DNA of 64,000 bases from Bosea sp. PAMC 26642. Its GTDB lineage: Bacteria; Pseudomonadota; Alphaproteobacteria; Rhizobiales; Beijerinckiaceae. How positions within the stretch are numbered: the first letter of the stretch is position 1; every line of letters begins with the position of its first letter. The stretch lies in assembly GCF_001562255.1 (NCBI RefSeq), contig NZ_CP014301.1, forward strand, positions 1,240,001-1,304,000, in the 5' to 3' direction. Below are positions 1-64,000 of this stretch, piece by piece. The translations under genes were made by a program, and so were the position numbers. The notes under the pieces were generated by a model. It was not told where the DNA came from. It ran no database searches and worked only from the letters and a program-made list of their open reading frames with translations.

Positions 1-875
1 GTCATCTCGACCGGGTCGGGCTTCGCACCCGGCTTGGGCGGCGCGACGACGTTCATCGCGAAATCGCGCGCCTCGCCGCTGCCGTAGAAGATCGTGTCGT
101 AGAGCGACAGCAGCGACAGTCCGAGCTGCTTCTCTTCTTTGCTTTTGGGCTTGTCCGGCGCACCAGCGGATTCGCGCGAGGCCTTTTCGGCGGCTTCAGA
201 CAGCGTAACGATCCGGGCCAGAACCTCGCCGAGCGGCTCGTCTCCGACCTTGGCCGAAAACCCGCGCCCGACCATCCTGCCCATCGACATCTTGCCGGCG
301 GGGCCCAGATCGACCGCGTAGCCGTCGAGTTCGAAGCGGCTGAAGATCGGCAGCAGCGGCTCATTGACGCCAGGCTGCGCCCGTTCGGTGAGCACGCGCG
401 CCGTGTGCTTCAGGTCGAGACCTTCGAAGCTGGTCCGCTTGACCTGCCCGCTGACCGGACCGGCGGCTCCACCCGTGACGCTGATCGTGCCTTGCGCTGC
501 TTCGCCACGCTCGATCCGGCCCGCACGGACCTGCGAGAACCGGATGTCGCGATAGCGCGTCACCTGCTTCTGCGGTCCGATCGTCTGCTCGAAGGTCAGT
601 TCCGGAGCCGTGATTTCAGCCGCATCGAGGCGGCTCATCCGCGCGGCGGCACTCTCGCCGGTGCTGCCGTTGAACAGGGCAATGAACGCCTCTCGCTCCA
701 GCGCCGAACCCTTCACATCGATTCGCGGCGCCACGATCGCCAACGCGCCGAAATCGAGCCGCAGATTGTCGATCTGGAAATCCGCCGCGGCTGCGGGCGG
801 CACTGCCCCGATCAGCAATGCGGTGACGGTCGCGAGATGGCCGGGCGCAAGCCGGCGAAGGGTCGAAGCGTTCAT
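1..875 (-). CDS. Secreted hypothetical protein, 3' part cut off by window edge
   Basis: The reading frame stays open from an ATG at 875-873 to the window edge, so at least 291 residues are present and the C-terminus is missing. The product begins MNASTLRRLAPGHLATV, followed by a hydrophobic stretch and an alanine-rich AAAADF junction, which looks like a Sec signal peptide with cleavage near residue 31. The mature part has no motif I recognise. It alternates charged and hydrophobic residues as in a beta-rich periplasmic protein and carries a lysine/glutamate-rich stretch (KPKSKEEKQ) near residue 250. No operon partner is visible. Function is unknown. That it is a real gene is well supported by the signal peptide and GC-rich third codon positions. 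Confidence 0.75.
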   Translation of the reverse strand, partial: MNASTLRRLAPGHLATVTALLIGAVPPAAAADFQIDNLRLDFGALAIVAPRIDVKGSALEREAFIALFNGSTGESAAARMSRLDAAEITAPELTFEQTIGPQKQVTRYRDIRFSQVRAGRIERGEAAQGTISVTGGAAGPVSGQVKRTSFEGLDLKHTARVLTERAQPGVNEPLLPIFSRFELDGYAVDLGPAGKMSMGRMVGRGFSAKVGDEPLGEVLARIVTLSEAAEKASRESAGAPDKPKSKEEKQLGLSLLSLYDTIFYGSGEARDFAMNVVAPPKPGAKPDPVEM

Positions 876-1072
876 GCAAGTCTCCAAGTTTCGGCGCGAC
901 CCTGCCGCAAGCCTGCGGCGAAGGAAAGACGTCGCCTGTCGTCGTGGTCACGAAAAGCTTGACCACCTGCCGTATCGGGCAGGTATTTGTCGCACATTCG
1001 CCATCTTGGAAGGCGCAGTGATCAACGCGGTCGGAGACGGATGGCGCCTCGCCGCGACGGAGCATTCAGGAC

Positions 1073-1543
1073 ATGCACGCCCCCCGCACATTTCTCGCTG
1101 CCTTCCTTGCCTGGGCGCTGCTGGCCTGCAATGCGACCGCCTTCGCCCAGACCGCGCCTGCTGCCGGACTCGAACCACTTGTCATCGTCAGCGGCGAAAA
1201 GCGCCATGCCTTTCAGGTCGAGGTGATGCGCACGCCGGACCAGCGCGCCAAGGGGCTGATGCACCGCAATTACATGCCGGCCGATCGCGGGATGTTGTTC
1301 GATTTCGCCCGCACCGAACCTGTGGCGATGTGGATGCAGAACACCTTCATCCCGCTCGACATGCTCTTCATTCGTGCCGACGGCACGGTCGCACGCATCG
1401 CCGAGCGCACCGAACCGCTCTCGACCCGCACGATTCCGTCGGGCGAGCCTGTCCTCTCCGTGCTGGAGATCAATGGCGGCGTCGCCGAAAAACTCGGCAT
1501 CAAGCCCGGCGACAAGATCGAGCACGTCTTGTTCAAGCGCTGA
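1073..1543 (+). CDS. DUF192 family exported protein
   Basis: The 156-residue product has a signal peptide (residues 1-26, ending FAQ) and a single DUF192 domain. The domain is recognised by the MRTPDQRAKGLMHR segment, the aromatic MWMQNTFIPLDM core, and the closing VLEINGGVAEKLGIKPGD, which is the family's signature order. DUF192 proteins are small beta-rich envelope or periplasmic proteins of unknown biochemical role. Length and domain coverage are normal. The gene stands alone upstream of tRNA-Pro. Family assignment is secure; function is not known. Confidence 0.9.
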   Translation: MHAPRTFLAAFLAWALLACNATAFAQTAPAAGLEPLVIVSGEKRHAFQVEVMRTPDQRAKGLMHRNYMPADRGMLFDFARTEPVAMWMQNTFIPLDMLFIRADGTVARIAERTEPLSTRTIPSGEPVLSVLEINGGVAEKLGIKPGDKIEHVLFKR

Positions 1544-1610
1544 GGCGGCGTTTCGCTTGCGATGCGAGGCCGCGTCGTGATAGCTCACCGGCACGACGAG
1601 AGCGGTTATT

Positions 1611-1687
1611 CGGGGTATAGCGCAGCCCGGTAGCGCATCTGCTTTGGGAGCAGAGGGTCCCAGGTTCAAATCCTGGTGCCCCGACCA
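1611..1687 (+). tRNA. tRNA-Pro (anticodon TGG), CCA encoded
   Basis: The sequence folds as a cloverleaf. The acceptor CGGGGTA pairs with TGCCCCG, with one G-T pair. The anticodon stem-loop ctgctTTGGGAgcag places TGG at the anticodon, the T-arm carries GGTTCAAATCC, and the discriminator A is followed by an encoded CCA. Confidence 0.97.
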
Positions 1688-1726
1688 TTCTCGACCGGGA
1701 CGAAACAGGAAGTGCGGAGGCAGGTC

Positions 1727-2032
1727 ATGACGGCACGCATCTATCGCCCCGCCCGCACCGCGATGCAGTCGGGCACGGCCAAGACCGAGCGCTGGCTGCT
1801 CGAATACGAGCCGGAACGGCCACGCGAGATCGAGCCTCTGATGGGCTGGACCTCGTCGGGCGACATGAAGAGCCAGCTCAAGCTCTGGTTCGACAGCGCA
1901 GCCGAAGCCGTCGCCTACGCCACCCGCAACGGCATCGCCTATCGCGTCGAGCAGCCCAACGAGGCCAAGCGCCGCTCGATCGCCTATGCCGACAATTTCA
2001 AATACAGCCGCGTCGGACAGTGGACGCATTGA
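1727..2032 (+). CDS. NADH-ubiquinone oxidoreductase accessory subunit, NDUFS4-like (ETC complex I subunit)
   Basis: The 101-residue protein starts MTARIYRPARTAMQSG and contains the hallmark W-LEYEP...PLMGWTSSGD core and a YADNFKYSR end. These are typical of the alphaproteobacterial homologue of mitochondrial NDUFS4 (the 18 kDa subunit), a supernumerary subunit on the peripheral arm of respiratory complex I. I chose the ATG at 1727; an upstream in-frame start at 1676 would lie inside tRNA-Pro. The gene sits between two tRNA genes, away from any nuo operon, as is usual for this subunit. Complex I membership follows from the family, not from local context. Confidence 0.9.
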   Translation: MTARIYRPARTAMQSGTAKTERWLLEYEPERPREIEPLMGWTSSGDMKSQLKLWFDSAAEAVAYATRNGIAYRVEQPNEAKRRSIAYADNFKYSRVGQWTH

Positions 2033-2104
2033 TGAAACCGCGCGGCTGATCGCGCCGCGCACGAGCTTTCCGACAGGCGAGGACGCAAAACGACCTTCGC
2101 TTCA

Positions 2105-2181
2105 GGGCCCGTAGCTCAGATGGATAGAGCAGCAGCCTTCTAAGCTGCTGGTCGCTGGTTCGAATCCAGCCGGGCTCGCCA
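2105..2181 (+). tRNA. tRNA-Arg (anticodon TCT), CCA encoded
   Basis: A cloverleaf is formed. The acceptor GGGCCCG pairs with CGGGCTC, with one G-T pair. The anticodon loop CTTCTAA gives TCT, the T-arm is GCTGGTTCGAATCCAGC, the discriminator is G, and CCA is encoded. An AT-richer patch begins just downstream. Confidence 0.97.
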
Positions 2182-2591
2182 CCATCGCCTCACGCGCCGA
2201 ACGTCTGGAAGGTTTACTATTCCAGACGTTTAGCGTTGCTCGTGCATGCGTTTTCGTGTCACTCGACTGCACGACGATGGCGGTAAGCGATATGCAGCAG
2301 CGCAAGTCCGGCACCTGCGAGTGTCAGAGTAAAAGGCGATCTGCAAAACAGGCGGGTCTCGGGAGCCTATATTCCTCCCGCAATAGCTGCACCGTTGCGT
2401 GCCGGTTCGAAATTGACGCGTCCAATGTCCATCGCACCACAGCCCCGCAGCACTAGGCAGCGTGACGCGCATCTCATGATATCTACGCGATCATGATCAC
2501 AAAATGCGATGGTCAATTCGGCGGTATATCACTGTTTTTCTGGAATTTGCCGCTTATCGTGACGGCTGTTGAGTTCGACAGGACTATTTAA
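2182..2591. other. Non-coding, AT-richer gap between tRNA-Arg and the acyltransferase gene
   Basis: This 410-base stretch has no convincing gene. It holds a perfect hairpin at 2200-2230, a 10-base palindrome GATCATGATC at 2489-2498, and AT-rich sequence leading to the acyltransferase GTG start. Base composition is visibly lower in GC than the rest of the window. I found no copy of the tRNA 3' end that would mark an attachment site. Confidence 0.6.
2200..2230 (+). terminator. 11-bp perfect hairpin downstream of tRNA-Arg
   Basis: AACGTCTGGAA is followed by a 9-base loop and its exact complement TTCCAGACGTT. It lies 18 bases after the tRNA and could end or protect its transcript. No long T-run follows, so termination is only a suggestion. 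Confidence 0.5.
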
Positions 2592-3659
2592 GTGAAAAGC
2601 CAAAATATCAAATACATCGAAAGGCTGGATCACCTACGATTCTTTGCGGCTTTCCTCGTTTTAATGTTTCACGGTAGAATTTTTTACTCGGCAAAACAAA
2701 TTTTTCGTATACCGATCATAGATCAGGGCGATATCGGAGTCACGCTCTTCATGGTTTTGAGCGGAATGATATTGACGCTGATTGCTTACGATAGCGCGAT
2801 TTCACTCGGAAAATTCTACAGCAATCGGGCGCTCAGAATATATCCTCTGTTCGTATTCGTCATCACGCTCGGATATTTCTCGATGCCCGACCCGCGAGAG
2901 ACATCCGTCGGCGTCGATTACCTTCTTTCACTGCTTCCGATCTCGAATCTGTATCGCATGAAGTACGGGCCCTTTGGCGGACAATTGTGGTCCGTCGCGG
3001 TGGAGATCCAGTTCTACCTTTTGTTTCCGATCCTGGCCTTAAAGGCGCGGGGCCTGCGGTTCTACGTCAGCCTGATCGCTCTGCTGATCATCCTGCGTAC
3101 GCTGATCTATACTTTGAACGGCACGGTCCATCAGATGGCGTATTTCTCCATCTTCGGAAATCTCGACGCCTTCCTGATCGGGGGCATCACGGCGATCGCC
3201 TACAAGGAGACCGAGGGTTACACCTTTCGCTGGTACTGGTGCATTGCCGTCCTCGTTGCGATCAACGTCTTCCTTGTCGTCTTGTACAGATTGATCGGCT
3301 TCCCCAGCACGTCGCCATTCTGGACGATCTGGCCGGATGTGCAGAGCCTGTTGTGGTCTGCATTGATCCTGAGCTATCTGCGGGCGAATATGCGGGTTCC
3401 GCTCTCGAAGCTCTGGAGCTATCTCGGCAAGATCAGCTATTCGATTTATGCATGGCACATCCTGGTCTGGATGACCGTCGCGCACCTGATGCCCGTGCCA
3501 TGGGGATCGACCTATTTGACCGGGCTTCTGCTGGTGTTGCCGGCAACGATCGCGATCGCGGCGCTGAGCTACTCTGTCATCGAAGCGCCTTTTCTGATGA
3601 TGCGAGCTCGCTACGTCATCGCGTCCTCCGGCTCGGCAGCGCCAGTCGGCCGCCCATAG
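2592..3659 (+). CDS. Acyltransferase 3 family membrane protein (OafA/YrhL-like)
   Basis: The product has 355 residues with about ten hydrophobic segments. It opens with YIERLDHLRFFAAFLVLMFH, the start of the acyltransferase-3 domain; RLDHLRFFAA and the FH histidine correspond to the conserved catalytic region. A later SVAVEIQFYLLFP motif is also typical. These inner-membrane enzymes O-acetylate or acylate surface polysaccharides, O-antigen or other exported molecules. The start is a GTG at 2592. The 5' third uses A/T-ending codons much more than neighbours, and the gene lies beside tRNA-Arg, which suggests horizontal acquisition. The substrate is unknown; the glycosyltransferase operon that follows is a possible functional partner. 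Confidence 0.9.
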   Translation: MKSQNIKYIERLDHLRFFAAFLVLMFHGRIFYSAKQIFRIPIIDQGDIGVTLFMVLSGMILTLIAYDSAISLGKFYSNRALRIYPLFVFVITLGYFSMPDPRETSVGVDYLLSLLPISNLYRMKYGPFGGQLWSVAVEIQFYLLFPILALKARGLRFYVSLIALLIILRTLIYTLNGTVHQMAYFSIFGNLDAFLIGGITAIAYKETEGYTFRWYWCIAVLVAINVFLVVLYRLIGFPSTSPFWTIWPDVQSLLWSALILSYLRANMRVPLSKLWSYLGKISYSIYAWHILVWMTVAHLMPVPWGSTYLTGLLLVLPATIAIAALSYSVIEAPFLMMRARYVIASSGSAAPVGRP

Positions 3660-3924
3660 ACCGGTGCAGCCGAAGATCGGCGGGCCTTTACCTTCTCCAC
3701 ACGCAATACCTGCGCAGGCCGCTTTGCCGGGATCTGGTATCAGCGATGTGGAGGACAGAACTGGCTCCACGCTTGCCGCGCCGCGCCGCGCGGCGTAAAC
3801 CGCGCCGGCCATCGCGCTCGCGATGGCTTCGCCTTGATCGCGCCCGAAAGCGTCGTCATCCGGCTCCGGTCTTGCCTATGTCGGCATATCACGAACGCGG
3901 CCGCTGCCGGTCGCGAGGATCGCC

Positions 3925-5613
3925 ATGGTTTTGCTGAATGCCTCTCTCGGCCGTCTGACGGCAACGGCCTCGGCCAGTCATTGGCGTGCCTGCATATTTC
4001 TGGTGCTGCTGTCGTTGGGCGCCTTCTTGCCGGGCTTCTTCACGCTGCAGCCGCTCGATCGCGACGAACCGCGTTTCGCCCAGGCCAGCAAGCAGATGCT
4101 GGAAACGCACGACTTCGTCGACATCCGCTTCCAAGCCGAGGCGCGCCACAAGAAGCCGGTCGGTATCTACTGGCTACAGAGCGCCACTGTGGCGGCTGGC
4201 GCGGCGCTCGGTGTCTCCGAAGCCCGCACCCAGATCTGGCTTTATCGCATTCCCTCGCTTGTCGGTGCGGTCGCGACGGTATTGCTGACTTATTGGGCAC
4301 TGCTCGCCTTTCTCAGCCCGGGGATGGCACTGCTCGGCGCCGCCTTGATGGCAGCCTGCGTGTTGCTCGGTGTCGAAGCGCGTATCGCCAAGACCGATGC
4401 GGTGCTTGCCGCCTGCGCCGTCGCTACCATGGGCGCCTTGGCGCGCGTGTGGCTCGACTGGACGCGCTCGCTCGCCTTCGTGCCGAGCCGCCACAACTGG
4501 CTGGTGTTCTGGAGCGCCACAGCGATCGCGCTGCTGATCAAGGGGCCGATCGTCCCCATGGTCTGGGGGCTGGCGATGCTGGTGCTCTGCATCAGCGCGC
4601 GCTCGGTTCGCTGGCTCAAGCCGCTGCGCTTCGGCCCGGGGCTGCTGCTCTGCTTGCTCGTCGTCATACCCTGGGTCGTTGCCATCGCCATGAAGACCGG
4701 CGGCAGCTTCTTCACCGAGAGTGTCGGCAACGACATGCTCGGCAAGGTCGCTGAGGGTCAGGAGAAGCATTGGGGGCCGCCCGGGCTCTATCTCATCGTC
4801 TTTTTCGGCACCTATTGGCCCGCGGCAGCCTTTGCGGCGATGGCGATCCCCTTCGCCTGGGTCCGCCGGCGCGAACCGCAGATCCTGTTCCTGCTGGCCT
4901 GGATCGTGCCGTCCTGGCTCGTTTTCGAGGCCGTGCCGACGAAATTGCCGCATTATGTCCTGCCGCTCTATCCGGCGGTGACGGCGTTGCTGCTGCTGGC
5001 GATCGTCAATGGCGGCATCGACCGGTTCCGGCGCGGCTCGACTGCGACGGCCCTGCTCTGCCTGCTCGTGCCGCTCGCCCTGGTCAGCGCCATCATTTTC
5101 GCGAACTGGACGCTCGACGCGAGCGTCCCCTATCTGGCGCTGCCTTTGCTGATCGCGGCGCTGTTTGTCTCATGGCGCGTCGTCGCGTCTTTCCGGCGCG
5201 GCGATCTCGATGGGGCGCTCTGGCGCGGCGTACTGGCGAGCCTGCTGCTGAGCGTCGGTGTTTATGCCTTCGCGATCGAGAGTCTGCGTGCCTTCAAGCT
5301 CTCGCCGCGCCTCGCCGAGACCATCAGGGCCGCGGGCTGCACCGATCCCGCCGTGATGACGGTCGGCTATCGCGAGCCCAGTCTCGTCTTCCTGGTCGGG
5401 ACAGATCTCGACATGGGCAGCGATGGGGCGGCCGCGGCTGCCTTCCTCAACCAGCCGGGCTGTCGCGTCGCCCTCGTCGAAAGCCGGTTCAAAGATGGTT
5501 TTCAGGCGGCTGTCGCACAGTCCGGCATCACACCGCGTCTGCTCACCACGCTGCGCGGTTTCAACCTCAATGGCGGCCGCAAGCTCGAGATGGCGGTGTT
5601 CGTCCGGCCATGA
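3925..5613 (+). CDS. ArnT-like integral membrane glycosyltransferase (GT39/PMT type)
   Basis: This 562-residue polytopic protein carries the motif LDRDEPRFAQASKQML near residue 45. That acidic pair is the catalytic signature of the ArnT/PMT superfamily, in the first periplasmic loop after the first membrane segment. About eleven further hydrophobic segments follow, then a soluble C-terminal periplasmic part from about residue 450. Such enzymes move a sugar from a polyprenyl phosphate carrier to lipid A or another envelope acceptor. Just downstream lie a GT2 enzyme and a LAB_N protein, which would make and translocate the lipid-linked donor. In Rhizobium, RgtA-D/RgtE form an analogous route. 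Sugar and acceptor cannot be read from sequence. Confidence 0.88.
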   Translation: MVLLNASLGRLTATASASHWRACIFLVLLSLGAFLPGFFTLQPLDRDEPRFAQASKQMLETHDFVDIRFQAEARHKKPVGIYWLQSATVAAGAALGVSEARTQIWLYRIPSLVGAVATVLLTYWALLAFLSPGMALLGAALMAACVLLGVEARIAKTDAVLAACAVATMGALARVWLDWTRSLAFVPSRHNWLVFWSATAIALLIKGPIVPMVWGLAMLVLCISARSVRWLKPLRFGPGLLLCLLVVIPWVVAIAMKTGGSFFTESVGNDMLGKVAEGQEKHWGPPGLYLIVFFGTYWPAAAFAAMAIPFAWVRRREPQILFLLAWIVPSWLVFEAVPTKLPHYVLPLYPAVTALLLLAIVNGGIDRFRRGSTATALLCLLVPLALVSAIIFANWTLDASVPYLALPLLIAALFVSWRVVASFRRGDLDGALWRGVLASLLLSVGVYAFAIESLRAFKLSPRLAETIRAAGCTDPAVMTVGYREPSLVFLVGTDLDMGSDGAAAAAFLNQPGCRVALVESRFKDGFQAAVAQSGITPRLLTTLRGFNLNGGRKLEMAVFVRP

Positions 5614-5688
5614 CCCGGCCGCGAAAGCGGCTTGCCCTGTCGCCCGGCTTGACGCAGTTTGCGCGCCGCTGCCCCGGATGAAGATCTC

Positions 5689-6438
5689 TTGACCGAAACA
5701 CCGAACCCGCAACCGCTGCTCAGCGTCGTCGTTCCCGTCCGCAATGAGGTCGGCAATGTCGGTCCGCTGCTCGGCGATATCGAGGCGGCCTGCCAGCCGG
5801 TCGGCGCCTTCGAGGTCGTCTACGTCGACGACGGCTCCAGCGACGGTACGCCCGCCGCGCTCGCAGAACTCGCGGTGACCCGTCCCTGGCTTCGCATCGT
5901 CACCCATGCGCACTCCTGCGGCCAGAGCGCGGCCGTCCGCAGCGGCGTGCGCCAGGCCCGCGCCGTGGTGGTCGCGACACTTGACGGCGACGGCCAGAAC
6001 GACCCATCCTTCCTGCCGGCGATGGTGGAGGCCTTGCAGCAAGCCGGTCCGGGGGCAGGGCTGGTCCAGGGCCAGCGCGTCGGTCGCAAGGATACCGGTT
6101 TCAAGAAGCTTCAGTCGCGCATCGCCAACGGCGTGCGCGGGGCCATCCTCAAGGACGGCACGCGCGATGCCGGCTGCGGCCTGAAATGCTTCCGGCGCGA
6201 GGCCTATCTCGCACTGCCCTATTTCGACGCGCTGCATCGCTTCATGCCGGCGCTGATGGTGCGCGAGGGCTACAAGGTCGTGCATCTCGACGTGCGCGAC
6301 CGGCCCCGGCTCTCGGGCGTCTCGAATTACGGCTTCTTCGACCGGCTCTGGGTCGGCATTCTCGACCTCGTCGGCGTCTGGTGGCTGATCCGCCGGCGCC
6401 GGCGCGTGCCCCAGATCGTGCCGGGGGCGACGCCATGA
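5689..6438 (+). CDS. GT2 family glycosyltransferase, polyprenyl-phosphate sugar synthase type
   Basis: The product begins with LLSVVVPVRNEVGNVGPLL and contains DDGSSDGT and DGDGQND, the nucleotide-sugar and metal-binding signatures of family GT2. The order resembles dolichol-phosphate mannose synthases, and there is one hydrophobic segment near the C-terminus (LWVGILDLVGVWWL). It probably charges undecaprenyl or dodecaprenyl phosphate with a sugar at the cytoplasmic face, feeding the GT39 enzyme upstream. The start is uncertain: I favour a TTG at 5689 with GGA nine bases upstream, and an in-frame TTG at 5659 is the alternative. The stop overlaps the next gene by 4 bp (ATGA), indicating translational coupling. 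Confidence 0.87.
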   Translation: MTETPNPQPLLSVVVPVRNEVGNVGPLLGDIEAACQPVGAFEVVYVDDGSSDGTPAALAELAVTRPWLRIVTHAHSCGQSAAVRSGVRQARAVVVATLDGDGQNDPSFLPAMVEALQQAGPGAGLVQGQRVGRKDTGFKKLQSRIANGVRGAILKDGTRDAGCGLKCFRREAYLALPYFDALHRFMPALMVREGYKVVHLDVRDRPRLSGVSNYGFFDRLWVGILDLVGVWWLIRRRRRVPQIVPGATP

Positions 6439-6764
6439 TCATCTCGATCGGCCACGCCATCACCGACTACATCTACGACGTCTTCGTGCTGAAGTTCGAC
6501 TTCTGGCTGGCCTTCGGCATCGTCGCGCAACTGCTCTTCACCGCGCGCTTCCTGGTGCAGTGGTTGGCAAGCGAGAAAGAGGGCAAATCGGTCATGCCGT
6601 TGTCCTTCTGGTATTTCTCGATGGGCGGCGGCCTGATGACGCTGATCTATGGCATCGTCCGCCGCGAGCCGATCATCATCATGGGCCAGGCACTGGCGAT
6701 GGTGATCTACACCCGCAACCTGATGCTGATCTTTCGGGGCGGCAAGCGCGGGTCTGAACCTTAG
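6435..6764 (+). CDS. Lipid A biosynthesis N-terminal domain (LAB_N) small membrane protein
   Basis: This 109-residue protein has three hydrophobic segments and the conserved ARFLVQWLASEKEGKSVMP and PLSFWYFSMGGG stretches of the LAB_N domain. The family occurs alone or fused to LpxB and is repeatedly encoded with GT2/GT39 pairs. It is thought to take part in lipid-linked sugar handling, perhaps translocation, but the biochemical role is unproven. Its ATG overlaps the GT2 stop by 4 bp. Its TAG stop overlaps the stop of the convergent gene by 4 bp. Confidence 0.88.
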   Translation: MIISIGHAITDYIYDVFVLKFDFWLAFGIVAQLLFTARFLVQWLASEKEGKSVMPLSFWYFSMGGGLMTLIYGIVRREPIIIMGQALAMVIYTRNLMLIFRGGKRGSEP

Positions 6765-7483
6765 AAATCTTCGGGAGCGAAGCCGTATCGCGCCATCATG
6801 CTCCGGTGCCAGGTGCTTCCCAGCACGCTCTGCAGTGCCAAATTGAAGCGGGCCCTGAAATCGGTCGACGATTTGGCGAATGCGAACGCACCGCCTGCAG
6901 GAAGCGCTCCTTCGATGGCGACCACCGCGAGGTCCGAAGCCGGCTGACGGGCGAGGAAGCCGCGATGAGCCATGGCGACGCTGGCATAAGCGTCGGCACA
7001 GCCCGATTTTACCATCAACACCGCGTCCTCTTGCGTTCCGACGCGGATAATCCGCTCGTTGGGGATGCCTGCCGTCAGCCCTGTCTGCTCCTGAACCTGG
7101 TTGGCGACCACGACGAGGCGCGCACCCGCTTCGGCGGCCAGAGCGCGATAACTGGTCAGCCGGCCGCCATCCGCCGAACGAACGAGGAGCCCGTCGACAA
7201 GAGCCCAGACCGGACGGCTGAAATCGACGAGGTTCTTCCGCTCCGGCGATATGAAGAGCGGCGTAGTGATCGCCCATCGTCCATCGACGAGGCCCGGCAG
7301 CAACTCCGCAAACTCGGCCAGCCTCATCTCGAACCGGTCGATCCCCATCGCGCTCAGTACGGCGGTCACCAGTTCGAAGTCGCTGCCCTGCACCGCGCCG
7401 TCAGCAGACTGGAAGCAGAACGGAGGCTCTTCCAGGTACGCAAAAACGATCGGCTTGGGAGGCTTTCCCGCCTCTGTCGTCAC
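6761..7483 (-). CDS. Family 3 solute-binding-protein fold protein lacking a signal peptide
   Basis: The 240-residue protein has the layout of an amino-acid-type (family 3) periplasmic binding protein. It has FAYLEEPPFCFQSADGAVQG at the N-terminus, SDFELVTAVLSAMG, a domain crossover near SPERKNLVDFSRP, and a closing LQSVLGSTWHRSMMARYG. It starts MTTEAGKPPKPIVFAY with no signal peptide, and the GTG start overlaps the metC stop (GTGA). It may therefore act in the cytoplasm as a ligand sensor or scavenger, or be exported by an unknown route. No transporter membrane subunit accompanies it. Co-translation with metC suggests a sulfur amino acid ligand, which is inference only. Confidence 0.8.
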   Translation of the reverse strand: MTTEAGKPPKPIVFAYLEEPPFCFQSADGAVQGSDFELVTAVLSAMGIDRFEMRLAEFAELLPGLVDGRWAITTPLFISPERKNLVDFSRPVWALVDGLLVRSADGGRLTSYRALAAEAGARLVVVANQVQEQTGLTAGIPNERIIRVGTQEDAVLMVKSGCADAYASVAMAHRGFLARQPASDLAVVAIEGALPAGGAFAFAKSSTDFRARFNLALQSVLGSTWHRSMMARYGFAPEDF

Positions 7484-8670
7484 GCCGCCGTCCTCAGCCG
7501 CGCAAAGCCGGCATTGAGGTCGGCCTTCAGGTCATCGAGATCCTCCAGCCCGATATGCAGCCGAATCGTCGGTCCCTTGAAATCGGGGGTCGTGGCGGTG
7601 CGGTAAGGCTTGCAGTCGAAGGGCAGCACGAGGCTCTCATAGCCGCCCCATGACGCGCCCATGCCAAACAGCGTCAGCCCGTCCAGCATCGCGCCGACCG
7701 CCTTCATCGAAACAGGCTTCAGTTCGATGGCAAACAGGGAGGAGGCGCCGGTGAAATCGCGCTTCCACAAGGCATGGCCGGGATCGTTCAGCAGGCCGGG
7801 ATGCATGACACGCGCGACTTCGGGCCGCGCCTCGAGCCAGCGCGCCATCTCCAGCCCCGCCGGCATCTGCTCCTTCAGGCGGATATGCATCGTGCGGATG
7901 CCGCGCAGCGTCAGGAAGGCGTCCTCCGGCGCGATGATCACACCGAGCAGATCCCAGGCCTCGCGCACCCGCTTGTAGAGCTCCGGCGTCCGTGCCGAGA
8001 CCGTCCCGATCAGCACGTCGGAATGACCAGCGTAGTATTTCGTGCCGGCCTGGACCGAGATGTCCACGCCGAATTTGTGGCTGTCGAAAAACAGCGGCGT
8101 CGCCCAGGTGTTGTCCATCAGCACCAGCACGTCGCGGGCGTGGGCGGCCTCGACGATCGCCGGGATGTCCTGCATTTCGAAGGTCTGGGAGCCTGGCGAC
8201 TCGGTCCAGACCGCCTTTGTGTTCGGCTGGAACAGCTTCGCGATGTCACCGCCGATGGCAGGATCGTAATAGCTGACTTCGATTCCGAGCCGCGGCAGCA
8301 TCTTGTCGCAGAAATTGCGCGTGGGCCGATAGACGCTGTCGGTCACCAGAAGGTGATCGCCGGCAGACAGCACGGCCAGCATCGGCAGCGTGCACGCCAG
8401 CAGACCCGATGGGCAGACCACGACGCCGGCGCCGCGCTCCATTGTGTTGAGCGCGGCGAGCAGCGCGTCGATCGTCGGGTTGCCCTGCGTTCCATAGGTG
8501 TAACGCGACTTCCGGGCGAGAAAATCCTCCATGTTCGGATAGATCACCGTCGAACCGCGTACGATCGCGGGATTGACGAAGCCATAGCTGTCGGCGGGAT
8601 CACGCCCCGCCAGGACGAGTCGGGTCTTTTCGCCGAGGCGCGCGAAGTCGGACGAGGACAGTTTTTTCAT
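7480..8670 (-). CDS. metC: Cystathionine beta-lyase
   Basis: This 396-residue PLP enzyme belongs to the Cys/Met metabolism family. The segments SRYTYGTQGNPTIDALLAAL, VCPSGLLACTLPMLA and VQAGTKYYAGHSDVLIG are typical; the lysine in GTKYYAGHSD is the expected PLP Schiff-base residue. C-terminal MGASWGGYESL and RLHIGLEDLDDLKADL match the MetC branch. It would split cystathionine into homocysteine, pyruvate and ammonia in methionine synthesis. The ATG at 8670 is preceded by a palindromic possible operator at 8700-8717. The downstream gene overlaps it by 4 bp and is probably co-transcribed. Confidence 0.92.
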   Translation of the reverse strand: MKKLSSSDFARLGEKTRLVLAGRDPADSYGFVNPAIVRGSTVIYPNMEDFLARKSRYTYGTQGNPTIDALLAALNTMERGAGVVVCPSGLLACTLPMLAVLSAGDHLLVTDSVYRPTRNFCDKMLPRLGIEVSYYDPAIGGDIAKLFQPNTKAVWTESPGSQTFEMQDIPAIVEAAHARDVLVLMDNTWATPLFFDSHKFGVDISVQAGTKYYAGHSDVLIGTVSARTPELYKRVREAWDLLGVIIAPEDAFLTLRGIRTMHIRLKEQMPAGLEMARWLEARPEVARVMHPGLLNDPGHALWKRDFTGASSLFAIELKPVSMKAVGAMLDGLTLFGMGASWGGYESLVLPFDCKPYRTATTPDFKGPTIRLHIGLEDLDDLKADLNAGFARLRTAA

Positions 8671-8699
8671 GAGGCCGGATCGGGAGGTTTTCGGGGGAC

Positions 8700-8717
8700 G
8701 TGGTCAGGCTTGACCAC
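8700..8717. promoter_or_regulatory. Palindrome upstream of metC, possible operator
   Basis: GTGGTCA is separated by GGCT from its exact complement TGACCAC, about 30 bases upstream of the metC ATG. The TGGTCA/TGACCA form resembles operators of GntR-type repressors. No regulator gene is adjacent, so the binding protein is unknown. Confidence 0.4.
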
Positions 8718-8927
8718 TTTGTGAAACTCGCATGTGATGCAGGCAGTGGAAAGGGCGCGACAAACGCAACCCTCCTCTGCTTGACGCTCATGTGGCGCTC
8801 TGGCAATCGACTTGGAACGTCGCCTGATTTTTGTGCAGTCGAGCTGGGCCGCTGCCCAGGCGCAGGCGATGTGAAGGACTAAGGCCCGGCGGCACGGCCG
8901 CGCGGGGACTCAACGGGAGAGATATCG

Positions 8928-9953
8928 ATGAAAACATATATGGCAGCAGCGATCGCGGGGCTCAGCCTTGCGATCTCCGCGACGACGGTATCGGCGCAGG
9001 CGCCTTCCACGCTGGCGCAGGTCAAGTCGCGCAATATGGTCAATTGCGGCTCGAATACCGGCCTCGCCGGCTTCGGCGTTCCCGATGCGCAAGGCAACTG
9101 GGTCGGGCTCGACGTCGATTATTGCCGCGCCGTCGCGGCCGCGATCTTCAACGATCCGGCCAAGGTCAAGTTCATTCCGCTGTCGGCGAAGGATCGCTTC
9201 ACCGCGCTGCAGTCCGGCGAGGTCGATCTGCTGGTCCGCAATTCCACCTGGACGATGACGCGCGATGCCTCGCTCGGCCTCCTGTTCACCGGCGTCAATT
9301 ACTACGATGGCCAGGCGTTCATGGTCCGCAAGAAGCTCGGCGTCACCTCGGCCTTGCAGCTCTCGGGCGCTTCGGTCTGCACCCAGCAGGGCACCACCAC
9401 CGAACTCAACCTCGCCGACTTCTTTCGCGCCAACAACCTGAAATACGAGGTCGTCGCCTTCGCCTCTGCGGACGAGACGATCAAGGCCTATGACGCCGGG
9501 CGCTGCGACGCCTTCACCACGGACGCCTCGGGTCTCTACGCCGAGCGCCTGAAGCTGACGGCGCCCGACGACCACATGGTCCTGCCCGAGATCATCTCGA
9601 AGGAGCCGCTCGGACCCTCCACGCGCAACAACGATGCCGCCTGGTTCAACCTGGTGAAGTGGGTGCACTACGCCATGCTGAACGCCGAGGAACTCGGCGT
9701 GACCAAGGCCAATGTCGATGAGATGATGAAGTCGCCCAACCCCGAGATCAAGCGTCTGCTCGGCACCGAGGGCAAGTTCGGTGAGACCGTCGGCCTGACC
9801 ACGGACTGGGTCTACCGCATCGTCAAGCATGTCGGAAACTACGGCGAATCCTTCGAGAAGAACGTCGGTTCGGGCTCGCTGCTGAAGATCGCCCGCGGCC
9901 AGAATGCGCTCTGGACCAAGGGCGGCCTGCAATACGCTCCCCCGGTCCGCTGA
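8928..9953 (+). CDS. aapJ: General L-amino acid ABC transporter, substrate-binding protein (copy 1)
   Basis: This 341-residue family 3 binding protein has a signal peptide ending VSAQA near residue 25. Its features are those of AapJ: MVNCGSNTGLAGFGVPDAQG, LDVDYCRAVAAAIF, SGEVDLLVRNSTWTMTRD and CTQQGTTTELNLADFFRANN. It should bind a broad range of L-amino acids in the periplasm for AapQMP import. It is followed by a strong hairpin and then by a second, closely similar aapJ gene. Many segments are identical between the two, for example PAKVKFIPLSAKDRFT, so recent tandem duplication is likely. A GGGAGA motif ahead of the ATG serves as ribosome-binding site. Confidence 0.93.
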   Translation: MKTYMAAAIAGLSLAISATTVSAQAPSTLAQVKSRNMVNCGSNTGLAGFGVPDAQGNWVGLDVDYCRAVAAAIFNDPAKVKFIPLSAKDRFTALQSGEVDLLVRNSTWTMTRDASLGLLFTGVNYYDGQAFMVRKKLGVTSALQLSGASVCTQQGTTTELNLADFFRANNLKYEVVAFASADETIKAYDAGRCDAFTTDASGLYAERLKLTAPDDHMVLPEIISKEPLGPSTRNNDAAWFNLVKWVHYAMLNAEELGVTKANVDEMMKSPNPEIKRLLGTEGKFGETVGLTTDWVYRIVKHVGNYGESFEKNVGSGSLLKIARGQNALWTKGGLQYAPPVR

Positions 9954-9962
9954 GGTTTCTTG

Positions 9963-9987
9963 CGAGCGCCGGTAACTCCGGCGCTTG
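9963..9987 (+). terminator. Hairpin between the two aapJ genes
   Basis: AGCGCCGG and CCGGCGCT flank the loop TAACT, 11 bases after the aapJ copy 1 stop; flanking CG/TG bases extend the stem. There is no U-tract, so it more likely blocks 3' decay or partly terminates than fully stops transcription. Confidence 0.55.
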
Positions 9988-10120
9988 CTGTCCATTGCTC
10001 AAACAAGACCGCGTATCTGAGCCGAAAGGAGGATGATCGAGCCATCGAGCTTGGTCCGGGACTTGCAAGGTCAGCGAGAGAACGGGCAGGAACCCGTTCC
10101 ATAAACAGGGGACGACGACC

Positions 10121-11143
10121 ATGAATAAATTTGTCGCCGCAGCGCTTGTCGCCGCAGCAACGGCGCTGGGCGTCAGCGGGACGCAAGCCCAGACCGGCAC
10201 GCTCGCGCAGGTCAAGAACCGCGGCATCCTGCATTGCGGCTCGGGCACCGGCCTTGCCGGCTTCGGTCTCCCCGATGCCCAGGGCAACTGGACCGGCATC
10301 GATGTCGATATGTGCCGCGCCGTGGCTGCCGCGATCTTCAACGATCCGGCCAAGGTCAAGTTCATCCCGCTTTCGGCCAAGGATCGCTTCACCTCATTGC
10401 AGTCTGGCGAAGTCGACCTTTTGTCGCGCACGACCACCTGGACGATGTCGCGCGACACCTCGCTCGGCCTGAACTTCGCCGGCATCAATTACTATGACGG
10501 CCAGGGTTTCATGGTCCGCAAGAAGCTCGGCGTCGATTCCGTCCTCAAGCTGGCCGGCGCCTCGATCTGCACCCAGCAAGGCACCACGACCGAACTCAAT
10601 CTCGCCGACTATTTTCGGGCCAATAACCTGAAATATGAGGTCGTTGCCTTCGCCTCCAACACCGAGACGGTCAAGGCCTACGAATCGGGGCGCTGCGACG
10701 CCTTCACCACCGACGCCTCCGGCCTTTACGCCGAGCGCCTGACCCTGTCGGCACCCGCCGACCACATCGTCCTGCCCGAGATCATCTCGAAGGAGCCGCT
10801 TGGGCCCGTCGTCCGGCACGGCGATGATCTCTGGCTCGATATCGTCAAGTGGACGCATTACGCCATGCTCAATGCCGAGGAACTCGGCGTCAGCAAGGCC
10901 AATGTCGACGAGATGCTGAAATCCGAAAACCCCGAGATCAAGCGGTTGCTCGGCACCGAGGGCAAGTATGGCGAGGCGATCGGCCTGACCAACGATTGGG
11001 CCTACCGCATCGTGAAACTCGTCGGGAACTACGGCGAGGTCTTCGAAAAGAATGTGGGCCAGGGCTCGCTCCTGAAGATCGCGCGCGGCCAGAATGCGCT
11101 CTGGACCAAGGGCGGATTGCAATACGCCCCACCGATCCGCTGA
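10121..11143 (+). CDS. aapJ: General L-amino acid ABC transporter, substrate-binding protein (copy 2)
   Basis: This 340-residue paralogue of the preceding gene has its own signal peptide ending TQAQT. The colinear motifs are GILHCGSGTGLAGFGLPDAQG, DVDMCRAVAAAIF, LLSRTTTWTMSRD and CTQQGTTTELNLADYFRANN. It carries the same double-cysteine layout and the same C-terminal ending NALWTKGGLQYAPP. It probably serves the same AapQMP permease, with ligand preference shifted by the scattered substitutions. A strong hairpin lies between it and aapQ. Why both copies are kept is not evident from sequence. Confidence 0.93.
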   Translation: MNKFVAAALVAAATALGVSGTQAQTGTLAQVKNRGILHCGSGTGLAGFGLPDAQGNWTGIDVDMCRAVAAAIFNDPAKVKFIPLSAKDRFTSLQSGEVDLLSRTTTWTMSRDTSLGLNFAGINYYDGQGFMVRKKLGVDSVLKLAGASICTQQGTTTELNLADYFRANNLKYEVVAFASNTETVKAYESGRCDAFTTDASGLYAERLTLSAPADHIVLPEIISKEPLGPVVRHGDDLWLDIVKWTHYAMLNAEELGVSKANVDEMLKSENPEIKRLLGTEGKYGEAIGLTNDWAYRIVKLVGNYGEVFEKNVGQGSLLKIARGQNALWTKGGLQYAPPIR

Positions 11144-11149
11144 ATGATT

Positions 11150-11175
11150 GGCGCGCGGCTCCGAAGCCGCGCGCC
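11150..11175 (+). terminator. Strong hairpin between aapJ copy 2 and aapQ
   Basis: GGCGCGCGGCT pairs perfectly with AGCCGCGCGCC across the loop CCGA, followed by GTTTCG. Its place between the binding-protein and membrane-subunit genes suits an attenuating or mRNA-protecting element that raises binding protein over permease. Confidence 0.65.
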
Positions 11176-11268
11176 GTTTCGCCAATGGCCATATGGCCTG
11201 GACGAGCGGGCACTGGTCGCAAGACGGCCGCGAGACCACCGGCCAGAATAAAAAAGAGGGCGTAGCAG

Positions 11269-12462
11269 GTGTCGAGCATTCCGACGGAAACGGTTCAGCC
11301 GGGCAGGGCTTCTCTGCTGTACGATCCCAAGATCAGGGGATACGTCTACCAACTGGCCCTCTTGGCCGTCGTCGCGTTCCTCATCTGGTCGGCTGCGTCC
11401 AACGCGATCGAAAACCTGCGGGCGCAGAAGATCGCATCCGGCTTCGGCTTCTGGCACAACGCCGCAGGCTTCGACGTAAACCAGAAGCTGATCCCCTTCA
11501 GTGCCTCGGGTAGCACCTACGGTCAGGCCTTCTATGTCGGCCTGCTGAACACATTGCTGGTCGCCTCGATCGGCATCGTTCTATCGACATTCCTAGGCTT
11601 CTTCGTCGGCGTCGCCAGGCTGTCGCCCAACTGGGTGCTGTCGAAGCTCGCGATGATCTATGTCGAGGTCATCCGCAACCTGCCGCTGCTGCTGCAATTG
11701 TTCTTCTGGTACAATGCGGTGCTGAAGCCCTTGCCCGATGCGCGCAATTCGATTGCGCTACCGGGCAACATCTTCCTGAACAACCGCGGCCTGATCATGC
11801 CCAACCCGCAATTCGGGCCGGCCTTCCAGGCCGTGGTGATTGCCTTCTTCCTGGCGGCAGCCGCTGCGGTCGTCTTCTATATCTGGTCGAAGAAGCAGCA
11901 GGAACGGACCGGCAAGCAATATCCCAACGGCCTGATCACGCTCGCCTTGATCATCGGACTGCCGCTGATCGTCTACTTCTTCGCCGGCCAGCCTCTGTCC
12001 TTCGACTTGCCGCAGCAGGGCCGCTTCAACCTCACCGGCGGCTTGCAGATCTATCCTGAGTTCGTGGCGCTGCTGATCGGCCTGACGACCTATACCGCCG
12101 GATTTATCGCGGAGGTCGTCCGGGCCGGAATTCTCGCCGTCTCCAGGGGCCAGACCGAGGCGGCCAATGCGCTAGGCCTGCGCGCAGGGCCGACGCTCAA
12201 GCTCGTGGTCATTCCCCAGGCGATGCGGGTCATCATCCCGCCGCTGACCTCGAACTATCTCAACCTGACCAAGAACTCCTCGCTTGCGGTCGCGATCGGC
12301 TATCCAGATCTCGTCCAGGTCTTCACCGGTACGGTGCTGAACCAGACCGGCCAGGCCGTCGAGGTCGTCGCCATCACCATGGCGGTCTATCTCACCATCT
12401 CGCTCGTGACCTCCTTGTTCATGAACATCTACAACAAGCGCATGGCGCTGGTGGAACGGTGA
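11269..12462 (+). CDS. aapQ: General L-amino acid ABC transporter, permease AapQ
   Basis: This 397-residue inner-membrane protein is of HisM/GlnP type. Recognisable segments are VGLLNTLLVASIGIVLSTFLGFFVGVARL, the EVIRNLPLLLQLFFWY helix, and the C-terminal EAA loop region (EAANALGLRAGPTLKLVVIPQAMRVIIPPL). A long insertion of about 100 residues between helices is normal for AapQ. The start is GTG at 11269 with AAGAGGG upstream. AapM follows after 10 bases, and the two should form the heteromeric channel. Together with AapJ and AapP it imports L-amino acids. Confidence 0.94.
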   Translation: MSSIPTETVQPGRASLLYDPKIRGYVYQLALLAVVAFLIWSAASNAIENLRAQKIASGFGFWHNAAGFDVNQKLIPFSASGSTYGQAFYVGLLNTLLVASIGIVLSTFLGFFVGVARLSPNWVLSKLAMIYVEVIRNLPLLLQLFFWYNAVLKPLPDARNSIALPGNIFLNNRGLIMPNPQFGPAFQAVVIAFFLAAAAAVVFYIWSKKQQERTGKQYPNGLITLALIIGLPLIVYFFAGQPLSFDLPQQGRFNLTGGLQIYPEFVALLIGLTTYTAGFIAEVVRAGILAVSRGQTEAANALGLRAGPTLKLVVIPQAMRVIIPPLTSNYLNLTKNSSLAVAIGYPDLVQVFTGTVLNQTGQAVEVVAITMAVYLTISLVTSLFMNIYNKRMALVER

Positions 12463-12472
12463 GGGCCCCACG

Positions 12473-13852
12473 ATGACCGACGCCACGCTCGAAAACTCAC
12501 CCTATGCCTTCGTTCGCCGCGAGACGCTGCAGCAGGAGGCGGCGCCGCTATCGGTTGCCGGACCCATCGCCTGGATCAGGGCGAACCTGTTTTCCGGCCC
12601 CGTCAACTCGTTGATGACGCTGGTCTGCCTCTACATCGTCGTCACCAGCGTGCCCGACCTCGTCCGGTTCTACTTCATCGACGCCGTCTGGTCCGGCACC
12701 AACCGCGACGCCTGCCTCGCCGACAAGGTCGGCCGTCCGGTCGGCGCCTGCTGGGCCTATATCGCCGACCGCTTCCAGTACTTCGTCTACGGCTCCTACC
12801 CGGTCGCCCAGCGCTGGCGGGTCGACATCGTCTTCGTGATGTTCGCGCTCGGCATCATCTGGCTGCTCTGGGAGAGGGTGCCGCTTAAGAAGGTCGGTTT
12901 CTTCTTCTTCTTCGTGCTGCTGCCGATCAGCGCCTACATCCTGCTGCTCGGCGGTGCCAATGCGGAGGGCTTCCTGCGCTGGCTGATCATCATCACCGTC
13001 GCTCTGATGGCGCTCTATCTGGTGCTGTCCTTCGCGCCGGCGCTGGCGCGCTTCTGGATCGGGCCGGCGTTTCTGGCCGTCGAGGAGACTCTCCCACCCT
13101 GGAAGCGCTTCTACCGCCCCAAGCGGCTGGTCCTGCTCTCGCTCGTGGTCTTCGGCCTGATGGCGATCCTTGCCGACACGGCGGGCCTGCCCAGGGTCGA
13201 TACCGGCCTTTGGGGCGGCATGACCGTCACGTTCCTGATCGCGGCCGTCGGCATCGTCTTCTCGCTGCCGCTCGGCGTCGTGCTCGCGCTCGGCCGCCGT
13301 TCGAGGCTGCCGATCATCCAGCTGCTCTCTGTGATCTTCATCGAGTTCGTCCGCGGCGTGCCGCTGATCACCGTGCTGTTCATGGCCAACACCATGCTGC
13401 CGCTGTTCGTGCCGCAGGAATACTCGCCAGACCGGCTGCTGCGTCCGCTCGTCGGCGTCGCGCTTTTTGCCGCCGCCTATATGGCGGAGGTCATCCGCGG
13501 CGGCTTGCAAGCCATTCCGAAGGGCCAGTACGAGGGCGCGATGTCGCTCGGCCTCGGCTATGGCAGCATGATGCGCCTGATCATCCTGCCGCAGGCGTTG
13601 CGGATCGTGATTCCGGGTATCGTCAACACCTTCATCGGGTTGTTCAAGGACACGACGCTGGTCACCATCGTCGGTATCTTCGACTTCCTGCGGACGATCG
13701 AGGCGACGCTGGTCGATCCGACCTGGGCGACGCCGACCACGCGCGCGACGGGCTATGCCTTCGCCGCGATGTTCTATTTCCTGTGCTGCTGGGGCATGTC
13801 GCGCTATTCGATCTCGGTCGAGAAGCGTCTCGCCGCCGGCCAGAAACGCTGA
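12473..13852 (+). CDS. aapM: General L-amino acid ABC transporter, permease AapM
   Basis: This 459-residue protein has an N-terminal extension with several hydrophobic segments. The transport domain follows: [48 protein letters not shown], and the EAA loop [30 protein letters not shown]. Length and the segment [20 protein letters not shown] in the periplasmic insert are typical of AapM. It pairs with AapQ upstream (10-base gap) and is followed 14 bases later by the ATPase gene, consistent with one operon. Confidence 0.94.
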
Positions 13853-13866
13853 GAGGGACCACGACC

Positions 13867-14664
13867 ATGGCAATGGCAGAACTCAAGACCGACAGCCGCC
13901 CGGCGGCCCTCAAGCAGACCTCGCTGAACACCGCGACGGCCGTCGAGATGATCGGCGTCAACAAGTGGTATGGCGAATTCCACGTGCTGCGCGACATCAA
14001 CCTGAAGGTCTCGCGCGGCGAGAAACTCGTCATCTGCGGCCCGTCGGGCTCGGGCAAGTCGACGATGATCCGCTGCATCAACCGTCTGGAGGAACACCAG
14101 AAGGGCAACATCATCGTCGACGGGACCGAACTCACCAATGATCTCAAGAAGATCGACGAGATCCGCCGCGACGTCGGCATGGTCTTTCAGCACTTCAACC
14201 TGTTCCCGCATCTCACGATCCTCGAGAACCTGACACTGGCGCCGATCTGGGTGCGCAAGATGCCCAAGAAGGATGCTGAGGAAATCGGGATGCACTACCT
14301 GAAGCGCGTCAAGATTCCCGAACAGGCGAACAAATATCCGGGCCAGCTCTCGGGCGGCCAGCAGCAGCGCGTCGCCATCGCCCGCTCGCTCTGCATGAGC
14401 CCCAAGATCATGCTGTTCGACGAGCCGACCTCCGCCCTCGATCCGGAAATGGTCAAGGAGGTGCTCGACACCATGGTCTCGCTCGCCGACGAGGGCATGA
14501 CCATGCTCTGCGTCACCCACGAAATGGGCTTCGCCCGCCAGGTCGCCGACCGGGTCATCTTCATGGACGCTGGGCAGATCGTCGAGATGAACGAGCCCAA
14601 CGAGTTCTTCAAGAACCCGCAGCATGAGCGCACCAAGCTCTTCCTCAGCCAGATCCTGCACTGA
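13867..14664 (+). CDS. aapP: General L-amino acid ABC transporter, ATP-binding protein AapP
   Basis: This 265-residue ABC ATPase has Walker [10 protein letters not shown] near residue 60, Q-loop [10 protein letters not shown], signature [15 protein letters not shown], Walker [15 protein letters not shown], and the H-loop in [16 protein letters not shown]. These are the hallmarks of the polar amino-acid importer subfamily. The N-terminal 25 residues before the ABC fold are unconserved-looking, as is common in AapP. I chose the ATG at 13867 following AGAGGGACCACG. The gene ends the aap operon and is followed by a large hairpin. Confidence 0.95.
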
Positions 14665-14685
14665 TCTGCGGTCGGGCAAGATCGA

Positions 14686-14713
14686 TGGCGCGCCGGACTG
14701 GTCCGGCGCGCCA
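14686..14713 (+). terminator. 13-bp hairpin ending the aap operon
   Basis: TGGCGCGCCGGAC is followed by TG and then its exact complement GTCCGGCGCGCCA, then AATTTAG. It lies 22 bases after the aapP stop. The U-tract is weak but the stem is very stable. Confidence 0.6.
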
Positions 14714-14823
14714 ATTTAGACGCGGTAGTGCGCCGCCGACTCTGCGTCAGGCCGCTTGAACCGCTGCATCGCGGAACAAAACACATCCGCACTCTGTTTT
14801 CCTCTCGAAATGGAGGAGACAAG

Positions 14824-15129
14824 ATGAAACGCTTTATTCCCGCCCTCATAGCCGCAACGCTGATAAGTGGCGGCGCCTATGCCCAGTCCATCAGTGTTGG
14901 TCCCGGCGGCATCGGTGTCGATACGCGCGGCCCGCGCGAGCGCGTCATCGAGCGCGAAGTTCGCCGCGATGATCGCGACGGTTACGACCGCCGTTCTGAC
15001 CGTGGCTACGACCGACGCGACGATCGTCGTCGCGTTGAGTACCGCGACCGCGAGCGCTGCCGCACGGTGATCACCCGTGAGGAGACGCCGCGGGGCGTGA
15101 TCAAGACGAGGCAGCGCGTCTGCAACTAA
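14824..15129 (+). CDS. Small secreted Arg/Asp-rich protein
   Basis: This 101-residue product has a clear signal peptide (MKRFIPALIAATLISGGAYA). The mature part is dominated by alternating acidic and basic residues, with DRDGYDRRSDRGYDRRDD-type repeats. It ends with a short ordered-looking segment containing two cysteines (CRTVITREETPRG and the final VCN). A GGAGGAG Shine-Dalgarno precedes the ATG at 14824. The polyampholyte stretch is probably disordered in the periplasm. Small exported proteins of this composition recur in Hyphomicrobiales genomes but I know of no function. It is a single gene with its own terminator. Confidence 0.85.
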   Translation: MKRFIPALIAATLISGGAYAQSISVGPGGIGVDTRGPRERVIEREVRRDDRDGYDRRSDRGYDRRDDRRRVEYRDRERCRTVITREETPRGVIKTRQRVCN

Positions 15130-15161
15130 TCGTCGGCGGAGCTTCGACGTATCCTGAATCG

Positions 15162-15196
15162 AAAGGCCGTCCCGTTTGCGCGGGACGGCCTTTTTT
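15162..15196 (+). terminator. Intrinsic terminator
   Basis: AAAGGCCGTCCCG and CGGGACGGCCTTT form a 13-bp stem with a TTTGCG loop, followed by a run of six T. It serves the small secreted protein gene on the plus strand; the AAA on the left flank gives weaker function toward the convergent glpQ-like gene. Confidence 0.93.
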
Positions 15197-15213
15197 ATGC
15201 GACGTCGATAAGC

Positions 15214-16386
15214 CTATTTGCTGTCGCGCGCCTTCACGGCCGCGTCGGGGAAGTCAGAGAACAGCCCGTCGATACCGAGCGCGAGGTACGCCTTGTATTC
15301 GGCTGCCGGCTCGTCCTTGAAGTCGGAGGCGAGCCGCTTGGGCTCGCTGCGAAACGTCCAGCTATGGACCAGAAGCCCCACTGCATGGGCATTCTTCACC
15401 ACGTCGGTCGGCGGCAGCAGGACGCGGTCGCGCTCGTCGATGGCGCCGTCCTTGTTGAGATCCTGCGGCTTGCCGTCGGCCCCGATGATCTGCTTGCCGG
15501 AAATCAGATAAGGCTTCCATGGCGCGACGCCGTCGGCATAGGTCGCGATCTCTTTCAGGCCTTCAGGCGTCACCAGGTCCTTGAAGGTCCGCTTGTCGCC
15601 GGTGACGACGAAATCATAGGGCTTGTCGAAGGGGGCGGCGAGCACGATGCCGCCGTCCTTGTCGACGTCGTCCGCATCGACCAGTTGGAACAGCCGCACC
15701 TGCGTCTTGCCGCGAAGATATCGGAGGTTGGCCGTCTCGAAGCTCTGGATGATGACGGGCGAGGATTTCTCGGTCCAGCCGGCCGCCTTGAGGGCGTCGA
15801 GCAGCCGGTCTTCGAGGGGCAGGCCGATCGCCGCATGGAAGATCGGGTGCTTGGTTTCGGGATAGATCCCGATCGTCCGGCCGAGGCGGGCACTCTCCGA
15901 CTTCGCCAGATCAATGATCTCCTGGAAGGTCGGAATCTCGTATTTGCCGTTATGCGACTGATCGCGATCGGCGAAGGCCTGCTTGGCGCGCAGCGTCTTG
16001 ATCTCGGCCAGCGTGAAATCGCCGGCGAACCAGTCGGACGTCTCGACGCCGTCGAGCTTGCGGGTGGTCTTGCGGCTGGCGAATTCCGGCCGGTTGGCGA
16101 CGTCGGTCGTGCCGCTCATCACCGGTTCATGGCGCGCGATCAGGACGCCATCCTTCGTAACGACCAGATCGGGCTCGATGAAATCGGCCCCCTGTTCGAT
16201 CGCGAGCTTGTAGGATTCGAGCGTGTGCTCCGGGCGATAGCCGCTCGCGCCGCGATGCCCGACGATCAGGGGCTTCTGACCGGAAAGCGTCGGCGACGCG
16301 GCCTGGGCGAAAGCTGGGAGGGGGTTCACGGCCGCCAGGCCGAGGCAGGCCGCGGCACCGGCGGCAAGCATTGTTTTCGTCATCAT
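15214..16386 (-). CDS. glpQ: Periplasmic glycerophosphodiester phosphodiesterase
   Basis: This 390-residue protein has a signal peptide ending AFAQA and the GDPD fold. The conserved motifs are [39 protein letters not shown], and [12 protein letters not shown]. The catalytic histidine pair and the E-x-D metal site (EPD) are present. It hydrolyses glycerophosphodiesters to glycerol-3-phosphate and an alcohol, scavenging phospholipid headgroups. Unusual are two calcium-site-like loops ([10 protein letters not shown] and [14 protein letters not shown]-hand or dockerin style), consistent with calcium dependence. A smaller cytosolic-type GDPD is encoded at 40085-40849. Confidence 0.9.
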
Positions 16387-16492
16387 GGTTCGATCCTTGG
16401 TCGCGACGTTTCCGGCGAGACTTCTGGTCGGTTGATGTGACAGGCGGTTGAAGGCGCCGTCACGCTGTCGCGGCGTGACGGCGATCTCCGGC

Positions 16493-16639
16493 TCAGCGGC
16501 GCGGGCCGCTTTCGAGCGTGGTCTTGGCGTCGAGGCGCTTGGCGGGCGGCGGCGTCAGGTCGGTCGCCGGTTGCGTGGCACAGGCGGCCAGCGCGAGCGC
16601 GAGGAAGGAGGCGAGAGCAAGATGGCCGGCGCGCTGCAT
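16493..16639 (-). CDS. Small lipoprotein
   Basis: This 48-residue product ([20 protein letters not shown] at the start) has a lipoprotein signal ending in the lipobox ALAAC. The mature tail is short and proline/lysine-rich: [20 protein letters not shown]. Lipidation at the cysteine would anchor it in the outer or inner membrane. I chose the ATG at 16639 because AAAGG sits about nine bases upstream and the lipobox falls at the right distance. A longer in-frame start further upstream would destroy the signal peptide. Function unknown. Confidence 0.72.
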
Positions 16640-16745
16640 GGATCGGGACCTTTTGTTGCAAGAGGCAGTTGCCTCGTGTTTCAGCCTGTGGAAGGACCGC
16701 GTCAAGAGTATGTCGTTGGTCGTGCCAGGATCGTGCGTCATGTTT

Positions 16746-16784
16746 GACATCGGCCATCTCGACATCGGCCATCTCGACATTGGC
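16746..16784. repeat. 15-bp tandem repeat, 2.6 copies
   Basis: GACATCGGCCATCTC occurs twice back to back (16746-16760 and 16761-16775), followed by a partial third unit GACATTGGC. It lies between the divergent small-lipoprotein and RsmB-like genes. Confidence 0.8.
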
Positions 16785-16868
16785 GCGCGCGATCATCAGT
16801 GCGTTGACGATCGTCCACCCCGGAATTCGCCGCCATGACGTGTTCACCAGCATGACCAGTTCGCCGAC

Positions 16869-18170
16869 ATGACACCCGCCGCCCGCATCAGCGCAGCCAT
16901 TGAAGTGCTGGACGACGTCATCCAGCGCCGTCGCCCGGCCTCGGACGCGCTCAAGGACTGGGGTCTGTCGCGCCGCTTCGCCGGCTCCAAGGATCGCGCT
17001 GCGATCGCATCGCTGGTCTACGACGCGCTGCGCCGCAAAGCCTCCAGCGCCTTTCTCATGGCCTCGGAGACGCCGCGCGCGCTGATGCTGGGCATGTTGG
17101 CACGCTCGCGCGGCCACTCGGTCGCTGAAATCGCCGAGCTTTGCTCCGGTGAGAACCATGCGCCGATGCCGCTCGATGCAGACGAGACGTCGCGGCTCTC
17201 AGTGCTGACACTCGACGGCGCGCCCGGCTGGGTCCAGGCCGATGTGCCCGAATGGCTCTGGCCGGGGTTCGTCGTCAGTTTCGGGACTGAGGCCATCGCC
17301 GAAGGGCAGCTCCTGGCCGGCCGCGCGCCGATCGACCTGCGCGCGAACCGCCTGAAGACCAGTCGCGGCAGGCTGATGGATGATCTGGCTCACCTGGCGC
17401 CTGAGGCCGGGATCTGGTCGCCCGATGCGCTCCGCTTCCAGCCGGGCCAGGACGGACGCGGTCCCTCGCTGCAGTCGGAGCCCGGCTTCTTCGCCGGCGC
17501 CTTCGAGATACAAGACGAGGGCTCGCAACTTGTCACGCTGCTTGCGGGCGCCAGGCCGGACACCACGGTCGTCGATCTTTGCGCCGGCGCCGGCGGCAAG
17601 ACGCTGGCGCTCGCCGCGCTGATGGCCGATCGCGGCCGCCTGCTCGCGACCGATCTCGACAGCCGCCGTCTCGCGCCGTTGCATGAACGGCTGGCGCGCT
17701 CGGGCGCGACCAATGTCGAGATCCGCATCCCGCGCTCGCGCGGCCACGACCCGCTCGCAGACCTCGCCGGACAGGTCGATCTCGTCCTGGTCGATGCGCC
17801 CTGCACCGGCTCCGGCACCTGGCGTCGCAATCCCGACGCCAAATGGCGCGTGCGCCCGGGCGCCTTGGCCGAGCGCATCAAGGACCAGGCCGAGGTGCTG
17901 GCGCGTGCCGCAAAGCTGGTGAAACCCGGTGGCCGCATCGCCTATATCACCTGCTCGGTGCTGCCCGAGGAGAACGACAGGGCGATCGCGGCTTTTCTGG
18001 ATCGCAACACGGGCTTTCAAAACGTGCCGACGCCCGAGATATTGGCCGCCGCCGATGCGGACGGTTTCGATGGGCTTGCCCGGTTCGCGACGCAGTTCGG
18101 GCTTCAGTTCTCGCCGCGCCGGACGGGAACCGACGGATTTTATCTGGCCTGCCTCGAACGCAGGGCCTGA
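16869..18170 (+). CDS. RsmB/NOP family class I SAM-dependent RNA m5C methyltransferase
   Basis: This 433-residue protein has an N-terminal NusB-like helical region (residues 1-130) and a C-terminal Rossmann methyltransferase. Motif I is VVDLCAGAGGKTLALAALM. Motif IV is DAPCTGSGTWRRNPD with the product-release cysteine. Motif VI is YITCSVLPEEN with the catalytic cysteine. This double-cysteine layout identifies cytosine-5 RNA methyltransferases, which act on 16S rRNA or tRNA. It lies 50 bases upstream of guaA on the same strand, so the two may share a transcript. The precise target base cannot be assigned. Confidence 0.92.
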   Translation: MTPAARISAAIEVLDDVIQRRRPASDALKDWGLSRRFAGSKDRAAIASLVYDALRRKASSAFLMASETPRALMLGMLARSRGHSVAEIAELCSGENHAPMPLDADETSRLSVLTLDGAPGWVQADVPEWLWPGFVVSFGTEAIAEGQLLAGRAPIDLRANRLKTSRGRLMDDLAHLAPEAGIWSPDALRFQPGQDGRGPSLQSEPGFFAGAFEIQDEGSQLVTLLAGARPDTTVVDLCAGAGGKTLALAALMADRGRLLATDLDSRRLAPLHERLARSGATNVEIRIPRSRGHDPLADLAGQVDLVLVDAPCTGSGTWRRNPDAKWRVRPGALAERIKDQAEVLARAAKLVKPGGRIAYITCSVLPEENDRAIAAFLDRNTGFQNVPTPEILAAADADGFDGLARFATQFGLQFSPRRTGTDGFYLACLERRA

Positions 18171-18220
18171 CGGCCGACGATGACGTTGCACGCTCGCCTG
18201 CGATCCATTAACCGAGCGCG

Positions 18221-19786
18221 ATGACGAGCGAAAAAATCCACGACTCCATCCTCATCATCGACTTCGGCAGCCAGGTGACGCAGCTGATCGCGCGGCGCGT
18301 CCGCGAGATCGGCGTCTATTGCGAGATCGCGCCGTTCCAGTCGGCCTCCGAGGCCTTCCAGCGGCTGAAGCCGAAGGGCGTGATCTTCTCCGGAGGGCCT
18401 GCCTCGGTCCCCGACGAGAACTCGCCGCGCGCGCCGGAGGCGGTCTTCTCCGCCGATGTTCCGCTGCTCGGCATCTGCTACGGACAGCAGACCATGGCGC
18501 AGCAGCTCGGCGGCACGGTCGAGAGCGGCCATGCGGCCGAGTTCGGCCGCGCCGATGTCGAGATCGTTACGCCCTCGGCGCTGTTTGAAGGCATCTGGGA
18601 GGAGGGCGGCCGCTACCCCGTCTGGATGAGCCATGGCGACCGTGTCACGCAGCTGCCGGCGGGCTTCTCGGTCAAGGCGACCTCCGAGAACGCGCCCTAT
18701 GCGGTGGCGAGCGACGAGGCACGGCGCTTCTACTCGACCATGTTCCACCCCGAGGTGGTGCATACGCCCGATGGCGCAAAACTCCTGCGCAATTTCGTCG
18801 TGACCATCTGCGGCTGTGTGCCCGACTGGAGCATGTCGGCCTATCGAGCCGAGACCATCGCCAAGATCCAGGCGCAGGTCGGCAAGGGCCGCGTCATTTG
18901 TGGGCTTTCCGGCGGCGTCGATTCGGCTGTGGCGGCGGTGCTGATCCATGAGGCGATCGGTGATCAGCTCACCTGCGTCTTCGTCGATCACGGCCTGATG
19001 CGGATGAACGAGGCGGAAGAGGTGGTGCGCCTGTTCCGCGACCACTACAATATCCCGCTCGTGCATGTCGAAGCGGAAGAGCTCTTCCTCTCGGAGCTTG
19101 CCAAATGCGGCGCCGATCCGGAAGCCAAGCGCAAGACCATCGGCCGCCTCTTCATCGAGGTCTTCGACGCCGAGGCCCACAAGATCGGTGGTGCGGATTT
19201 CCTGGCCCAGGGCACGCTCTATCCCGACGTGATCGAAAGCGTCTCCTTCAGCGGCGGCCCCTCCGTCACGATCAAGTCCCACCACAATGTCGGCGGCCTG
19301 CCCGAGCGCATGAAGATGAAGCTCGTCGAGCCGCTGCGCGAATTGTTCAAGGACGAGGTTCGCGTGCTCGGCCGCGAACTCGGCCTGCCTGAGGCTTTTG
19401 TGGGCCGCCATCCCTTTCCGGGGCCGGGCCTCGCGATCCGCTGCCCAGGCGAGATCACGAAAGAAAAGCTCGACATCCTGCGCAAGGCCGACGCGATCTA
19501 TCTCGACGAAATCCGCAAGGCCGGCCTCTACGACGTGATCTGGCAGGCCTTCGCCGTGCTGCTGCCGGTCAAAACGGTCGGCGTGATGGGCGATTATCGC
19601 ACCTACGACCATGTCTGCGCGCTGCGCGCCGTGACGTCGGTCGATGGCATGACGGCCGATTTCTATCCCTACGACATGGCCTTCCTCGGCCGTACCGCGA
19701 CCCGCATCATCAACGAGGTCAAGGGCATCAACCGCGTGGTCTACGACGTGACGAGCAAGCCGCCCGGCACGATCGAGTGGGAATAG
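18221..19786 (+). CDS. guaA: GMP synthase (glutamine-hydrolysing)
   Basis: The 521-residue enzyme has the full two-domain layout. An N-terminal class I glutamine amidotransferase carries the nucleophile in [11 protein letters not shown] (about residue 86) and the H-E pair in MFHPEVVH. An ATP pyrophosphatase domain follows with P-loop [13 protein letters not shown] at about residue 228. The dimerisation domain ends the protein with [16 protein letters not shown] residues ([11 protein letters not shown] visible). It converts XMP, glutamine and ATP to GMP. Length is normal for the family. No purine riboswitch is visible in the short gap to the upstream gene. Confidence 0.97.
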
Positions 19787-19823
19787 CGAGCGGGCGATAA
19801 GCCGACTCGGCTGATCGGGCGTC

Positions 19824-20606
19824 TCAGCCGGGCTTGCGCGCCGAGACCAGAAAACGGTCCTGGCTCGCACGTTCCAGCCGCTGGTGCAGCGGCATGAAGC
19901 GGCCCTGCGCGCGGTGGATCGCATGGAGGTTGCGATCGATGGCGATGTCGACGAAGCCGGCCTTCGCGAGCAGTTGTGCGATAGCCTCCGGCCGGCAGCC
20001 CTTCGAGAAATAGACGCGGGAAACGATGTCGTCATGTATGGCCGCGTGGCCAGCCGGTGGCGGCGCATTTGACAGGCGCTTCGCCAGCCTCGCCAGCAGC
20101 CGCAGGGCTTTGCCGTTGCCCGGGCGCGGATTGGTCATATCGACATCGACGATCGCGACGCGGCCGCCCGGCTTGAGCACGCGAAACCATTCGCGCAAAG
20201 CCGCCGCCGGGTCCGGGAGCGTCCAGACCAGATGGCGCGTCACCACCACATCGTAGCTCTCGCCGGCTTCCAGCGTATCCTCGGCATCGCCGGCATAGAG
20301 CTTGATCGGTTTGCCGGCCGTCTTGGCCCGGGCCCGGGCCAGCATCGCCTCCGAGAGGTCGAGCCCCGTCACGCTGTAGCCGAGTTCCGCCAGCAGCAGG
20401 GAGATGACGCCGGTTCCGCTGGCGAGATCGAGCGCCCGGCCGGCCCTGGCATCACCGAGATGCCGACCGAACAGGGCGAGCCAGGCCCGGCGCTCGTCGT
20501 CCGAGAAGATTTCGTGGCCCGGCTGGCTGTCGAAGGTCTCGGACCGCATCGACCAGTAGTCGCGAATCTCGTCCTTCAGGCTGAGATTATGGTGCAGCGT
20601 CGTCAT
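19824..20606 (-). CDS. Class I SAM-dependent methyltransferase
   Basis: The product contains motif I ALDLASGTGVISLLLAELG, motif II GLDLSEAMLARARA, and FRVLKPGGRVAIVDVD, the standard order of a UbiE/Methyltransf_11-type small-molecule methyltransferase. I chose the ATG at 20606; an in-frame ATG at 20615 and a GTG at 20648 are alternatives. It is divergently transcribed from an iron/siderophore ABC operon and shares the 200-base promoter region containing a possible Irr box. That hints at modification of a siderophore or metallophore, or at control by iron, which is inference. The substrate is unknown. Confidence 0.85.
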   Translation of the reverse strand: MTTLHHNLSLKDEIRDYWSMRSETFDSQPGHEIFSDDERRAWLALFGRHLGDARAGRALDLASGTGVISLLLAELGYSVTGLDLSEAMLARARAKTAGKPIKLYAGDAEDTLEAGESYDVVVTRHLVWTLPDPAAALREWFRVLKPGGRVAIVDVDMTNPRPGNGKALRLLARLAKRLSNAPPPAGHAAIHDDIVSRVYFSKGCRPEAIAQLLAKAGFVDIAIDRNLHAIHRAQGRFMPLHQRLERASQDRFLVSARKPG

Positions 20607-20729
20607 GGCTCGCATAGGTCCTGTAACTTCCGTTCGCGTGGAAACCACGAAGTGCCGACGGAAGCAAGTAGGTGAAACTGGTCCTCGTCGAAGCGGCGTC
20701 GTCCGACGTTAAGCAAGCCCGTGTTTTTG

Positions 20730-20746
20730 TTTAGAGTAATTATAGA
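20730..20746. promoter_or_regulatory. Possible iron control element (Irr box)
   Basis: TTTAGAGTAATTATAGA matches 11 of 14 defined positions of the rhizobial iron control element (TTTAGAA, three bases, TTCTAAA). It lies about 70 bases before the iron-binding-protein ATG, in the AT-rich divergent promoter. Irr control is inference. Confidence 0.45.
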
Positions 20747-20813
20747 ACATAAAACTTGCACGCCTACTGAGACGGTCATAGGAGCCAGCCAGTTCATCTG
20801 GAAGGCTCACCTC

Positions 20814-21953
20814 ATGATTGCTTTGCGCGAAGTCTTTTGCGGGGCGGCTCTTGCCATATCCATGCTCGTCGCATCCCTGGCGGCCCATGCCGAGAAGGTC
20901 TCGGTCACCGACGTGCTCGGCCGCAAGGTCGAAGTCGAGGCGCCGGTCCGGCACGTTATTCTCGGCGAGGGGCGGCAGATGTACTTCGTCGCCGCGCTCG
21001 ACAAGGACGCTCCCTTCAAGCGCGTCGTCGGCTGGCGCGACGACCTCTCCAAGGCCGATCCCGACAGCTACAAGGCCTATCTCGCGCGCTATCCCGAGAT
21101 CGCGAAGCTCCCGGCCTTCGGCGGCATGAAGGAGGGCGCCTTCGATATCGAGCAGGCGATCGCGCTGAAGCCCGACGTGCTGTTCCTGAATGTCGAAGCC
21201 AGGGTCGCCAGCGACGAGGCGAGCCTGGTCGAGAAACTCGCCCAGGTTGGCATCCCTGTCGTCTATGTCGATTTCCGCGAAAAGCCTTTCCAGAATACCG
21301 AGCCGTCGATGCGGGTGATCGGCAAGCTTTTCGGGAAGGAGGCGATCGCCGAGGATTTCATCGCCTTCCGCGCCGCCGAGATCGCCAAGGTCACGGATCG
21401 TCTGGCCAAGGCGGTAAACCTGAAGAAGCCTGTTGTGATGATCGAGCGTGCGGCCGGCTTCACGGACGATTGCTGCATGTCGTTCGGCAACGAGAATTTC
21501 GGCAAGATGGTCGAGATAGCCGGCGGCCGGAACCTGGCCGTCGACCTCATCCCCGGCACCTTCGGCACGGTCAACGCCGAGACGGTCGTCGCGGCCAATC
21601 CCGAAGTCGTCATCGTGACTGGTGGAAACTGGGGCGCCTATGTGCCTGGCGGCGCCTGGGTCGGCCTTGGCCCCGGCACCGATCTGGTCGAGGCACGACG
21701 CAAGCTTGCAGCGCTCGCCCAGCGCCCGGCTTTCGCCCAGACACAGGCCGTGAAGAACGGTCGCGTCCATGCGATCTGGCACCAGTTCTACAACAGCCCC
21801 TACCAGTTCGTGGCGATCCAGGCGATAGCGGCCTGGCTGCATCCGGAACTGTTCAAGGACGTCGATGCGTCGGCCACGTTGAAGACGCTGCACGAGCGCT
21901 TCCTGCCGCTGCCCTACGAGCCCGGATATTGGGTCACGGTCGAGCGTAAATGA
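20814..21953 (+). CDS. Iron(III)/siderophore ABC transporter, substrate-binding protein
   Basis: This 379-residue protein has a signal peptide (residues 1-25, ending AHA) and the FecB/BtuF-type fold: VSVTDVLGRKVEVEAPVRHV, ALKPDVLFLN, and VVAANPEVVIVTGG. The start is the ATG at 20814 with GGAAGG eight bases upstream; an earlier ATG-less extension begins in the promoter. Permease and ATPase genes follow with 4-7 bp overlaps, forming a complete importer for a ferric chelate or related metallophore. A cysteine pair (DDCCMSFGNENF) in the ligand-side lobe is a noticeable feature. Ligand identity cannot be read. Confidence 0.9.
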   Translation: MIALREVFCGAALAISMLVASLAAHAEKVSVTDVLGRKVEVEAPVRHVILGEGRQMYFVAALDKDAPFKRVVGWRDDLSKADPDSYKAYLARYPEIAKLPAFGGMKEGAFDIEQAIALKPDVLFLNVEARVASDEASLVEKLAQVGIPVVYVDFREKPFQNTEPSMRVIGKLFGKEAIAEDFIAFRAAEIAKVTDRLAKAVNLKKPVVMIERAAGFTDDCCMSFGNENFGKMVEIAGGRNLAVDLIPGTFGTVNAETVVAANPEVVIVTGGNWGAYVPGGAWVGLGPGTDLVEARRKLAALAQRPAFAQTQAVKNGRVHAIWHQFYNSPYQFVAIQAIAAWLHPELFKDVDASATLKTLHERFLPLPYEPGYWVTVERK

Positions 21954-23026
21954 GGCCGGACGTGACTGCGGTCATCCGCCAGCCGGAAATCCAGGCCCGC
22001 TTCGCCTATCGGGCGCTGACGCTGCGCCGCCGTTTGATTCTGGTTGGTCTGTTTGGCCTGCTGCTCGCGAGCTTCGTCGTCGATCTGATGGTCGGGCCGG
22101 CTCGTTACAGCGCGAGCCAGGTGCTCCAGGCACTCATCGATCCCGCCGGAGTTCCGGCCGCGTTGCGGGTAGTGATCTGGGATATTCGCCTGCCGGTGGC
22201 GCTGATGGCCGTCGTCGCCGGTGCGTCGCTGGCGGTCGCCGGTGCGCAGATGCAGACCATCCTGAACAACCCGCTTGCAAGCCCCTTCACGCTCGGCATC
22301 TCGGCCGCGGCGAGCTTCGGGGCGGCGCTCGCGCTGGTCTTCGGCGTCGGGCTCCTGCCAATCGCGGCGGACTATATCGTGCCGATCAACGCCTTCATCG
22401 TGGCGATGGGCGCAGCCCTGCTCATCCACATGCTTAGCCAGTCGCGCGGCGTCACCACCGAAACGGTGATCCTGCTCGGCATCGCATTGGTCTTCACCTT
22501 CAACGCGCTGCTGGCGCTGCTGCAGTTCTTCGCTTCCGAACAGGCGCTGGGCGCCGTCGTCTTCTGGATGATGGGCTCGCTGACGAAGGCGAGTTGGCAC
22601 AAGCTCGCCATAACCTCCGGCGTTTTCGCCCTGAGCCTGCCCTTCTTCTTCCGCCGCGCCTGGGCGTTGACGACGCTGCGCCTGGGCGACGACAAGGCGG
22701 CGAGCTTCGGCATCGACGTCAGGCGCCTGCGGCTCGAGATCATGCTGCTGGTCAGCCTGCTGGCGGCCGTGCCGGTCTCTTTCGTCGGAACGATCGGCTT
22801 CATCGGGCTGGTCGGCCCCCACATTGCGCGCATGGTCATCGGCGAGGATCAGCGCTTCTTCTTGCCGGCCTCGGCGCTGGCTGGAGCTGCGATCCTCTCT
22901 GCGTCCTCGGTGGTCTCGAAATCGCTGATCCCGGGCCTGATCTTCCCGATCAGCGTCGTCACCGCCCTGATCGGCGTGCCCTTCTTCTTCAGCCTCATCA
23001 TGTCAAGCCGGAAACGCGCATGGTGA
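21950..23026 (+). CDS. Iron-chelate ABC transporter permease (FecCD family)
   Basis: This 358-residue polytopic protein has about ten membrane segments and the FecCD hallmarks: RLPVALMAVVAGASLAVAG, AQMQTILNNPLASPFTLGIS, and FVGTIGFIGLVGPHIARMV. The last motif contains the glycine that couples to the ATPase. The start codon overlaps the binding-protein stop by 4 bp (ATGA). It should function as a homodimer with the downstream ATPase. Confidence 0.93.
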   Translation: MRPDVTAVIRQPEIQARFAYRALTLRRRLILVGLFGLLLASFVVDLMVGPARYSASQVLQALIDPAGVPAALRVVIWDIRLPVALMAVVAGASLAVAGAQMQTILNNPLASPFTLGISAAASFGAALALVFGVGLLPIAADYIVPINAFIVAMGAALLIHMLSQSRGVTTETVILLGIALVFTFNALLALLQFFASEQALGAVVFWMMGSLTKASWHKLAITSGVFALSLPFFFRRAWALTTLRLGDDKAASFGIDVRRLRLEIMLLVSLLAAVPVSFVGTIGFIGLVGPHIARMVIGEDQRFFLPASALAGAAILSASSVVSKSLIPGLIFPISVVTALIGVPFFFSLIMSSRKRAW

Positions 23027-23796
23027 GCCTCACGCTAAGGGGTGTCGGCGTCGCCTATGGCCGCCGCATGGTGCTGCAGGGCATCGACGCGCCGGCCTTG
23101 ACGGGGGGCGAGGTCGTGGCCGTCATCGGCGCGAACGCGGCGGGAAAGTCGAGCCTGTTCCGGCGTATCGCCGGGCTGGTCGCGGGCGCCGGCGATATCG
23201 TCATCTCCGGCAGGAGCATCGTGGCGGGGCGCGCAAAGCCCAGCGCCTGCTATCTGCCGCAGGATACGGCGGTGAACGCCGTCCTCACCGTCTACGAATC
23301 GATCCTGCTCGCCTTCAAGCAGGGCGGCTCTTGGTCGGTCAGCGACGAGGAACTGCAGCGGATCGACGCGGTGCTGCGCGAATTGGAGATCGAGGATCTC
23401 GCCTTCCGCGGGCTAGGCGAGCTGTCGGGAGGGCAGCGCCAGCTCGTCTCGATCGCCCAGACACTGGCGCGCGAGCCCGACATCCTTCTGCTCGACGAGC
23501 CGACCAGCGCGCTCGACCTGCATCGCCAGTTCGAGGTGCTCTCGCTCGTCCGCCGGCTGGCGCGCGAGCGCGGCATGTTGGTCCTGATCTCGCTACACGA
23601 CATCAACCAGGCCTTGCGCTTCGCCGACAAGGTCATGGTCCTCGCGCATGCGGGCATGGTCGCCCTGGGGCCGCCGCGCGAGATCGTGACGCCCGCGCTG
23701 CTCGCCGATGTCTACGGCGTGCGCGCCCGCGTCGAGGTGCTGGAAGGCGACCAGCCCTACGTCGTCGTCGAGGGATCGGTGAAGCACGCGGCTTGA
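23020..23796 (+). CDS. Iron-chelate ABC transporter ATP-binding protein (FecE type)
   Basis: This 258-residue ABC ATPase has Walker A GANAAGKSS (an alanine variant of the usual glycine-rich loop), signature LSGGQRQLVSIAQTL, Walker [14 protein letters not shown], and the H-loop SLHDINQALRFADKV. The pattern SLHDINQA is characteristic of iron-siderophore and vitamin B12 importers. The ATG at 23020 overlaps the permease end by 7 bp. It completes the three-gene iron importer. Confidence 0.93.
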   Translation: MVSLTLRGVGVAYGRRMVLQGIDAPALTGGEVVAVIGANAAGKSSLFRRIAGLVAGAGDIVISGRSIVAGRAKPSACYLPQDTAVNAVLTVYESILLAFKQGGSWSVSDEELQRIDAVLRELEIEDLAFRGLGELSGGQRQLVSIAQTLAREPDILLLDEPTSALDLHRQFEVLSLVRRLARERGMLVLISLHDINQALRFADKVMVLAHAGMVALGPPREIVTPALLADVYGVRARVEVLEGDQPYVVVEGSVKHAA

Positions 23797-23926
23797 GGCG
23801 TTCGTGAAGACAACCGCCGGGCATCGACGCGCTGCGAAATCGGGTGGATGTTGAATCGCCAGCGGTACCTTGTCATTCCACTCGCAGCCGGTCTCGACCG
23901 ATGCTGACCGCCCCGGGATAATCCAC

Positions 23927-24283
23927 ATGAGCATCACGATCTACGGCATCAAGAACTGCGATACGATGAAGAAGGCGCGTGCCTGGCTGGACACGCACGG
24001 GATCACCCATGCCTTCCACGACTACAAGGCTGCCGGCATCGACCGCGCCTCGCTGGAGCGCTGGATCGCCGAGCATGGCTGGGAGACGGTGCTGAACCGC
24101 GCCGGCACCACCTTCCGTGCCTTGTCGGACGCGGACAAACAAGAGCTAGACGCGGCGAAGGCTGTCGCGCTGATGCTGGCGCAGCCCTCGATGATCAAGC
24201 GCCCGGTACTCGATCTCGGCGGCCGTACCCTCATTGGCTTCAAGCCGGAGATCTACGAAGCGGCGCTCAGCTCGCGGGCTTGA
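23927..24283 (+). CDS. ArsC/Spx family thioredoxin-fold protein (YffB-like)
   Basis: This 118-residue protein starts MSITIYGIKNCDTMKKARAW, with the single active-site-like cysteine of the YffB branch of the ArsC family. PSMIKRPVLDLGGRTLIGFKP supplies the conserved RP motif. These proteins resemble arsenate reductase and Spx but lack the full arsenate-reducing triad; a glutathione-dependent reductase role has been proposed. The 3' end overlaps that of the convergent pstS by 17 bp. There are no arsenic genes nearby. Confidence 0.87.
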   Translation: MSITIYGIKNCDTMKKARAWLDTHGITHAFHDYKAAGIDRASLERWIAEHGWETVLNRAGTTFRALSDADKQELDAAKAVALMLAQPSMIKRPVLDLGGRTLIGFKPEIYEAALSSRA

Positions 24284-25310
24284 GGTTTGCCGCCCAGTAG
24301 TCCTTGACCTGCTTCACCAGAGCATCCGGCAAAGGCACATAGCCGAGGGCCGTTGCATCGGCGCCGCCTGTCTCGAGCGAGAGTCGGAAGAAGTTCAGAA
24401 CCTCGCGGGTGCGCGGCGTCAGCGGCTTCGGCACCAACGCGAAGGTGGTCGCGACGATCGGGTAGGCCTGGGCGCCGGGCGCGTCGGTCAGCATCAACGC
24501 GAAATCCTTGGTCGAGGCCCATTCGGCGCTGGCGGCGGCGGCTTGCAGGCTCGCGGCGTCGGCCTTGATGAAATTGCCGGACTTGTTCTGCACCAGCCCA
24601 TAGGCCAGCGAAGCGCGCAGCACTTGGCCAAGCTCGATGTATCCGATCGAATTCTTGATCCGCCCTATGGCACCTGCAACGCCCTGCGTACGTTCTGCTC
24701 CGACGCCGGTCGGCCAGGCCACCTGCGTGTTGGCGCCGATCCGGTCGCGCCATTCGGGGCTGGCCTTGCTGAGATAGTCGGTCCAATTGAACGTCGTGCC
24801 CGAGCCGTCCGATCGGTAGATCACGTTGATCGCGGCGTCGGGCAACTTGAGATCGGGATTGACGGCGGCGACCGCGGGGTCCGACCAGCGCTTGACCTTG
24901 CCGAGATAGATATCGGCGAGCAGCGCTCCGGTGAACCTGATCTGGCCGGGACTGATGCCGTCGATGTTCACGACGGGAACGATACCGCCCATCACGATCG
25001 GGAACTGGACGAGGGCCGTCCGGGTCAGTTCCTCGGGCGAGAGCGGCCGGTCGCTCGTGCCGAAATCGGTGGCGCGCTGGGTCACGCGGACCTCGCCGCC
25101 AAGCGAGCCGACCGGCTCGTAATCGACCCCGATGTCGAGCGGGACCATCTCGGCCCCGTCGGACTTGGCGATTCTGTAGTTCTGCGCCCATTTGCCGATG
25201 ACCGGAAAGGCGAAGGTCGAGCCAGCCCCGGTCAGGGGCTCCGTTTGGCCCGGTGAGACTGAGGACGCGAGCAGCGCACCAGCGAAAGCAAGAAGGACCA
25301 GAGGCTTCAT
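24267..25310 (-). CDS. pstS: Phosphate ABC transporter substrate-binding protein
   Basis: This 347-residue protein has a signal peptide (residues 1-22) and the PstS motifs LTGAGSTFAFPVIGKWA and RSDGSGTTFNWTDYLSK, which form the phosphate-binding loops, and DFGTSDRPLSPEEL. It captures phosphate in the periplasm. The usual pstCAB-phoU partners are not adjacent, so it is either an orphan or serves a transporter elsewhere. A good Pho box lies 72 bases upstream (25382-25399), pointing to PhoB control under phosphate limitation. Confidence 0.93.
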   Translation of the reverse strand: MKPLVLLAFAGALLASSVSPGQTEPLTGAGSTFAFPVIGKWAQNYRIAKSDGAEMVPLDIGVDYEPVGSLGGEVRVTQRATDFGTSDRPLSPEELTRTALVQFPIVMGGIVPVVNIDGISPGQIRFTGALLADIYLGKVKRWSDPAVAAVNPDLKLPDAAINVIYRSDGSGTTFNWTDYLSKASPEWRDRIGANTQVAWPTGVGAERTQGVAGAIGRIKNSIGYIELGQVLRASLAYGLVQNKSGNFIKADAASLQAAAASAEWASTKDFALMLTDAPGAQAYPIVATTFALVPKPLTPRTREVLNFFRLSLETGGADATALGYVPLPDALVKQVKDYWAANLKPAS

Positions 25311-25381
25311 CGCGAACTCCTCGCAAAACGGGGCAGGCCGGACGCCGGGCGTGCAGCAGACACTGTTGCTAGGAGCCTGTG

Positions 25382-25399
25382 ATGACGGTGCCGTGACGG
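25382..25399 (-). promoter_or_regulatory. Pho box upstream of pstS
   Basis: Read on the minus strand the site is CCGTCAC, GGCA, CCGTCAT: two direct heptamers spaced by four bases, as in the PhoB consensus CTGTCAT-N4-CTGTCAT. It is placed 72 bases before the pstS ATG, which suits an activator. Confidence 0.65.
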
Positions 25400-25501
25400 C
25401 ATCCGGCGCATTGGTCGCCGCGGGAGGCGTGCAGCTTCCGCATGTGAGAACCTCGCGCCCGCCCTTTCGCCGGAAGCCTCCCTGCGCTACCTCCCACCCC
25501 C

Positions 25502-26650
25502 ATGACGACCGAATTCAGCTTCCATCTGCTTGGCCGGGACGGCGCCGCCCGCACCGGCGAAATTCGGATGCCGCGTGGCGTCATCCGCACGCCGGCCTTC
25601 ATGCCGGTCGGCACGGCCGCGACCGTGAAGGGGATGTATCCCGAGCAGGTCAAGGCGCTCGGCGCCGACGTCGTGCTCGGCAATACCTATCACCTGATGC
25701 TGCGGCCGGGAGCCGAACGCATCGCGCGGCTTGGTGGCCTCCATGAATTCATGAATTGGCCGCACCCGATCCTGACCGATTCGGGCGGCTTCCAGGTGAT
25801 GTCGCTGGCGAATCTTCGCAAGCTCACCGAGGAGGGCGTCACCTTCCAATCCCATATCGACGGCTCGAAGCACATGCTGAGCCCCGAACGCTCGGTCGAG
25901 ATCCAGAACCTGCTAGGCTCCGACATCGTCATGCAGCTCGACGAATGCGTCTCGCTGCCCTGCGAGGATGCCGTGGCCGAGAAGGCGATGCGGCTGTCGC
26001 TGCGTTGGGCGGAGCGGTGCAAGGCGGCCTTCGGCAACCCGGCGGGCAGGGCGCTCTTCGGCATCGTCCAGGGTGGGGCGGTGCCGCGCCTGCGCATCGA
26101 GAGCGCGAAGGAACTCGTCGCCATGGACCTCAAGGGCTATGCCATCGGCGGGCTCGCTGTCGGCGAGCCGCAGGACGTGATGCTGGCGATGATCGAGACG
26201 GTCGAGCCGCATCTGCCGGCCGAAAAGCCCCGCTATCTCATGGGCGTCGGCACGCCTGACGATCTCGTCGAGGCGGTCCTGCGCGGAATCGACATGTTCG
26301 ACTGCGTGATGCCGACGCGGGCAGGGCGCCACGGCCAGATCTTCACGCGCTTCGGCAGGATGAACCTGAAGAACGCCAAACATGCCGAAGACCCGCGGCC
26401 GATCGACCCCCAATCGTCTTGTCCTGCGGCCAACGCCTATGCGCGCGCCTATCTGCATCATCTGGTCAAATCCGAGGAGATGCTCGGCAAGATGCTGCTG
26501 ACCTGGGTCAACCTCGCCTATTATCAGGATCTGATGGCGGGCCTTCGTGCCGCGATCGCGGCCGGTCGTCTCGCCGATTTCGTCGCCGAGACCAAGGCGG
26601 GCTGGGCAAGGGGCGAGACAGCTAGCGAAAACGACGGCGAGCCGGCGTGA
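25502..26650 (+). CDS. tgt: tRNA-guanine (queuine) transglycosylase with degenerate zinc site
   Basis: This 382-residue enzyme exchanges guanine-34 for preQ1 in GUN-anticodon tRNAs. The catalytic aspartate segments [11 protein letters not shown] and [13 protein letters not shown] are intact, as are [10 protein letters not shown] and GGLAVGEPQ. The family's zinc ligands, normally C-x-C-x-x-C before RAYLHHL, are reduced here: the region reads [20 protein letters not shown], keeping only the middle cysteine. Either zinc is held differently or not at all. The gene overlaps the next by 4 bp (GTGA). queF, acting earlier in queuosine synthesis, is encoded 4.5 kb downstream. Confidence 0.93.
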
Positions 26651-27444
26651 TCGATCCCTGGATCGGCATGCTGGTCGCCAAGATGGCGGTCGCCGCTGCC
26701 GTTGTCGTGGGCTGCTCGCTTCTGGCCGAACGGTCCGGCCCGGTCGTCGCGGCGATGATTGCGACGCTGCCGATCTCGGCCGGTCCCGTCTATGTTTTCC
26801 TGGCGCTCGAGCACGATCCGGCCTTCCTCGCCGCAGGCGCGCTCGGCAGCATGCAGGCCAATCTCGCCAATACGGGCCTGTCGCTGGTCTATGTGCTGAT
26901 GGCGCAGCGCTTCGCGACGCTCGCCAGCCTTTCCGGAGCCATGGCGGCCTGGTTCGCGCTCGCCATTGGCCTGCGCCTCGTCGAGCCGTCCTTCCTCGTC
27001 GTGCTTTGCGCCACAGTATTGGGCTTCGTGGGCCTGCATATCCTGTTCAGGCCCTACCTGGCGGCGCAACCCAGCAGTGCTGCCGGGCGGCCGTGGTATG
27101 CGATCCCGCTGCGAGCGGCAGGCGTCGCGGTGCTGGCGGGCACCGTCACCACCGTGAGCAGCCATGTCGGCCCGACGTGGTCCGGCATGCTCGCGGCCTT
27201 TCCCGTGGTTTTATCGAGCATGATCGCGATGCTTCAGCCACGTATCGGCGGACCGGCCGTGGCCGCGGTCATCGCGAATTCGGCGCTCGGCCTGATCGGC
27301 TTCGGGCTGGCGCTCGCAAGCGTCCACCTGAGCGCCGGGGCGCTCGGCTCATGGGCTGCCCTGGCGGTCGGGCTTTGCATCTGCGTCGGCTGGAACCTTG
27401 CCTTGATGCTCAACGCCCGACGCTCGCGCCGGGCGGCGCCATGA
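26647..27444 (+). CDS. Hypothetical integral membrane protein
   Basis: This 265-residue protein has about eight hydrophobic segments, is rich in Ala, Leu and Val, and has few charges. It has no motif I can name with confidence. Notable segments are [19 protein letters not shown] and [20 protein letters not shown], where two similar-looking halves suggest an internal duplication. The GTG start overlaps the tgt stop (GTGA), so it is probably translated together with tgt. Its last 96 bases also encode the end of the convergent EamA gene on the other strand. Transport is a reasonable guess, not shown. Confidence 0.8.
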
Positions 27445-28356
27445 GGCGACGAAAAGACCGCCGATGATCAGGGCGAAGCCGGTCACCTGCAACGGGCCGG
27501 GAATTTCGCCGAGCACCGGGATAGCGAGCAGCGTTCCCGTCACCGGGATCAGCGGCGGGAAACGTCCGACAACGGCGGCGCCCAGCACATGCGAGGCCCA
27601 GCCCCAGATCCACAGGCCGACGATGACGTTCACGACGCCCTGATAAAGTGCATGCGCGCCCAGCACCCACCATGGCGCGATGTCGAAACCCCGGAAAAAG
27701 AACACGGCGTAGAACGGCAGATAGGCCATCGACAGCACGGAGACGATCGCGGCGGCCTTGAGACCCTCGACCTTCCAGAGCTGGATCATCAGGGGGTAGA
27801 AGCCCCAGAGCAGGCCGACGCCGAGAAAGCACAGATCGCCCCGCAGGGTGCCGCTCGTGGCGCCGGTACTGCCGGCGATGCCCAGGCATGCAAGACCCGC
27901 CAGCACGCCCACGATCCCCAGGACGAGCATGCGCGAGAGCACCGCACCGAACAGCACGACGCTGCCGATGATGCCGATCAGCGTGACCGTGCCGGGTCCG
28001 ATCGTCGCGCCGTGCGCTGCCGGCGCCATGGTGAGGCCGGTCAGCATCAGATAGGTCATTGGAAACCCGCTGGTCAGTGCCAGCAGGAGGCCGCGCTTCC
28101 AGCCGACGCCGCCGCAAGCTGCGAGACCGGGCTTCAGGAAGATCGGCAAAAGCAGCAGGCCCGCAGTCGCAAAGCGCAGGGCGAGCAGATCGTATTGGGT
28201 CAGGCCGTTAAGAACCGCATAGCGGCTGACCACGAAATTGGAGCCGAAGATCAGGACGGTCAGCAGCATTCCCGCGATAGCGAGCCGTGTCCGGCGGCGC
28301 GCACGCGCCGTTGCGGCGCTCGAAAGAGGCACGATCTGATGCATGGGCCTAGGCAT
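27349..28356 (-). CDS. EamA/DMT family transporter
   Basis: The 335-residue protein has ten hydrophobic segments arranged as two EamA repeats. The first starts MLLTVLIFGSNFVVSRYAV; the second includes GDLCFLGVGLLWGFYPLMIQ and ends PLIPVTGTLLAIPVLGEIPGP, the diagnostic final helix pair. Members export amino acids, nucleotides or other metabolites. I chose the ATG at 28356; ATG 28344 and an ORF extending to 28443 are alternatives. The C-terminal coding region overlaps the convergent membrane-protein gene by 96 bp, unusually long. Confidence 0.87.
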   Translation of the reverse strand: MPRPMHQIVPLSSAATARARRRTRLAIAGMLLTVLIFGSNFVVSRYAVLNGLTQYDLLALRFATAGLLLLPIFLKPGLAACGGVGWKRGLLLALTSGFPMTYLMLTGLTMAPAAHGATIGPGTVTLIGIIGSVVLFGAVLSRMLVLGIVGVLAGLACLGIAGSTGATSGTLRGDLCFLGVGLLWGFYPLMIQLWKVEGLKAAAIVSVLSMAYLPFYAVFFFRGFDIAPWWVLGAHALYQGVVNVIVGLWIWGWASHVLGAAVVGRFPPLIPVTGTLLAIPVLGEIPGPLQVTGFALIIGGLFVASWRRPARASGVEHQGKVPADADAKPDRQGSP

Positions 28357-28524
28357 AGCGCCGAACGAAGCATGTCCGTTAGCGGCACGCATGCATGACG
28401 CCTGCGCGCCGTCTCGCATTGCAGCAGAAACAAGCGGAGACATTCGACCGCAATTGCTCCTCGGTTCGGCCTTTCTCGCGCCCGGCGATTCAGCGCTTCT
28501 ACACCGGCAACAGGATCACCATCG

Positions 28525-29178
28525 ATGCCACGACGCTCAATCGCCTCGACTTCGGCTCTGCTCGCTCGCGAGTTCGGCGGGCAGGTCGCCATCTCGATCG
28601 CAGCCTCGGCGGTCGCCGCCGCCTTTCTGGCCGCGCCCGAGCTGTTCCAGTCCGGGGAGGCGGCAAAAGCGAAGACCGTTATGCAACAGGAAGAGCCCGG
28701 CGGCTGGGTCTCGCCGGTCGCCCCCGACGGCAAGATCGGCATTCGTCATCGCGATGCCGCCTCGAACGTCGATGTTCGAATGGCCTCGGTTCTGCTGACG
28801 CCGGCAAGCCTCGCCATGCCGATGAGTACCGGCTGGCCGCAGGTCGTCTTCGAAGAGCCTGTGTCAGCCCGCGCCCGGAGCACCGAGACTCACCCGGTCG
28901 TGGCGCTGGCCGCGCCGCAGCGGAAACCCATCGCACCCCTCGAACGATCGAAAACCGCCGAATCAGCGCCGATGCCGATCAGGCCGGCGCGCCTGATGGC
29001 TCCGGATGGACAGGTCGCAACCGTTTCCCAGGCATCCGCGCCGGCATCGCCATCCGGCGACGCGACGCCATCGACGCTCGCCCGGGTTGGGAGCGTCATG
29101 TCGAGCGCGGTCGGAACCGTCGGCGCGGCCGGAATCTGGACACTGTCGCAGGCGTCCGGCCTTCTGCCGCGCCTTTAG
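28525..29178 (+). CDS. Hypothetical protein with N-terminal membrane segment
   Basis: The 217-residue product has one hydrophobic stretch at about residues 20-40 (VAISIAASAVAAAFLAAPEL). A low-complexity Ala/Pro/Ser-rich body follows, and it ends in GTVGAAGIWTLSQASGLLPRL. Third codon positions are GC-rich throughout, consistent with coding. It resembles no family I know; a membrane-anchored periplasmic protein is likely. The gene lies between the divergent EamA gene and convergent eno, with only 7 bases to the eno stop. Confidence 0.68.
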   Translation: MPRRSIASTSALLAREFGGQVAISIAASAVAAAFLAAPELFQSGEAAKAKTVMQQEEPGGWVSPVAPDGKIGIRHRDAASNVDVRMASVLLTPASLAMPMSTGWPQVVFEEPVSARARSTETHPVVALAAPQRKPIAPLERSKTAESAPMPIRPARLMAPDGQVATVSQASAPASPSGDATPSTLARVGSVMSSAVGTVGAAGIWTLSQASGLLPRL

Positions 29179-29185
29179 GTGCTGA

Positions 29186-31129
<1,944 letters not shown>

Positions 31130-31159
31130 TTAGGTGATGCGCAAAACCGGAACCCGCAC

Positions 31160-31615
31160 ATGACCCTCGATGCTTCGACCCTCCAACTCGGCCATGCAAC
31201 GGCGCTGCCCGCATCGCCCGAGGAAGCCCGCCTCGACCGCGTGCCCAACCCCCATGCCGGCACAAGCTATCTCGCGCGCTTCACCTGCCCGGAATTCACC
31301 TCGATCTGCCCGGTCACCGGCCAGCCCGATTTCGGCATTCTGGTGATCGACTATCTGCCCGGCGACTGGCTGGTCGAATCGAAGTCGCTGAAGCTCTATC
31401 TCGGAGCCTTCCGCAACCACGGCGCCTTCCACGAGGATTGCACGATCGGCATCGGCAAAACGCTGGTCGAGCTGCTGAAGCCGGTCTGGTTCCGCATCGG
31501 CGGCTACTGGTATCCGCGCGGCGGTATCCCGATCGACGTGTTCTGGCAGACGGGCAAGCAGCCCGAAGGTGTCTGGGTTCCCGATCAGGGCGTCGCGCCC
31601 TATCGCGGCCGCTGA
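31160..31615 (+). CDS. queF: NADPH-dependent 7-cyano-7-deazaguanine reductase
   Basis: This 151-residue unimodular QueF reduces preQ0 to preQ1 in queuosine synthesis. It shows the catalytic cysteine in [14 protein letters not shown], the substrate loop [16 protein letters not shown], and the FHEDC segment. The start ATG at 31160 gives the family's normal length. tgt, which inserts the product into tRNA, is 4.5 kb upstream on the same strand, but the other que genes are not in this window. The stop abuts the stop of the convergent MFS gene. Confidence 0.96.
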
Positions 31616-32821
31616 TCAGGTTCGGCTGCCCGCCAGCGGCAAGATCCGCGGCGTCATGACACCGAGCAGCCCGATGCCGCAGGCGAAGAACAGGATCGCC
31701 CCCGTCGTTCCCAGCAGATGCAGCGCGATGCCCATCAGCACAGGCCCGATCGCATGGCCCATGAACAGCGCGCAGGCGAAAAGCGCCACCGCTGAGCCCC
31801 GGGCCGTCGGTGCAAGTTCCGTCGCCTGGGCCTGGAACGTGCCGTGCATCAGGAAGAAGCCGAAGCCGTTCAGCATGAAGAAGCCCACTGCCGTCCACCA
31901 TGGCAAAAACGGCAGCGAAAACAGGACGTAGCCCATCGCCATCAGCAGGCCGCCGCTGACGGTCATGCGGGCCGGCCCGAGGCGCTCGACCAGGATGCGC
32001 GTCAAGATGCCGTAGACGATGCCGCCAAATCCCGTACCGGCAATCACGATACCGGCCAGCGACGGGCCTATCGCCGACCGCTCCTGCAGGATCGCGGCGA
32101 CATAGGGAGGCATACCGAAGATCAGGCTGCCTTCGGTGATGACAAGGGCATAAAGCAGTTTCGTCTTCGGGTTGGCGAAGACGACGCCGTAATTCGCTAG
32201 TGCTCCCTTGAAGCTCAGCGGCGGTCTTGCGGCATCGGGCCGCGGCTTCAGCACCAGAACGACGAGCAGCGCCGCGCCTGCCGCCACCGCGCCGGCTACG
32301 ACGAACACGGTGCGCCAGCCCAGATGTTCGGCGATCAGTCCCGAGCAGGCAGCGCCGGCCATCTGACCGACGATCATGATGACGAGAAAGCGCCCGAGCA
32401 GGACCTGTCGCTCCGCCATGGGGGCTCGGTCCCCGATCGCCGCCATGGCAACGGGAATCACACCGCCGGCGACGACGCCCGTGGCCGCCCTGACCACTGT
32501 CAGGATCTCGAAGCTCGGCGAGAAGGCGGCGCTCACGGACAGTATCGCGAGCAGGCCGAGACACACGCTGATCGTTTTGAGCTTGCCCGCGGAATCGGCA
32601 ATCGGCCCGAGAAAGGGCTGGCCGACGGCATAGGCGAAGGAAAACGCCGTCGCCATCGCCGCGATCTGAGCGATCGTCCGGCCGAAATCGAAGGCCAATG
32701 TCGGCACCAGCGGATCGACCAGGCGCATGGTGAAGGTCGATGCGAAGCCGCAGGCTCCCAGCACCAGGATCAGGCGACGAAGGACATCGGGCTTTGACGG
32801 GCTGGCCGGAGAGTCAGACAT
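31616..32821 (-). CDS. MFS transporter
   Basis: This 401-residue protein has twelve hydrophobic segments. The first loop region ([18 protein letters not shown]) matches the MFS loop 2-3 motif with its conserved aspartate, and the middle loop is short. N-terminal residues [16 protein letters not shown] are cytoplasmic. It resembles drug/metabolite efflux MFS proteins (AraJ/CynX-like). I chose the ATG at 32821, which overlaps the kdsA 3' end by 8 bp, so it may be translated with kdsA. Substrate unknown. Confidence 0.88.
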
Positions 32822-33683
32822 AAGCCAGAGTATGCTGCGCCGCACGCTTGGCAAGGCGATCAAAGTCTTGCAGCTCTGCAATCAGCGCAGGGAACTCCGC
32901 CAGCGGGACCATGTTGGGACCGTCGGAGGGTGCGGCGTCTGGGTCGGGATGCGTCTCGATGAACACGCCGGCGACGCCGACAGCGACGGCCGCGCGCGCC
33001 AGGACAGGCACGAATTCCCTTTGGCCACCGGAGGACGAGCCCTTGCCACCGGGCTGCTGCACCGAATGGGTTGCATCGAAAATCACCGGAGCGCCGATTT
33101 CGGCCATGATCGGCAGGCTGCGCATGTCGGTGACCAGCGTATTGTAGCCGAAGGATGCGCCGCGTTCGGTCAGCATGACATTGGGATTGCCGCTCTCGGT
33201 AATCTTGGCGGCGACGTTGACCATGTCCCAGGGTGCCAGGAACTGACCCTTCTTGACGTTGACGACCCGCCCTGTCCTGGCGGCGGCGACGAGAAGGTCG
33301 GTCTGGCGGCACAGGAAGGCCGGGATCTGAAGCACGTCGACGATTTCGGCGACAGCCGCGCATTGGCTCGCTTCATGCACGTCGGTCAGAACCGGGAGGC
33401 CCGTCCGTTCGCGGATTTCGGCAAAGACGGGCAGGGCAGCGGCAAGCCCCATGCCACGCTGGCCGCTTACGCTGGTCCGGTTGGCCTTGTCGAAGGAGGT
33501 CTTGAACACGATGCCGATGCCGAGCTTGACCGACACCTCCTTCAAGGCGAACGCCATCTCCAGGGCATGGTCGCGGCTTTCCATCTGGCACGGGCCGGCG
33601 ATCAGCGACAGCGGCAGGCTGTTGCCGAAACGCACGGGGTTGGCGAGATCGTTGCCGATCGAGACGATGGCATGGGCGGTCAT
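32814..33683 (-). CDS. kdsA: 3-deoxy-8-phosphooctulonate synthase (KDO-8-P synthase)
   Basis: This 289-residue enzyme condenses phosphoenolpyruvate and arabinose-5-phosphate into KDO-8-phosphate for lipopolysaccharide inner core. Diagnostic segments are [63 protein letters not shown] and [11 protein letters not shown]. Length is normal. The downstream MFS gene overlaps it by 8 bp. In many Proteobacteria kdsA lies next to eno; here eno is 2.3 kb away. Confidence 0.97.
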
Positions 33684-33897
33684 GGCGGCGTTCCGGTTGC
33701 AGGACGCGGGCTTAGGTCCCGCAAGGCCTCGCGGTCAAGCCGCCCATCCGGGCGCCTTGCCGACCCTTCAGCCAATAACATGCGGCATCCTGCCGAACGG
33801 ACTGGCGAACCGGAGGCGAGGTCTGTAAATTCCCCGGCGAAGCACTATCTCGGGTGGGACGGTTAGGGATCGATCTTGAGGACAACGGCGGCGATCA

Positions 33898-34313
33898 TGA
33901 CGCAGGAAGGCGACGGCACAGGCTTCAGCGCAGCGATCATGCCGTCTCAGGTCGGTCGCACGGCGACGCGGATGGCCGATCGTCCCAGGCGGCCGTCTTC
34001 GCCCACCGACGGCGGTCGTGACGGAACCGGCACCGCGGTCCTGACCCGTACCCGCACCCGCAAACCCAATCTCTACCGCGTGCTGCTGCTCAACGACGAC
34101 TACACGCCGATGGAGTTCGTCGTCCACGTGCTTGAGCGGTTCTTCCAGAAGGACCGCGCCGCTGCGACGCAGATCATGATGCATGTGCATCAAAACGGTG
34201 TCGGCGAATGCGGCGTCTTCACCTACGAGGTCGCCGAGACCAAAGTCACGCTGGTGATGGACCTCGCCCGCAAGCACATGCATCCTCTGCAATGCGTGAT
34301 GGAGAAGAAGTAG
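33898..34313 (+). CDS. clpS: ATP-dependent Clp protease adaptor ClpS
   Basis: The C-terminal 85 residues form the ClpS fold: [20 protein letters not shown], a helix [20 protein letters not shown], and [22 protein letters not shown]. It delivers N-end-rule substrates to ClpAP and shapes ClpA specificity. The variable N-terminal tail is long. I give the ATG at 33898; a downstream ATG at 33972 would give the more usual 113 residues and cannot be excluded. clpA follows 48 bases later with its own Shine-Dalgarno. Confidence 0.93.
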
Positions 34314-34361
34314 CGTTTTGAGTTCGCTCACCCCTCTGACATCGGAATAGGAGCGCAATCC

Positions 34362-36896
34362 GTGCCGAGTTTCTCGCGCAGTCTCGAACAGGCGCTTCAC
34401 CGCGCCCTGGCGCTCGCCAACGAACGTCACCACGAATACGCCACCCTTGAGCATCTGTTGCTCGCGCTGGTCGACGATCAGGACGCGGCTGCGGTCATGC
34501 GTGCCTGCAGCGTCGATCTCGACACGCTGCGGCGCAATTTGGTCGATTATATTGACGCCGAACTGACCAATCTGGTCACCGACGGCCGCGACGATTCCAA
34601 ACCTACCGCCGGCTTCCAGCGCGTGATCCAGCGGGCCGTGATCCATGTCCAGTCGTCGGGCCGCGAGGAGGTGACCGGCGCCAACGTGCTCGTCGCCATG
34701 TTCGCCGAGCGCGAGAGCCACGCCGCCTATTTCCTGCAGGAGCAGGACATGACCCGCTACGACGCGGTCAATTACATCAGCCACGGCATCGCCAAGCGCC
34801 CCGGCGCCGGCGAGACCAGGCCGGTGCGCGGCGTCGAGGAGGAACCCGAGCAGCAGCGCGATTCGCGCGCCGCCGATCAGGGCGGTGGGGATGCCGACAA
34901 GGACAAGAAGAAGAAGGAAAGCGCGCTCGACGCCTATTGCGTCAATCTGAACCGCAAGGCGCGCGATGGCCGCATCGACCCATTGATCGGCCGCGAGGCC
35001 GAGGTGCAGCGCACGATCCAGATCCTCTGCCGCCGCCAGAAGAACAACCCGCTGCTGGTCGGCGACCCCGGCGTCGGCAAGACCGCCATCGCCGAAGGTC
35101 TCGCCCTCAAGATCATCCGTGGCGAGGTGCCCGAGGTACTGGAGGACGCGACGGTCTTCTCGCTCGACATGGGCACGCTGCTCGCCGGCACGCGCTATCG
35201 CGGCGATTTCGAGGAACGCCTCAAGCAGGTGATGAAGGAGATCGAGGCCCATCCCAAGGCGATCATGTTCATCGACGAGATCCACACGGTGATCGGCGCC
35301 GGCGCGACCTCGGGCGGGGCGATGGATGCCTCGAATCTGCTCAAGCCGGCGCTCGCCTCGGGCGGGCTGCGCTGCATCGGTTCGACCACCTACAAGGAAT
35401 ACCGCCAGTATTTCGAGAAGGACCGGGCACTGGTTCGGCGATTCCAGAAGATCGACGTCAACGAGCCGTCGATCCCGGACGCCATCGAGATTCTTAAAGG
35501 GCTGAAGCCCTATTTCGAGGAGTTCCACAAGCTGCGCTACACCAACGACGCCATCAAGGCCGCCGTGGAGCTGTCGGCGCGCTACATCCATGACCGCAAG
35601 CTGCCCGACAAGGCGATCGACGTGATCGACGAGACCGGCGCCTCGCAGATGCTGGTCGCCGAGAACAAGCGCAAGAAGGTGATCGGCGTAAAGGAGATCG
35701 AGGCCGCGATCGCGACGATGGCGCGCATTCCGGCCAAGACGGTCTCCAAGGATGACGCCGAAGTCCTGCGGAACCTCGAGGATACGCTGAAGCGCACGGT
35801 CTACGGGCAGGAAAAGGCGATCGAGGCACTGTCCTCGTCGATCAAGCTGGCCCGCGCCGGCCTGCGCGACGGCGAGAAGCCGATCGGCTGCTATTTGTTT
35901 GCCGGTCCCACGGGCGTCGGCAAGACCGAGGTGGCGCGCCAACTCGCGACCTCGCTCGGCGTCGAACTGATCCGCTTTGACATGTCGGAATACATGGAGC
36001 GCCACACCGTCTCACGGCTGATCGGCGCGCCTCCTGGCTATGTCGGCTTCGACCAGGGCGGTCTCCTGACCGACAAGATCGACCAGCATCCCCATTCCGT
36101 GCTGCTGCTCGACGAGATCGAAAAAGCCCATCCCGACCTGTTCAACATCCTGTTGCAGGTCATGGATCACGGCAAGCTGACCGACAACAACGGCAAGCAG
36201 GTCGATTTCCGCAACACCATCCTGATCATGACGACCAATGCCGGTGCCGCCGACATGGCCCGCAACGCCTATGGCTTCACTCGCCAGAAGCGCGAGGGCG
36301 ACGATACCGACGCGATCAACAAGCTGTTCGCTCCGGAATTCCGCAACCGTCTGGATTCGGTGGTCTCCTTCGGCCATCTGCCGAAGAATGTGGTGTCGCG
36401 CGTCGTCGACAAGTTCGTGCTCCAGCTCGAAGCCCAGTTGGCCGACCGCAACGTCACGATCGAGCTTTCCGACGAGGCCCGCGAATGGCTGGTCGAGAAC
36501 GGCTATGACGAGGCGATGGGCGCGCGTCCGATGGCCCGCCTGATCCAGCAGACCATCAAGACCCCGTTGGCCGACGAGGTGTTATTCGGCCGCCTGAAGA
36601 ACGGCGGAGCGGTCAAGGTCGTCGTGGTCCAGTCCGAGACGGGCATCAAGGTGCTCGGCCTCGAGTTCCCCGATGGTCCCGTCGAGCCCAAGCCGGAGAA
36701 GGACGTTGCGGCAGCAGCGGCCAAACGGGCCTCGAAGCCGCGGGCCAAGGCAAGCGCCGCCGCAGGCAAGGATGCGCCGTCCGGGTTACCTCGCGGCGCC
36801 GGAAGAAATGACGATGGCGGGAAGCCCGGCGGCGAACCGCCCAAGGCGCAGCGCGGCGTCAGAAGCGTGCCCAAGGTTCCGCTGACAAAGGCCTGA
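34362..36896 (+). CDS. clpA: ATP-dependent Clp protease ATP-binding subunit ClpA
   Basis: This 844-residue AAA+ unfoldase works with ClpP. An N-domain (residues 1-145) carries the repeat containing [18 protein letters not shown]1 has Walker A GDPGVGKT at about residue 234 and [16 protein letters not shown]2 has Walker A GPTGVGKT at about 515 and [15 protein letters not shown] linker [17 protein letters not shown] is charged. The last 70 residues are a low-complexity Lys/Ala/Pro tail beyond the normal ClpA end, probably disordered. It starts with GTG after TAGGAG and lies downstream of clpS. Confidence 0.97.
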
Positions 36897-36900
36897 TCCG

Positions 36901-37179
36901 GTGTTTTTCAAGCGCAAATCCGCTACGCTGGCGGCGCAGGCCAACGAGCCCGCGCCGCATTCGCCAGTCGGTGCATCCAGGCAGCGGCCGGGCTGGTTCG
37001 AGAAGCGCGACCGTCGTCGCCGTCGTCGCAAGATGTTCGAGGAAGTGCTCGGCTGGATTCTCGTCCCTGCTTTCATCTATCTCATCTATCTGGGCGTGAA
37101 GGCGGTCGGCGGCATCCCGAAGGAGTTGATCGATTTCGGCAACGAACTGATCGGCCTCGCCATGAAGGGGATGCACTGA
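36901..37179 (+). CDS. Small single-span membrane protein, hypothetical
   Basis: The 92-residue product has a basic N-terminal half (FEKRDRRRRRRKMFEEV) followed by one membrane segment (VLGWILVPAFIYLIYLGVKAVGG) and a short tail. The topology would place the basic part in the cytoplasm. The GTG start lies 4 bases after the clpA stop, suggesting one transcript and translational coupling. I recognise no family. A role with ClpA is only guilt by association. Confidence 0.72.
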   Translation: MFFKRKSATLAAQANEPAPHSPVGASRQRPGWFEKRDRRRRRRKMFEEVLGWILVPAFIYLIYLGVKAVGGIPKELIDFGNELIGLAMKGMH

Positions 37180-37305
37180 CCGTTTGCCGTCGTTATTGCG
37201 CCGGACGCAGGGAGGGGTAGCGACAGCGGTGATATCGCAAGCGCCGTGGCTTGCGCATGAAGGGTCTGCACATGGGTGCTTCGGCACCGCTGACCCGAAG
37301 GATCG

Positions 37306-38031
37306 ATGACCGCCTCTTCCGACCAGAGCTCGCTCCGCATCGCCGCGCAAGGCTTTCGCGATGCGCTGATGCTGCCGGCCTGGGTCGTGGGGCTCGCGCT
37401 GGTGAGCGTCGGCTCGCTCGCTCGCGATATCGGCTACCCGATCGAAGTCGCTGTTTTATCGACGATTCTGGTCTGGGCCGGGCCCTCCCAGGTGATCTTC
37501 TTCGCCTCGATCGCCACCGGCGCCGCCTGGACCGCCATCGCGTTGTCGATCGGCTTCGCCTCGTTGCGCTTCCTGCCGATGACGATTGCGATCCTGCCGT
37601 TGCTACGACGGCCGGGGCAGGGCGTCGCCATGCAGATGCTGCTGGCGCATTACGTCGCCGTCACGGTCTGGGCCGAGGGGCTGCGCCGCATCCCGCCCAT
37701 GCCCGAGGGCCGCCGCGTCGCCTATTATCTCGGTTTCGCCAATTGCTGCATGTTCGTCAGCGCGGCGGGCACCTATGCGGGCTATTACCTCGTCGGCGCG
37801 TTGCCGACGCCGCTGGCCGCCGGCCTGCTCTGCCTGACGCCGATTTTCTTCCTCGTCTCGCTCAATGCCGGTGCCCGAAATCTTGGCGACGGCCTCGCGA
37901 TCGGGCTCGGCTTCGTCTTGTCGCCTCTTATGGCCTGGCTGGTCGGCAGCAGTTTCGACATCATTGCAGGCGGACTGATCGGCGGCAGCGTCGGCTTTGC
38001 GACGCAGCGCCTGCGGAAACGCGCCTCATGA
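37306..38031 (+). CDS. azlC: AzlC family branched-chain amino acid exporter, large subunit
   Basis: This 241-residue membrane protein has the AzlC hallmarks: an N-terminal FRDALMLPAWVVGLALVSVGSL, the AGPSQVIFFASIATGAAW loop, and SLRFLPMTIAILPLLR. AzlC and the small AzlD subunit together export branched-chain amino acids and related compounds. The downstream gene starts in the stop codon of this one (4-bp ATGA overlap). Substrate range is not deducible. A UUCG-loop hairpin lies just upstream (37275-37288). Confidence 0.9.
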   Translation: MTASSDQSSLRIAAQGFRDALMLPAWVVGLALVSVGSLARDIGYPIEVAVLSTILVWAGPSQVIFFASIATGAAWTAIALSIGFASLRFLPMTIAILPLLRRPGQGVAMQMLLAHYVAVTVWAEGLRRIPPMPEGRRVAYYLGFANCCMFVSAAGTYAGYYLVGALPTPLAAGLLCLTPIFFLVSLNAGARNLGDGLAIGLGFVLSPLMAWLVGSSFDIIAGGLIGGSVGFATQRLRKRAS

Positions 38032-38384
38032 CGCCGCCGATCGCCGCTCTCGACGGACCCTGGTGGCCCTATCTCGCTTTGCTGCTTTTCGCGGTGCTGC
38101 CGACCGAAATCTGGCGCTGGCTCGCCATTGCCTTCGCGCGCCGGATCGACCCGGCTTCGCCCGTTCTCGAATGGGTGCGCTCCGTCGCGACGTCGCTGCT
38201 GGCGGGCGTCGTCGCCAAGCTGATCATGAACCCGCCCGGTGCTCTGGCGGCGATGCCGCTGGCCTTGCGCGTCAGTGCGCTGGCCGTGGCGGTCGCGATC
38301 GTGCTCGCGAACCGCCGTCTCGTCCTGCCTGCGGTCCTCGCCGGTGAGGCCGTCTTGATCGTCGGAGGGCTGCTGCTCGGCTGA
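38028..38384 (+). CDS. azlD: AzlD family small subunit
   Basis: This 118-residue protein has four hydrophobic segments. The conserved PTEIWRWLAIAFARRIDPAS and VLEWVRSVATSLLAGVVAKLI match the AzlD/DUF subfamily paired with AzlC. The ATG overlaps the azlC stop by 4 bp, so the two subunits should be made in fixed ratio. Length is normal for the family. Confidence 0.87.
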   Translation: MTPPIAALDGPWWPYLALLLFAVLPTEIWRWLAIAFARRIDPASPVLEWVRSVATSLLAGVVAKLIMNPPGALAAMPLALRVSALAVAVAIVLANRRLVLPAVLAGEAVLIVGGLLLG

Positions 38385-38386
38385 GA

Positions 38387-38815
38387 TCAGGCCTTCGCCA
38401 GTGCGGCGCGGATCTTCTCGGCATTCGCCGCCAAGATCTCGGGCTTCTCCATCGCTCCGGTATGGGGTCGCAGCGCCACGCCCTCATGGCGAGGCATGAC
38501 ATGCACATGCATGTGGAACACCACCTGCCCGCCGGCCGTCTCATTGAACTGCTGGATGGTGACGCCGTCGGCGCCGAAGGCGCTCCTCACGGCAAGCGAG
38601 AGCCGCTGGGCCGTGATCACGACGGCCTTGAGCGCCTCGGGAGGCGCATCGAAGATGTTGCGGCAGGCAGCTTTCGGGATCACCAGAACATGGCCGTCGG
38701 CGCGCGGCATAATGTCCATGAGAGCTAACGTCTCGGCGTCCTCATAGACGGTATGGGACGGCAGTTCGCCGCGCAGGATGCGGGCGAAGACATTGGCTTC
38801 ATCGTAGGTCGTCAT
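38387..38815 (-). CDS. HIT family nucleotide hydrolase (HINT-like)
   Basis: The 142-residue protein carries the histidine triad HMHVHVMPR and upstream FARILRGELPSHTVYED plus FNETAGGQVVFHMHVH, all typical of the HIT superfamily HINT branch. It would hydrolyse nucleotide phosphoramidates or related adenylated compounds. The start is the ATG at 38815. It stands between convergent azlD (2-base gap) and the FemAB-like gene, possibly as the last gene of that minus-strand operon. Confidence 0.93.
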   Translation of the reverse strand: MTTYDEANVFARILRGELPSHTVYEDAETLALMDIMPRADGHVLVIPKAACRNIFDAPPEALKAVVITAQRLSLAVRSAFGADGVTIQQFNETAGGQVVFHMHVHVMPRHEGVALRPHTGAMEKPEILAANAEKIRAALAKA

Positions 38816-38840
38816 GGCAGCGTCCGGCGATCGTTGAAGG

Positions 38841-40088
38841 TCAAGCCTCGCCACCCTTGCGGAACGGGCTTTCCGCCGCAAGGGCTTCCTGCGCGGCGGC
38901 GATGTGCGCCCGTTCGTTGACGAGATAGGCCGAAACCGCCCGGCGCAGGCCGGGATCGGCCAGATGATGCAGGGAGCGGGTGACGACGGGTCTGTAGCCC
39001 CGCGCGATCTTGTGCTCGCCCTGCGCGCCGGCCTCGACGCGCGCAAGCCGGTGCGCGATCGCGTAGTCGATCGCCTGATGGTAGCAGAGTTCGAAATGCA
39101 GGAAGGGGTGGTCCTCGATGCAGCCCCAGTTGCGGCCGTAGAGCGTGTTGGCGCCGCGAAAATTGATCGCGCCGGCGATGTAGCGTCCGGCGCGGCGGGC
39201 CATGACCAGCACGATCCGTTCGCCCATCGCGGCGCCGACGGCGGAAAAGAACGCCCGGTTCAGATAGGGGCGTCCCCATTTGCGCGCGCCGGTATCCTCG
39301 TAAAACGAATGAAAATCATCCCAGACCGACTCTGTCAGGTCGGAGCCGGACAGCACCTCGACCGTGATCCCTGCCGACAGCGCCTCCCGGCGTTCGCGCT
39401 TCAGCGCCTTGCGCTTGCGTGAGGCGAGCGTCGCGAGGAAGTCGTCGTATTGGGCAAAGCCCTGGTTCTGCCAATGGAACTGCAAATCGTGCCGTTCGAG
39501 ATAGCCGGCGACCTTCAGTGCGCCGACATCGGGTTCCTGCGCGAAGGTAACATGGACGGAAGAGGCCTGGGTTTGGCCCGATAGCGCCTCGAGCCCGGCG
39601 ATGAGCCCCGCGCGCGCCTCGTCGGATCTCGGCCCTTCCGCCACCAGCAGGCGCGGCCCGGTCGCGGGCGTAAATGGCGCTGCGACCTGTAGTTTGGGAT
39701 AATAGTGCCCGCCGGCGCGCTCATAGGCATCGGCCCACGCATGGTCGAAGACGTACTCGCCCTGGCTATGGCTCTTGAGGAAGCTCGGCGCGACAGCCAG
39801 CAACCGGCCCGCATCGTCCTCGACCAGAAGATAGGCCGGCGACCAGCCCGAGCGGCCGCCGACGCAGCCGCTCTCTTCGAGCGCACTCAGGAAGGCATGG
39901 GAGACGAAAGGATTGTCCGTATCCACCGCACCGACGGCAGAGGCCGCTTCGTCGTCCCCGCACGAGGTCGAGGCCAGCACCTCCCGCAGCGCCAGCGGGT
40001 TGGCGCAGGCATTCCACGCGGCCGCTGGAACCGCCTTCAGTGACGTCGCGACGCGAACCTTGAGTCCGCCGTCGGCATCGTCGTTCAA
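38841..40088 (-). CDS. FemAB/GNAT-like peptidoglycan-biosynthesis-type protein (DUF482)
   Basis: The 415-residue protein matches the FemAB_like family by its layout. DNPFVSHAFLSALEESGCVG starts the domain. VFDHAWADAYERAGGHYYPKLQVA and SSVHVTFAQEPDVGAL are in the middle. FHWQNQGFAQYDDFLATLASRKRKALKRERR leads to the C-terminal GNAT-like half ending FLHFELCYHQAIDYAIAHRL. The family is thought to act in envelope biosynthesis as aminoacyl/N-acyl transferases, unproven. The likely start is a TTG at 40088 forming a TTGA overlap with the upstream GDPD stop; an ATG at 40166 also exists. Confidence in the family is good, in the role low. Confidence 0.85.
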   Translation of the reverse strand: MNDDADGGLKVRVATSLKAVPAAAWNACANPLALREVLASTSCGDDEAASAVGAVDTDNPFVSHAFLSALEESGCVGGRSGWSPAYLLVEDDAGRLLAVAPSFLKSHSQGEYVFDHAWADAYERAGGHYYPKLQVAAPFTPATGPRLLVAEGPRSDEARAGLIAGLEALSGQTQASSVHVTFAQEPDVGALKVAGYLERHDLQFHWQNQGFAQYDDFLATLASRKRKALKRERREALSAGITVEVLSGSDLTESVWDDFHSFYEDTGARKWGRPYLNRAFFSAVGAAMGERIVLVMARRAGRYIAGAINFRGANTLYGRNWGCIEDHPFLHFELCYHQAIDYAIAHRLARVEAGAQGEHKIARGYRPVVTRSLHHLADPGLRRAVSAYLVNERAHIAAAQEALAAESPFRKGGEA

Positions 40089-40849
40089 GGCACGAAACCC
40101 TCGAAGACCATCTGGTCGGCGTGAATCGCGGCCTTCTTGCGATCTTCCGGTGTCCGGACGGTCCATGTCATCAGCGGCAACCCCAAAGCGTTGCGACAGA
40201 GATAGGGCGCGGCACTCGGCAAGTCAGCGACCTTCCATGACAGAAAATCGGGCTTGCTCTCGTCGAAATGCAGCAGATTGGCGAAGGCATGCTTCTGCGA
40301 CGCATCAAGATGTTCGTAGTCGGGATAGGAATAATCGGACATTGCGACGACCCCGCGCGGGATCGTCGGTGCGATCTCGCGCAGGGCGGCGATGATGCCG
40401 GGATCGAAGGATTTGATCACGATCGGCTGGTCCCCCCTCCGTGACAGCACGTCCGCCGTGCGCCGCGTCAGGGTCAGATCCCCGTCGAAGCGGCTCTTGA
40501 TCTCGATCACAAGCGGCACGCGCCCGCCGATCGCGTCGAGAAAGGCGTCCAGCGTCGGAATACGGTCGCCGCTGCCTTTCAGTGCGATGCCGGAGAGCAC
40601 CGCCGCGCTGCGCTCGGCGACCCGCCCCGTCTCGGCCGTCAGGCGGTCGAGCACGAAATCGTGAAACACCATCGCCTCGCCATCGGCGCTGAGCTGGACA
40701 TCGCATTCGATGCCGAACCGGCCGGCGATCGCGGCCTCGGCGGCGGACACGCTGTTCTCGATCACGCCCGCTGCGGCATCATGCAATCCGCGATGGGCGA
40801 TCGGCCGGGCGACGAGCCAGCCGAGATCATGCCTGATCCCGCGCGGCAT
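40085..40849 (-). CDS. Cytoplasmic-type glycerophosphodiester phosphodiesterase
   Basis: The 254-residue protein lacks a signal peptide. It contains PIAHRGLHDAAAGVIENS, IECDVQLSADGEAMVFHDFVLDR and IKSFDPGIIAAL, the GDPD motifs with the two catalytic histidines and E-x-D metal ligands. It should release glycerol-3-phosphate inside the cell. It is the second gene of a four-gene minus-strand set (RidA, GDPD, FemAB-like, HIT) with 1-4 bp overlaps, hence co-translated. It is distinct from the exported GlpQ-type protein at 15214-16386. Confidence 0.93.
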   Translation of the reverse strand: MPRGIRHDLGWLVARPIAHRGLHDAAAGVIENSVSAAEAAIAGRFGIECDVQLSADGEAMVFHDFVLDRLTAETGRVAERSAAVLSGIALKGSGDRIPTLDAFLDAIGGRVPLVIEIKSRFDGDLTLTRRTADVLSRRGDQPIVIKSFDPGIIAALREIAPTIPRGVVAMSDYSYPDYEHLDASQKHAFANLLHFDESKPDFLSWKVADLPSAAPYLCRNALGLPLMTWTVRTPEDRKKAAIHADQMVFEGFVP

Positions 40850-41322
40850 CAGGCGATCTCGAACATCGCTTCGACTTCGACCGCTGCATCGGCCGGCAAT
40901 TCAGCGACGCCGATGGTCGAGCGGGCATGGCGCCCCTTGTCGCCCAGCACCTGGACCATCAGATCCGAGGCGCCGTTCATGATCGCCGGCAGCGCCGAAA
41001 AATGCGGTGTTGCATTGATGAAACCGCCCAGCCGCACGCAGCGTGTGATCCGGTCGAGATCGCCGCCGAGCGCGGCCTTGGCCTGTGCCAGCACGTTGAT
41101 GGCGCAAAGCCGCGCCGCCTCGAGCCCCGCTTCGTTGAATATCTCGGCGCCAAGCTTGCCCTTGTGGCTGTCCGACAGCTTGCCGTCGAGGCCAAAGCAG
41201 ATCTGGCCGGAGATGACCAGCAGATTGCCGGTGATGACATAAGGCACGTAATTCGCCACCGGCGCGGCCGGGGAGGGCAGGGTGATGCCGAGTTCGGCAA
41301 GTTTCGCGTCGACGGCACTCAT
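40849..41322 (-). CDS. RidA family reactive-intermediate deaminase
   Basis: The 157-residue protein has the RidA/YjgF fold with LGITLPSPAAPVANYVPYV, GQICFGLDGKL, AARLCAINVLAQAKAALGGDLDRI and CVRLGGFINATPHFSAL. This is the larger alphaproteobacterial subgroup. RidA proteins hydrolyse reactive enamine/imine intermediates from PLP enzymes. The arginine expected for the canonical active site is in the HARSTIGVAELPADAAVEVE segment. It begins the four-gene operon; its stop and the GDPD start share one base. Confidence 0.93.
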   Translation of the reverse strand: MSAVDAKLAELGITLPSPAAPVANYVPYVITGNLLVISGQICFGLDGKLSDSHKGKLGAEIFNEAGLEAARLCAINVLAQAKAALGGDLDRITRCVRLGGFINATPHFSALPAIMNGASDLMVQVLGDKGRHARSTIGVAELPADAAVEVEAMFEIA

Positions 41323-41476
41323 GGGGCGGCTCCGGTTCGATTTTCGAGACACTTCATGGCCGATGGTTGGCGACCTCGCAAGCGCGGTGCTTTTGCCACG
41401 GAGACGCGTCACGCCTTGTTTGCGCCATTGCCGCATTGCACCTAGATTCGGCGATCGGGACAGCGGAGCGGCGAAC

Positions 41477-42325
41477 GTGACGAACACATCGGGTTTTGGC
41501 CTCGCGGGCGGGCTCGGCGCCGCTATCCTGCTGGCGGTCGGCTCAGGCGTCCACGCACAGGACAAGGCCGTCGACCGCGTCGTGCTGGTGCCGCACCGCG
41601 CCATCTACGATCTCGTGCTCGACGACGGCAAGGCGGCCAAGAATGTCGAGACCGCGCGCGGCCGTATCGCCTTCGATTTCACCGGCGATGCCTGTGAGGG
41701 TTACGCGCTCTCCTTCCGACAGGTCACGCAGCTGACAGGCAGCGAGGGTGGCCCCCGCACGATCGATGCCCGGACGACCAGTTTCGAGGCCGGCGACGGC
41801 GCGAGCTACCGGTTCAAGACGGAAAGCTCGGCTGGCGGCGCTCCCGCCGAGACCGTCGATGGCACGGCCAGCAAGAACGGCTCCGCCGGCTACGAGGTGC
41901 AGCTGAAGGCGCCAAAACCCGAAACCCACAGCGAAGCCGCCGACGCGCTTTTCCCCAACGCCCAGATGAAGGCGGTCATCCAGGCCGCCCGGGCGGGAAA
42001 GAACACGCTCAATGTCCGGCTCTATGACGGCGCCAATACCGGCAAGGAAGTTTACGACACGCTCTCCGTGATCGGAAAGCGGATCGAGACACCCGCTGAC
42101 GAAAAGCCGCTGAAGCGACCCGAATTCGAAACGCTCGCCCGCTGGCCGGTGACGATCTCCTATTTCAAGGTCGGTTCGGGCGAGACCACGCCCTCCTACA
42201 CCATCGCCTTCGAGCTCTACGAGAACGGCGTTACCGGCGCGGTCAGGCTCGACTATGGCAGCTTCGCGATGCGCGGCACGCTCACGCGTCTGGATCTTCT
42301 GCCGCAGCAGCCTTGCGCGAAGTAG
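41477..42325 (+). CDS. eipB: Cell envelope integrity protein EipB (DUF1849)
   Basis: This 282-residue periplasmic protein has a signal peptide ending VHAQD. The family signature [11 protein letters not shown] is followed by [22 protein letters not shown], and the C-terminus runs [22 protein letters not shown] to QQPCAK. The only two cysteines, at about residues 73 and 280, match the conserved disulfide of Brucella EipB, a spiral beta-barrel required for envelope integrity. The start is a GTG at 41477. The last 44 bases overlap the end of convergent dinB, in a 24-bp repeat region. Confidence 0.92.
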
Positions 42326-43673
42326 CAGGGTTGCTTGACGCAGAAGTAGCAGGGTTGCTTGACGCAGAAGGATTGCGCTGCGGACCGCGCAGGCCTAGGC
42401 CCTTGCCGATCGAGTCGTCTCCAAAGCGGGCGCGCAGCGCGTCTAGCGCCCCTTCCATCGCCTTCAGCCGCGGCGTCGCGACATCGGCGAGATCGCCATG
42501 GTCGGCCTCCTCGGGTCCGCTGAAGTCGCTCGCGCCGATGCCGATCAGGCGATAGCGCTGGCCGGTGCATTCGCGCCGGAGCAGATCGCGCCCGGCCGCG
42601 AACAGCCGTCCGGCCAATTGTGTCGGCTCCGGCAGCCGCGTCGCGCGCGTGATCGAATGGAACTCGGCCGTCTTCAGTTTCAGGGTGATGGTCCGGCCCG
42701 CAAGCTGCTGGGCTTTCAGTCGTTTCGACGTCTTCTCGCAAAGCCGCCACAGCACGGGCTCCAACTCCTCGAAGCGCGACAGATCGATATCGAGAGTCGT
42801 CTCGCTGGAGACGCTCTTGGTTTCGCGTTCGGGCGTGACCTTGCGCGCATCGATGCCGTTGGCGAGGTTCCTCAGCCGTGGCCCGTCCTTGCCGGCCAGC
42901 CGAAACAGCGCCTCCGGCTGTGCCGTGCGCAAATCGCCGATCAGTCTGAAACCTGCCTCTGCCAGCTTGGCCGCGGTCGCCTGGCCAATCCCGGGAATGA
43001 GGTTCACCGGCTTCCCGGCGAGGAATGTCACGGCCTCGCCCCTCCCGATGATCGAGAAGCCGCGCGGCTTGTCCATGTCCGAGGCGACCTTGGCCAGGAA
43101 TTTGGCATAGGACAGTCCGACCGACACCGTGATCCCGATCTCGTTTTCGATTCGCCTGGCAAAGCGCGCCAGCGTCAACGCCGGGCTGGCATGGTGCAGA
43201 AGCTGCGTCCCCGACAGGTCGAGAAAGGCTTCGTCGATCGAGATCGGTTCGACCAACGGCGTCAGCTCCTGCATCAGCTGGCGCACCTGCCGGCCGACAG
43301 CGACATATTTTGCCATGTTCGGCTTGACCACGACAGCGTCGGGGCAGGCCTTCAGCGCCTTGAACATCGGCATCGCCGAACGCACGCCGAAGGTCCGGGC
43401 GATGTAGCAGGCCGTCGAGACGACGCCCCGCTTCGCGCCGCCGATGATCAGCGGCTTGTCGAGCAAGGACGGGTCGTCGCGCTTCTCGATCGCGGCATAG
43501 AAGGCATCGCAGTCGATATGCGCGAGGCTCAAGGCATCGCGCTCCGGATGGCGCAGCAGGCGTGGCGAGCCGCAATGGCTGCAGCGACGCGGCGCAAGCT
43601 CGTCGGCGCCGTGATCGGTCAGGCAGTCCCGGCACAGGGTCGGCAGCCTCGATGAGGCCTCGCGCCCGCTCAA
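42282..43673 (-). CDS. dinB: DNA polymerase IV (DinB) with N-terminal zinc ribbon
   Basis: This 463-residue Y-family polymerase has the catalytic segments [19 protein letters not shown] and [29 protein letters not shown] (HhH), and [11 protein letters not shown] in the little finger. An N-terminal extension carries CRDC...CSHCG, a putative zinc ribbon, typical of alphaproteobacterial DinB. The last residues contain SSNPATSA twice, from a 24-bp DNA duplication. The start is a TTG at 43673 overlapping the DUF3572 stop (TTGA). It performs error-prone translesion synthesis. No LexA box is visible. Confidence 0.93.
42321..42368. repeat. 24-bp direct repeat, two perfect copies
   Basis: The unit starting AGTAGCAGGGTTGCTTGACG (24 bases) occurs at 42321-42344 and 42345-42368 without mismatch. 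The first copy contains the eipB stop codon; both lie inside dinB, adding eight residues per copy. It marks a recent slippage-type duplication. Confidence 0.9.
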
Positions 43674-43960
43674 GGCATGTCGCCGGCAGGAGGGCCCGAC
43701 AGCAGCATTCGCGCCTGCGCGACACTTTCTGGATTCACGCTTAAGTTTTCTGAAAATTCGAGCAGAAGTGATTCCGTACTGGAAAGGTATTCCAGTACGG
43801 CGCCCAGGAAGGCCGGCTCCCTGGCTGCGGCCCTGAGATTGGCCGGTCCAAGGCCCGTCGTCGCGAGAAACGGCTCGAGTCGCTCGGGTTCGGAGGCCAG
43901 GAAGCCCAGCGCGCGCAACGCCAGCCTTTCGGCGTCGGGTACTGTCATGGATCGTCGCAT
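43670..43960 (-). CDS. DUF3572 domain protein
   Basis: This 96-residue all-helical protein has [43 protein letters not shown] segments of DUF3572, here read as [20 protein letters not shown] and [16 protein letters not shown]. It commonly sits directly upstream of dinB in Hyphomicrobiales. The ATG at 43960 is used; 43948 is an alternative. Its stop overlaps the dinB TTG start. The middle of the gene is AT-richer and contains an 11-bp perfect inverted repeat. Function is unknown, possibly linked with the polymerase by operon position. Confidence 0.85.
43774..43800. repeat. 11-bp perfect inverted repeat inside DUF3572
   Basis: CCGTACTGGAA, AGGTA, TTCCAGTACGG: a perfect 11-bp stem with 5-base loop within the coding sequence, in a locally AT-richer stretch. 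A translation-slowing hairpin or remnant of an insertion is possible. Confidence 0.75.
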
Positions 43961-44099
43961 GAGGGTGATCGACCTTGAAATCGAGGATCGGGTTTGCGTT
44001 TCGTCAACGGCTCGCGTGCTAGGGTGATCATTGAACGGGGCCGCCAGCTTGGAAAGTCCGGATTAGCCGGCATTTCTGTGATGCGGATAGGGAAGCGGC

Positions 44100-44471
44100 A
44101 TGGCTAAGACGGTTTTGATCGTCGAGGACAACGAACTGAACATGAAGCTCTTCAACGACCTTCTCGAGGCGCATGGCTATGCCACCTTGAAGACGGCCGA
44201 CGGCATCGAGGCGATCGAGCTCGCCCGCACGCATCGCCCCGACCTGATCCTGATGGACATCCAGCTTCCCGAAGTCTCGGGGCTGGAGGTCACGAAATGG
44301 ATCAAGGAGGATGACGCGCTGAAATCAATTCCCGTCATTGCGGTAACGGCCTTCGCCATGAAAGGCGATGAGGAGCGGATTCGGGAGGGCGGCTGCGAGG
44401 CCTATCTCTCGAAGCCGATCTCGGTCGCCAAGTTCCTGGAGACCGTTCGCGCCTATGCCGGCGCGGCCTGA
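44100..44471 (+). CDS. divK: Single-domain response regulator DivK
   Basis: The 123-residue protein is one receiver domain: [22 protein letters not shown] with acidic pocket E9/D10, phosphoacceptor D53 in [14 protein letters not shown] in [12 protein letters not shown], and K in YLSKPIS. The [10 protein letters not shown] and [12 protein letters not shown] segments are typical DivK. It relays phosphorylation in the cell-cycle network controlling CtrA with kinases PleC and DivJ. pleD follows 17 bases later, as in other alphaproteobacteria. Confidence 0.95.
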
Positions 44472-44488
44472 GCCGTCGAAAGCACATC

Positions 44489-45865
44489 ATGTCCGCCCGC
44501 GTCCTGGTCGTCGACGATATCGTGACTAACCTGAAGCTGCTCGAGGCGAAGCTGTCAGCCGAGTATTTCGACGTCACGACGGCGCTGAACGGCCTGGATG
44601 CACTGGCGATCTGCGAGCGCGGCGAGGCCGATATCGTGCTGCTCGACGTGATGATGCCGGGCATGAACGGCTTCGAGGTCTGTCGGCGCCTGAAAGGCGG
44701 TGCGACGACCGCCCATATCCCGGTCGTGATGGTGACCGCGCTCGACCAGCCGAGCGATCGGCTCAAGGGGCTGGATGCCGGCGCAGACGACTTCCTGACC
44801 AAGCCTCTCGACGACACGGCGCTGTTTGCCCGTGTCCGCAGCCTGGTCAGGCTGAAATCGGTCACCGACGAGTTGCGCAACCGGGCACTGGCCTCGCGCC
44901 GCCTCGGCATCGCCGACCCTCTCGCCGCCGCCGCTGCCGAGACCGGCCTGAACGGGCGCATCCTGCTTATCGAGGACCGCCCCAGCGTGACGGAGCGGAT
45001 GGAGCAGGCGCTGTCGGCCTTCCACGTCGTCGAGACGGAGGCCGATCCACATCAGGCGTTGATCCGCGCGGCCGAGGGCGACTTCGACAGTATCCTCGTA
45101 AGCCTCGACCTGAAATCCCATGACGGGCTGCGCCTGTGCAGCCAGTTGCGGTCGCTGGAGCGCACCCGCAACGTCTCGGTGTTGATGCTCGGCGAGGCCG
45201 AGGATCGCGGACGCATCCTGCGCGGCCTTGAGATCGGCGCACACGACTTTCTCATCCGTCCGGTCGACCGCAACGAACTGCTTGCCCGCGTGCGCACCCA
45301 GGTCCGCCGCAAACGCTTCACCGACAAGCTGCGCGACAGCGTCCAGTCCTCCATGGAGATGGCGGTGATGGACCAGCTCACCGGGCTCCATAATCGCCGC
45401 TTCATGGACAGCCGCATGGCCGCGATGTTCGACGAATCGGCTTTGCGCGCCCGTTCCCTGGCGATGCTCGTGCTCGATGTCGATCGTTTCAAGACGGTCA
45501 ACGACACCTGGGGCCACGATGCCGGCGACGAGGTGCTGCGCGAGTTCGCCGACAGGGTCCGCTCCTGCACGCGCGGCATCGATCTCGTCGCTCGCATGGG
45601 TGGGGAAGAGGTGGTGGTCGTGCTGCCCGACACGACGCTGGAGGCCGCCTGCACCATCGCCGAACGTATCCGAGAGCGGGTCGAGGCCGAGGAATTCGCG
45701 ATCCACGGCAATACCAGATCCGTTCCGGTAACCGTCTCGATCGGCGTCGCCAGCCGGCGCGCCGGCGATACCTCCTCAGCCGAGATGATGAAGCGTGCCG
45801 ACGACGCGCTCTATCGGGCCAAGGCAAGCGGCCGTAACCGGGTCATCGTCGCGAATGCGGCATAA
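44489..45865 (+). CDS. pleD: Diguanylate cyclase response regulator PleD
   Basis: The 458-residue protein has REC1 (residues 1-120, phosphoacceptor D53 in IVLLDVMMPG), REC2 (about 155-270) in which the pocket is degenerate (SILVSLDLKSHDG), and a GGDEF domain (about 290-455). The active-site motif is GGEEV, a tolerated GGEEF variant. An RGID inhibition site lies five residues before it, so product feedback by c-di-GMP is expected. It makes c-di-GMP at the pole during cell differentiation. It is probably co-transcribed with divK. Confidence 0.96.
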   Translation: MSARVLVVDDIVTNLKLLEAKLSAEYFDVTTALNGLDALAICERGEADIVLLDVMMPGMNGFEVCRRLKGGATTAHIPVVMVTALDQPSDRLKGLDAGADDFLTKPLDDTALFARVRSLVRLKSVTDELRNRALASRRLGIADPLAAAAAETGLNGRILLIEDRPSVTERMEQALSAFHVVETEADPHQALIRAAEGDFDSILVSLDLKSHDGLRLCSQLRSLERTRNVSVLMLGEAEDRGRILRGLEIGAHDFLIRPVDRNELLARVRTQVRRKRFTDKLRDSVQSSMEMAVMDQLTGLHNRRFMDSRMAAMFDESALRARSLAMLVLDVDRFKTVNDTWGHDAGDEVLREFADRVRSCTRGIDLVARMGGEEVVVVLPDTTLEAACTIAERIRERVEAEEFAIHGNTRSVPVTVSIGVASRRAGDTSSAEMMKRADDALYRAKASGRNRVIVANAA

Positions 45866-45911
45866 CCGGCCTGTTTAAGTTAGCAGGTAAGGTTAAGCCC
45901 CGATGAATACT

Positions 45912-45941
45912 GGTGAATCGCGCGTTTAGGATTGATTCACC
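45912..45941. repeat. Inverted repeat with two GANTC sites downstream of pleD
   Basis: GGTGAATC and GATTCACC flank a 14-base loop, starting 47 bases after the pleD stop. Each arm contains a GANTC (CcrM) methylation site. It may serve as an end hairpin for divK-pleD or a methylation-sensitive site; there is no U-tract. Confidence 0.5.
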
Positions 45942-46124
45942 CTCTTGCGCCTGTAGGGTCGCGATCAAGGCAGCGGTTGTTGTTTCAGCCGCTCCAGGAC
46001 GCCCCTCGGGTGCTCAGGTCCGCCGCATCTCCTGGGAAACCGGAGGGCTCGGCCGGTCGGTGACGAAATTCTGGCCTCCTCAGAACCGTCGCCGGCCGGC
46101 CACCTTCTTGCCGCTGGCCGCCTC

Positions 46125-46589
46125 TCAGAAATAACGCGAGAACAGCGCGGGCAGGCCGTAGCCGAGCCCGGCGAACAGCGCCAGAATCGCCAGCAGCATC
46201 AACGCTGCCTTCAGCCGGCTGAGCGCAAAACGCGACGAATCAATTTCCACGATCAGCTTCAGGAAACGACGCAACGGGCCATACGGCCGTGCGTGAGACT
46301 CCGCCGGTTTATCGCCGCTGTTCAAGGCAGATCCTGCGCCGGGGGCGTTTGAGGGATAGGAAAGACGCTGGTCAGCGCATGCAGGACCCGATTTACGGAA
46401 GGCCACGTCGCGCAATACCTCAATCCAATGCCGGCGCTGCGCGAATTGTTCCTCGACAGACAGAATGCACCAAACAAGGCGACCAAACGTGACATAATCG
46501 TCGCAATGCGGGTCAAAAGCGCGAGCGAGCTCCGGCGACCGTCGCTTCGTCATGTTGCGTTGCAGCAAATCAATCCCCGTCAGGCGCAC
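46125..46589 (-). CDS. Hypothetical protein with C-terminal membrane anchor
   Basis: The 154-residue frame has a soluble N-terminal part (for example YVTFGRLVWCILSVEEQFAQ) and a single hydrophobic C-terminal segment LKAALMLLAILALFAGLGYG with the tail LPALFSRYF. No family is recognised. The start could also be the ATG at MTKRRSPE (12 codons on). Codon use is less GC-biased in the first half, so only the C-terminal part is strongly coding-like. It is divergent from the Cys-rich secreted protein gene. Confidence 0.5.
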   Translation of the reverse strand: MRLTGIDLLQRNMTKRRSPELARAFDPHCDDYVTFGRLVWCILSVEEQFAQRRHWIEVLRDVAFRKSGPACADQRLSYPSNAPGAGSALNSGDKPAESHARPYGPLRRFLKLIVEIDSSRFALSRLKAALMLLAILALFAGLGYGLPALFSRYF

Positions 46590-46674
46590 CTCATGTTAGC
46601 CTGACAACGATTCGCGGCTCCATAGTCCGGCCGCGAAGGAACTGGCCTGACATCCTCAATTTATGGAGCGACCC

Positions 46675-47001
46675 ATGCGTATTTTCGCATTGGCGCTCTG
46701 TCTCGCGGCATCACCGTGGGGCGGAGGGCTTGTCTACGCGCATAGTTGGTACCCTTACGACTGCTGCAGCGACCGCGATTGCTGGCCCATGGGCCTCGAC
46801 CAGGACGCCCGAGAACCGGACCCTCGCATCGTTCCGGGCGGCTACCTGACCCATGACGGCCATTTCGTGCCGGAAAATGCGACGCGGGTCTCCAGGGACG
46901 GCCGTTTTCATGTCTGCCGCAGCGGCGGAACCCTGACCGGAACCGTGATCGCGCCGTCGCAGCGCCCGTTCTGCCTGTTCGTGCCCAAGCCATCCTACTA
47001 A
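46675..47001 (+). CDS. Small secreted Cys-rich protein
   Basis: The 108-residue product has a signal peptide (MRIFALALCLAASPWGGGLVYA) and a mature part rich in Cys and aromatic residues: HSWYPYDCCSDRDCWPMGLD, DGRFHVCRSGG, and RPFCLFVPKPSY. Five mature cysteines, including an adjacent pair, suggest disulfides or metal binding. I chose the ATG at 46675 because GGAG lies seven bases upstream; the ATG at 46663 is an alternative. The family is unknown to me, though such DCCSDxDC proteins occur in Hyphomicrobiales. Confidence 0.78.
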   Translation: MRIFALALCLAASPWGGGLVYAHSWYPYDCCSDRDCWPMGLDQDAREPDPRIVPGGYLTHDGHFVPENATRVSRDGRFHVCRSGGTLTGTVIAPSQRPFCLFVPKPSY

Positions 47002-47030
47002 GCGGCAGGACGGAGCAAGCCACAAAGAAA

Positions 47031-47053
47031 AACCGCCCGGGATACGGGCGGTT
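47031..47053. terminator. Bidirectional terminator between the Cys-rich gene and rpmG
   Basis: AACCGCCCG, GGATA, CGGGCGGTT form a 9-bp stem. On the minus strand it is followed by TTTTCTTTG, a good U-tract ending rpmG; on the plus strand CTTCAAATCTTT follows and would serve the secreted protein gene weakly. Confidence 0.85.
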
Positions 47054-47089
47054 CTTCAAATCTTTGTCATGCCTCCAAGGCAACCAGGA

Positions 47090-47257
47090 TCACTTGATCT
47101 TGGTTTCCTTGAACTCGACGTGCTTGCGCGCGACGGGGTCGTATTTCTTCTTCGACATCTTCTCGGTCATCGTGCGCGAGTTCTTCTTCGTCACATAGAA
47201 GAAGCCGGTGTCGGCGGTCGAAAGCAGTTTGATCTTGATGGTCACGGCCTTGGCCAT
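47090..47257 (-). CDS. rpmG: 50S ribosomal protein L33
   Basis: The 55-residue protein reads [20 protein letters not shown], then [20 protein letters not shown] and [15 protein letters not shown]. It is full length and of the cysteine-free type, without the zinc-binding C-x-x-C pairs. It binds near the E site of the large subunit. The ATG at 47257 and a strong terminator on the 3' side are clear. The Nudix, DUF983 and rnr genes lie upstream on the same strand, with 164 bases between the Nudix stop and the rpmG start. Confidence 0.97.
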
Positions 47258-47421
47258 GGGACATTCCTCGAAACTTGCGGGCCGGCAAGACCCTCATAAA
47301 GCAAAATGGCCGGGCAGACCCGGCAAACCGTCGGCTGGGGGAATGCCGCAACAGGCCGGCGAAGTCAAGAAAGAATGGAGCAACCTGCCATTCGGAGTTT
47401 CGGAAAGCCGAAGCGCGGAGG

Positions 47422-48156
47422 CTACAGCTCTTCGCGAACGAAGCTGCCCTTCTTTTCCCAGAAATAGGGCACCGGCAGGAAAGGGCCGAAGCCTGCGGCG
47501 AGCCTGGCATCGACCTCGCGCAGGATGACCTGGGTGATCGTCGGCAAGTCGAGCTGCTGGGCCTCGTCGAAGCTGACCCAGACCAGTTCGATCAGCTCCG
47601 AATCCGGCCCCGTCACACCCTCGACCTTGCCGGCGAGCGCGCCGTAGTCGATCGTGAAGAAGCGCGTGTCGAAGCGCTTGGGCCGCCGCGGCGGCGTCAC
47701 GGCGCGAGCGACGAAGGTGAGGGCGCCCAGATCGGGAAAGATGCCGTGGCTGGCGAACTCGGTCCAGCTGCCCGGCGGTGGCTTCTCCGGCCTGCCGAGA
47801 TCCGACGCGCCGAACAGCAGCCCGGTCTCCTCGAACGTCTCGCGGATCGCCGCCAGTGCCAGAGCACGTGCCTTCATCGGGCTCGGATCGACGCTGCGTG
47901 CCATCAGCCGGGTTTCGCAGACCTGGCCCAACGCGCCGGTTGCGGTCATCCGGCGGTCGCCCGGATCGATCCTCCCGCCAGGGAAGACGAACTTGCCGGG
48001 CATGAACTTGTGGCCAGGATGACGCTTGCCCATCAACACACGCGGCTTTTTCGCTGAGCGGTCGATGATCAGCACAGTTGCGGCGTCCTTCGGCCGGACA
48101 TTGACGGCGACGCGCGCGCGCTCGGCCTGTGTCAGGAAAACGGCGTTCTCGTTCAC
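47422..48156 (-). CDS. Nudix hydrolase
   Basis: The 244-residue protein has a Nudix-type core: RVLMGKRHPGHKFMPGKFVFPGGRID and the helix ALALAAIRETFEETGLLFG with the RE...EE-G signature. The first glycine and acidic positions of the Nudix box are displaced by an insertion before the helix. The GTG start at 48156 overlaps the DUF983 stop (GTGA). Nudix enzymes cleave nucleoside diphosphate derivatives or CoA; the substrate is not deducible. It is part of the rnr-DUF983-Nudix operon. Confidence 0.9.
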   Translation of the reverse strand: MNENAVFLTQAERARVAVNVRPKDAATVLIIDRSAKKPRVLMGKRHPGHKFMPGKFVFPGGRIDPGDRRMTATGALGQVCETRLMARSVDPSPMKARALALAAIRETFEETGLLFGASDLGRPEKPPPGSWTEFASHGIFPDLGALTFVARAVTPPRRPKRFDTRFFTIDYGALAGKVEGVTGPDSELIELVWVSFDEAQQLDLPTITQVILREVDARLAAGFGPFLPVPYFWEKKGSFVREEL

Positions 48157-48596
48157 GGTTTCAGCGTCGCCACGGCTGGCTGGCGCTCGGGCCGGTCCGG
48201 CTCGCCTCCGAAACCATGCATTCGCATCCCCCATTGCAGACCGACGACGCCGCCCTTGACCGGCTGCATCAGGAGCAGCGACAGCACGATCGCCATGGCG
48301 GGCCAGATCGTCATGTGCAGCCACATCGGCCAATCGGCATATTTCTCGGCCATCACCAACCCACCGACGACGATATGGCCGACGATGGTAATGACGATAT
48401 AGGGCGGCAGGTCGTCGGCGCGCTGATGCAGCATGACCTCGCCGCAGGCCTCGCAGGCATCCACCGGCTTCAGGAACGCGCGGAAAAGCCTGCCTTTGCC
48501 GCAATGCGGGCAGCGCCCCATCAGCCCATGCCCGATGGCCATGCGCCAGTCGCGCTCGGCAGGCCGCCCGATGGCATAGTCGATCTGAACAGACAT
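48153..48596 (-). CDS. DUF983 zinc-ribbon membrane protein
   Basis: The 147-residue protein has an N-terminal zinc ribbon (CPHCGKGRLFRAFLKPVDAC and CEACGE) followed by two or three membrane segments (PPYIVITIVGHIVVGGLVMAE and MTIWPAMAIVLSLLLMQPVK). This is the DUF983 family, found between rnr and Nudix/rpmG in Hyphomicrobiales. Function unknown. ATG 48596 overlaps the rnr stop by one base; TTG 48599 is an alternative. Confidence 0.9.
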   Translation of the reverse strand: MSVQIDYAIGRPAERDWRMAIGHGLMGRCPHCGKGRLFRAFLKPVDACEACGEVMLHQRADDLPPYIVITIVGHIVVGGLVMAEKYADWPMWLHMTIWPAMAIVLSLLLMQPVKGGVVGLQWGMRMHGFGGEPDRPERQPAVATLKP

Positions 48597-50962
48597 CAAC
48601 GCCTCTTGCCGGGCTTCGACTTGCCCGTCTTGACGAAGGACGACTTCGCCCTTCCGCCTCCCGGAAATGGTGGCCGTCCAGGCCGCGTTCCAGAGCGTCC
48701 CGGTGTCACATGCCGCCCTTCCGAGAGCAACTCGAAACGCAGGGCGCCCGCGACGGGCGCCGCCTCGACCAGCTTGACGTGGACACGGTCGCCGAGCCGC
48801 CAGCTTTCGCCGCTGCGCTCGCCGACCATGGCGTGCGCCGCCTCGTCGTAGCGATAGTAGTCGGCTCCCAGTGTCGAGGCCGGGATGAAGCCGTCGGCGC
48901 CCGTCCCGTCGAGCTTGACGAACAGTCCGGCGCGGTTGACCCCGCCGATGCGTCCGTCGAACGACGAGCCGATCTGGTCGGCGAGGAAATGCGCGATCAG
49001 TCGGTCGGTGGTCTCGCGCTCGGCGGCCATGGCCCGTCGCTCCGCCGCCGAAATCCGGGTCGAGACCTCGCGCAGTGCTGCGAGCGTCGCGGATTTCGGC
49101 AGCCCGTCATCGCCGAACCGCAGCGCCGAGATCAGCGCACGATGCACCACGAGATCGGCATAGCGCCGGATCGGCGAGGTGAAATGCGCGTAGCGCCGCA
49201 GGTTCAGGCCGAAATGGCCGTAGTTCTCCGCGACATACTCGGCCTGCGCCTGCGTGCGCAGCACGACCTCGTTCATCAGCAACTCGTTCTCGGAGCCGCG
49301 GATCATCGCCAGGATGCGGTTGAACAGAACCGGCCGCAATGCCCCATCCTTCGGCAGCTTGATCCCGATCGAGGCGAGCACTTCGCCCAGCGCCCGCATC
49401 TTCTCCAGCGAGGGCTCGTCGTGGCAGCGATAGATCAGCACGCTTCCAGCTTTTTCCAGCGTTTCGGCCGCTGCGACATTGGCGAGGATCATGAACTCCT
49501 CGATCAGCCGATGCGCTGCCAGCCGCTCGGGCACGATGACGCGGTCGACCGCGCCGTCCGGCTTCAGCACGAGCTTGCGCTCGGGCAGGTCGAGATCGAG
49601 CGGCTGGCGTTCGTCGCGGGCCCGCGAGGCGACGCCGTAAGCCGCCCAGAGGGGCATCAGGATGGTCTCGCGGATCGGGCCGGAGATATCGTCGGGCTTC
49701 CCATCGATCGCGGCTTGCGCCTGCTGGTAGGAGAGCTTCGCCGCAGAGCGCATCAGGATGCGGTGGAAGGAGTGGCTCTTCTTCTCGCCGTTCGATTTCA
49801 GCACCAGACGCACGGCGAGCGCCGGCCTGTCCTCGCCGCCGCGCAGCGAGCAGAGATCGTTCGATATCCGCTCGGGCAGCATCGGCACGACGCGATCGGG
49901 AAAATAGACCGAGTTGCCGCGCTCCAGCGCCTCGCGATCGAGGCTGGAGCCGGGCCGGACATAGGCCGCGACATCGGCGATCGCGACGGTGACGACGTAG
50001 CCGCCGGGATTGTCGGGGCTCGGATCGGGCGCGGCATGGACCGCGTCGTCATGGTCCTTGGCATCGGCCGGATCGATCGTGATCAGCGGCAGTTCGCGCC
50101 AGTCCTCGCGGCCGGCCGTACCCGCGGGCCGCACCGACTCGGCTTCCGCGATCGTCGCCGGCTGGAACACATTTGGGATGCCATGCGCATGGATCGCGAT
50201 CAGGCTGACCGCGCGCTCGGACTTGATCGAGCCAAGCCGCTCACGCACATGGGCCTCGGACGGACCCAGCCGCGTCTCGTTGCGCAGCGACACCGAGACG
50301 AGATCGCCATCCTGCGCCTCGTTGGTGCGGCCCTTCGGGATCAGCGCCTCGCGCCCTTGCGCCTTTTTGTCGATGGGAATCAGCCGGCCCGAGCCGTCGG
50401 GCATGGCGCGGAAGATGCCGAGCACCTGCGCCTTGCCCTTGCCCATCACCTTCAGCACGCGGCCGGAATAGGCGTAGCCATCGACGCCCTTCAGCCGCGT
50501 CAGCTTCAGCAGGACATGGTCGCCGATGCCCGGCGCCGGCGCCGCCTGGCGCTTGGCGCGGAATTCGCGCGGCCGCTCGATCAGGATACGGGGGGCAGGG
50601 CCCTGATCCGCCTCGTCCCACTCGAGCGGCGAGGCCATCAGGTCGCCGTCGCGATCCTTGGCCTTGATCTCGCTCAGCAGGACGGGGGGGAGGGCACCGC
50701 GCGGATGGATCGGGCGCTCGATGCCGTCGCCGCCCGTCTGTCCCTCTTCTTCAAGTTCCTTGAGGAGCCGTTTCAGCCAGATCTTGCCGCCGCCCGAAAG
50801 CCCGAAAGCCTTCGCGATGTCACGGCGTCCGACCTCGCGGCCGGCCTCGCGTTCGGTCTCGATGAAGTCGAGGACCGCCTCGCGGCTCGGTTCGGGCGCG
50901 GATACGGTCAAGACAGGCAACTCGTGGCGAAAGACGGGGCTGGCACGTGCACTGTTTGCCAC
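48596..50962 (-). CDS. rnr: Ribonuclease R
   Basis: This processive 3'-5' exoribonuclease degrades structured RNA and helps turn over rRNA. An N-terminal winged-helix region (AVLDFIETEREAGREVGRRD, IAKAFGLSGGGKIWLKRLLK) precedes cold-shock domains. The RNB catalytic core contains TIDPADAKDHDDAVHA with the metal-binding aspartates and RYAHFTSPIRRYADLVVHRA. An S1 domain (GGVNRAGLFVKLDGTGADGF) and a basic tail (GKSKPGKRR) follow. The frame is open to 51174, but residues upstream do not look like RNase R and overlap the leader structures. I chose the GTG at 50962; TTG codons about 15 residues further on are alternatives. Confidence 0.93.
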   Translation of the reverse strand: MANSARASPVFRHELPVLTVSAPEPSREAVLDFIETEREAGREVGRRDIAKAFGLSGGGKIWLKRLLKELEEEGQTGGDGIERPIHPRGALPPVLLSEIKAKDRDGDLMASPLEWDEADQGPAPRILIERPREFRAKRQAAPAPGIGDHVLLKLTRLKGVDGYAYSGRVLKVMGKGKAQVLGIFRAMPDGSGRLIPIDKKAQGREALIPKGRTNEAQDGDLVSVSLRNETRLGPSEAHVRERLGSIKSERAVSLIAIHAHGIPNVFQPATIAEAESVRPAGTAGREDWRELPLITIDPADAKDHDDAVHAAPDPSPDNPGGYVVTVAIADVAAYVRPGSSLDREALERGNSVYFPDRVVPMLPERISNDLCSLRGGEDRPALAVRLVLKSNGEKKSHSFHRILMRSAAKLSYQQAQAAIDGKPDDISGPIRETILMPLWAAYGVASRARDERQPLDLDLPERKLVLKPDGAVDRVIVPERLAAHRLIEEFMILANVAAAETLEKAGSVLIYRCHDEPSLEKMRALGEVLASIGIKLPKDGALRPVLFNRILAMIRGSENELLMNEVVLRTQAQAEYVAENYGHFGLNLRRYAHFTSPIRRYADLVVHRALISALRFGDDGLPKSATLAALREVSTRISAAERRAMAAERETTDRLIAHFLADQIGSSFDGRIGGVNRAGLFVKLDGTGADGFIPASTLGADYYRYDEAAHAMVGERSGESWRLGDRVHVKLVEAAPVAGALRFELLSEGRHVTPGRSGTRPGRPPFPGGGRAKSSFVKTGKSKPGKRR

Positions 50963-51010
50963 GATCGGGGCGCCAACGCCAGAACGGGACCGGCACGGCA
51001 GTTCCGCAAC

Positions 51011-51042
51011 GAAAGAAGGGCCGCCCTTTCGGGCAGCCCTTC
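51011..51042 (-). terminator. Terminator-like hairpin in the rnr leader
   Basis: On the minus strand GAAGGGCTGCCC, GAAA, GGGCGGCCCTTC form a 12-bp stem (one G-T pair) with a GNRA tetraloop, followed by TTTCGTT. It lies between a 25-codon ORF and the rnr coding region, so it may terminate the short ORF transcript or attenuate rnr. Confidence 0.75.
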
Positions 51043-51056
51043 CATTGTCGTACCGC

Positions 51057-51074
51057 GGTCCGGCGAACCGGACC
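51057..51074 (-). other. UUCG-loop hairpin in the rnr leader
   Basis: On the minus strand GGTCCGG, TTCG, CCGGACC form a 7-bp stem 16 bases after the small-ORF stop. It is a likely stable RNA element preceding the terminator-like hairpin. Confidence 0.65.
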
Positions 51075-51089
51075 CAAAGGCGCGAAAAC

Positions 51090-51167
51090 TCACGCGGAAC
51101 AAGACCCCCACTGGGAATGAGTCCAGGTCCGACCGCTTCGAGCCAGCGGTTGATGACAATGAGACAC
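51090..51167 (-). CDS. 25-codon leader ORF (microprotein or leader peptide) upstream of rnr
   Basis: The GTG at 51167 starts MSHCHQPLARSGRTWTHSQW followed by GSCSA and TGA: 25 residues with three His, two Cys and two Trp. Seven bases separate the GTG from GGAGG of a Shine-Dalgarno region that matches the 16S 3' end over 14 bases, the best initiation signal in the window. It is in a different frame from rnr. A UUCG hairpin and a terminator-like hairpin follow. It could be a leader peptide controlling rnr or an independent small protein. I cannot name a family. The coding call rests on the start signal and structure, not on homology. Confidence 0.6.
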   Translation of the reverse strand: MSHCHQPLARSGRTWTHSQWGSCSA

Positions 51168-51168
51168 T

Positions 51169-51182
51169 GGATCACCTCCTTT
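51169..51182 (-). promoter_or_regulatory. Extended Shine-Dalgarno: 14-base perfect complement of the 16S rRNA 3' end
   Basis: AAAGGAGGTGATCC on the minus strand is the exact complement of GGAUCACCUCCUUU, the universally conserved 16S 3' terminus. Ordinary Shine-Dalgarno sites in this window are 4-6 bases. It precedes the 25-codon ORF at 51167. Confidence 0.85.
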
Positions 51183-51232
51183 CAGTTGTTACCGACGAGA
51201 TGAGGCTAGGCCGATTCCCGCCGCCTCGTAAA

Positions 51233-51238
51233 TGTCAA
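51233..51238 (-). promoter_or_regulatory. Possible -35 element of the rnr leader promoter
   Basis: TTGACA on the minus strand, 51 bases upstream of the extended Shine-Dalgarno. No good -10 match follows at 16-18 bases, so this is tentative. Confidence 0.35.
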
Positions 51239-51456
51239 AAAGCGTGCGCTACCACCGCCTCGAAATCGCGCTGTCTCCTGCGAAATGCGCCATCCAAAAG
51301 CGGATGGGCAAAATAGAGGCGTCCTGATTGCCTAAAGTTTATGCAATCCAGCAGGATGGGCAGAATCGTTGCGTGGATCGGGGTCGGCAACGCAGGAAAT
51401 GTTAATAAATTCCGTCTTGCGGCAGAGAATGCGGCCGATGTCATCGGCGAGGCATC

Positions 51457-51472
51457 GTTGGCATGCGGTTTG
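51457..51472 (+). promoter_or_regulatory. Sigma-54 (RpoN) promoter of the urt operon
   Basis: TTGGCATGCGGTTTGC has GG and GC separated by exactly ten bases with TTGGCA and TTTGC flanks, matching the -24/-12 consensus (TGGCAC-N5-TTGC). It is 82 bases before the urtA start, consistent with NtrC-dependent nitrogen control of urea uptake. Confidence 0.65.
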
Positions 51473-51553
51473 CGAACCGACCTCCCGGGCCAGGGAGGCC
51501 TGTCGGCTCTCGGGTCCGAAGCCGCACCAGCAAGATCTTCAAGGGGACGATCC

Positions 51554-52834
51554 GTGAACCAAACCCGTCGCGTCATTCTCGGTGCTGCATTAGCCGGTGC
51601 CACCGTCCTGAGTTCGCTCCTGCCTGCCGCCGCGCAGGAGACCATCAAGGTCGGCATCCTGCACTCGCTTTCGGGCACCATGGCCATTTCCGAGACGACG
51701 TTGAAAGACGTCATGCTGATGCTCATCGAGGAGCAGAACAAGAAGGGCGGCGTTCTCGGCAAGAAGCTCGAGGCCGTGGTCGTCGATCCCGCTTCGAACT
51801 GGCCGCTCTTCGCCGAGAAGGCCCGCGAGCTGATCAACAAGGACAAGGTCTCGGCCGTATTCGGTTGCTGGACCTCGGTCTCGCGCAAGTCGGTGTTGCC
51901 GGTCTTCAAGGAGCTGAACTCGATCCTGTTCTACCCCGTCCAGTACGAGGGTGAGGAATCCGAGCGCAACGTCTTCTACACCGGCGCCGCCCCGAACCAG
52001 CAGGCGATCCCGGCTGTCGACTATCTCGCCAAGGAGGAGAAGGTCCAGCGCTGGGTGCTGGCCGGCACCGACTACGTCTACCCGCGCACGACCAACAAGA
52101 TCCTCGAGGCGTATCTGCTCTCGAAGGGCGTCGCCAAGGAAGACATCCTGATCAACTACACGCCCTTCGGCCATTCGGACTGGCAGACGATCGTCTCCGA
52201 CATCAAGAAGTTCGGGACCGCCGGCAAGAAGACCGCCGTGGTCTCGACCATCAACGGCGATGCCAACGTGCCGTTCTACAAGGAACTCGGCAACCAGGGC
52301 ATCAAGGCGACCGACATCCCGGTCGTGGCCTTCTCGGTCGGCGAGGAAGAGCTGGCCGGTATCGACACCAAGCCGCTGCTCGGCCATCTCGCCGCCTGGA
52401 ACTACTTCCAGTCGGTCAAGACGCCTGAGAACGAGGCCTTCATCAAGCAGTGGAAGGCCTACAAGAAGAACGAAAAGGCCGTCACCAACGATCCGATGGA
52501 AGCCCATGTCATCGGCTTCGCCATGTGGGTGAAGGCGGTCGAGAAGGCCAAGAGCTTCGATCCCGACAAGGTCATCGACGCGCTGCCCGGCATCGAGGCG
52601 CCCAACCTGACCGGCGGCATCTCCAAGATGCTCCCCAACCACCACATCACCAAGCCCGTCCTGATCGGCGAGATCAAGGCCGACGGCCAGTTCGACGTGG
52701 TCTCCAAGACCGGACTGGTGGCCGGCGACGCCTGGTCGAAGGAGCTCGACGGCTCCAAGGACCTGATCGGCGACTGGGTCGAGAAGAAGTGCGGCAACTT
52801 CAACGTCAAGACCGGCAAATGCGGCGGCGCCTGA
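51554..52834 (+). CDS. urtA: Urea ABC transporter substrate-binding protein
   Basis: The 426-residue protein has a signal peptide (residues 1-27, ending AAAQ) and the type I periplasmic fold of the branched-chain amino acid class. UrtA features include VGILHSLSGTMAISETTLKD, AVFGCWTSVSRKSVLPVFKE, FYPVQYEGEESERNVFYTGA, and FGHSDWQTIVSDIK. It binds urea or short amides for import. The start is GTG at 51554 with AAGGGG upstream. A sigma-54 promoter precedes it. Two strong hairpins separate it from urtB. Confidence 0.96.
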   Translation: MNQTRRVILGAALAGATVLSSLLPAAAQETIKVGILHSLSGTMAISETTLKDVMLMLIEEQNKKGGVLGKKLEAVVVDPASNWPLFAEKARELINKDKVSAVFGCWTSVSRKSVLPVFKELNSILFYPVQYEGEESERNVFYTGAAPNQQAIPAVDYLAKEEKVQRWVLAGTDYVYPRTTNKILEAYLLSKGVAKEDILINYTPFGHSDWQTIVSDIKKFGTAGKKTAVVSTINGDANVPFYKELGNQGIKATDIPVVAFSVGEEELAGIDTKPLLGHLAAWNYFQSVKTPENEAFIKQWKAYKKNEKAVTNDPMEAHVIGFAMWVKAVEKAKSFDPDKVIDALPGIEAPNLTGGISKMLPNHHITKPVLIGEIKADGQFDVVSKTGLVAGDAWSKELDGSKDLIGDWVEKKCGNFNVKTGKCGGA

Positions 52835-52849
52835 CATCGTCCAGCTGAA

Positions 52850-52908
52850 GGACGGCGGGCCTTGCCCGCCGTCGACGGACAATCCCCCGGCCGCCATGCG
52901 GCGGCCGG
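52850..52908 (+). terminator. Two tandem hairpins between urtA and urtB
   Basis: GACGGCGGGC-CTT-GCCCGCCGTC (52850-52872) and CCCGGCCGCC-ATGC-GGCGGCCGGG (52885-52908) are each perfect 10-bp stems with short loops and no U-tract. They lie between the binding-protein and permease genes, where partial termination or protection of urtA mRNA is expected. Confidence 0.7.
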
Positions 52909-52938
52909 GCTCGCCGCCCGCAGCCCGAAGACAGGTCA

Positions 52939-54540
52939 ATGCCGCCAATCGCCCGCGTCCTGCGTCTGCTCCTGATCGTTACGGCCTTCGTGCTCTCGCC
53001 TGCAGCCGTCTTTGCGCAGAGCGCCGACGAGGCCTTCACGCGGCTCAACGCCGACAGCTTTTCCGACACGGCCCGCGCCGTCGATATCCTGATTGCGACC
53101 GCTCACCCGCAGGCCGCGCCGATCATCGAGGGCCTGGCCGATGGCCGCCTTCTGGCCGGTGGCGGCGCGGTAGTCGTCAGAACGACCGCAGGCGCCTTCA
53201 TCGACGCCAGGACCGGCCAGCCGCTCGCCGCCGCGCCGGCAGGCGTCAATCCGGTTCGCCTCAACAACAATCTCCGTCGTGTCGTCCAGGCGGCTTTGGG
53301 CGGTCTGGGTCTGCTCAATCCCGACGCCGGCAAGCGCATTCTGGCCGCCGAGGCCGTCTTCAAATCCCGCGACGTCTCGCTCCTGCCGGTCCTGGAGACC
53401 GCGATCGGCAAGGAAACCGACATTCGCGCCAAGGCCGCTTTGCGCCAGGCTCAGGCCGCGATCCTGATCGCCAAGACCGATGCCCCGCCCTTCGACCGGC
53501 TCGCCGCCGTTGATTTGCTGCGCGAGCGCGGCGATCAGGACGCGTTGGCGACCCTGCGTTCGCTGCCGGGCGATGCGTCGCCGGCGCTGAAGGAGGCTCA
53601 GGCGCGCGCGATCACCGAGATCGAGGGCAAGCTCGCCGTCTGGCGCGCCGCGCAGAACCTCTGGTATGGCCTCTCGCTCGGATCGGTGCTGTTGCTGGCG
53701 GCGATCGGCCTCGCCATCACCTTCGGCGTCATGGGCGTGATCAACATGGCCCATGGCGAGATGGTCATGCTCGGCGCCTACACCACCTTCATTACCCAGG
53801 AGATCATCCGGACCCGCTTTCCCGGCCTGTTCGACTATTCGCTGGCGATCGCCTTGCCGCTGGCCTTTCTCGTCGCAGGCCTTGTGGGAATCGCGATCGA
53901 GCGCGGCATCATCCGCTTCCTCTATGGCCGGCCGCTGGAGACACTTCTGGCGACCTGGGGCATCAGCCTGATCCTGCAGCAGGCGGTCCGCACTGCCTTC
54001 GGCCCCACCAACCGCGAGGTCGGCGCACCGAACTTCATGTCCGGCGCCTTCGAACTCGGCGGCCTCGCCATCACCTGGAACCGGCTCTGGATCATCGTCT
54101 TCGCCGCGCTGGTCTTCGCCGCGCTGCTGGCGATCCTGCGACTGACGCCGATCGGCCTGCAGATGCGGGCCGTCACCCAGAACCGCCGCATGGCCTCGGC
54201 CATGGGCATCCGCACCGGCCGCGTCGATGCACTGACCTTCGGCCTCGGCTCGGGCGTCGCGGGGCTTGCCGGGGTCGCGCTCTCACAGATCGACAATGTC
54301 AGCCCCAATCTCGGCCAGAGCTACATCATCGACTCGTTCATGGTCGTGGTCTTCGGCGGCGTCGGCAATCTCTGGGGCACGCTGGTCGGCGCGATGACGC
54401 TGGGCATCGCCAACAAGCTGCTCGAACCCTATGCCGGCGCGGTGCTGGGCAAGATCGCGCTGCTCGTCTTCATCATCCTGTTCATCCAGAAACGTCCGCG
54501 CGGCCTGTTCGCGCTCAAGGGCAGGGCGGTCGAAGCATGA
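52939..54540 (+). CDS. urtB: Urea ABC transporter permease UrtB
   Basis: The 533-residue protein has a signal peptide (ending VFAQS) and a periplasmic helical domain of about 215 residues (VVQAALGGLGLLNPDAGKRI), typical of UrtB. The LivH-like permease follows, with LAITFGVMGVINMAHGEMVMLGAY, TLLATWGISLILQQ, and MRAVTQNRRMASAMGIRTGRVD. It forms the channel with UrtC. The downstream gene overlaps it by 4 bp (ATGA). Length fits the fused family. Confidence 0.95.
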   Translation: MPPIARVLRLLLIVTAFVLSPAAVFAQSADEAFTRLNADSFSDTARAVDILIATAHPQAAPIIEGLADGRLLAGGGAVVVRTTAGAFIDARTGQPLAAAPAGVNPVRLNNNLRRVVQAALGGLGLLNPDAGKRILAAEAVFKSRDVSLLPVLETAIGKETDIRAKAALRQAQAAILIAKTDAPPFDRLAAVDLLRERGDQDALATLRSLPGDASPALKEAQARAITEIEGKLAVWRAAQNLWYGLSLGSVLLLAAIGLAITFGVMGVINMAHGEMVMLGAYTTFITQEIIRTRFPGLFDYSLAIALPLAFLVAGLVGIAIERGIIRFLYGRPLETLLATWGISLILQQAVRTAFGPTNREVGAPNFMSGAFELGGLAITWNRLWIIVFAALVFAALLAILRLTPIGLQMRAVTQNRRMASAMGIRTGRVDALTFGLGSGVAGLAGVALSQIDNVSPNLGQSYIIDSFMVVVFGGVGNLWGTLVGAMTLGIANKLLEPYAGAVLGKIALLVFIILFIQKRPRGLFALKGRAVEA

Positions 54541-55676
54541 TCACCCGCTTCCTCATCCAGGGCATGGACAGGCGCGGCCTGGTCTTCCTCGGCCTGATCG
54601 CCGCGCTCGCCATCCTCGTGCCGCTGTCCAATCTGCTGCTGCCGTCGGGCTCGGCCCTGCATGTGCCGACATCGACCATGTCGCTCTGGGGCAAATATCT
54701 CTGCTACGCGCTGCTGGCGATCGCGCTCGATCTGGTCTGGGGCTATTGCGGCATCCTCTCGCTCGGCCACGGCGCCTTCTTCGCGCTCGGCGGCTATGCG
54801 ATGGGTATGTATCTGATGCGCCAGATCGGCTCGCGCGGCACCTATGGCAACCCGATCCTGCCCGACTTCATGGTCTTCCTGAATTGGCAGGAACTCCCCT
54901 GGTACTGGTACGGCTTCTCGTCCTTCCCCTTCGCCATGCTGATGGTGCTGCTCGCACCGGGCCTGCTCGCCTTTGTCTTCGGCTGGTTCGCTTTCCGCTC
55001 ACGCGTCACCGGCGTCTATCTCTCGATCATCACCCAGGCGCTGACCTATGCCCTGCTGCTCGCTTTCTTCCGAAACGACATGGGGTTCGGCGGCAATAAC
55101 GGCCTGACCGACTTCAAGGACATCGCCGGCTTCAACGTCCAGGCGCAGACGACGCGTGCCGCGCTCTTCGCCATGACCTGCGTCATGCTGATCGCCGGCT
55201 TTCTGATCGCCCGCGGCATCGTCACGTCGAAGCTCGGCAAGGTCGTGATCGCGATCCGCGACGCCGAATCGCGCACCCGCTTCCTCGGCTACCGGGTCGA
55301 CCGCTTCAAGCTCTTCGTCTTCACCGTCTCGGCCTGCATGGCGGGCGTCGCCGGCGCGCTCTACGTGCCGCAGGTCGGCATCATCAATCCCAGCGAATTC
55401 AACCCCGCCAATTCGATCGAAACCGTGATCTGGGTCGCGGTCGGCGGGCGCGGCACATTGGTCGGCGCGGCGCTCGGCGCTGTCGTGGTCAACTACGCCA
55501 AGACCGTCTTCACCTCGGGCTTCATGGCGCCCTACTGGCTTTTTGCGCTCGGCGCGCTCTTCGTCTTCGTGACGATCTTCATGCCCAAGGGAATTTTGGG
55601 CACCGCCCAGGAACTCTGGGCGAAGCGCAAGAAGCCCGAACCTGCTGCCGCGCCCGAACCGGCCCCGGCGGAGTGA
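54537..55676 (+). CDS. urtC: Urea ABC transporter permease UrtC
   Basis: The 379-residue LivM-like permease has ALDLVWGYCGILSLGHGAFFALGGYAMGM, GVYLSIITQALTYALLLAFFRNDMGFGGNNG, and VIAIRDAESRTRFLGYRVDRFKL containing the EAA-like coupling loop. The C-terminal tail is Pro/Glu-rich. Start and stop overlap neighbours, forming one operon with urtB and urtD. It pairs with UrtB as a heterodimer. Confidence 0.95.
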   Translation: MITRFLIQGMDRRGLVFLGLIAALAILVPLSNLLLPSGSALHVPTSTMSLWGKYLCYALLAIALDLVWGYCGILSLGHGAFFALGGYAMGMYLMRQIGSRGTYGNPILPDFMVFLNWQELPWYWYGFSSFPFAMLMVLLAPGLLAFVFGWFAFRSRVTGVYLSIITQALTYALLLAFFRNDMGFGGNNGLTDFKDIAGFNVQAQTTRAALFAMTCVMLIAGFLIARGIVTSKLGKVVIAIRDAESRTRFLGYRVDRFKLFVFTVSACMAGVAGALYVPQVGIINPSEFNPANSIETVIWVAVGGRGTLVGAALGAVVVNYAKTVFTSGFMAPYWLFALGALFVFVTIFMPKGILGTAQELWAKRKKPEPAAAPEPAPAE

Positions 55677-55681
55677 CACGC

Positions 55682-56446
<765 letters not shown>

Positions 56447-56480
56447 TGGTCATGGAGCCGCACGCCCTGATGAACCTCCG

Positions 56481-56584
56481 CCGTCATCCCGGACAAGCCG
56501 CGAAGCGGCGCCGATCCGGGATCCATGCCGGAACAGTTCAGGCGTGGATTCTGGGTCTCCGCTTCGCTCCGCCCGGAATGACGG
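56481..56584. repeat. Extragenic palindromic repeat between urtD and urtE
   Basis: The 104-base element starts CCGTCATCCCGG and ends CCGGAATGACGG, inverse arms with one mismatch, and contains nested pairs (GATCCATGCC/GGCGTGGATT). It resembles the Hyphomicrobiales intergenic family with CGTCAT...ATGACG ends. Confidence 0.75.
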
Positions 56585-56627
56585 CGCGTGTTTTTTCAGG
56601 GCCTTGGCTAAAAGTGGACCGGGCATC

Positions 56628-57323
56628 ATGCTGACCGTCGAAGCCATCGATCTCCATTACGGTGCCGCCCAGGCCCTGCGCCGCGTCTCGGTCTCGGCCG
56701 AGATCGGCAAGGTCACCTGCGTCATGGGCCGCAACGGCGTCGGCAAGACGACGCTGATGCGCGCCATCGTCGGCCAGCAGGCGATCAGCGCCGGCAGGAT
56801 TTCGTTCGGGGGCGAGGACATCTCGACCATGCGCACCGAGGATCGGGCGCGCGCCGGCGTCGGCTTCGTGCCGCAGGGCCGCGAGGTCTTTCCGCTGCTG
56901 ACGGTGAAGGAAAATCTGGAGACCGGCTTTGCGCCGCTCGCCCGCAAGGAGCGCTACGTTCCCGACGAACTTTTCGACCTTTTCCCCGTGCTCAAGTCCA
57001 TGCTGGGCCGACGCGGCGGAGACCTCTCGGGTGGCCAGCAGCAGCAACTCGCCATTGCGCGAGCGCTGGTCACCCGGCCCAAACTGCTGGTTCTGGACGA
57101 GCCTACGGAGGGCATCCAGCCCTCGATCATCAAGGATATCGGCCGCGCGATTGACTATCTGCGCTCCAAGGGCGACATGGCGATCGTGCTGGTCGAGCAG
57201 TATTTCGACTTCGCCCGCGATCTCGCCGACACGATGTTCGTGATGGATCGCGGTGAGGTCGTGCTGTCGGGGCCGATGAAGGACCTCGATGCCAACCAGG
57301 TCCAGCGGCTGATCCAGGTTTAA
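56628..57323 (+). CDS. urtE: Urea ABC transporter ATP-binding protein UrtE
   Basis: This 231-residue LivF-like ABC ATPase has Walker A GRNGVGKTT, GVGFVPQGREVFPLLTVKEN, signature LSGGQQQQLAIARALVTRPK, and Walker B LLVLDEPTEGIQPSI. VVLSGPMKDLDANQVQRL ends the protein. The start ATG at 56628 is 181 bases from urtD, with a palindromic repeat in between, so its linkage to the operon is loose. UrtD and UrtE form the ATPase dimer energising urea uptake. Confidence 0.95.
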   Translation: MLTVEAIDLHYGAAQALRRVSVSAEIGKVTCVMGRNGVGKTTLMRAIVGQQAISAGRISFGGEDISTMRTEDRARAGVGFVPQGREVFPLLTVKENLETGFAPLARKERYVPDELFDLFPVLKSMLGRRGGDLSGGQQQQLAIARALVTRPKLLVLDEPTEGIQPSIIKDIGRAIDYLRSKGDMAIVLVEQYFDFARDLADTMFVMDRGEVVLSGPMKDLDANQVQRLIQV

Positions 57324-57329
57324 AGCCCG

Positions 57330-57432
57330 CCGTCATTCTCGGGCTTGACCCGAGTATCTGGTCGAGGATGAGGCCCATGTCGGGCGGAGCCTCACGCATC
57401 GGGAGATGCTCGGGTCGAGCCCGAGCATGACG
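57330..57432. repeat. Extragenic palindromic repeat downstream of urtE
   Basis: The arm from 57331 (CGTCATTCTCGGGCTTGACC, CGAGTATCT) and the arm to 57432 (AGATGCTCGGGTCGAGCCCG, AGCATGACGG) are inverse complements over about 29 bases with three mismatches. They flank about 44 bases. It begins six bases after the urtE stop. It shares CGTCAT/ATGACG ends with the repeat at 56481. Confidence 0.8.
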
Positions 57433-57526
57433 GACGCCCCGCTCCCACACTTGCCCCATTGCCTCTGAAGCGGCATGAACCATCTCCGAAGCCGGTTCAG
57501 CAATCCCCCGGCAGGAGCACCGCGTC

Positions 57527-58585
57527 ATGCAGCTTGGAGTGATCGGCCTCGGCCGGATGGGTGGCAACATCGTGCGCCGGCTGATGCGCGCGGGCCATGA
57601 CTGCGTGGTCTATGACCGCGATCCGAAGCCGGGCGCGGCTCTCGCCGCCGATGGCGCAGTCGTCGCCTCCGATCTGAAGGATATGGTCGCTAAGCTCCAG
57701 GCGCCACGCGCGATCTGGGTCATGCTGCCTGCCGGCAAGATCACCGAGGCGACATTGGCCGAACTCGCGGGCCTGCTCTCGCCCGGCGATACGCTGATCG
57801 ATGGCGGCAACGCCTTCTGGAAAGACGATGTGCGGCGCGGCAGGGACCTCGCGGCAAAGGGTCTGCACTACATGGATGTCGGCACCTCGGGCGGCGTGCA
57901 TGGCCTCGATCGCGGCTATTGCCTGATGATCGGAGGCGACAAGGAGGCCTTCGACAGGCTTGAGCCGATCTTCAAGGTGCTCGCGCCCGGTAAGGGCGGG
58001 ATCGAACCGACGAAGCATCGCAACGGCCGCAATCCGCGCTCGGAAGAAGGCTACCTGCATTGCGGGCCGGTCGGCGCCGGCCACTTCGTCAAGATGGTCC
58101 ATAACGGCATCGAATACGGCATGATGCAGGCTTTCGCCGAAGGGTTCGATTTGCTGCGCAATGCCTCTGCCAAGGAGGGCCTGCCGCCCGAATACGGCTT
58201 TGATTTTGACACGGCCGAGATCGCCGAGGTCTGGCGCCGGGGCTCCGTCGTCACCTCCTGGCTGCTCGACCTGACGGCCGAAGCGCTCGCCGCCGATGAG
58301 GATCTCGCCGCCTATTCCGGCACTGTCTCAGATTCGGGCGAGGGCCGCTGGACCGTCGATGCCGCCGTCGAGACCGCGACCCCGGCCGAGGTTCTGACCT
58401 CTGCGTTGTTTGCCCGCTTCCGCTCGCGCGTCGATCACACCTTCGGCGAAAAGGTGCTGTCGGCCATGCGCGCGGGCTTCGGCGGCCATGTCGAGCCGAA
58501 GCCAGGAACCGTGCTGCCGACAGGGCCCGTTGCGGTTGGTGCCGAGCCTGTTCCCCAGTCGACCTCTCCCCGGAAGCAGGGCTGA
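57527..58585 (+). CDS. gnd: 6-phosphogluconate dehydrogenase (decarboxylating), YqeC/Gnd short type
   Basis: The 352-residue enzyme begins [20 protein letters not shown] with the Rossmann GxGxxG. Catalytic and substrate segments are [47 protein letters not shown] and [19 protein letters not shown]. The short C-terminal domain identifies the NAD-preferring form. It oxidises 6-phosphogluconate to ribulose-5-phosphate. gntK follows after 3 bases, so the pair would channel gluconate into the pentose phosphate pathway. Confidence 0.94.
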
Positions 58586-58588
58586 GTC

Positions 58589-59119
58589 GTGGAAACGGTC
58601 GAGAGCGCGCGGCCCAGGCCTGCCGTCATCATCGTCATGGGGGTCGCCAGCTCCGGCAAGACCTCGCTCGGCGAGCGTCTGGCCGAGCGGCTCGGCTGGC
58701 CTTTCCGCGACGCCGATGCCTTCCACCCACCCCAGAACGTGGAAAAAATGGCCGGCGGCACGCCGCTGAACGACGATGACCGCAAGCCGTGGCTCGCAGC
58801 GATCGCGGCCTGGATCGACGAACTGCGGACGACCGGCAAGCACGGCATCGTCACCTGTTCGGCCTTGAAGCGGCGCTATCGCGACGTCATCGTCGGCGAC
58901 CGCCCCGACGTCGCGCTGGTCTACCTCAAAGGCTCGCGCGAGCTGATCGGCGCCCGCATGGCCCAGCGCCAGCACCATTTCATGCCGCCAGCGCTGCTCG
59001 ACAGCCAGTTCGCGGCGCTTGAAGAGCCCGGCGCCGACGAGCGCCCGCTGGTGATATCGGTCGAACTACCCAAGGACGAGATCGTGCGGCGAGTCTTGCA
59101 GCAACTCGGTCTGGGTTGA
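58589..59119 (+). CDS. gntK: Gluconokinase
   Basis: The 176-residue P-loop kinase has GVASSGKTSLGERLAERLGW, the substrate segment DADAFHPPQNVEKMAGGTPL and CSALKRRYRDVIVGD, all diagnostic of thermoresistant-type gluconokinase. It phosphorylates gluconate at position 6. The GTG start is 3 bases after the gnd stop. A gluconate transporter is not visible in the window. Confidence 0.94.
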   Translation: METVESARPRPAVIIVMGVASSGKTSLGERLAERLGWPFRDADAFHPPQNVEKMAGGTPLNDDDRKPWLAAIAAWIDELRTTGKHGIVTCSALKRRYRDVIVGDRPDVALVYLKGSRELIGARMAQRQHHFMPPALLDSQFAALEEPGADERPLVISVELPKDEIVRRVLQQLGLG

Positions 59120-59122
59120 ACG

Positions 59123-59530
59123 TCAGTCCGGCGACCTATTCCTGCGCCGGATCGGCCAGTCCGTCACGCCAGCACAGAACAGCGCCCACCAGATCAGCAC
59201 GGGCTGCATGGCGAGCCGTGGGCCATGATACCACCAACTCGTCGGAAGACTCGGAATCGCAACGTCTTCCACAGCGTGTTTGATGTTTGCTGGCAGGACG
59301 CAGAGTGCATAGAGCGCCAGCCCGATCCCGGCCGCTTTGCGCAAACGCGAGATCATCAGCCCGCTGGCGCCGAGGATTTCCAAGATGCCGGTGAGGATGA
59401 CGACCTCGCGAGGGGCCGGCACCCAGGCGGGCACGATCGGCAGGAAGGCCTCGGGCGATCGCAGATGCAGCAGGCCGGCGCCGAGATAGAACGCCGCCAT
59501 CAGCCAGCGCATGACGGTGCGCAGGGTCAC
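59123..59530 (-). CDS. DoxX-like small membrane protein
   Basis: The 135-residue protein has four hydrophobic segments. VMRWLMAAFYLGAGLLHLRSPEAF and VVILTGILEILGASGLMISR match the DoxX/DoxD-like family, small proteins linked with redox or quinone-associated activities. The GTG at 59530 forms a GTGA overlap with the stop of the upstream copper-oxidase-fold gene, implying translation together. The exact role is unknown. Confidence 0.83.
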   Translation of the reverse strand: MTLRTVMRWLMAAFYLGAGLLHLRSPEAFLPIVPAWVPAPREVVILTGILEILGASGLMISRLRKAAGIGLALYALCVLPANIKHAVEDVAIPSLPTSWWYHGPRLAMQPVLIWWALFCAGVTDWPIRRRNRSPD

Positions 59531-60990
59531 GTCACCTCGAACCAGGTCCAAAGTCCGCGGTCGAAGCGTTCAAGTACGGTCGAGGAGATCATCCAGCGGC
59601 CCGGGTTTTCGGCGATGAAGGCGATATGCAGTCGCTTTCCGTCCGGAATCTGCACCGTGTCGAGGAAATAGGGCTCCCAGCCATCGTCGAGCGGATGCAG
59701 CAGGCGGAAGCAATGCCCATGGACATGGATCGGCTGGATGAACGCCGTCCTGTTCTCGATCGCGAGCACGACCGGCATGCCGCGTCTGACGCTGAACAGC
59801 GGCTTGCCGTCGGCCATGCCGATGCCACCATTGACCAGCCAGGGACGGGCAGGATCGAGACCTGCGAGGTCGAGCTTGAGGTCTGGCGTGACCTTGGCGC
59901 CGCCTTCGATGACGATCGCCGGGCGCGTGGCGTCCTGCATGCGCACAGCCGGGGGCAGGGTCGGATTGGGCTTCAGGGCAGCCGGCACCGTCGTGGCCGT
60001 CACCTTGGCACCCTCGGCAACCAGTCGCACCAGCGGCACGCCCGAGCCGACCAGCGCGGTGACGATCGCGGTCGCACCTGCCTCCTCCGGCATGTCGACG
60101 ATCAGGTCGTAGCGCGTGCCCGGGCCGAACGGCAGTTGCGCGCGCACCGGCTCGAAGCTGTCGGTCGGCTGTCCGTCGATGGCGACGACGGTCGCCTTCA
60201 CCCCATCGAAGCGCAGCCGCATGATGCGGGCATTGCAGGCATTGGCGAGACGTAGCCGCACCCGTGCGCCGGGCGCGACCGTGATACGCTGCGGCGGCGA
60301 GCCGCCGTTTACGGTGAGCCAGCTGCCGAGCCGGCCAGCCGCGGCATTCTCGGGGGCATCGGCCGCGAAGGGCTGCACGACATGATCGTCGCCGAGCAGC
60401 CAGTCCGATACCAGGACCGGCAGGTCGAGATCGACCTTCAGCGGCTCTTTCTCCTCGACGATCAGGATGCCGCTCAGCCCCCTTCCGGCCGGCTCGGAAG
60501 AGCCGCTGACGATAAGCGGCCGATAGAGGATCGTACCGGGCTCCTGCGGTGCCAATCGGTATTCAAAGCTATCGCCGGGCGCGATCGGGGCCTGGGTAAA
60601 GCCACCGACGCCGTCCATTGCGGCGGTGCCGCGCAAGCCGTGCCAATGCAGCGCAAGCGGCCGCGTCGTGCGGTTCTCCAACTTCAGGCGCAGCGTCTCG
60701 CCCTGCCTGATTCGCAATGCCGGCCCGGGGCTCGACCCGTCCAGCGTCCAAATTTCGGTCTCGGCGGCAGACGCTGGCCGTAACCGTACCTTTCCCGTCG
60801 CCGCGACGATGGTCCGCGGCGGCGGCTCTGTGGTTTCGGCCTTGGTGGCTGGCACTGCCTGGGCTTCCGCGTCCTGGGCGAGGGTCAGCGTCACTGCCGC
60901 GCTCAGGCCCGCAAGTACCTCTCGGCGTGTCGGCTGTCGCGGTGGGTGAGGGGAGTGGAGTCCGGGCGCATCGTTCATGACGATCGACAT
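59527..60990 (-). CDS. Multicopper-oxidase-fold protein lacking trinuclear copper ligands (FtsP/SufI-like)
   Basis: This 487-residue exported protein has a twin-arginine-like N-terminus (RQPTRREVLAGLSAAVTLTLA). Cupredoxin domain 1 has ALHWHGLRGTAAMDGVGG, but the second copper motif that normally reads HSH is GTILYRPLI. Domain 3 has QPIHVHGHCFRLLHP, and the final HCHxxxH motif is absent (MISSTVLERFDRGLW). Several T2/T3 and T1 ligands are therefore missing, so oxidase activity is unlikely. FtsP/SufI is a known ligand-free relative with a division-linked role. I chose the ATG at 60990; ATG 60978 is an alternative. Confidence 0.85.
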   Translation of the reverse strand: MSIVMNDAPGLHSPHPPRQPTRREVLAGLSAAVTLTLAQDAEAQAVPATKAETTEPPPRTIVAATGKVRLRPASAAETEIWTLDGSSPGPALRIRQGETLRLKLENRTTRPLALHWHGLRGTAAMDGVGGFTQAPIAPGDSFEYRLAPQEPGTILYRPLIVSGSSEPAGRGLSGILIVEEKEPLKVDLDLPVLVSDWLLGDDHVVQPFAADAPENAAAGRLGSWLTVNGGSPPQRITVAPGARVRLRLANACNARIMRLRFDGVKATVVAIDGQPTDSFEPVRAQLPFGPGTRYDLIVDMPEEAGATAIVTALVGSGVPLVRLVAEGAKVTATTVPAALKPNPTLPPAVRMQDATRPAIVIEGGAKVTPDLKLDLAGLDPARPWLVNGGIGMADGKPLFSVRRGMPVVLAIENRTAFIQPIHVHGHCFRLLHPLDDGWEPYFLDTVQIPDGKRLHIAFIAENPGRWMISSTVLERFDRGLWTWFEVT

Positions 60991-61177
60991 AATCGCTGCC
61001 GCATCGTCTGGCGAGTGAGCAGGCGACAAAGGCTTGGCCGAGCCCCGAATACCCGGCGTCGGTCGGGGCAGTTCGCAGAACCGTCATTTTTTTGCTGCGC
61101 GCCGCTCCGCAAATGCGTATAGCACCGCGGCCCAACGATGGCGTGGCTTGCGTTTTTTCGCGCGACGCATCGGGTCG

Positions 61178-61262
61178 GCGGGCGTGGCGGAATTGGTAGA
61201 CGCACTGGTTTTAGGTACCAGCGGCGAAAGTCGTGGGGGTTCGAGTCCCTCCGCCCGCACCA
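61178..61262 (+). tRNA. tRNA-Leu (anticodon TAG), CCA encoded
   Basis: A class II tRNA with a long variable arm. The acceptor GCGGGCG pairs with CGCCCGC, the anticodon loop TTTTAGG gives TAG, and a T-arm GGGGGTTCGAGTCCCTC is present. The discriminator A is followed by an encoded CCA. Confidence 0.97.
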
Positions 61263-61404
61263 GTCGGCACGCGAGCGCATCATGACGTCCCGTCGGGATG
61301 CGTGGATCGTTCGCTGCAGGCTGATTGAGTTTCGCGAGCGCGGCGGCGGAACCCGGCGTCGCGTTTTGGATATTTGAATAACGAGCTGTTGGCGGATCAG
61401 AACA

Positions 61405-62850
61405 ATGAACGTGACCGAAACCGTGTCCCAGGGCCTCAAGCGCGAATTTGAGGTGGTGCTGAACGCCGCCGACCTCAAGACCAGGCTCGATGACGGCCTC
61501 CAGGGCCTGCAGGGCAAGGCCAAGATCAACGGCTTCCGCCCCGGCAAGGTGCCCGTCGGCCATCTGCGCCGGCTTTATGGCCGCTCGGTCATGGCCGACG
61601 TGCTGCAGAACGCGGTCAACGAGGCCAACCAGAAGATCGTCGCCGACAACGGCCTGAAGCTCGCCTTCGAGCCGCAGATCAAGTTCCCCGAGAACAAGGA
61701 TGAGATCGAGGCCGCGATGGAGGCCAAGGGCGATCTCGCCTTCACCGTCGCGCTCGAGGTTCTGCCTAAGATCGAGCTTGCCGATCTCTCCGACGTCTCG
61801 CTGACCAAGCCCGTCGCGGAAGTGCCCGATGCCGATGTCGATGCCGCCCTGGAGCGCATGGCCGGCCAGAACCGTACCTATTCCAACAAAGGCGAGACGG
61901 CCGTGGCCGAGAGCGGCGACCGCCTGATGATCTCCTTCGTCGGCACGCTCGAAGGCAAGCCTTTCGACGGCGGTACGGGCGAGGGCATTCCGCTCGATCT
62001 CGGTGCCGGCCAGTTCATCCCCGGCTTCGAGGAGCAGCTCGAAGGCGCCAAGGCCGGCGATACGCGCACCGTCAACGTCACCTTCCCCGAGAACTACACC
62101 GCGACCCATCTCGCCGGGAAGCCGGCTGAGTTCGAGGTCACCGTGACCGAGGTCCAGGCCCCCGAGGCGGTCAAGATCGACGAGGAACTGGCCAAGGCCT
62201 TCGGCATGGAATCGCTCGATGCGCTGAAAAGCGCGATCCGCGAGCAGATCGGCCGCGATTTCGGCGCCCAGTCGCGCCGCAAGCTCAAGAAGAGCCTGCT
62301 CGACGCGCTCGACGCGAAATACACCTTCGAACTGCCGCCGACCCTGGTCGAGCAGGAGTTCGCCAGCGTCTGGAGCCATGTCGAGGTCGACATGAAGGAA
62401 GCGAAGAAAAGCTTCGAGGACGAAGGCACGACCGAGGAGGCCGCCAAGGCCGACTATCGCAAGATCGCCGAGCGCCGCGTCCGTCTGGGCCTCGTGCTGG
62501 CCGAGATCGGCGAGCAGGCCAAGATCCAGATCGCAGACGACGAGGTGACGCAGGCGCTGGTCGAGCGCGCCCGCCAGTTCCCCGGCCAGGAGAAGGAAGT
62601 CTGGGAGTTCTATCGCAAGAACCCGCAGGCGCTCGCCGAGATTCGGGCCCCGATCTTCGAGGAAAAGGTCGTCGACCACCTGCTGGAGCAGGTGAAGGTC
62701 GAAGACCAGAGCGTTTCGCGCGAAGTCCTTTACGCCGACGAGGATGGCGACGAGACTGCCACCGAGGCCAAGCCGAAGAAGGCTGCCAAAAAGACCGCGA
62801 AGAAGGCCGAGACCAAGCCGGACGAGGTTGTCGACGACGCCTCTGCCTGA
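61405..62850 (+). CDS. tig: Trigger factor, ribosome-associated chaperone
   Basis: The 481-residue protein has the ribosome-binding region ([20 protein letters not shown] near residue 45), a PPIase domain (about 155-240; [20 protein letters not shown] and [19 protein letters not shown]), and the helical substrate-binding body. A Lys/Ala-rich tail ([16 protein letters not shown]) of about 30 residues is added at the end. It binds nascent chains and catalyses prolyl isomerisation. It heads the tig-clpP-clpX set. Confidence 0.97.
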
Positions 62851-62878
62851 TTGCTGGCAACCTTAATCACAAACATTC

Positions 62879-62917
62879 GCGCCGCCCGGCACCGTGCCGG
62901 GCGGCGCTTCTCTTTTC
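62879..62917 (+). terminator. Terminator of tig
   Basis: GCGCCGCCCGGCA, CCG, TGCCGGGCGGCGC form a 13-bp perfect stem followed by TTCTCTTTTC. It lies 28 bases after the tig stop and separates it from clpP. Confidence 0.85.
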
Positions 62918-63011
62918 AGCCGCCTTTGCCATGCTTATGTGGTTGTCCTCCCGGACATCCGCTGATTCTCTTTTTTGTCGAACCGGCGCACGCCACCCCA
63001 AGGACATCTTC

Positions 63012-63638
63012 ATGCTTCGCGATCCGATCGAGACCTACAACAATCTCGTACCGATGGTGGTCGAGCAGTCGAGCCGCGGCGAGCGTGCCTTCGACATCTA
63101 TTCCCGCCTGCTGCGTGAGCGAATCATCTTCCTGACCGGCCCGGTCGAAGATTATTCCGCCTCGCTGATCGTGGCGCAGCTGCTGTTCCTCGAGGCAGAG
63201 AACCCGAAGAAGGAAATCTCCTTCTATATCAACTCGCCCGGCGGCGTGGTGACCTCGGGCATGTCGATCTACGACACGATGCAGTTCATCCGCTGCCCGG
63301 TCACAACCTTGTGCGTCGGCCAGGCCGCGTCGATGGGCTCGCTTCTGCTCACCGCCGGCGCCAAGGACATGCGATTCGCGCTGCCCAACGCCCGCATCAT
63401 GGTCCACCAGCCGTCCGGCGGCTTCCAGGGCCAGGTCACCGACATCCTGATCCACGCCCGCGAGGTCGAGAGCCTGAAGCGCCGGCTGAACGAGATCTAC
63501 GTCAAGCACACCGGCCGGTCCTACGAGGACATCGAGGCCGCGCTCGAGCGCGACAACTTCATGACGGCCGAGGCGGCGCGCGATTTCGGCCTGATCGACA
63601 AGGTCATCGACAAGCGTCCTGAAGACGCGACAGTCTAA
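63012..63638 (+). CDS. clpP: ATP-dependent Clp protease proteolytic subunit ClpP
   Basis: The 208-residue serine protease starts [20 protein letters not shown] after MLRD; AAGGA is upstream of the ATG at 63012. Catalytic residues are the serine in [16 protein letters not shown], the histidine in [11 protein letters not shown] and the aspartate in [10 protein letters not shown]. The pocket segment [20 protein letters not shown] is intact. It forms the tetradecamer used by ClpA and ClpX, both encoded here. Confidence 0.98.
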
Positions 63639-63645
63639 TGCCTCA

Positions 63646-63666
63646 GGGGCTGCGACCAGCAGCCCC
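63646..63666 (+). terminator. Hairpin after clpP
   Basis: GGGGCTGC, GACCA, GCAGCCCC form an 8-bp perfect stem starting eight bases after the clpP stop. No U-tract follows, so read-through to clpX is possible. Confidence 0.5.
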
Positions 63667-63720
63667 GCGCCCTGTGGGTTGGCGCAGCCGCCCGCAGGGT
63701 CCATATTGCGCGGTAACCGG

Positions 63721-63738
63721 CCCCATGTTTGCATGGGG
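63721..63738. repeat. Small hairpin in the clpP-clpX gap
   Basis: CCCCATG, TTTG, CATGGGG: a perfect 7-bp inverted repeat midway between clpP and clpX. The rest of the 282-base gap holds no gene. Confidence 0.5.
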
Positions 63739-63920
63739 AATCGGATAAGCGGGCCAGCGTTTCACCGGGTCCGATTTTGAGGCGGCTTTGTTTTTTCGGG
63801 TGTGCCGGACTGGGACGTTAACCCATTGCTGGTGATCTGGACGCCTATGATGACGGAGAGACGACGGTTGCATCGGCGCAGGCTGATGTGGTCGCCCGGC
63901 TCCGAGAATGGAGATGAACG

Positions 63921-64000
63921 ATGAGTAAGGTCAGCAGCGGCGATTCGAAGAGCACGCTCTACTGCTCCTTCTGCGGCAAGAGCCAGCACGAGGTGCGCAA
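63921..64000 (+). CDS. clpX: ATP-dependent Clp protease ATP-binding subunit ClpX (5' end only)
   Basis: Only 26 codons lie in the window: MSKVSSGDSKSTLYCSFCGK then SQHEVR. The zinc-binding CSFCGKSQHEV is the start of the ClpX N-terminal ZBD and identifies the gene. GGAG lies ahead of the ATG at 63921. The remainder is beyond the window edge. Together with tig and clpP it makes the usual protein quality-control block. Confidence 0.95.
   Translation, partial: MSKVSSGDSKSTLYCSFCGKSQHEVR

Follow-up and report, generated by a model that had tools for sequence, protein, structure and literature searches.

The window analysed here, a 64,000-nucleotide stretch of DNA from Bosea sp. PAMC 26642, carries on the minus strand of positions 51240-51011 a compact unit whose features are collected in Table 1. 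At 51183-51167 (-) the strand reads GAAAGGAGGTGATCCAG, 15 bases of which are complementary to the 3′ tail of 16S rRNA; adding AG, the two bases that follow, extends the match to 17 contiguous bases when it is judged against the 16S 3′ termini from three other Alphaproteobacteria (ending CTGGATCACCTCCTTTCT) rather than the window's own 16S. A preliminary description of this DNA had noted a 14-base complement, which is present and slightly longer than stated. It had also correctly recorded a GTG (51167-51165, 7 nt 3′ of GGAGG), the 25-codon ORF that this codon opens (51167-51090 including TGA), a UUCG hairpin, and a 12-bp GAAA-loop hairpin with a short T-run, a stem of which our consensus scan saw only the inner 5 bp. 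The rnr frame runs without a stop at 48596-51175 (-), as a mechanical ORF of 859 codons reaching a GTG inside the Shine-Dalgarno (SD) stretch, and about 5 kb away lies a second sRNA gene, RF02500 (Atu_C6, EcpR1; 45999-46106 (+), 71.3 bits against 60).

Table 1. Features of the unit on the minus strand of the window
Feature	Position	Strand	Basis
Putative promoter: TTTACG, 16 nt, CCTAGCCT; weak -35	51203..51232	-	Two-block motif; position inferred
Predicted RNA of ~185 nt	51011..51195	-	5′ end inferred from promoter spacing
RF01867 match	51017-51191	-	cmscan, 93.9 bits, cut-off 75
GAAAGGAGGTGATCC, complementary to the 16S 3′ tail	51169..51183	-	Sequence, duplex energy, class-wide conservation
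Micro-ORF, GTG start, 25 codons, TGA; peptide VSHCHQPLARSGRTWTHSQWGSCSA	51090..51167	-	Translation, kept frame
Closing stem P1, 5′ arm CATTGTC	51155..51161	-	cmscan, covariation, arm tests
Closing stem P1, 3′ arm GACAATG	51043..51049	-	cmscan, covariation, arm tests
Interior UUCG hairpin GGTCCGG-TTCG-CCGGACC	51057..51074	-	Sequence; 6 predicted pairs, columns 145-162 of alignment A1
Intrinsic terminator: 12-bp GAAA-loop stem 51042-51015, then TTTC	51011..51042	-	Sequence, pairing across aligned members

The duplex energy of the 16S complement with the 16S tail is -29.7 kcal/mol, compared with -18.8 kcal/mol for the best of 1832 candidate starts drawn from ORFs of at least 100 aa. The earlier statement, which put the SD of every other start at 6 bases or fewer, was slightly off: among these 1832 mechanical starts, 15 have 7-9 bases, including one that lies within the SD described here. 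The 5.5-Mb genome contains a single copy of the 13-mer AAAGGAGGTGATC, where about 0.16 copies were estimated by chance. The locus is significant because it is conserved, and not because of this single match.

That conservation begins with a family the preliminary description did not name. In cmscan the locus is a member of Rfam RF01867 (CC2171, a Caulobacter sRNA), matching model positions 1-159 at 93.9 bits against a cut-off of 75. The family itself is already known to Rfam; a member in Mesorhizobium huakuii figures in a 2017 prediction (PMC5596092, excerpt), and Rfam 15 gives the family one additional covarying pair (PMC11701678, excerpt). RF01867 was found in 33 of 41 genomes in a sample of relatives (26 over the cut-off) and, at E ≤ 0.001, in 61 of 289 genomes of the class (10 over the cut-off). 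None of 20 loci tried from other clades matched at the gathering score, though some scored weakly. The clade names used below (CC2171, sphingomonad, Rhodobacterales, MSSD and Bradyrhizobium type) are motif labels, not taxonomy.

The reach of the 5′ block is wider. The pattern AAAGGAGGTGATCCNRTGTC recovers at least 117 loci in genome contigs, and the 80 of these with titles are from Alphaproteobacteria, save a few labelled only Proteobacteria. Because this pattern already demands RTGTC, start statistics were taken from scans without a start codon requirement. A 13-mer scan of 385 class genomes, whose pattern requires a final base other than A and therefore overlooks some members, among them the window's own, returned 77 sites, 3 of them 16S genes; among the remaining 74, an ATG, GTG or TTG stands exactly two bases past GATC in 63 (ATG 33, GTG 27, TTG 3), followed by TC in 55. 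The corresponding count for 13-mer sites in non-alpha Pseudomonadota of a phylum sample is 0 of 24. When up to two mismatches were allowed, within which RTGTC was again demanded, 101 of the 385 sampled alphaproteobacterial genomes matched (98 without three doubtful ones), against a single hit for the reversed-pattern control. Three doubtful sites (G403, G208 and G406) of 102 were dropped, and in all 99 kept sites GGAGGTG is unchanged. From the second base of the 16S complement onward, 32 changes in these sites keep a G-U pair and 8 do not; restoring the three doubtful sites raises the pair-breaking changes from 8 to 12 and ends the invariance of GGAGGTG. The A of GATC has become G 13 times and the last C has become T 14 times, both of which retain pairing with the 16S tail, while the last C has also become G 5 times and A once, both of which break it; the first base (G) of the complement is changed, and its pairing broken, in 11 of the 99. 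Transition bias could account for part of the pair-keeping changes. The kept letters track the 16S tail on both flanks of GGAGG, as AAA and GATC, and outside the stems no conserved stretch is longer than the 16S complement, inside which a 3-bp GGA/UCC self-pair is predicted. Should the RNA act on a target by base pairing, 16S would thus be the natural candidate. On these sequence comparisons, the predicted stand-alone RNA belongs both to RF01867 and to a broader alphaproteobacterial group of the same anatomy: a 16S complement, a start codon at fixed spacing, a short frame with a kept stop, a stem that closes shortly after the start codon, and a terminator.

The reading frame is kept in length rather more than in content. 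In frame 0, 196 of 204 members reach a stop after 14-30 codons, as opposed to 43 and 54 in frames 1 and 2, a count that leaves out 7 of 211 loci (two with long frames, and those without TG at the start position). The frame has 18 codons in 19/19 members of the Rhodobacterales type and 30/34 of the sphingomonad type, 14 codons in 12/12 of the Bradyrhizobium type, 20-27 in 63/63 of the CC2171 type and 22-26 in 30/30 of the MSSD type, the remaining 53 members being mixed. The Rhodobacterales, sphingomonad and Bradyrhizobium types each use all three stop codons at an unchanged position. Among distinct start-bearing sites read from the 13-mer and two-mismatch scans, 31 of 33 have frames of at most 40 codons, and the second codon starts with TC in 92 of 99 sites. 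Start and stop are accordingly kept in one frame, as would be expected of a small translated mRNA or dual-function sRNA.

Constraint on the peptide itself was gauged by the synonymous share of single-base codon differences, with duplicates removed and only 18-codon sphingomonad, 23-codon MSSD and 25-codon genus members admitted for those groups. In the window's genus the share is 0.53 in frame versus 0.22 and 0.27 in the other frames, and the Rhodobacterales type has a slight excess (0.38 versus 0.33 and 0.30). No in-frame excess was detected in the sphingomonad (0.24 versus 0.32 and 0.49), Bradyrhizobium (0.21 versus 0.34 and 0.40) or MSSD (0.25 versus 0.26 and 0.34) types. The synonymous third-position change that the preliminary description had proposed to look for in relatives is clear in the genus, slight in the Rhodobacterales type and missing in three other clades, and constraint on peptide sequence, as judged from these substitutions, appears clear only in the window's genus. 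Peptides of different clades have little in common beyond M/V-S. In two Bosea records (L075 and L080) the peptide is identical at 22 of 25 residues; in four loci of the same genus (L011, L012, L013 and L019) a different peptide is encoded over about 4 codons before the same stop is reached, a difference we read as two offsetting one-base shifts, the aligner itself having placed no gap. We take the kept stops, varying peptides and offset shifts together as a sign that what the ribosome makes counts for less than its travelling the frame from start to stop. A metagenome-assembled genome labelled Methylobacterium (L109) carries a peptide of the window's genus. The loci L136 (Azospirillum), L181 and L200 have the same 16S complement followed by frames of 56-59 codons, with a start that by eye resembles a signal peptide. 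In Caulobacter, most ncRNAs lie in regions found untranslated by profiling, while two earlier ncRNAs have turned out to be translated (PMC4117421, excerpt); should CC2171 belong to the untranslated ones, the translated reading would be wrong there.

The RNA is also constrained as a structure. None of 200 shuffles gave a fold as stable as the predicted one (z -3.7), and P1 and the terminator coexist in one fold. In an alignment of 33 of 264 loci, P1 (7 pairs) and the terminator (12 pairs) are paired in 98.6% of cells, and 8 of these 19 pairs have changed on both sides, a figure matched by 0 of 500 shuffles and above that of slid controls; the conserved fold of RF01867 is thus present in the aligned members. 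Terminator helices 2 and 3 are paired in 99.2% and 90.9% of cells, with 6 of 12 pairs changed on both sides. Of the two hairpins in which the preliminary description had proposed to look for covariation, the terminator shows it; the evidence is more mixed for the UUCG hairpin, whose 6 predicted pairs have each changed on both sides in 2-8 sequences but are broken or gapped in 3-9 of the 33.

RNAalifold on whole clades blurred the variable interior, and the P1 arms were then tested apart. They change together across clades (CATTGTC/GACAATG, CATGGTT/GACCATG, ATGAGATT/AATCTCAT). A helix score of 12 is attained with their own arms by 60/61 CC2171-type members (0.29 with foreign arms), 27/32 sphingomonad (0.27), 11/19 Rhodobacterales (0.16), 19/30 MSSD (0.55), 11/12 Bradyrhizobium (0.33) and 40/50 other members (0.38); for mean helix score, P1 of the MSSD clade is no better than its control (11.7 versus 11.6). 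A longer duplex test, excluding seven odd loci, found that the own arms outscored every one of the 20 foreign arms in 101 of 199 loci, where about 1 in 21 is expected, with a weak result in the Rhodobacterales type (3/19). Judged from sequence covariation, most clades, with one exception, thus appear to maintain a stem that runs from immediately behind the start codon to the terminator. Internal anti-SD stretches of at least 7 nt are common only in the Bradyrhizobium (12/12) and Rhodobacterales (12/19) types, as compared with 12 of 173 others; in these two clades they could mask the SD, while the window's own type is without one (2/61 CC2171-type members, or 0.03, versus 0.06 in shuffles). The 14-codon frame of the Bradyrhizobium type (e.g. 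L105, L115 and L142) contains UCACCUC, complementary to the SD, in 12/12 members, a possible self-masking switch.

Upstream, 161 non-redundant regions share a two-block motif, CTTGCCA-N15-CCCATACT, that scores 9.3 (best of 25 starts) versus 5.7-5.9 in 4 base-shuffled sets (best of 8). A consensus scan found no sigma-70 promoter at this locus. A heat-shock promoter was considered, as CTTG-N16-19-CYNAT occurs in 22 of 211 upstream regions versus 1.07 in shuffles, and was set aside when a TTGAC pattern proved to be enriched too (22 versus 1.5).

Neighbouring genes differ from clade to clade. In a survey of 59 RF01867 loci, the next gene downstream, on the same strand, is rnr in 25/25 genomes of the window's genus, while none of the 34 loci from other genera has rnr within 1.5 kb. 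In representative loci, the Rhodobacterales type is flanked by a queuosine-precursor transporter gene and arfB, the sphingomonad type adjoins tlyA and a branched-chain aminotransferase gene, the Bradyrhizobium type a histidine kinase gene, and the MSSD type a relative of cyclopropane-fatty-acid synthase. A DUF188 gene adjoins in Ancylobacter and, on the other strand, in L139, within a cluster of 12 loci that spans two motif groups. No neighbour is common to all clades in these loci, and the RNA is thus best regarded as its own unit. Three of the six clades have neighbours (arfB for ribosome rescue, tlyA, and rnr in Bosea) that we take to be ribosome or RNA-decay genes, a suggestive coincidence that may be due to chance. 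In two loci the RNA lies between the transporter gene and arfB on the same strand (L060, 4331-5005 (+); L160, 3120-3680 (-)).

What is kept in this RNA suggests, on the sequence record, that catching ribosomes is its purpose, as start and stop are retained and the peptide mostly is not. We lean towards a stand-alone, translated small RNA whose conserved job would be to engage 30S subunits or ribosomes: the 5′ stretch, which matches the single-stranded 16S tail over nearly its entire length, would recruit 30S subunits, the recruited ribosomes would translate the short frame, and the conserved function would be this engagement, as occupancy of the RNA or holding of the 30S subunit, and not the peptide or rnr. 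A strong SD by itself needs no special function. Pairing that extends to within about 1 base of the start codon is, on structural grounds, probably more than an initiating ribosome can use at once, and for this reason a second, non-initiating mode of 30S binding is suspected alongside initiation. A bolder and distinctly tentative extension is that the RNA grips the 16S tail throughout the class, capturing 30S subunits (or mature 16S tails) over nearly the full single-stranded length so as to titrate or sense free ribosomes, with a throw-away micro-ORF that would free the captured ribosome. An RNA titrating 30S subunits was among the readings first offered for this locus; engagement of the 30S subunit is the best fit to what is conserved, of which titration would be one possible form.

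Several other explanations must be weighed against ribosome engagement. A microprotein gene, whose product would be the 25-residue peptide and whose strong SD would be there to express it, is unlikely but deserves the most attention among them, as start and stop are kept, TC opens the second codon almost throughout, and synonymous differences are in clear excess in the genus and slightly so in the Rhodobacterales type. It has difficulty with peptides that share little across clades, with the three types devoid of an in-frame excess, and with the four same-genus loci whose peptide is altered over about 4 codons. The earlier suggestion of a standalone microprotein gene with its own terminator therefore keeps its standalone unit and its terminator, and is weakened as to the microprotein, for which constraint is clear only in the genus. 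We think it improbable that the RNA is a non-coding base-pairing sRNA, or a sponge for anti-SD sRNAs such as SisA-D of Caulobacter, with an incidental ORF: Rfam does class it as an sRNA, it is structured and ends in a terminator, and Sis sRNAs do bear an anti-SD 10-mer (PMC12559287, excerpt), yet the kept letters follow the 16S tail (AAA, GATC) beyond what a CCUCC loop would call for, and kept stops are unexpected in an incidental ORF.

The proposal that the region is a ribosome-sensing leader, controlling rnr by termination or read-through, draws on the invariable position of rnr in the genus and on the short T-run; we consider it very unlikely, as rnr is absent within 1.5 kb of all 34 loci from other genera, P1 and the terminator form together in one fold, and the terminator closes a free-standing unit. 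That nothing special lies here, only a chance strong SD ahead of a spurious ORF, is scarcely credible: a lone 13-mer match would be no great rarity in 5.5 Mb, but class-wide conservation at a fixed start spacing (63/74 versus 0/24), together with the two-mismatch scan and the kept frame length, already contradicts it.

Type I toxin mRNAs combine an extended SD with long-range folding near the start codon, and the present RNA resembles them in both respects; it differs in that its peptides, judged by eye on translations, are polar and variable, with no single hydrophobic segment and no sign of a short hydrophobic toxin. To RF01867 it conforms in a full-length match above the cut-off, the same 5′ block, P1 and terminator, the kept micro-ORF being our addition to what Rfam types as an sRNA gene. 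Like rnTrpL of Sinorhizobium and Spot 42, it is a small RNA with a very short frame (PMC10117765, excerpt), but rnTrpL is leaderless, whereas here an SD covering almost all of the 16S tail precedes a peptide of variable sequence. SisA-D are likewise alphaproteobacterial small RNAs built on SD pairing (PMC12559287, excerpt), in the opposite sense: the RNA described here carries the SD itself, and a Sis-type CCUCC anti-SD stretch was found in 2 of 61 CC2171-type members. In one model alphaproteobacterium, an SD precedes the start of 24.6% of coding sequences versus 19.2% by chance (PMC4117421, excerpt). A literature search, mainly of openly accessible papers, found no paper on the class-wide reach, the 16S-tail complement or the kept micro-ORF. 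What is listed in one family as an sRNA appears, in many Alphaproteobacteria, to be translated and ribosome-gripping, which offers a direct means of asking whether the 16S tail itself can be a point of action for small RNAs; changes to the 16S complement, start, stop and stem could separate functions of the peptide, of translation and of the RNA.

The pattern also turns up in six viral contigs (L268-L273), for which a phage origin was considered and judged less likely: three (L268, L269 and L271) belong to the Bradyrhizobium type, two (L271 and L273) sit no more than 0.6 kb from the end of their contig, and in L272 another frame is read, which stays open over the 200 bases examined. These copies are likelier to be host flanks or prophage neighbourhoods. 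Another of them, L270, keeps the 5′ block and then departs from type. A search for plasmid copies of one Rhodobacterales-type RNA gave no match, and one genome (G052) carries two loci of the pattern.
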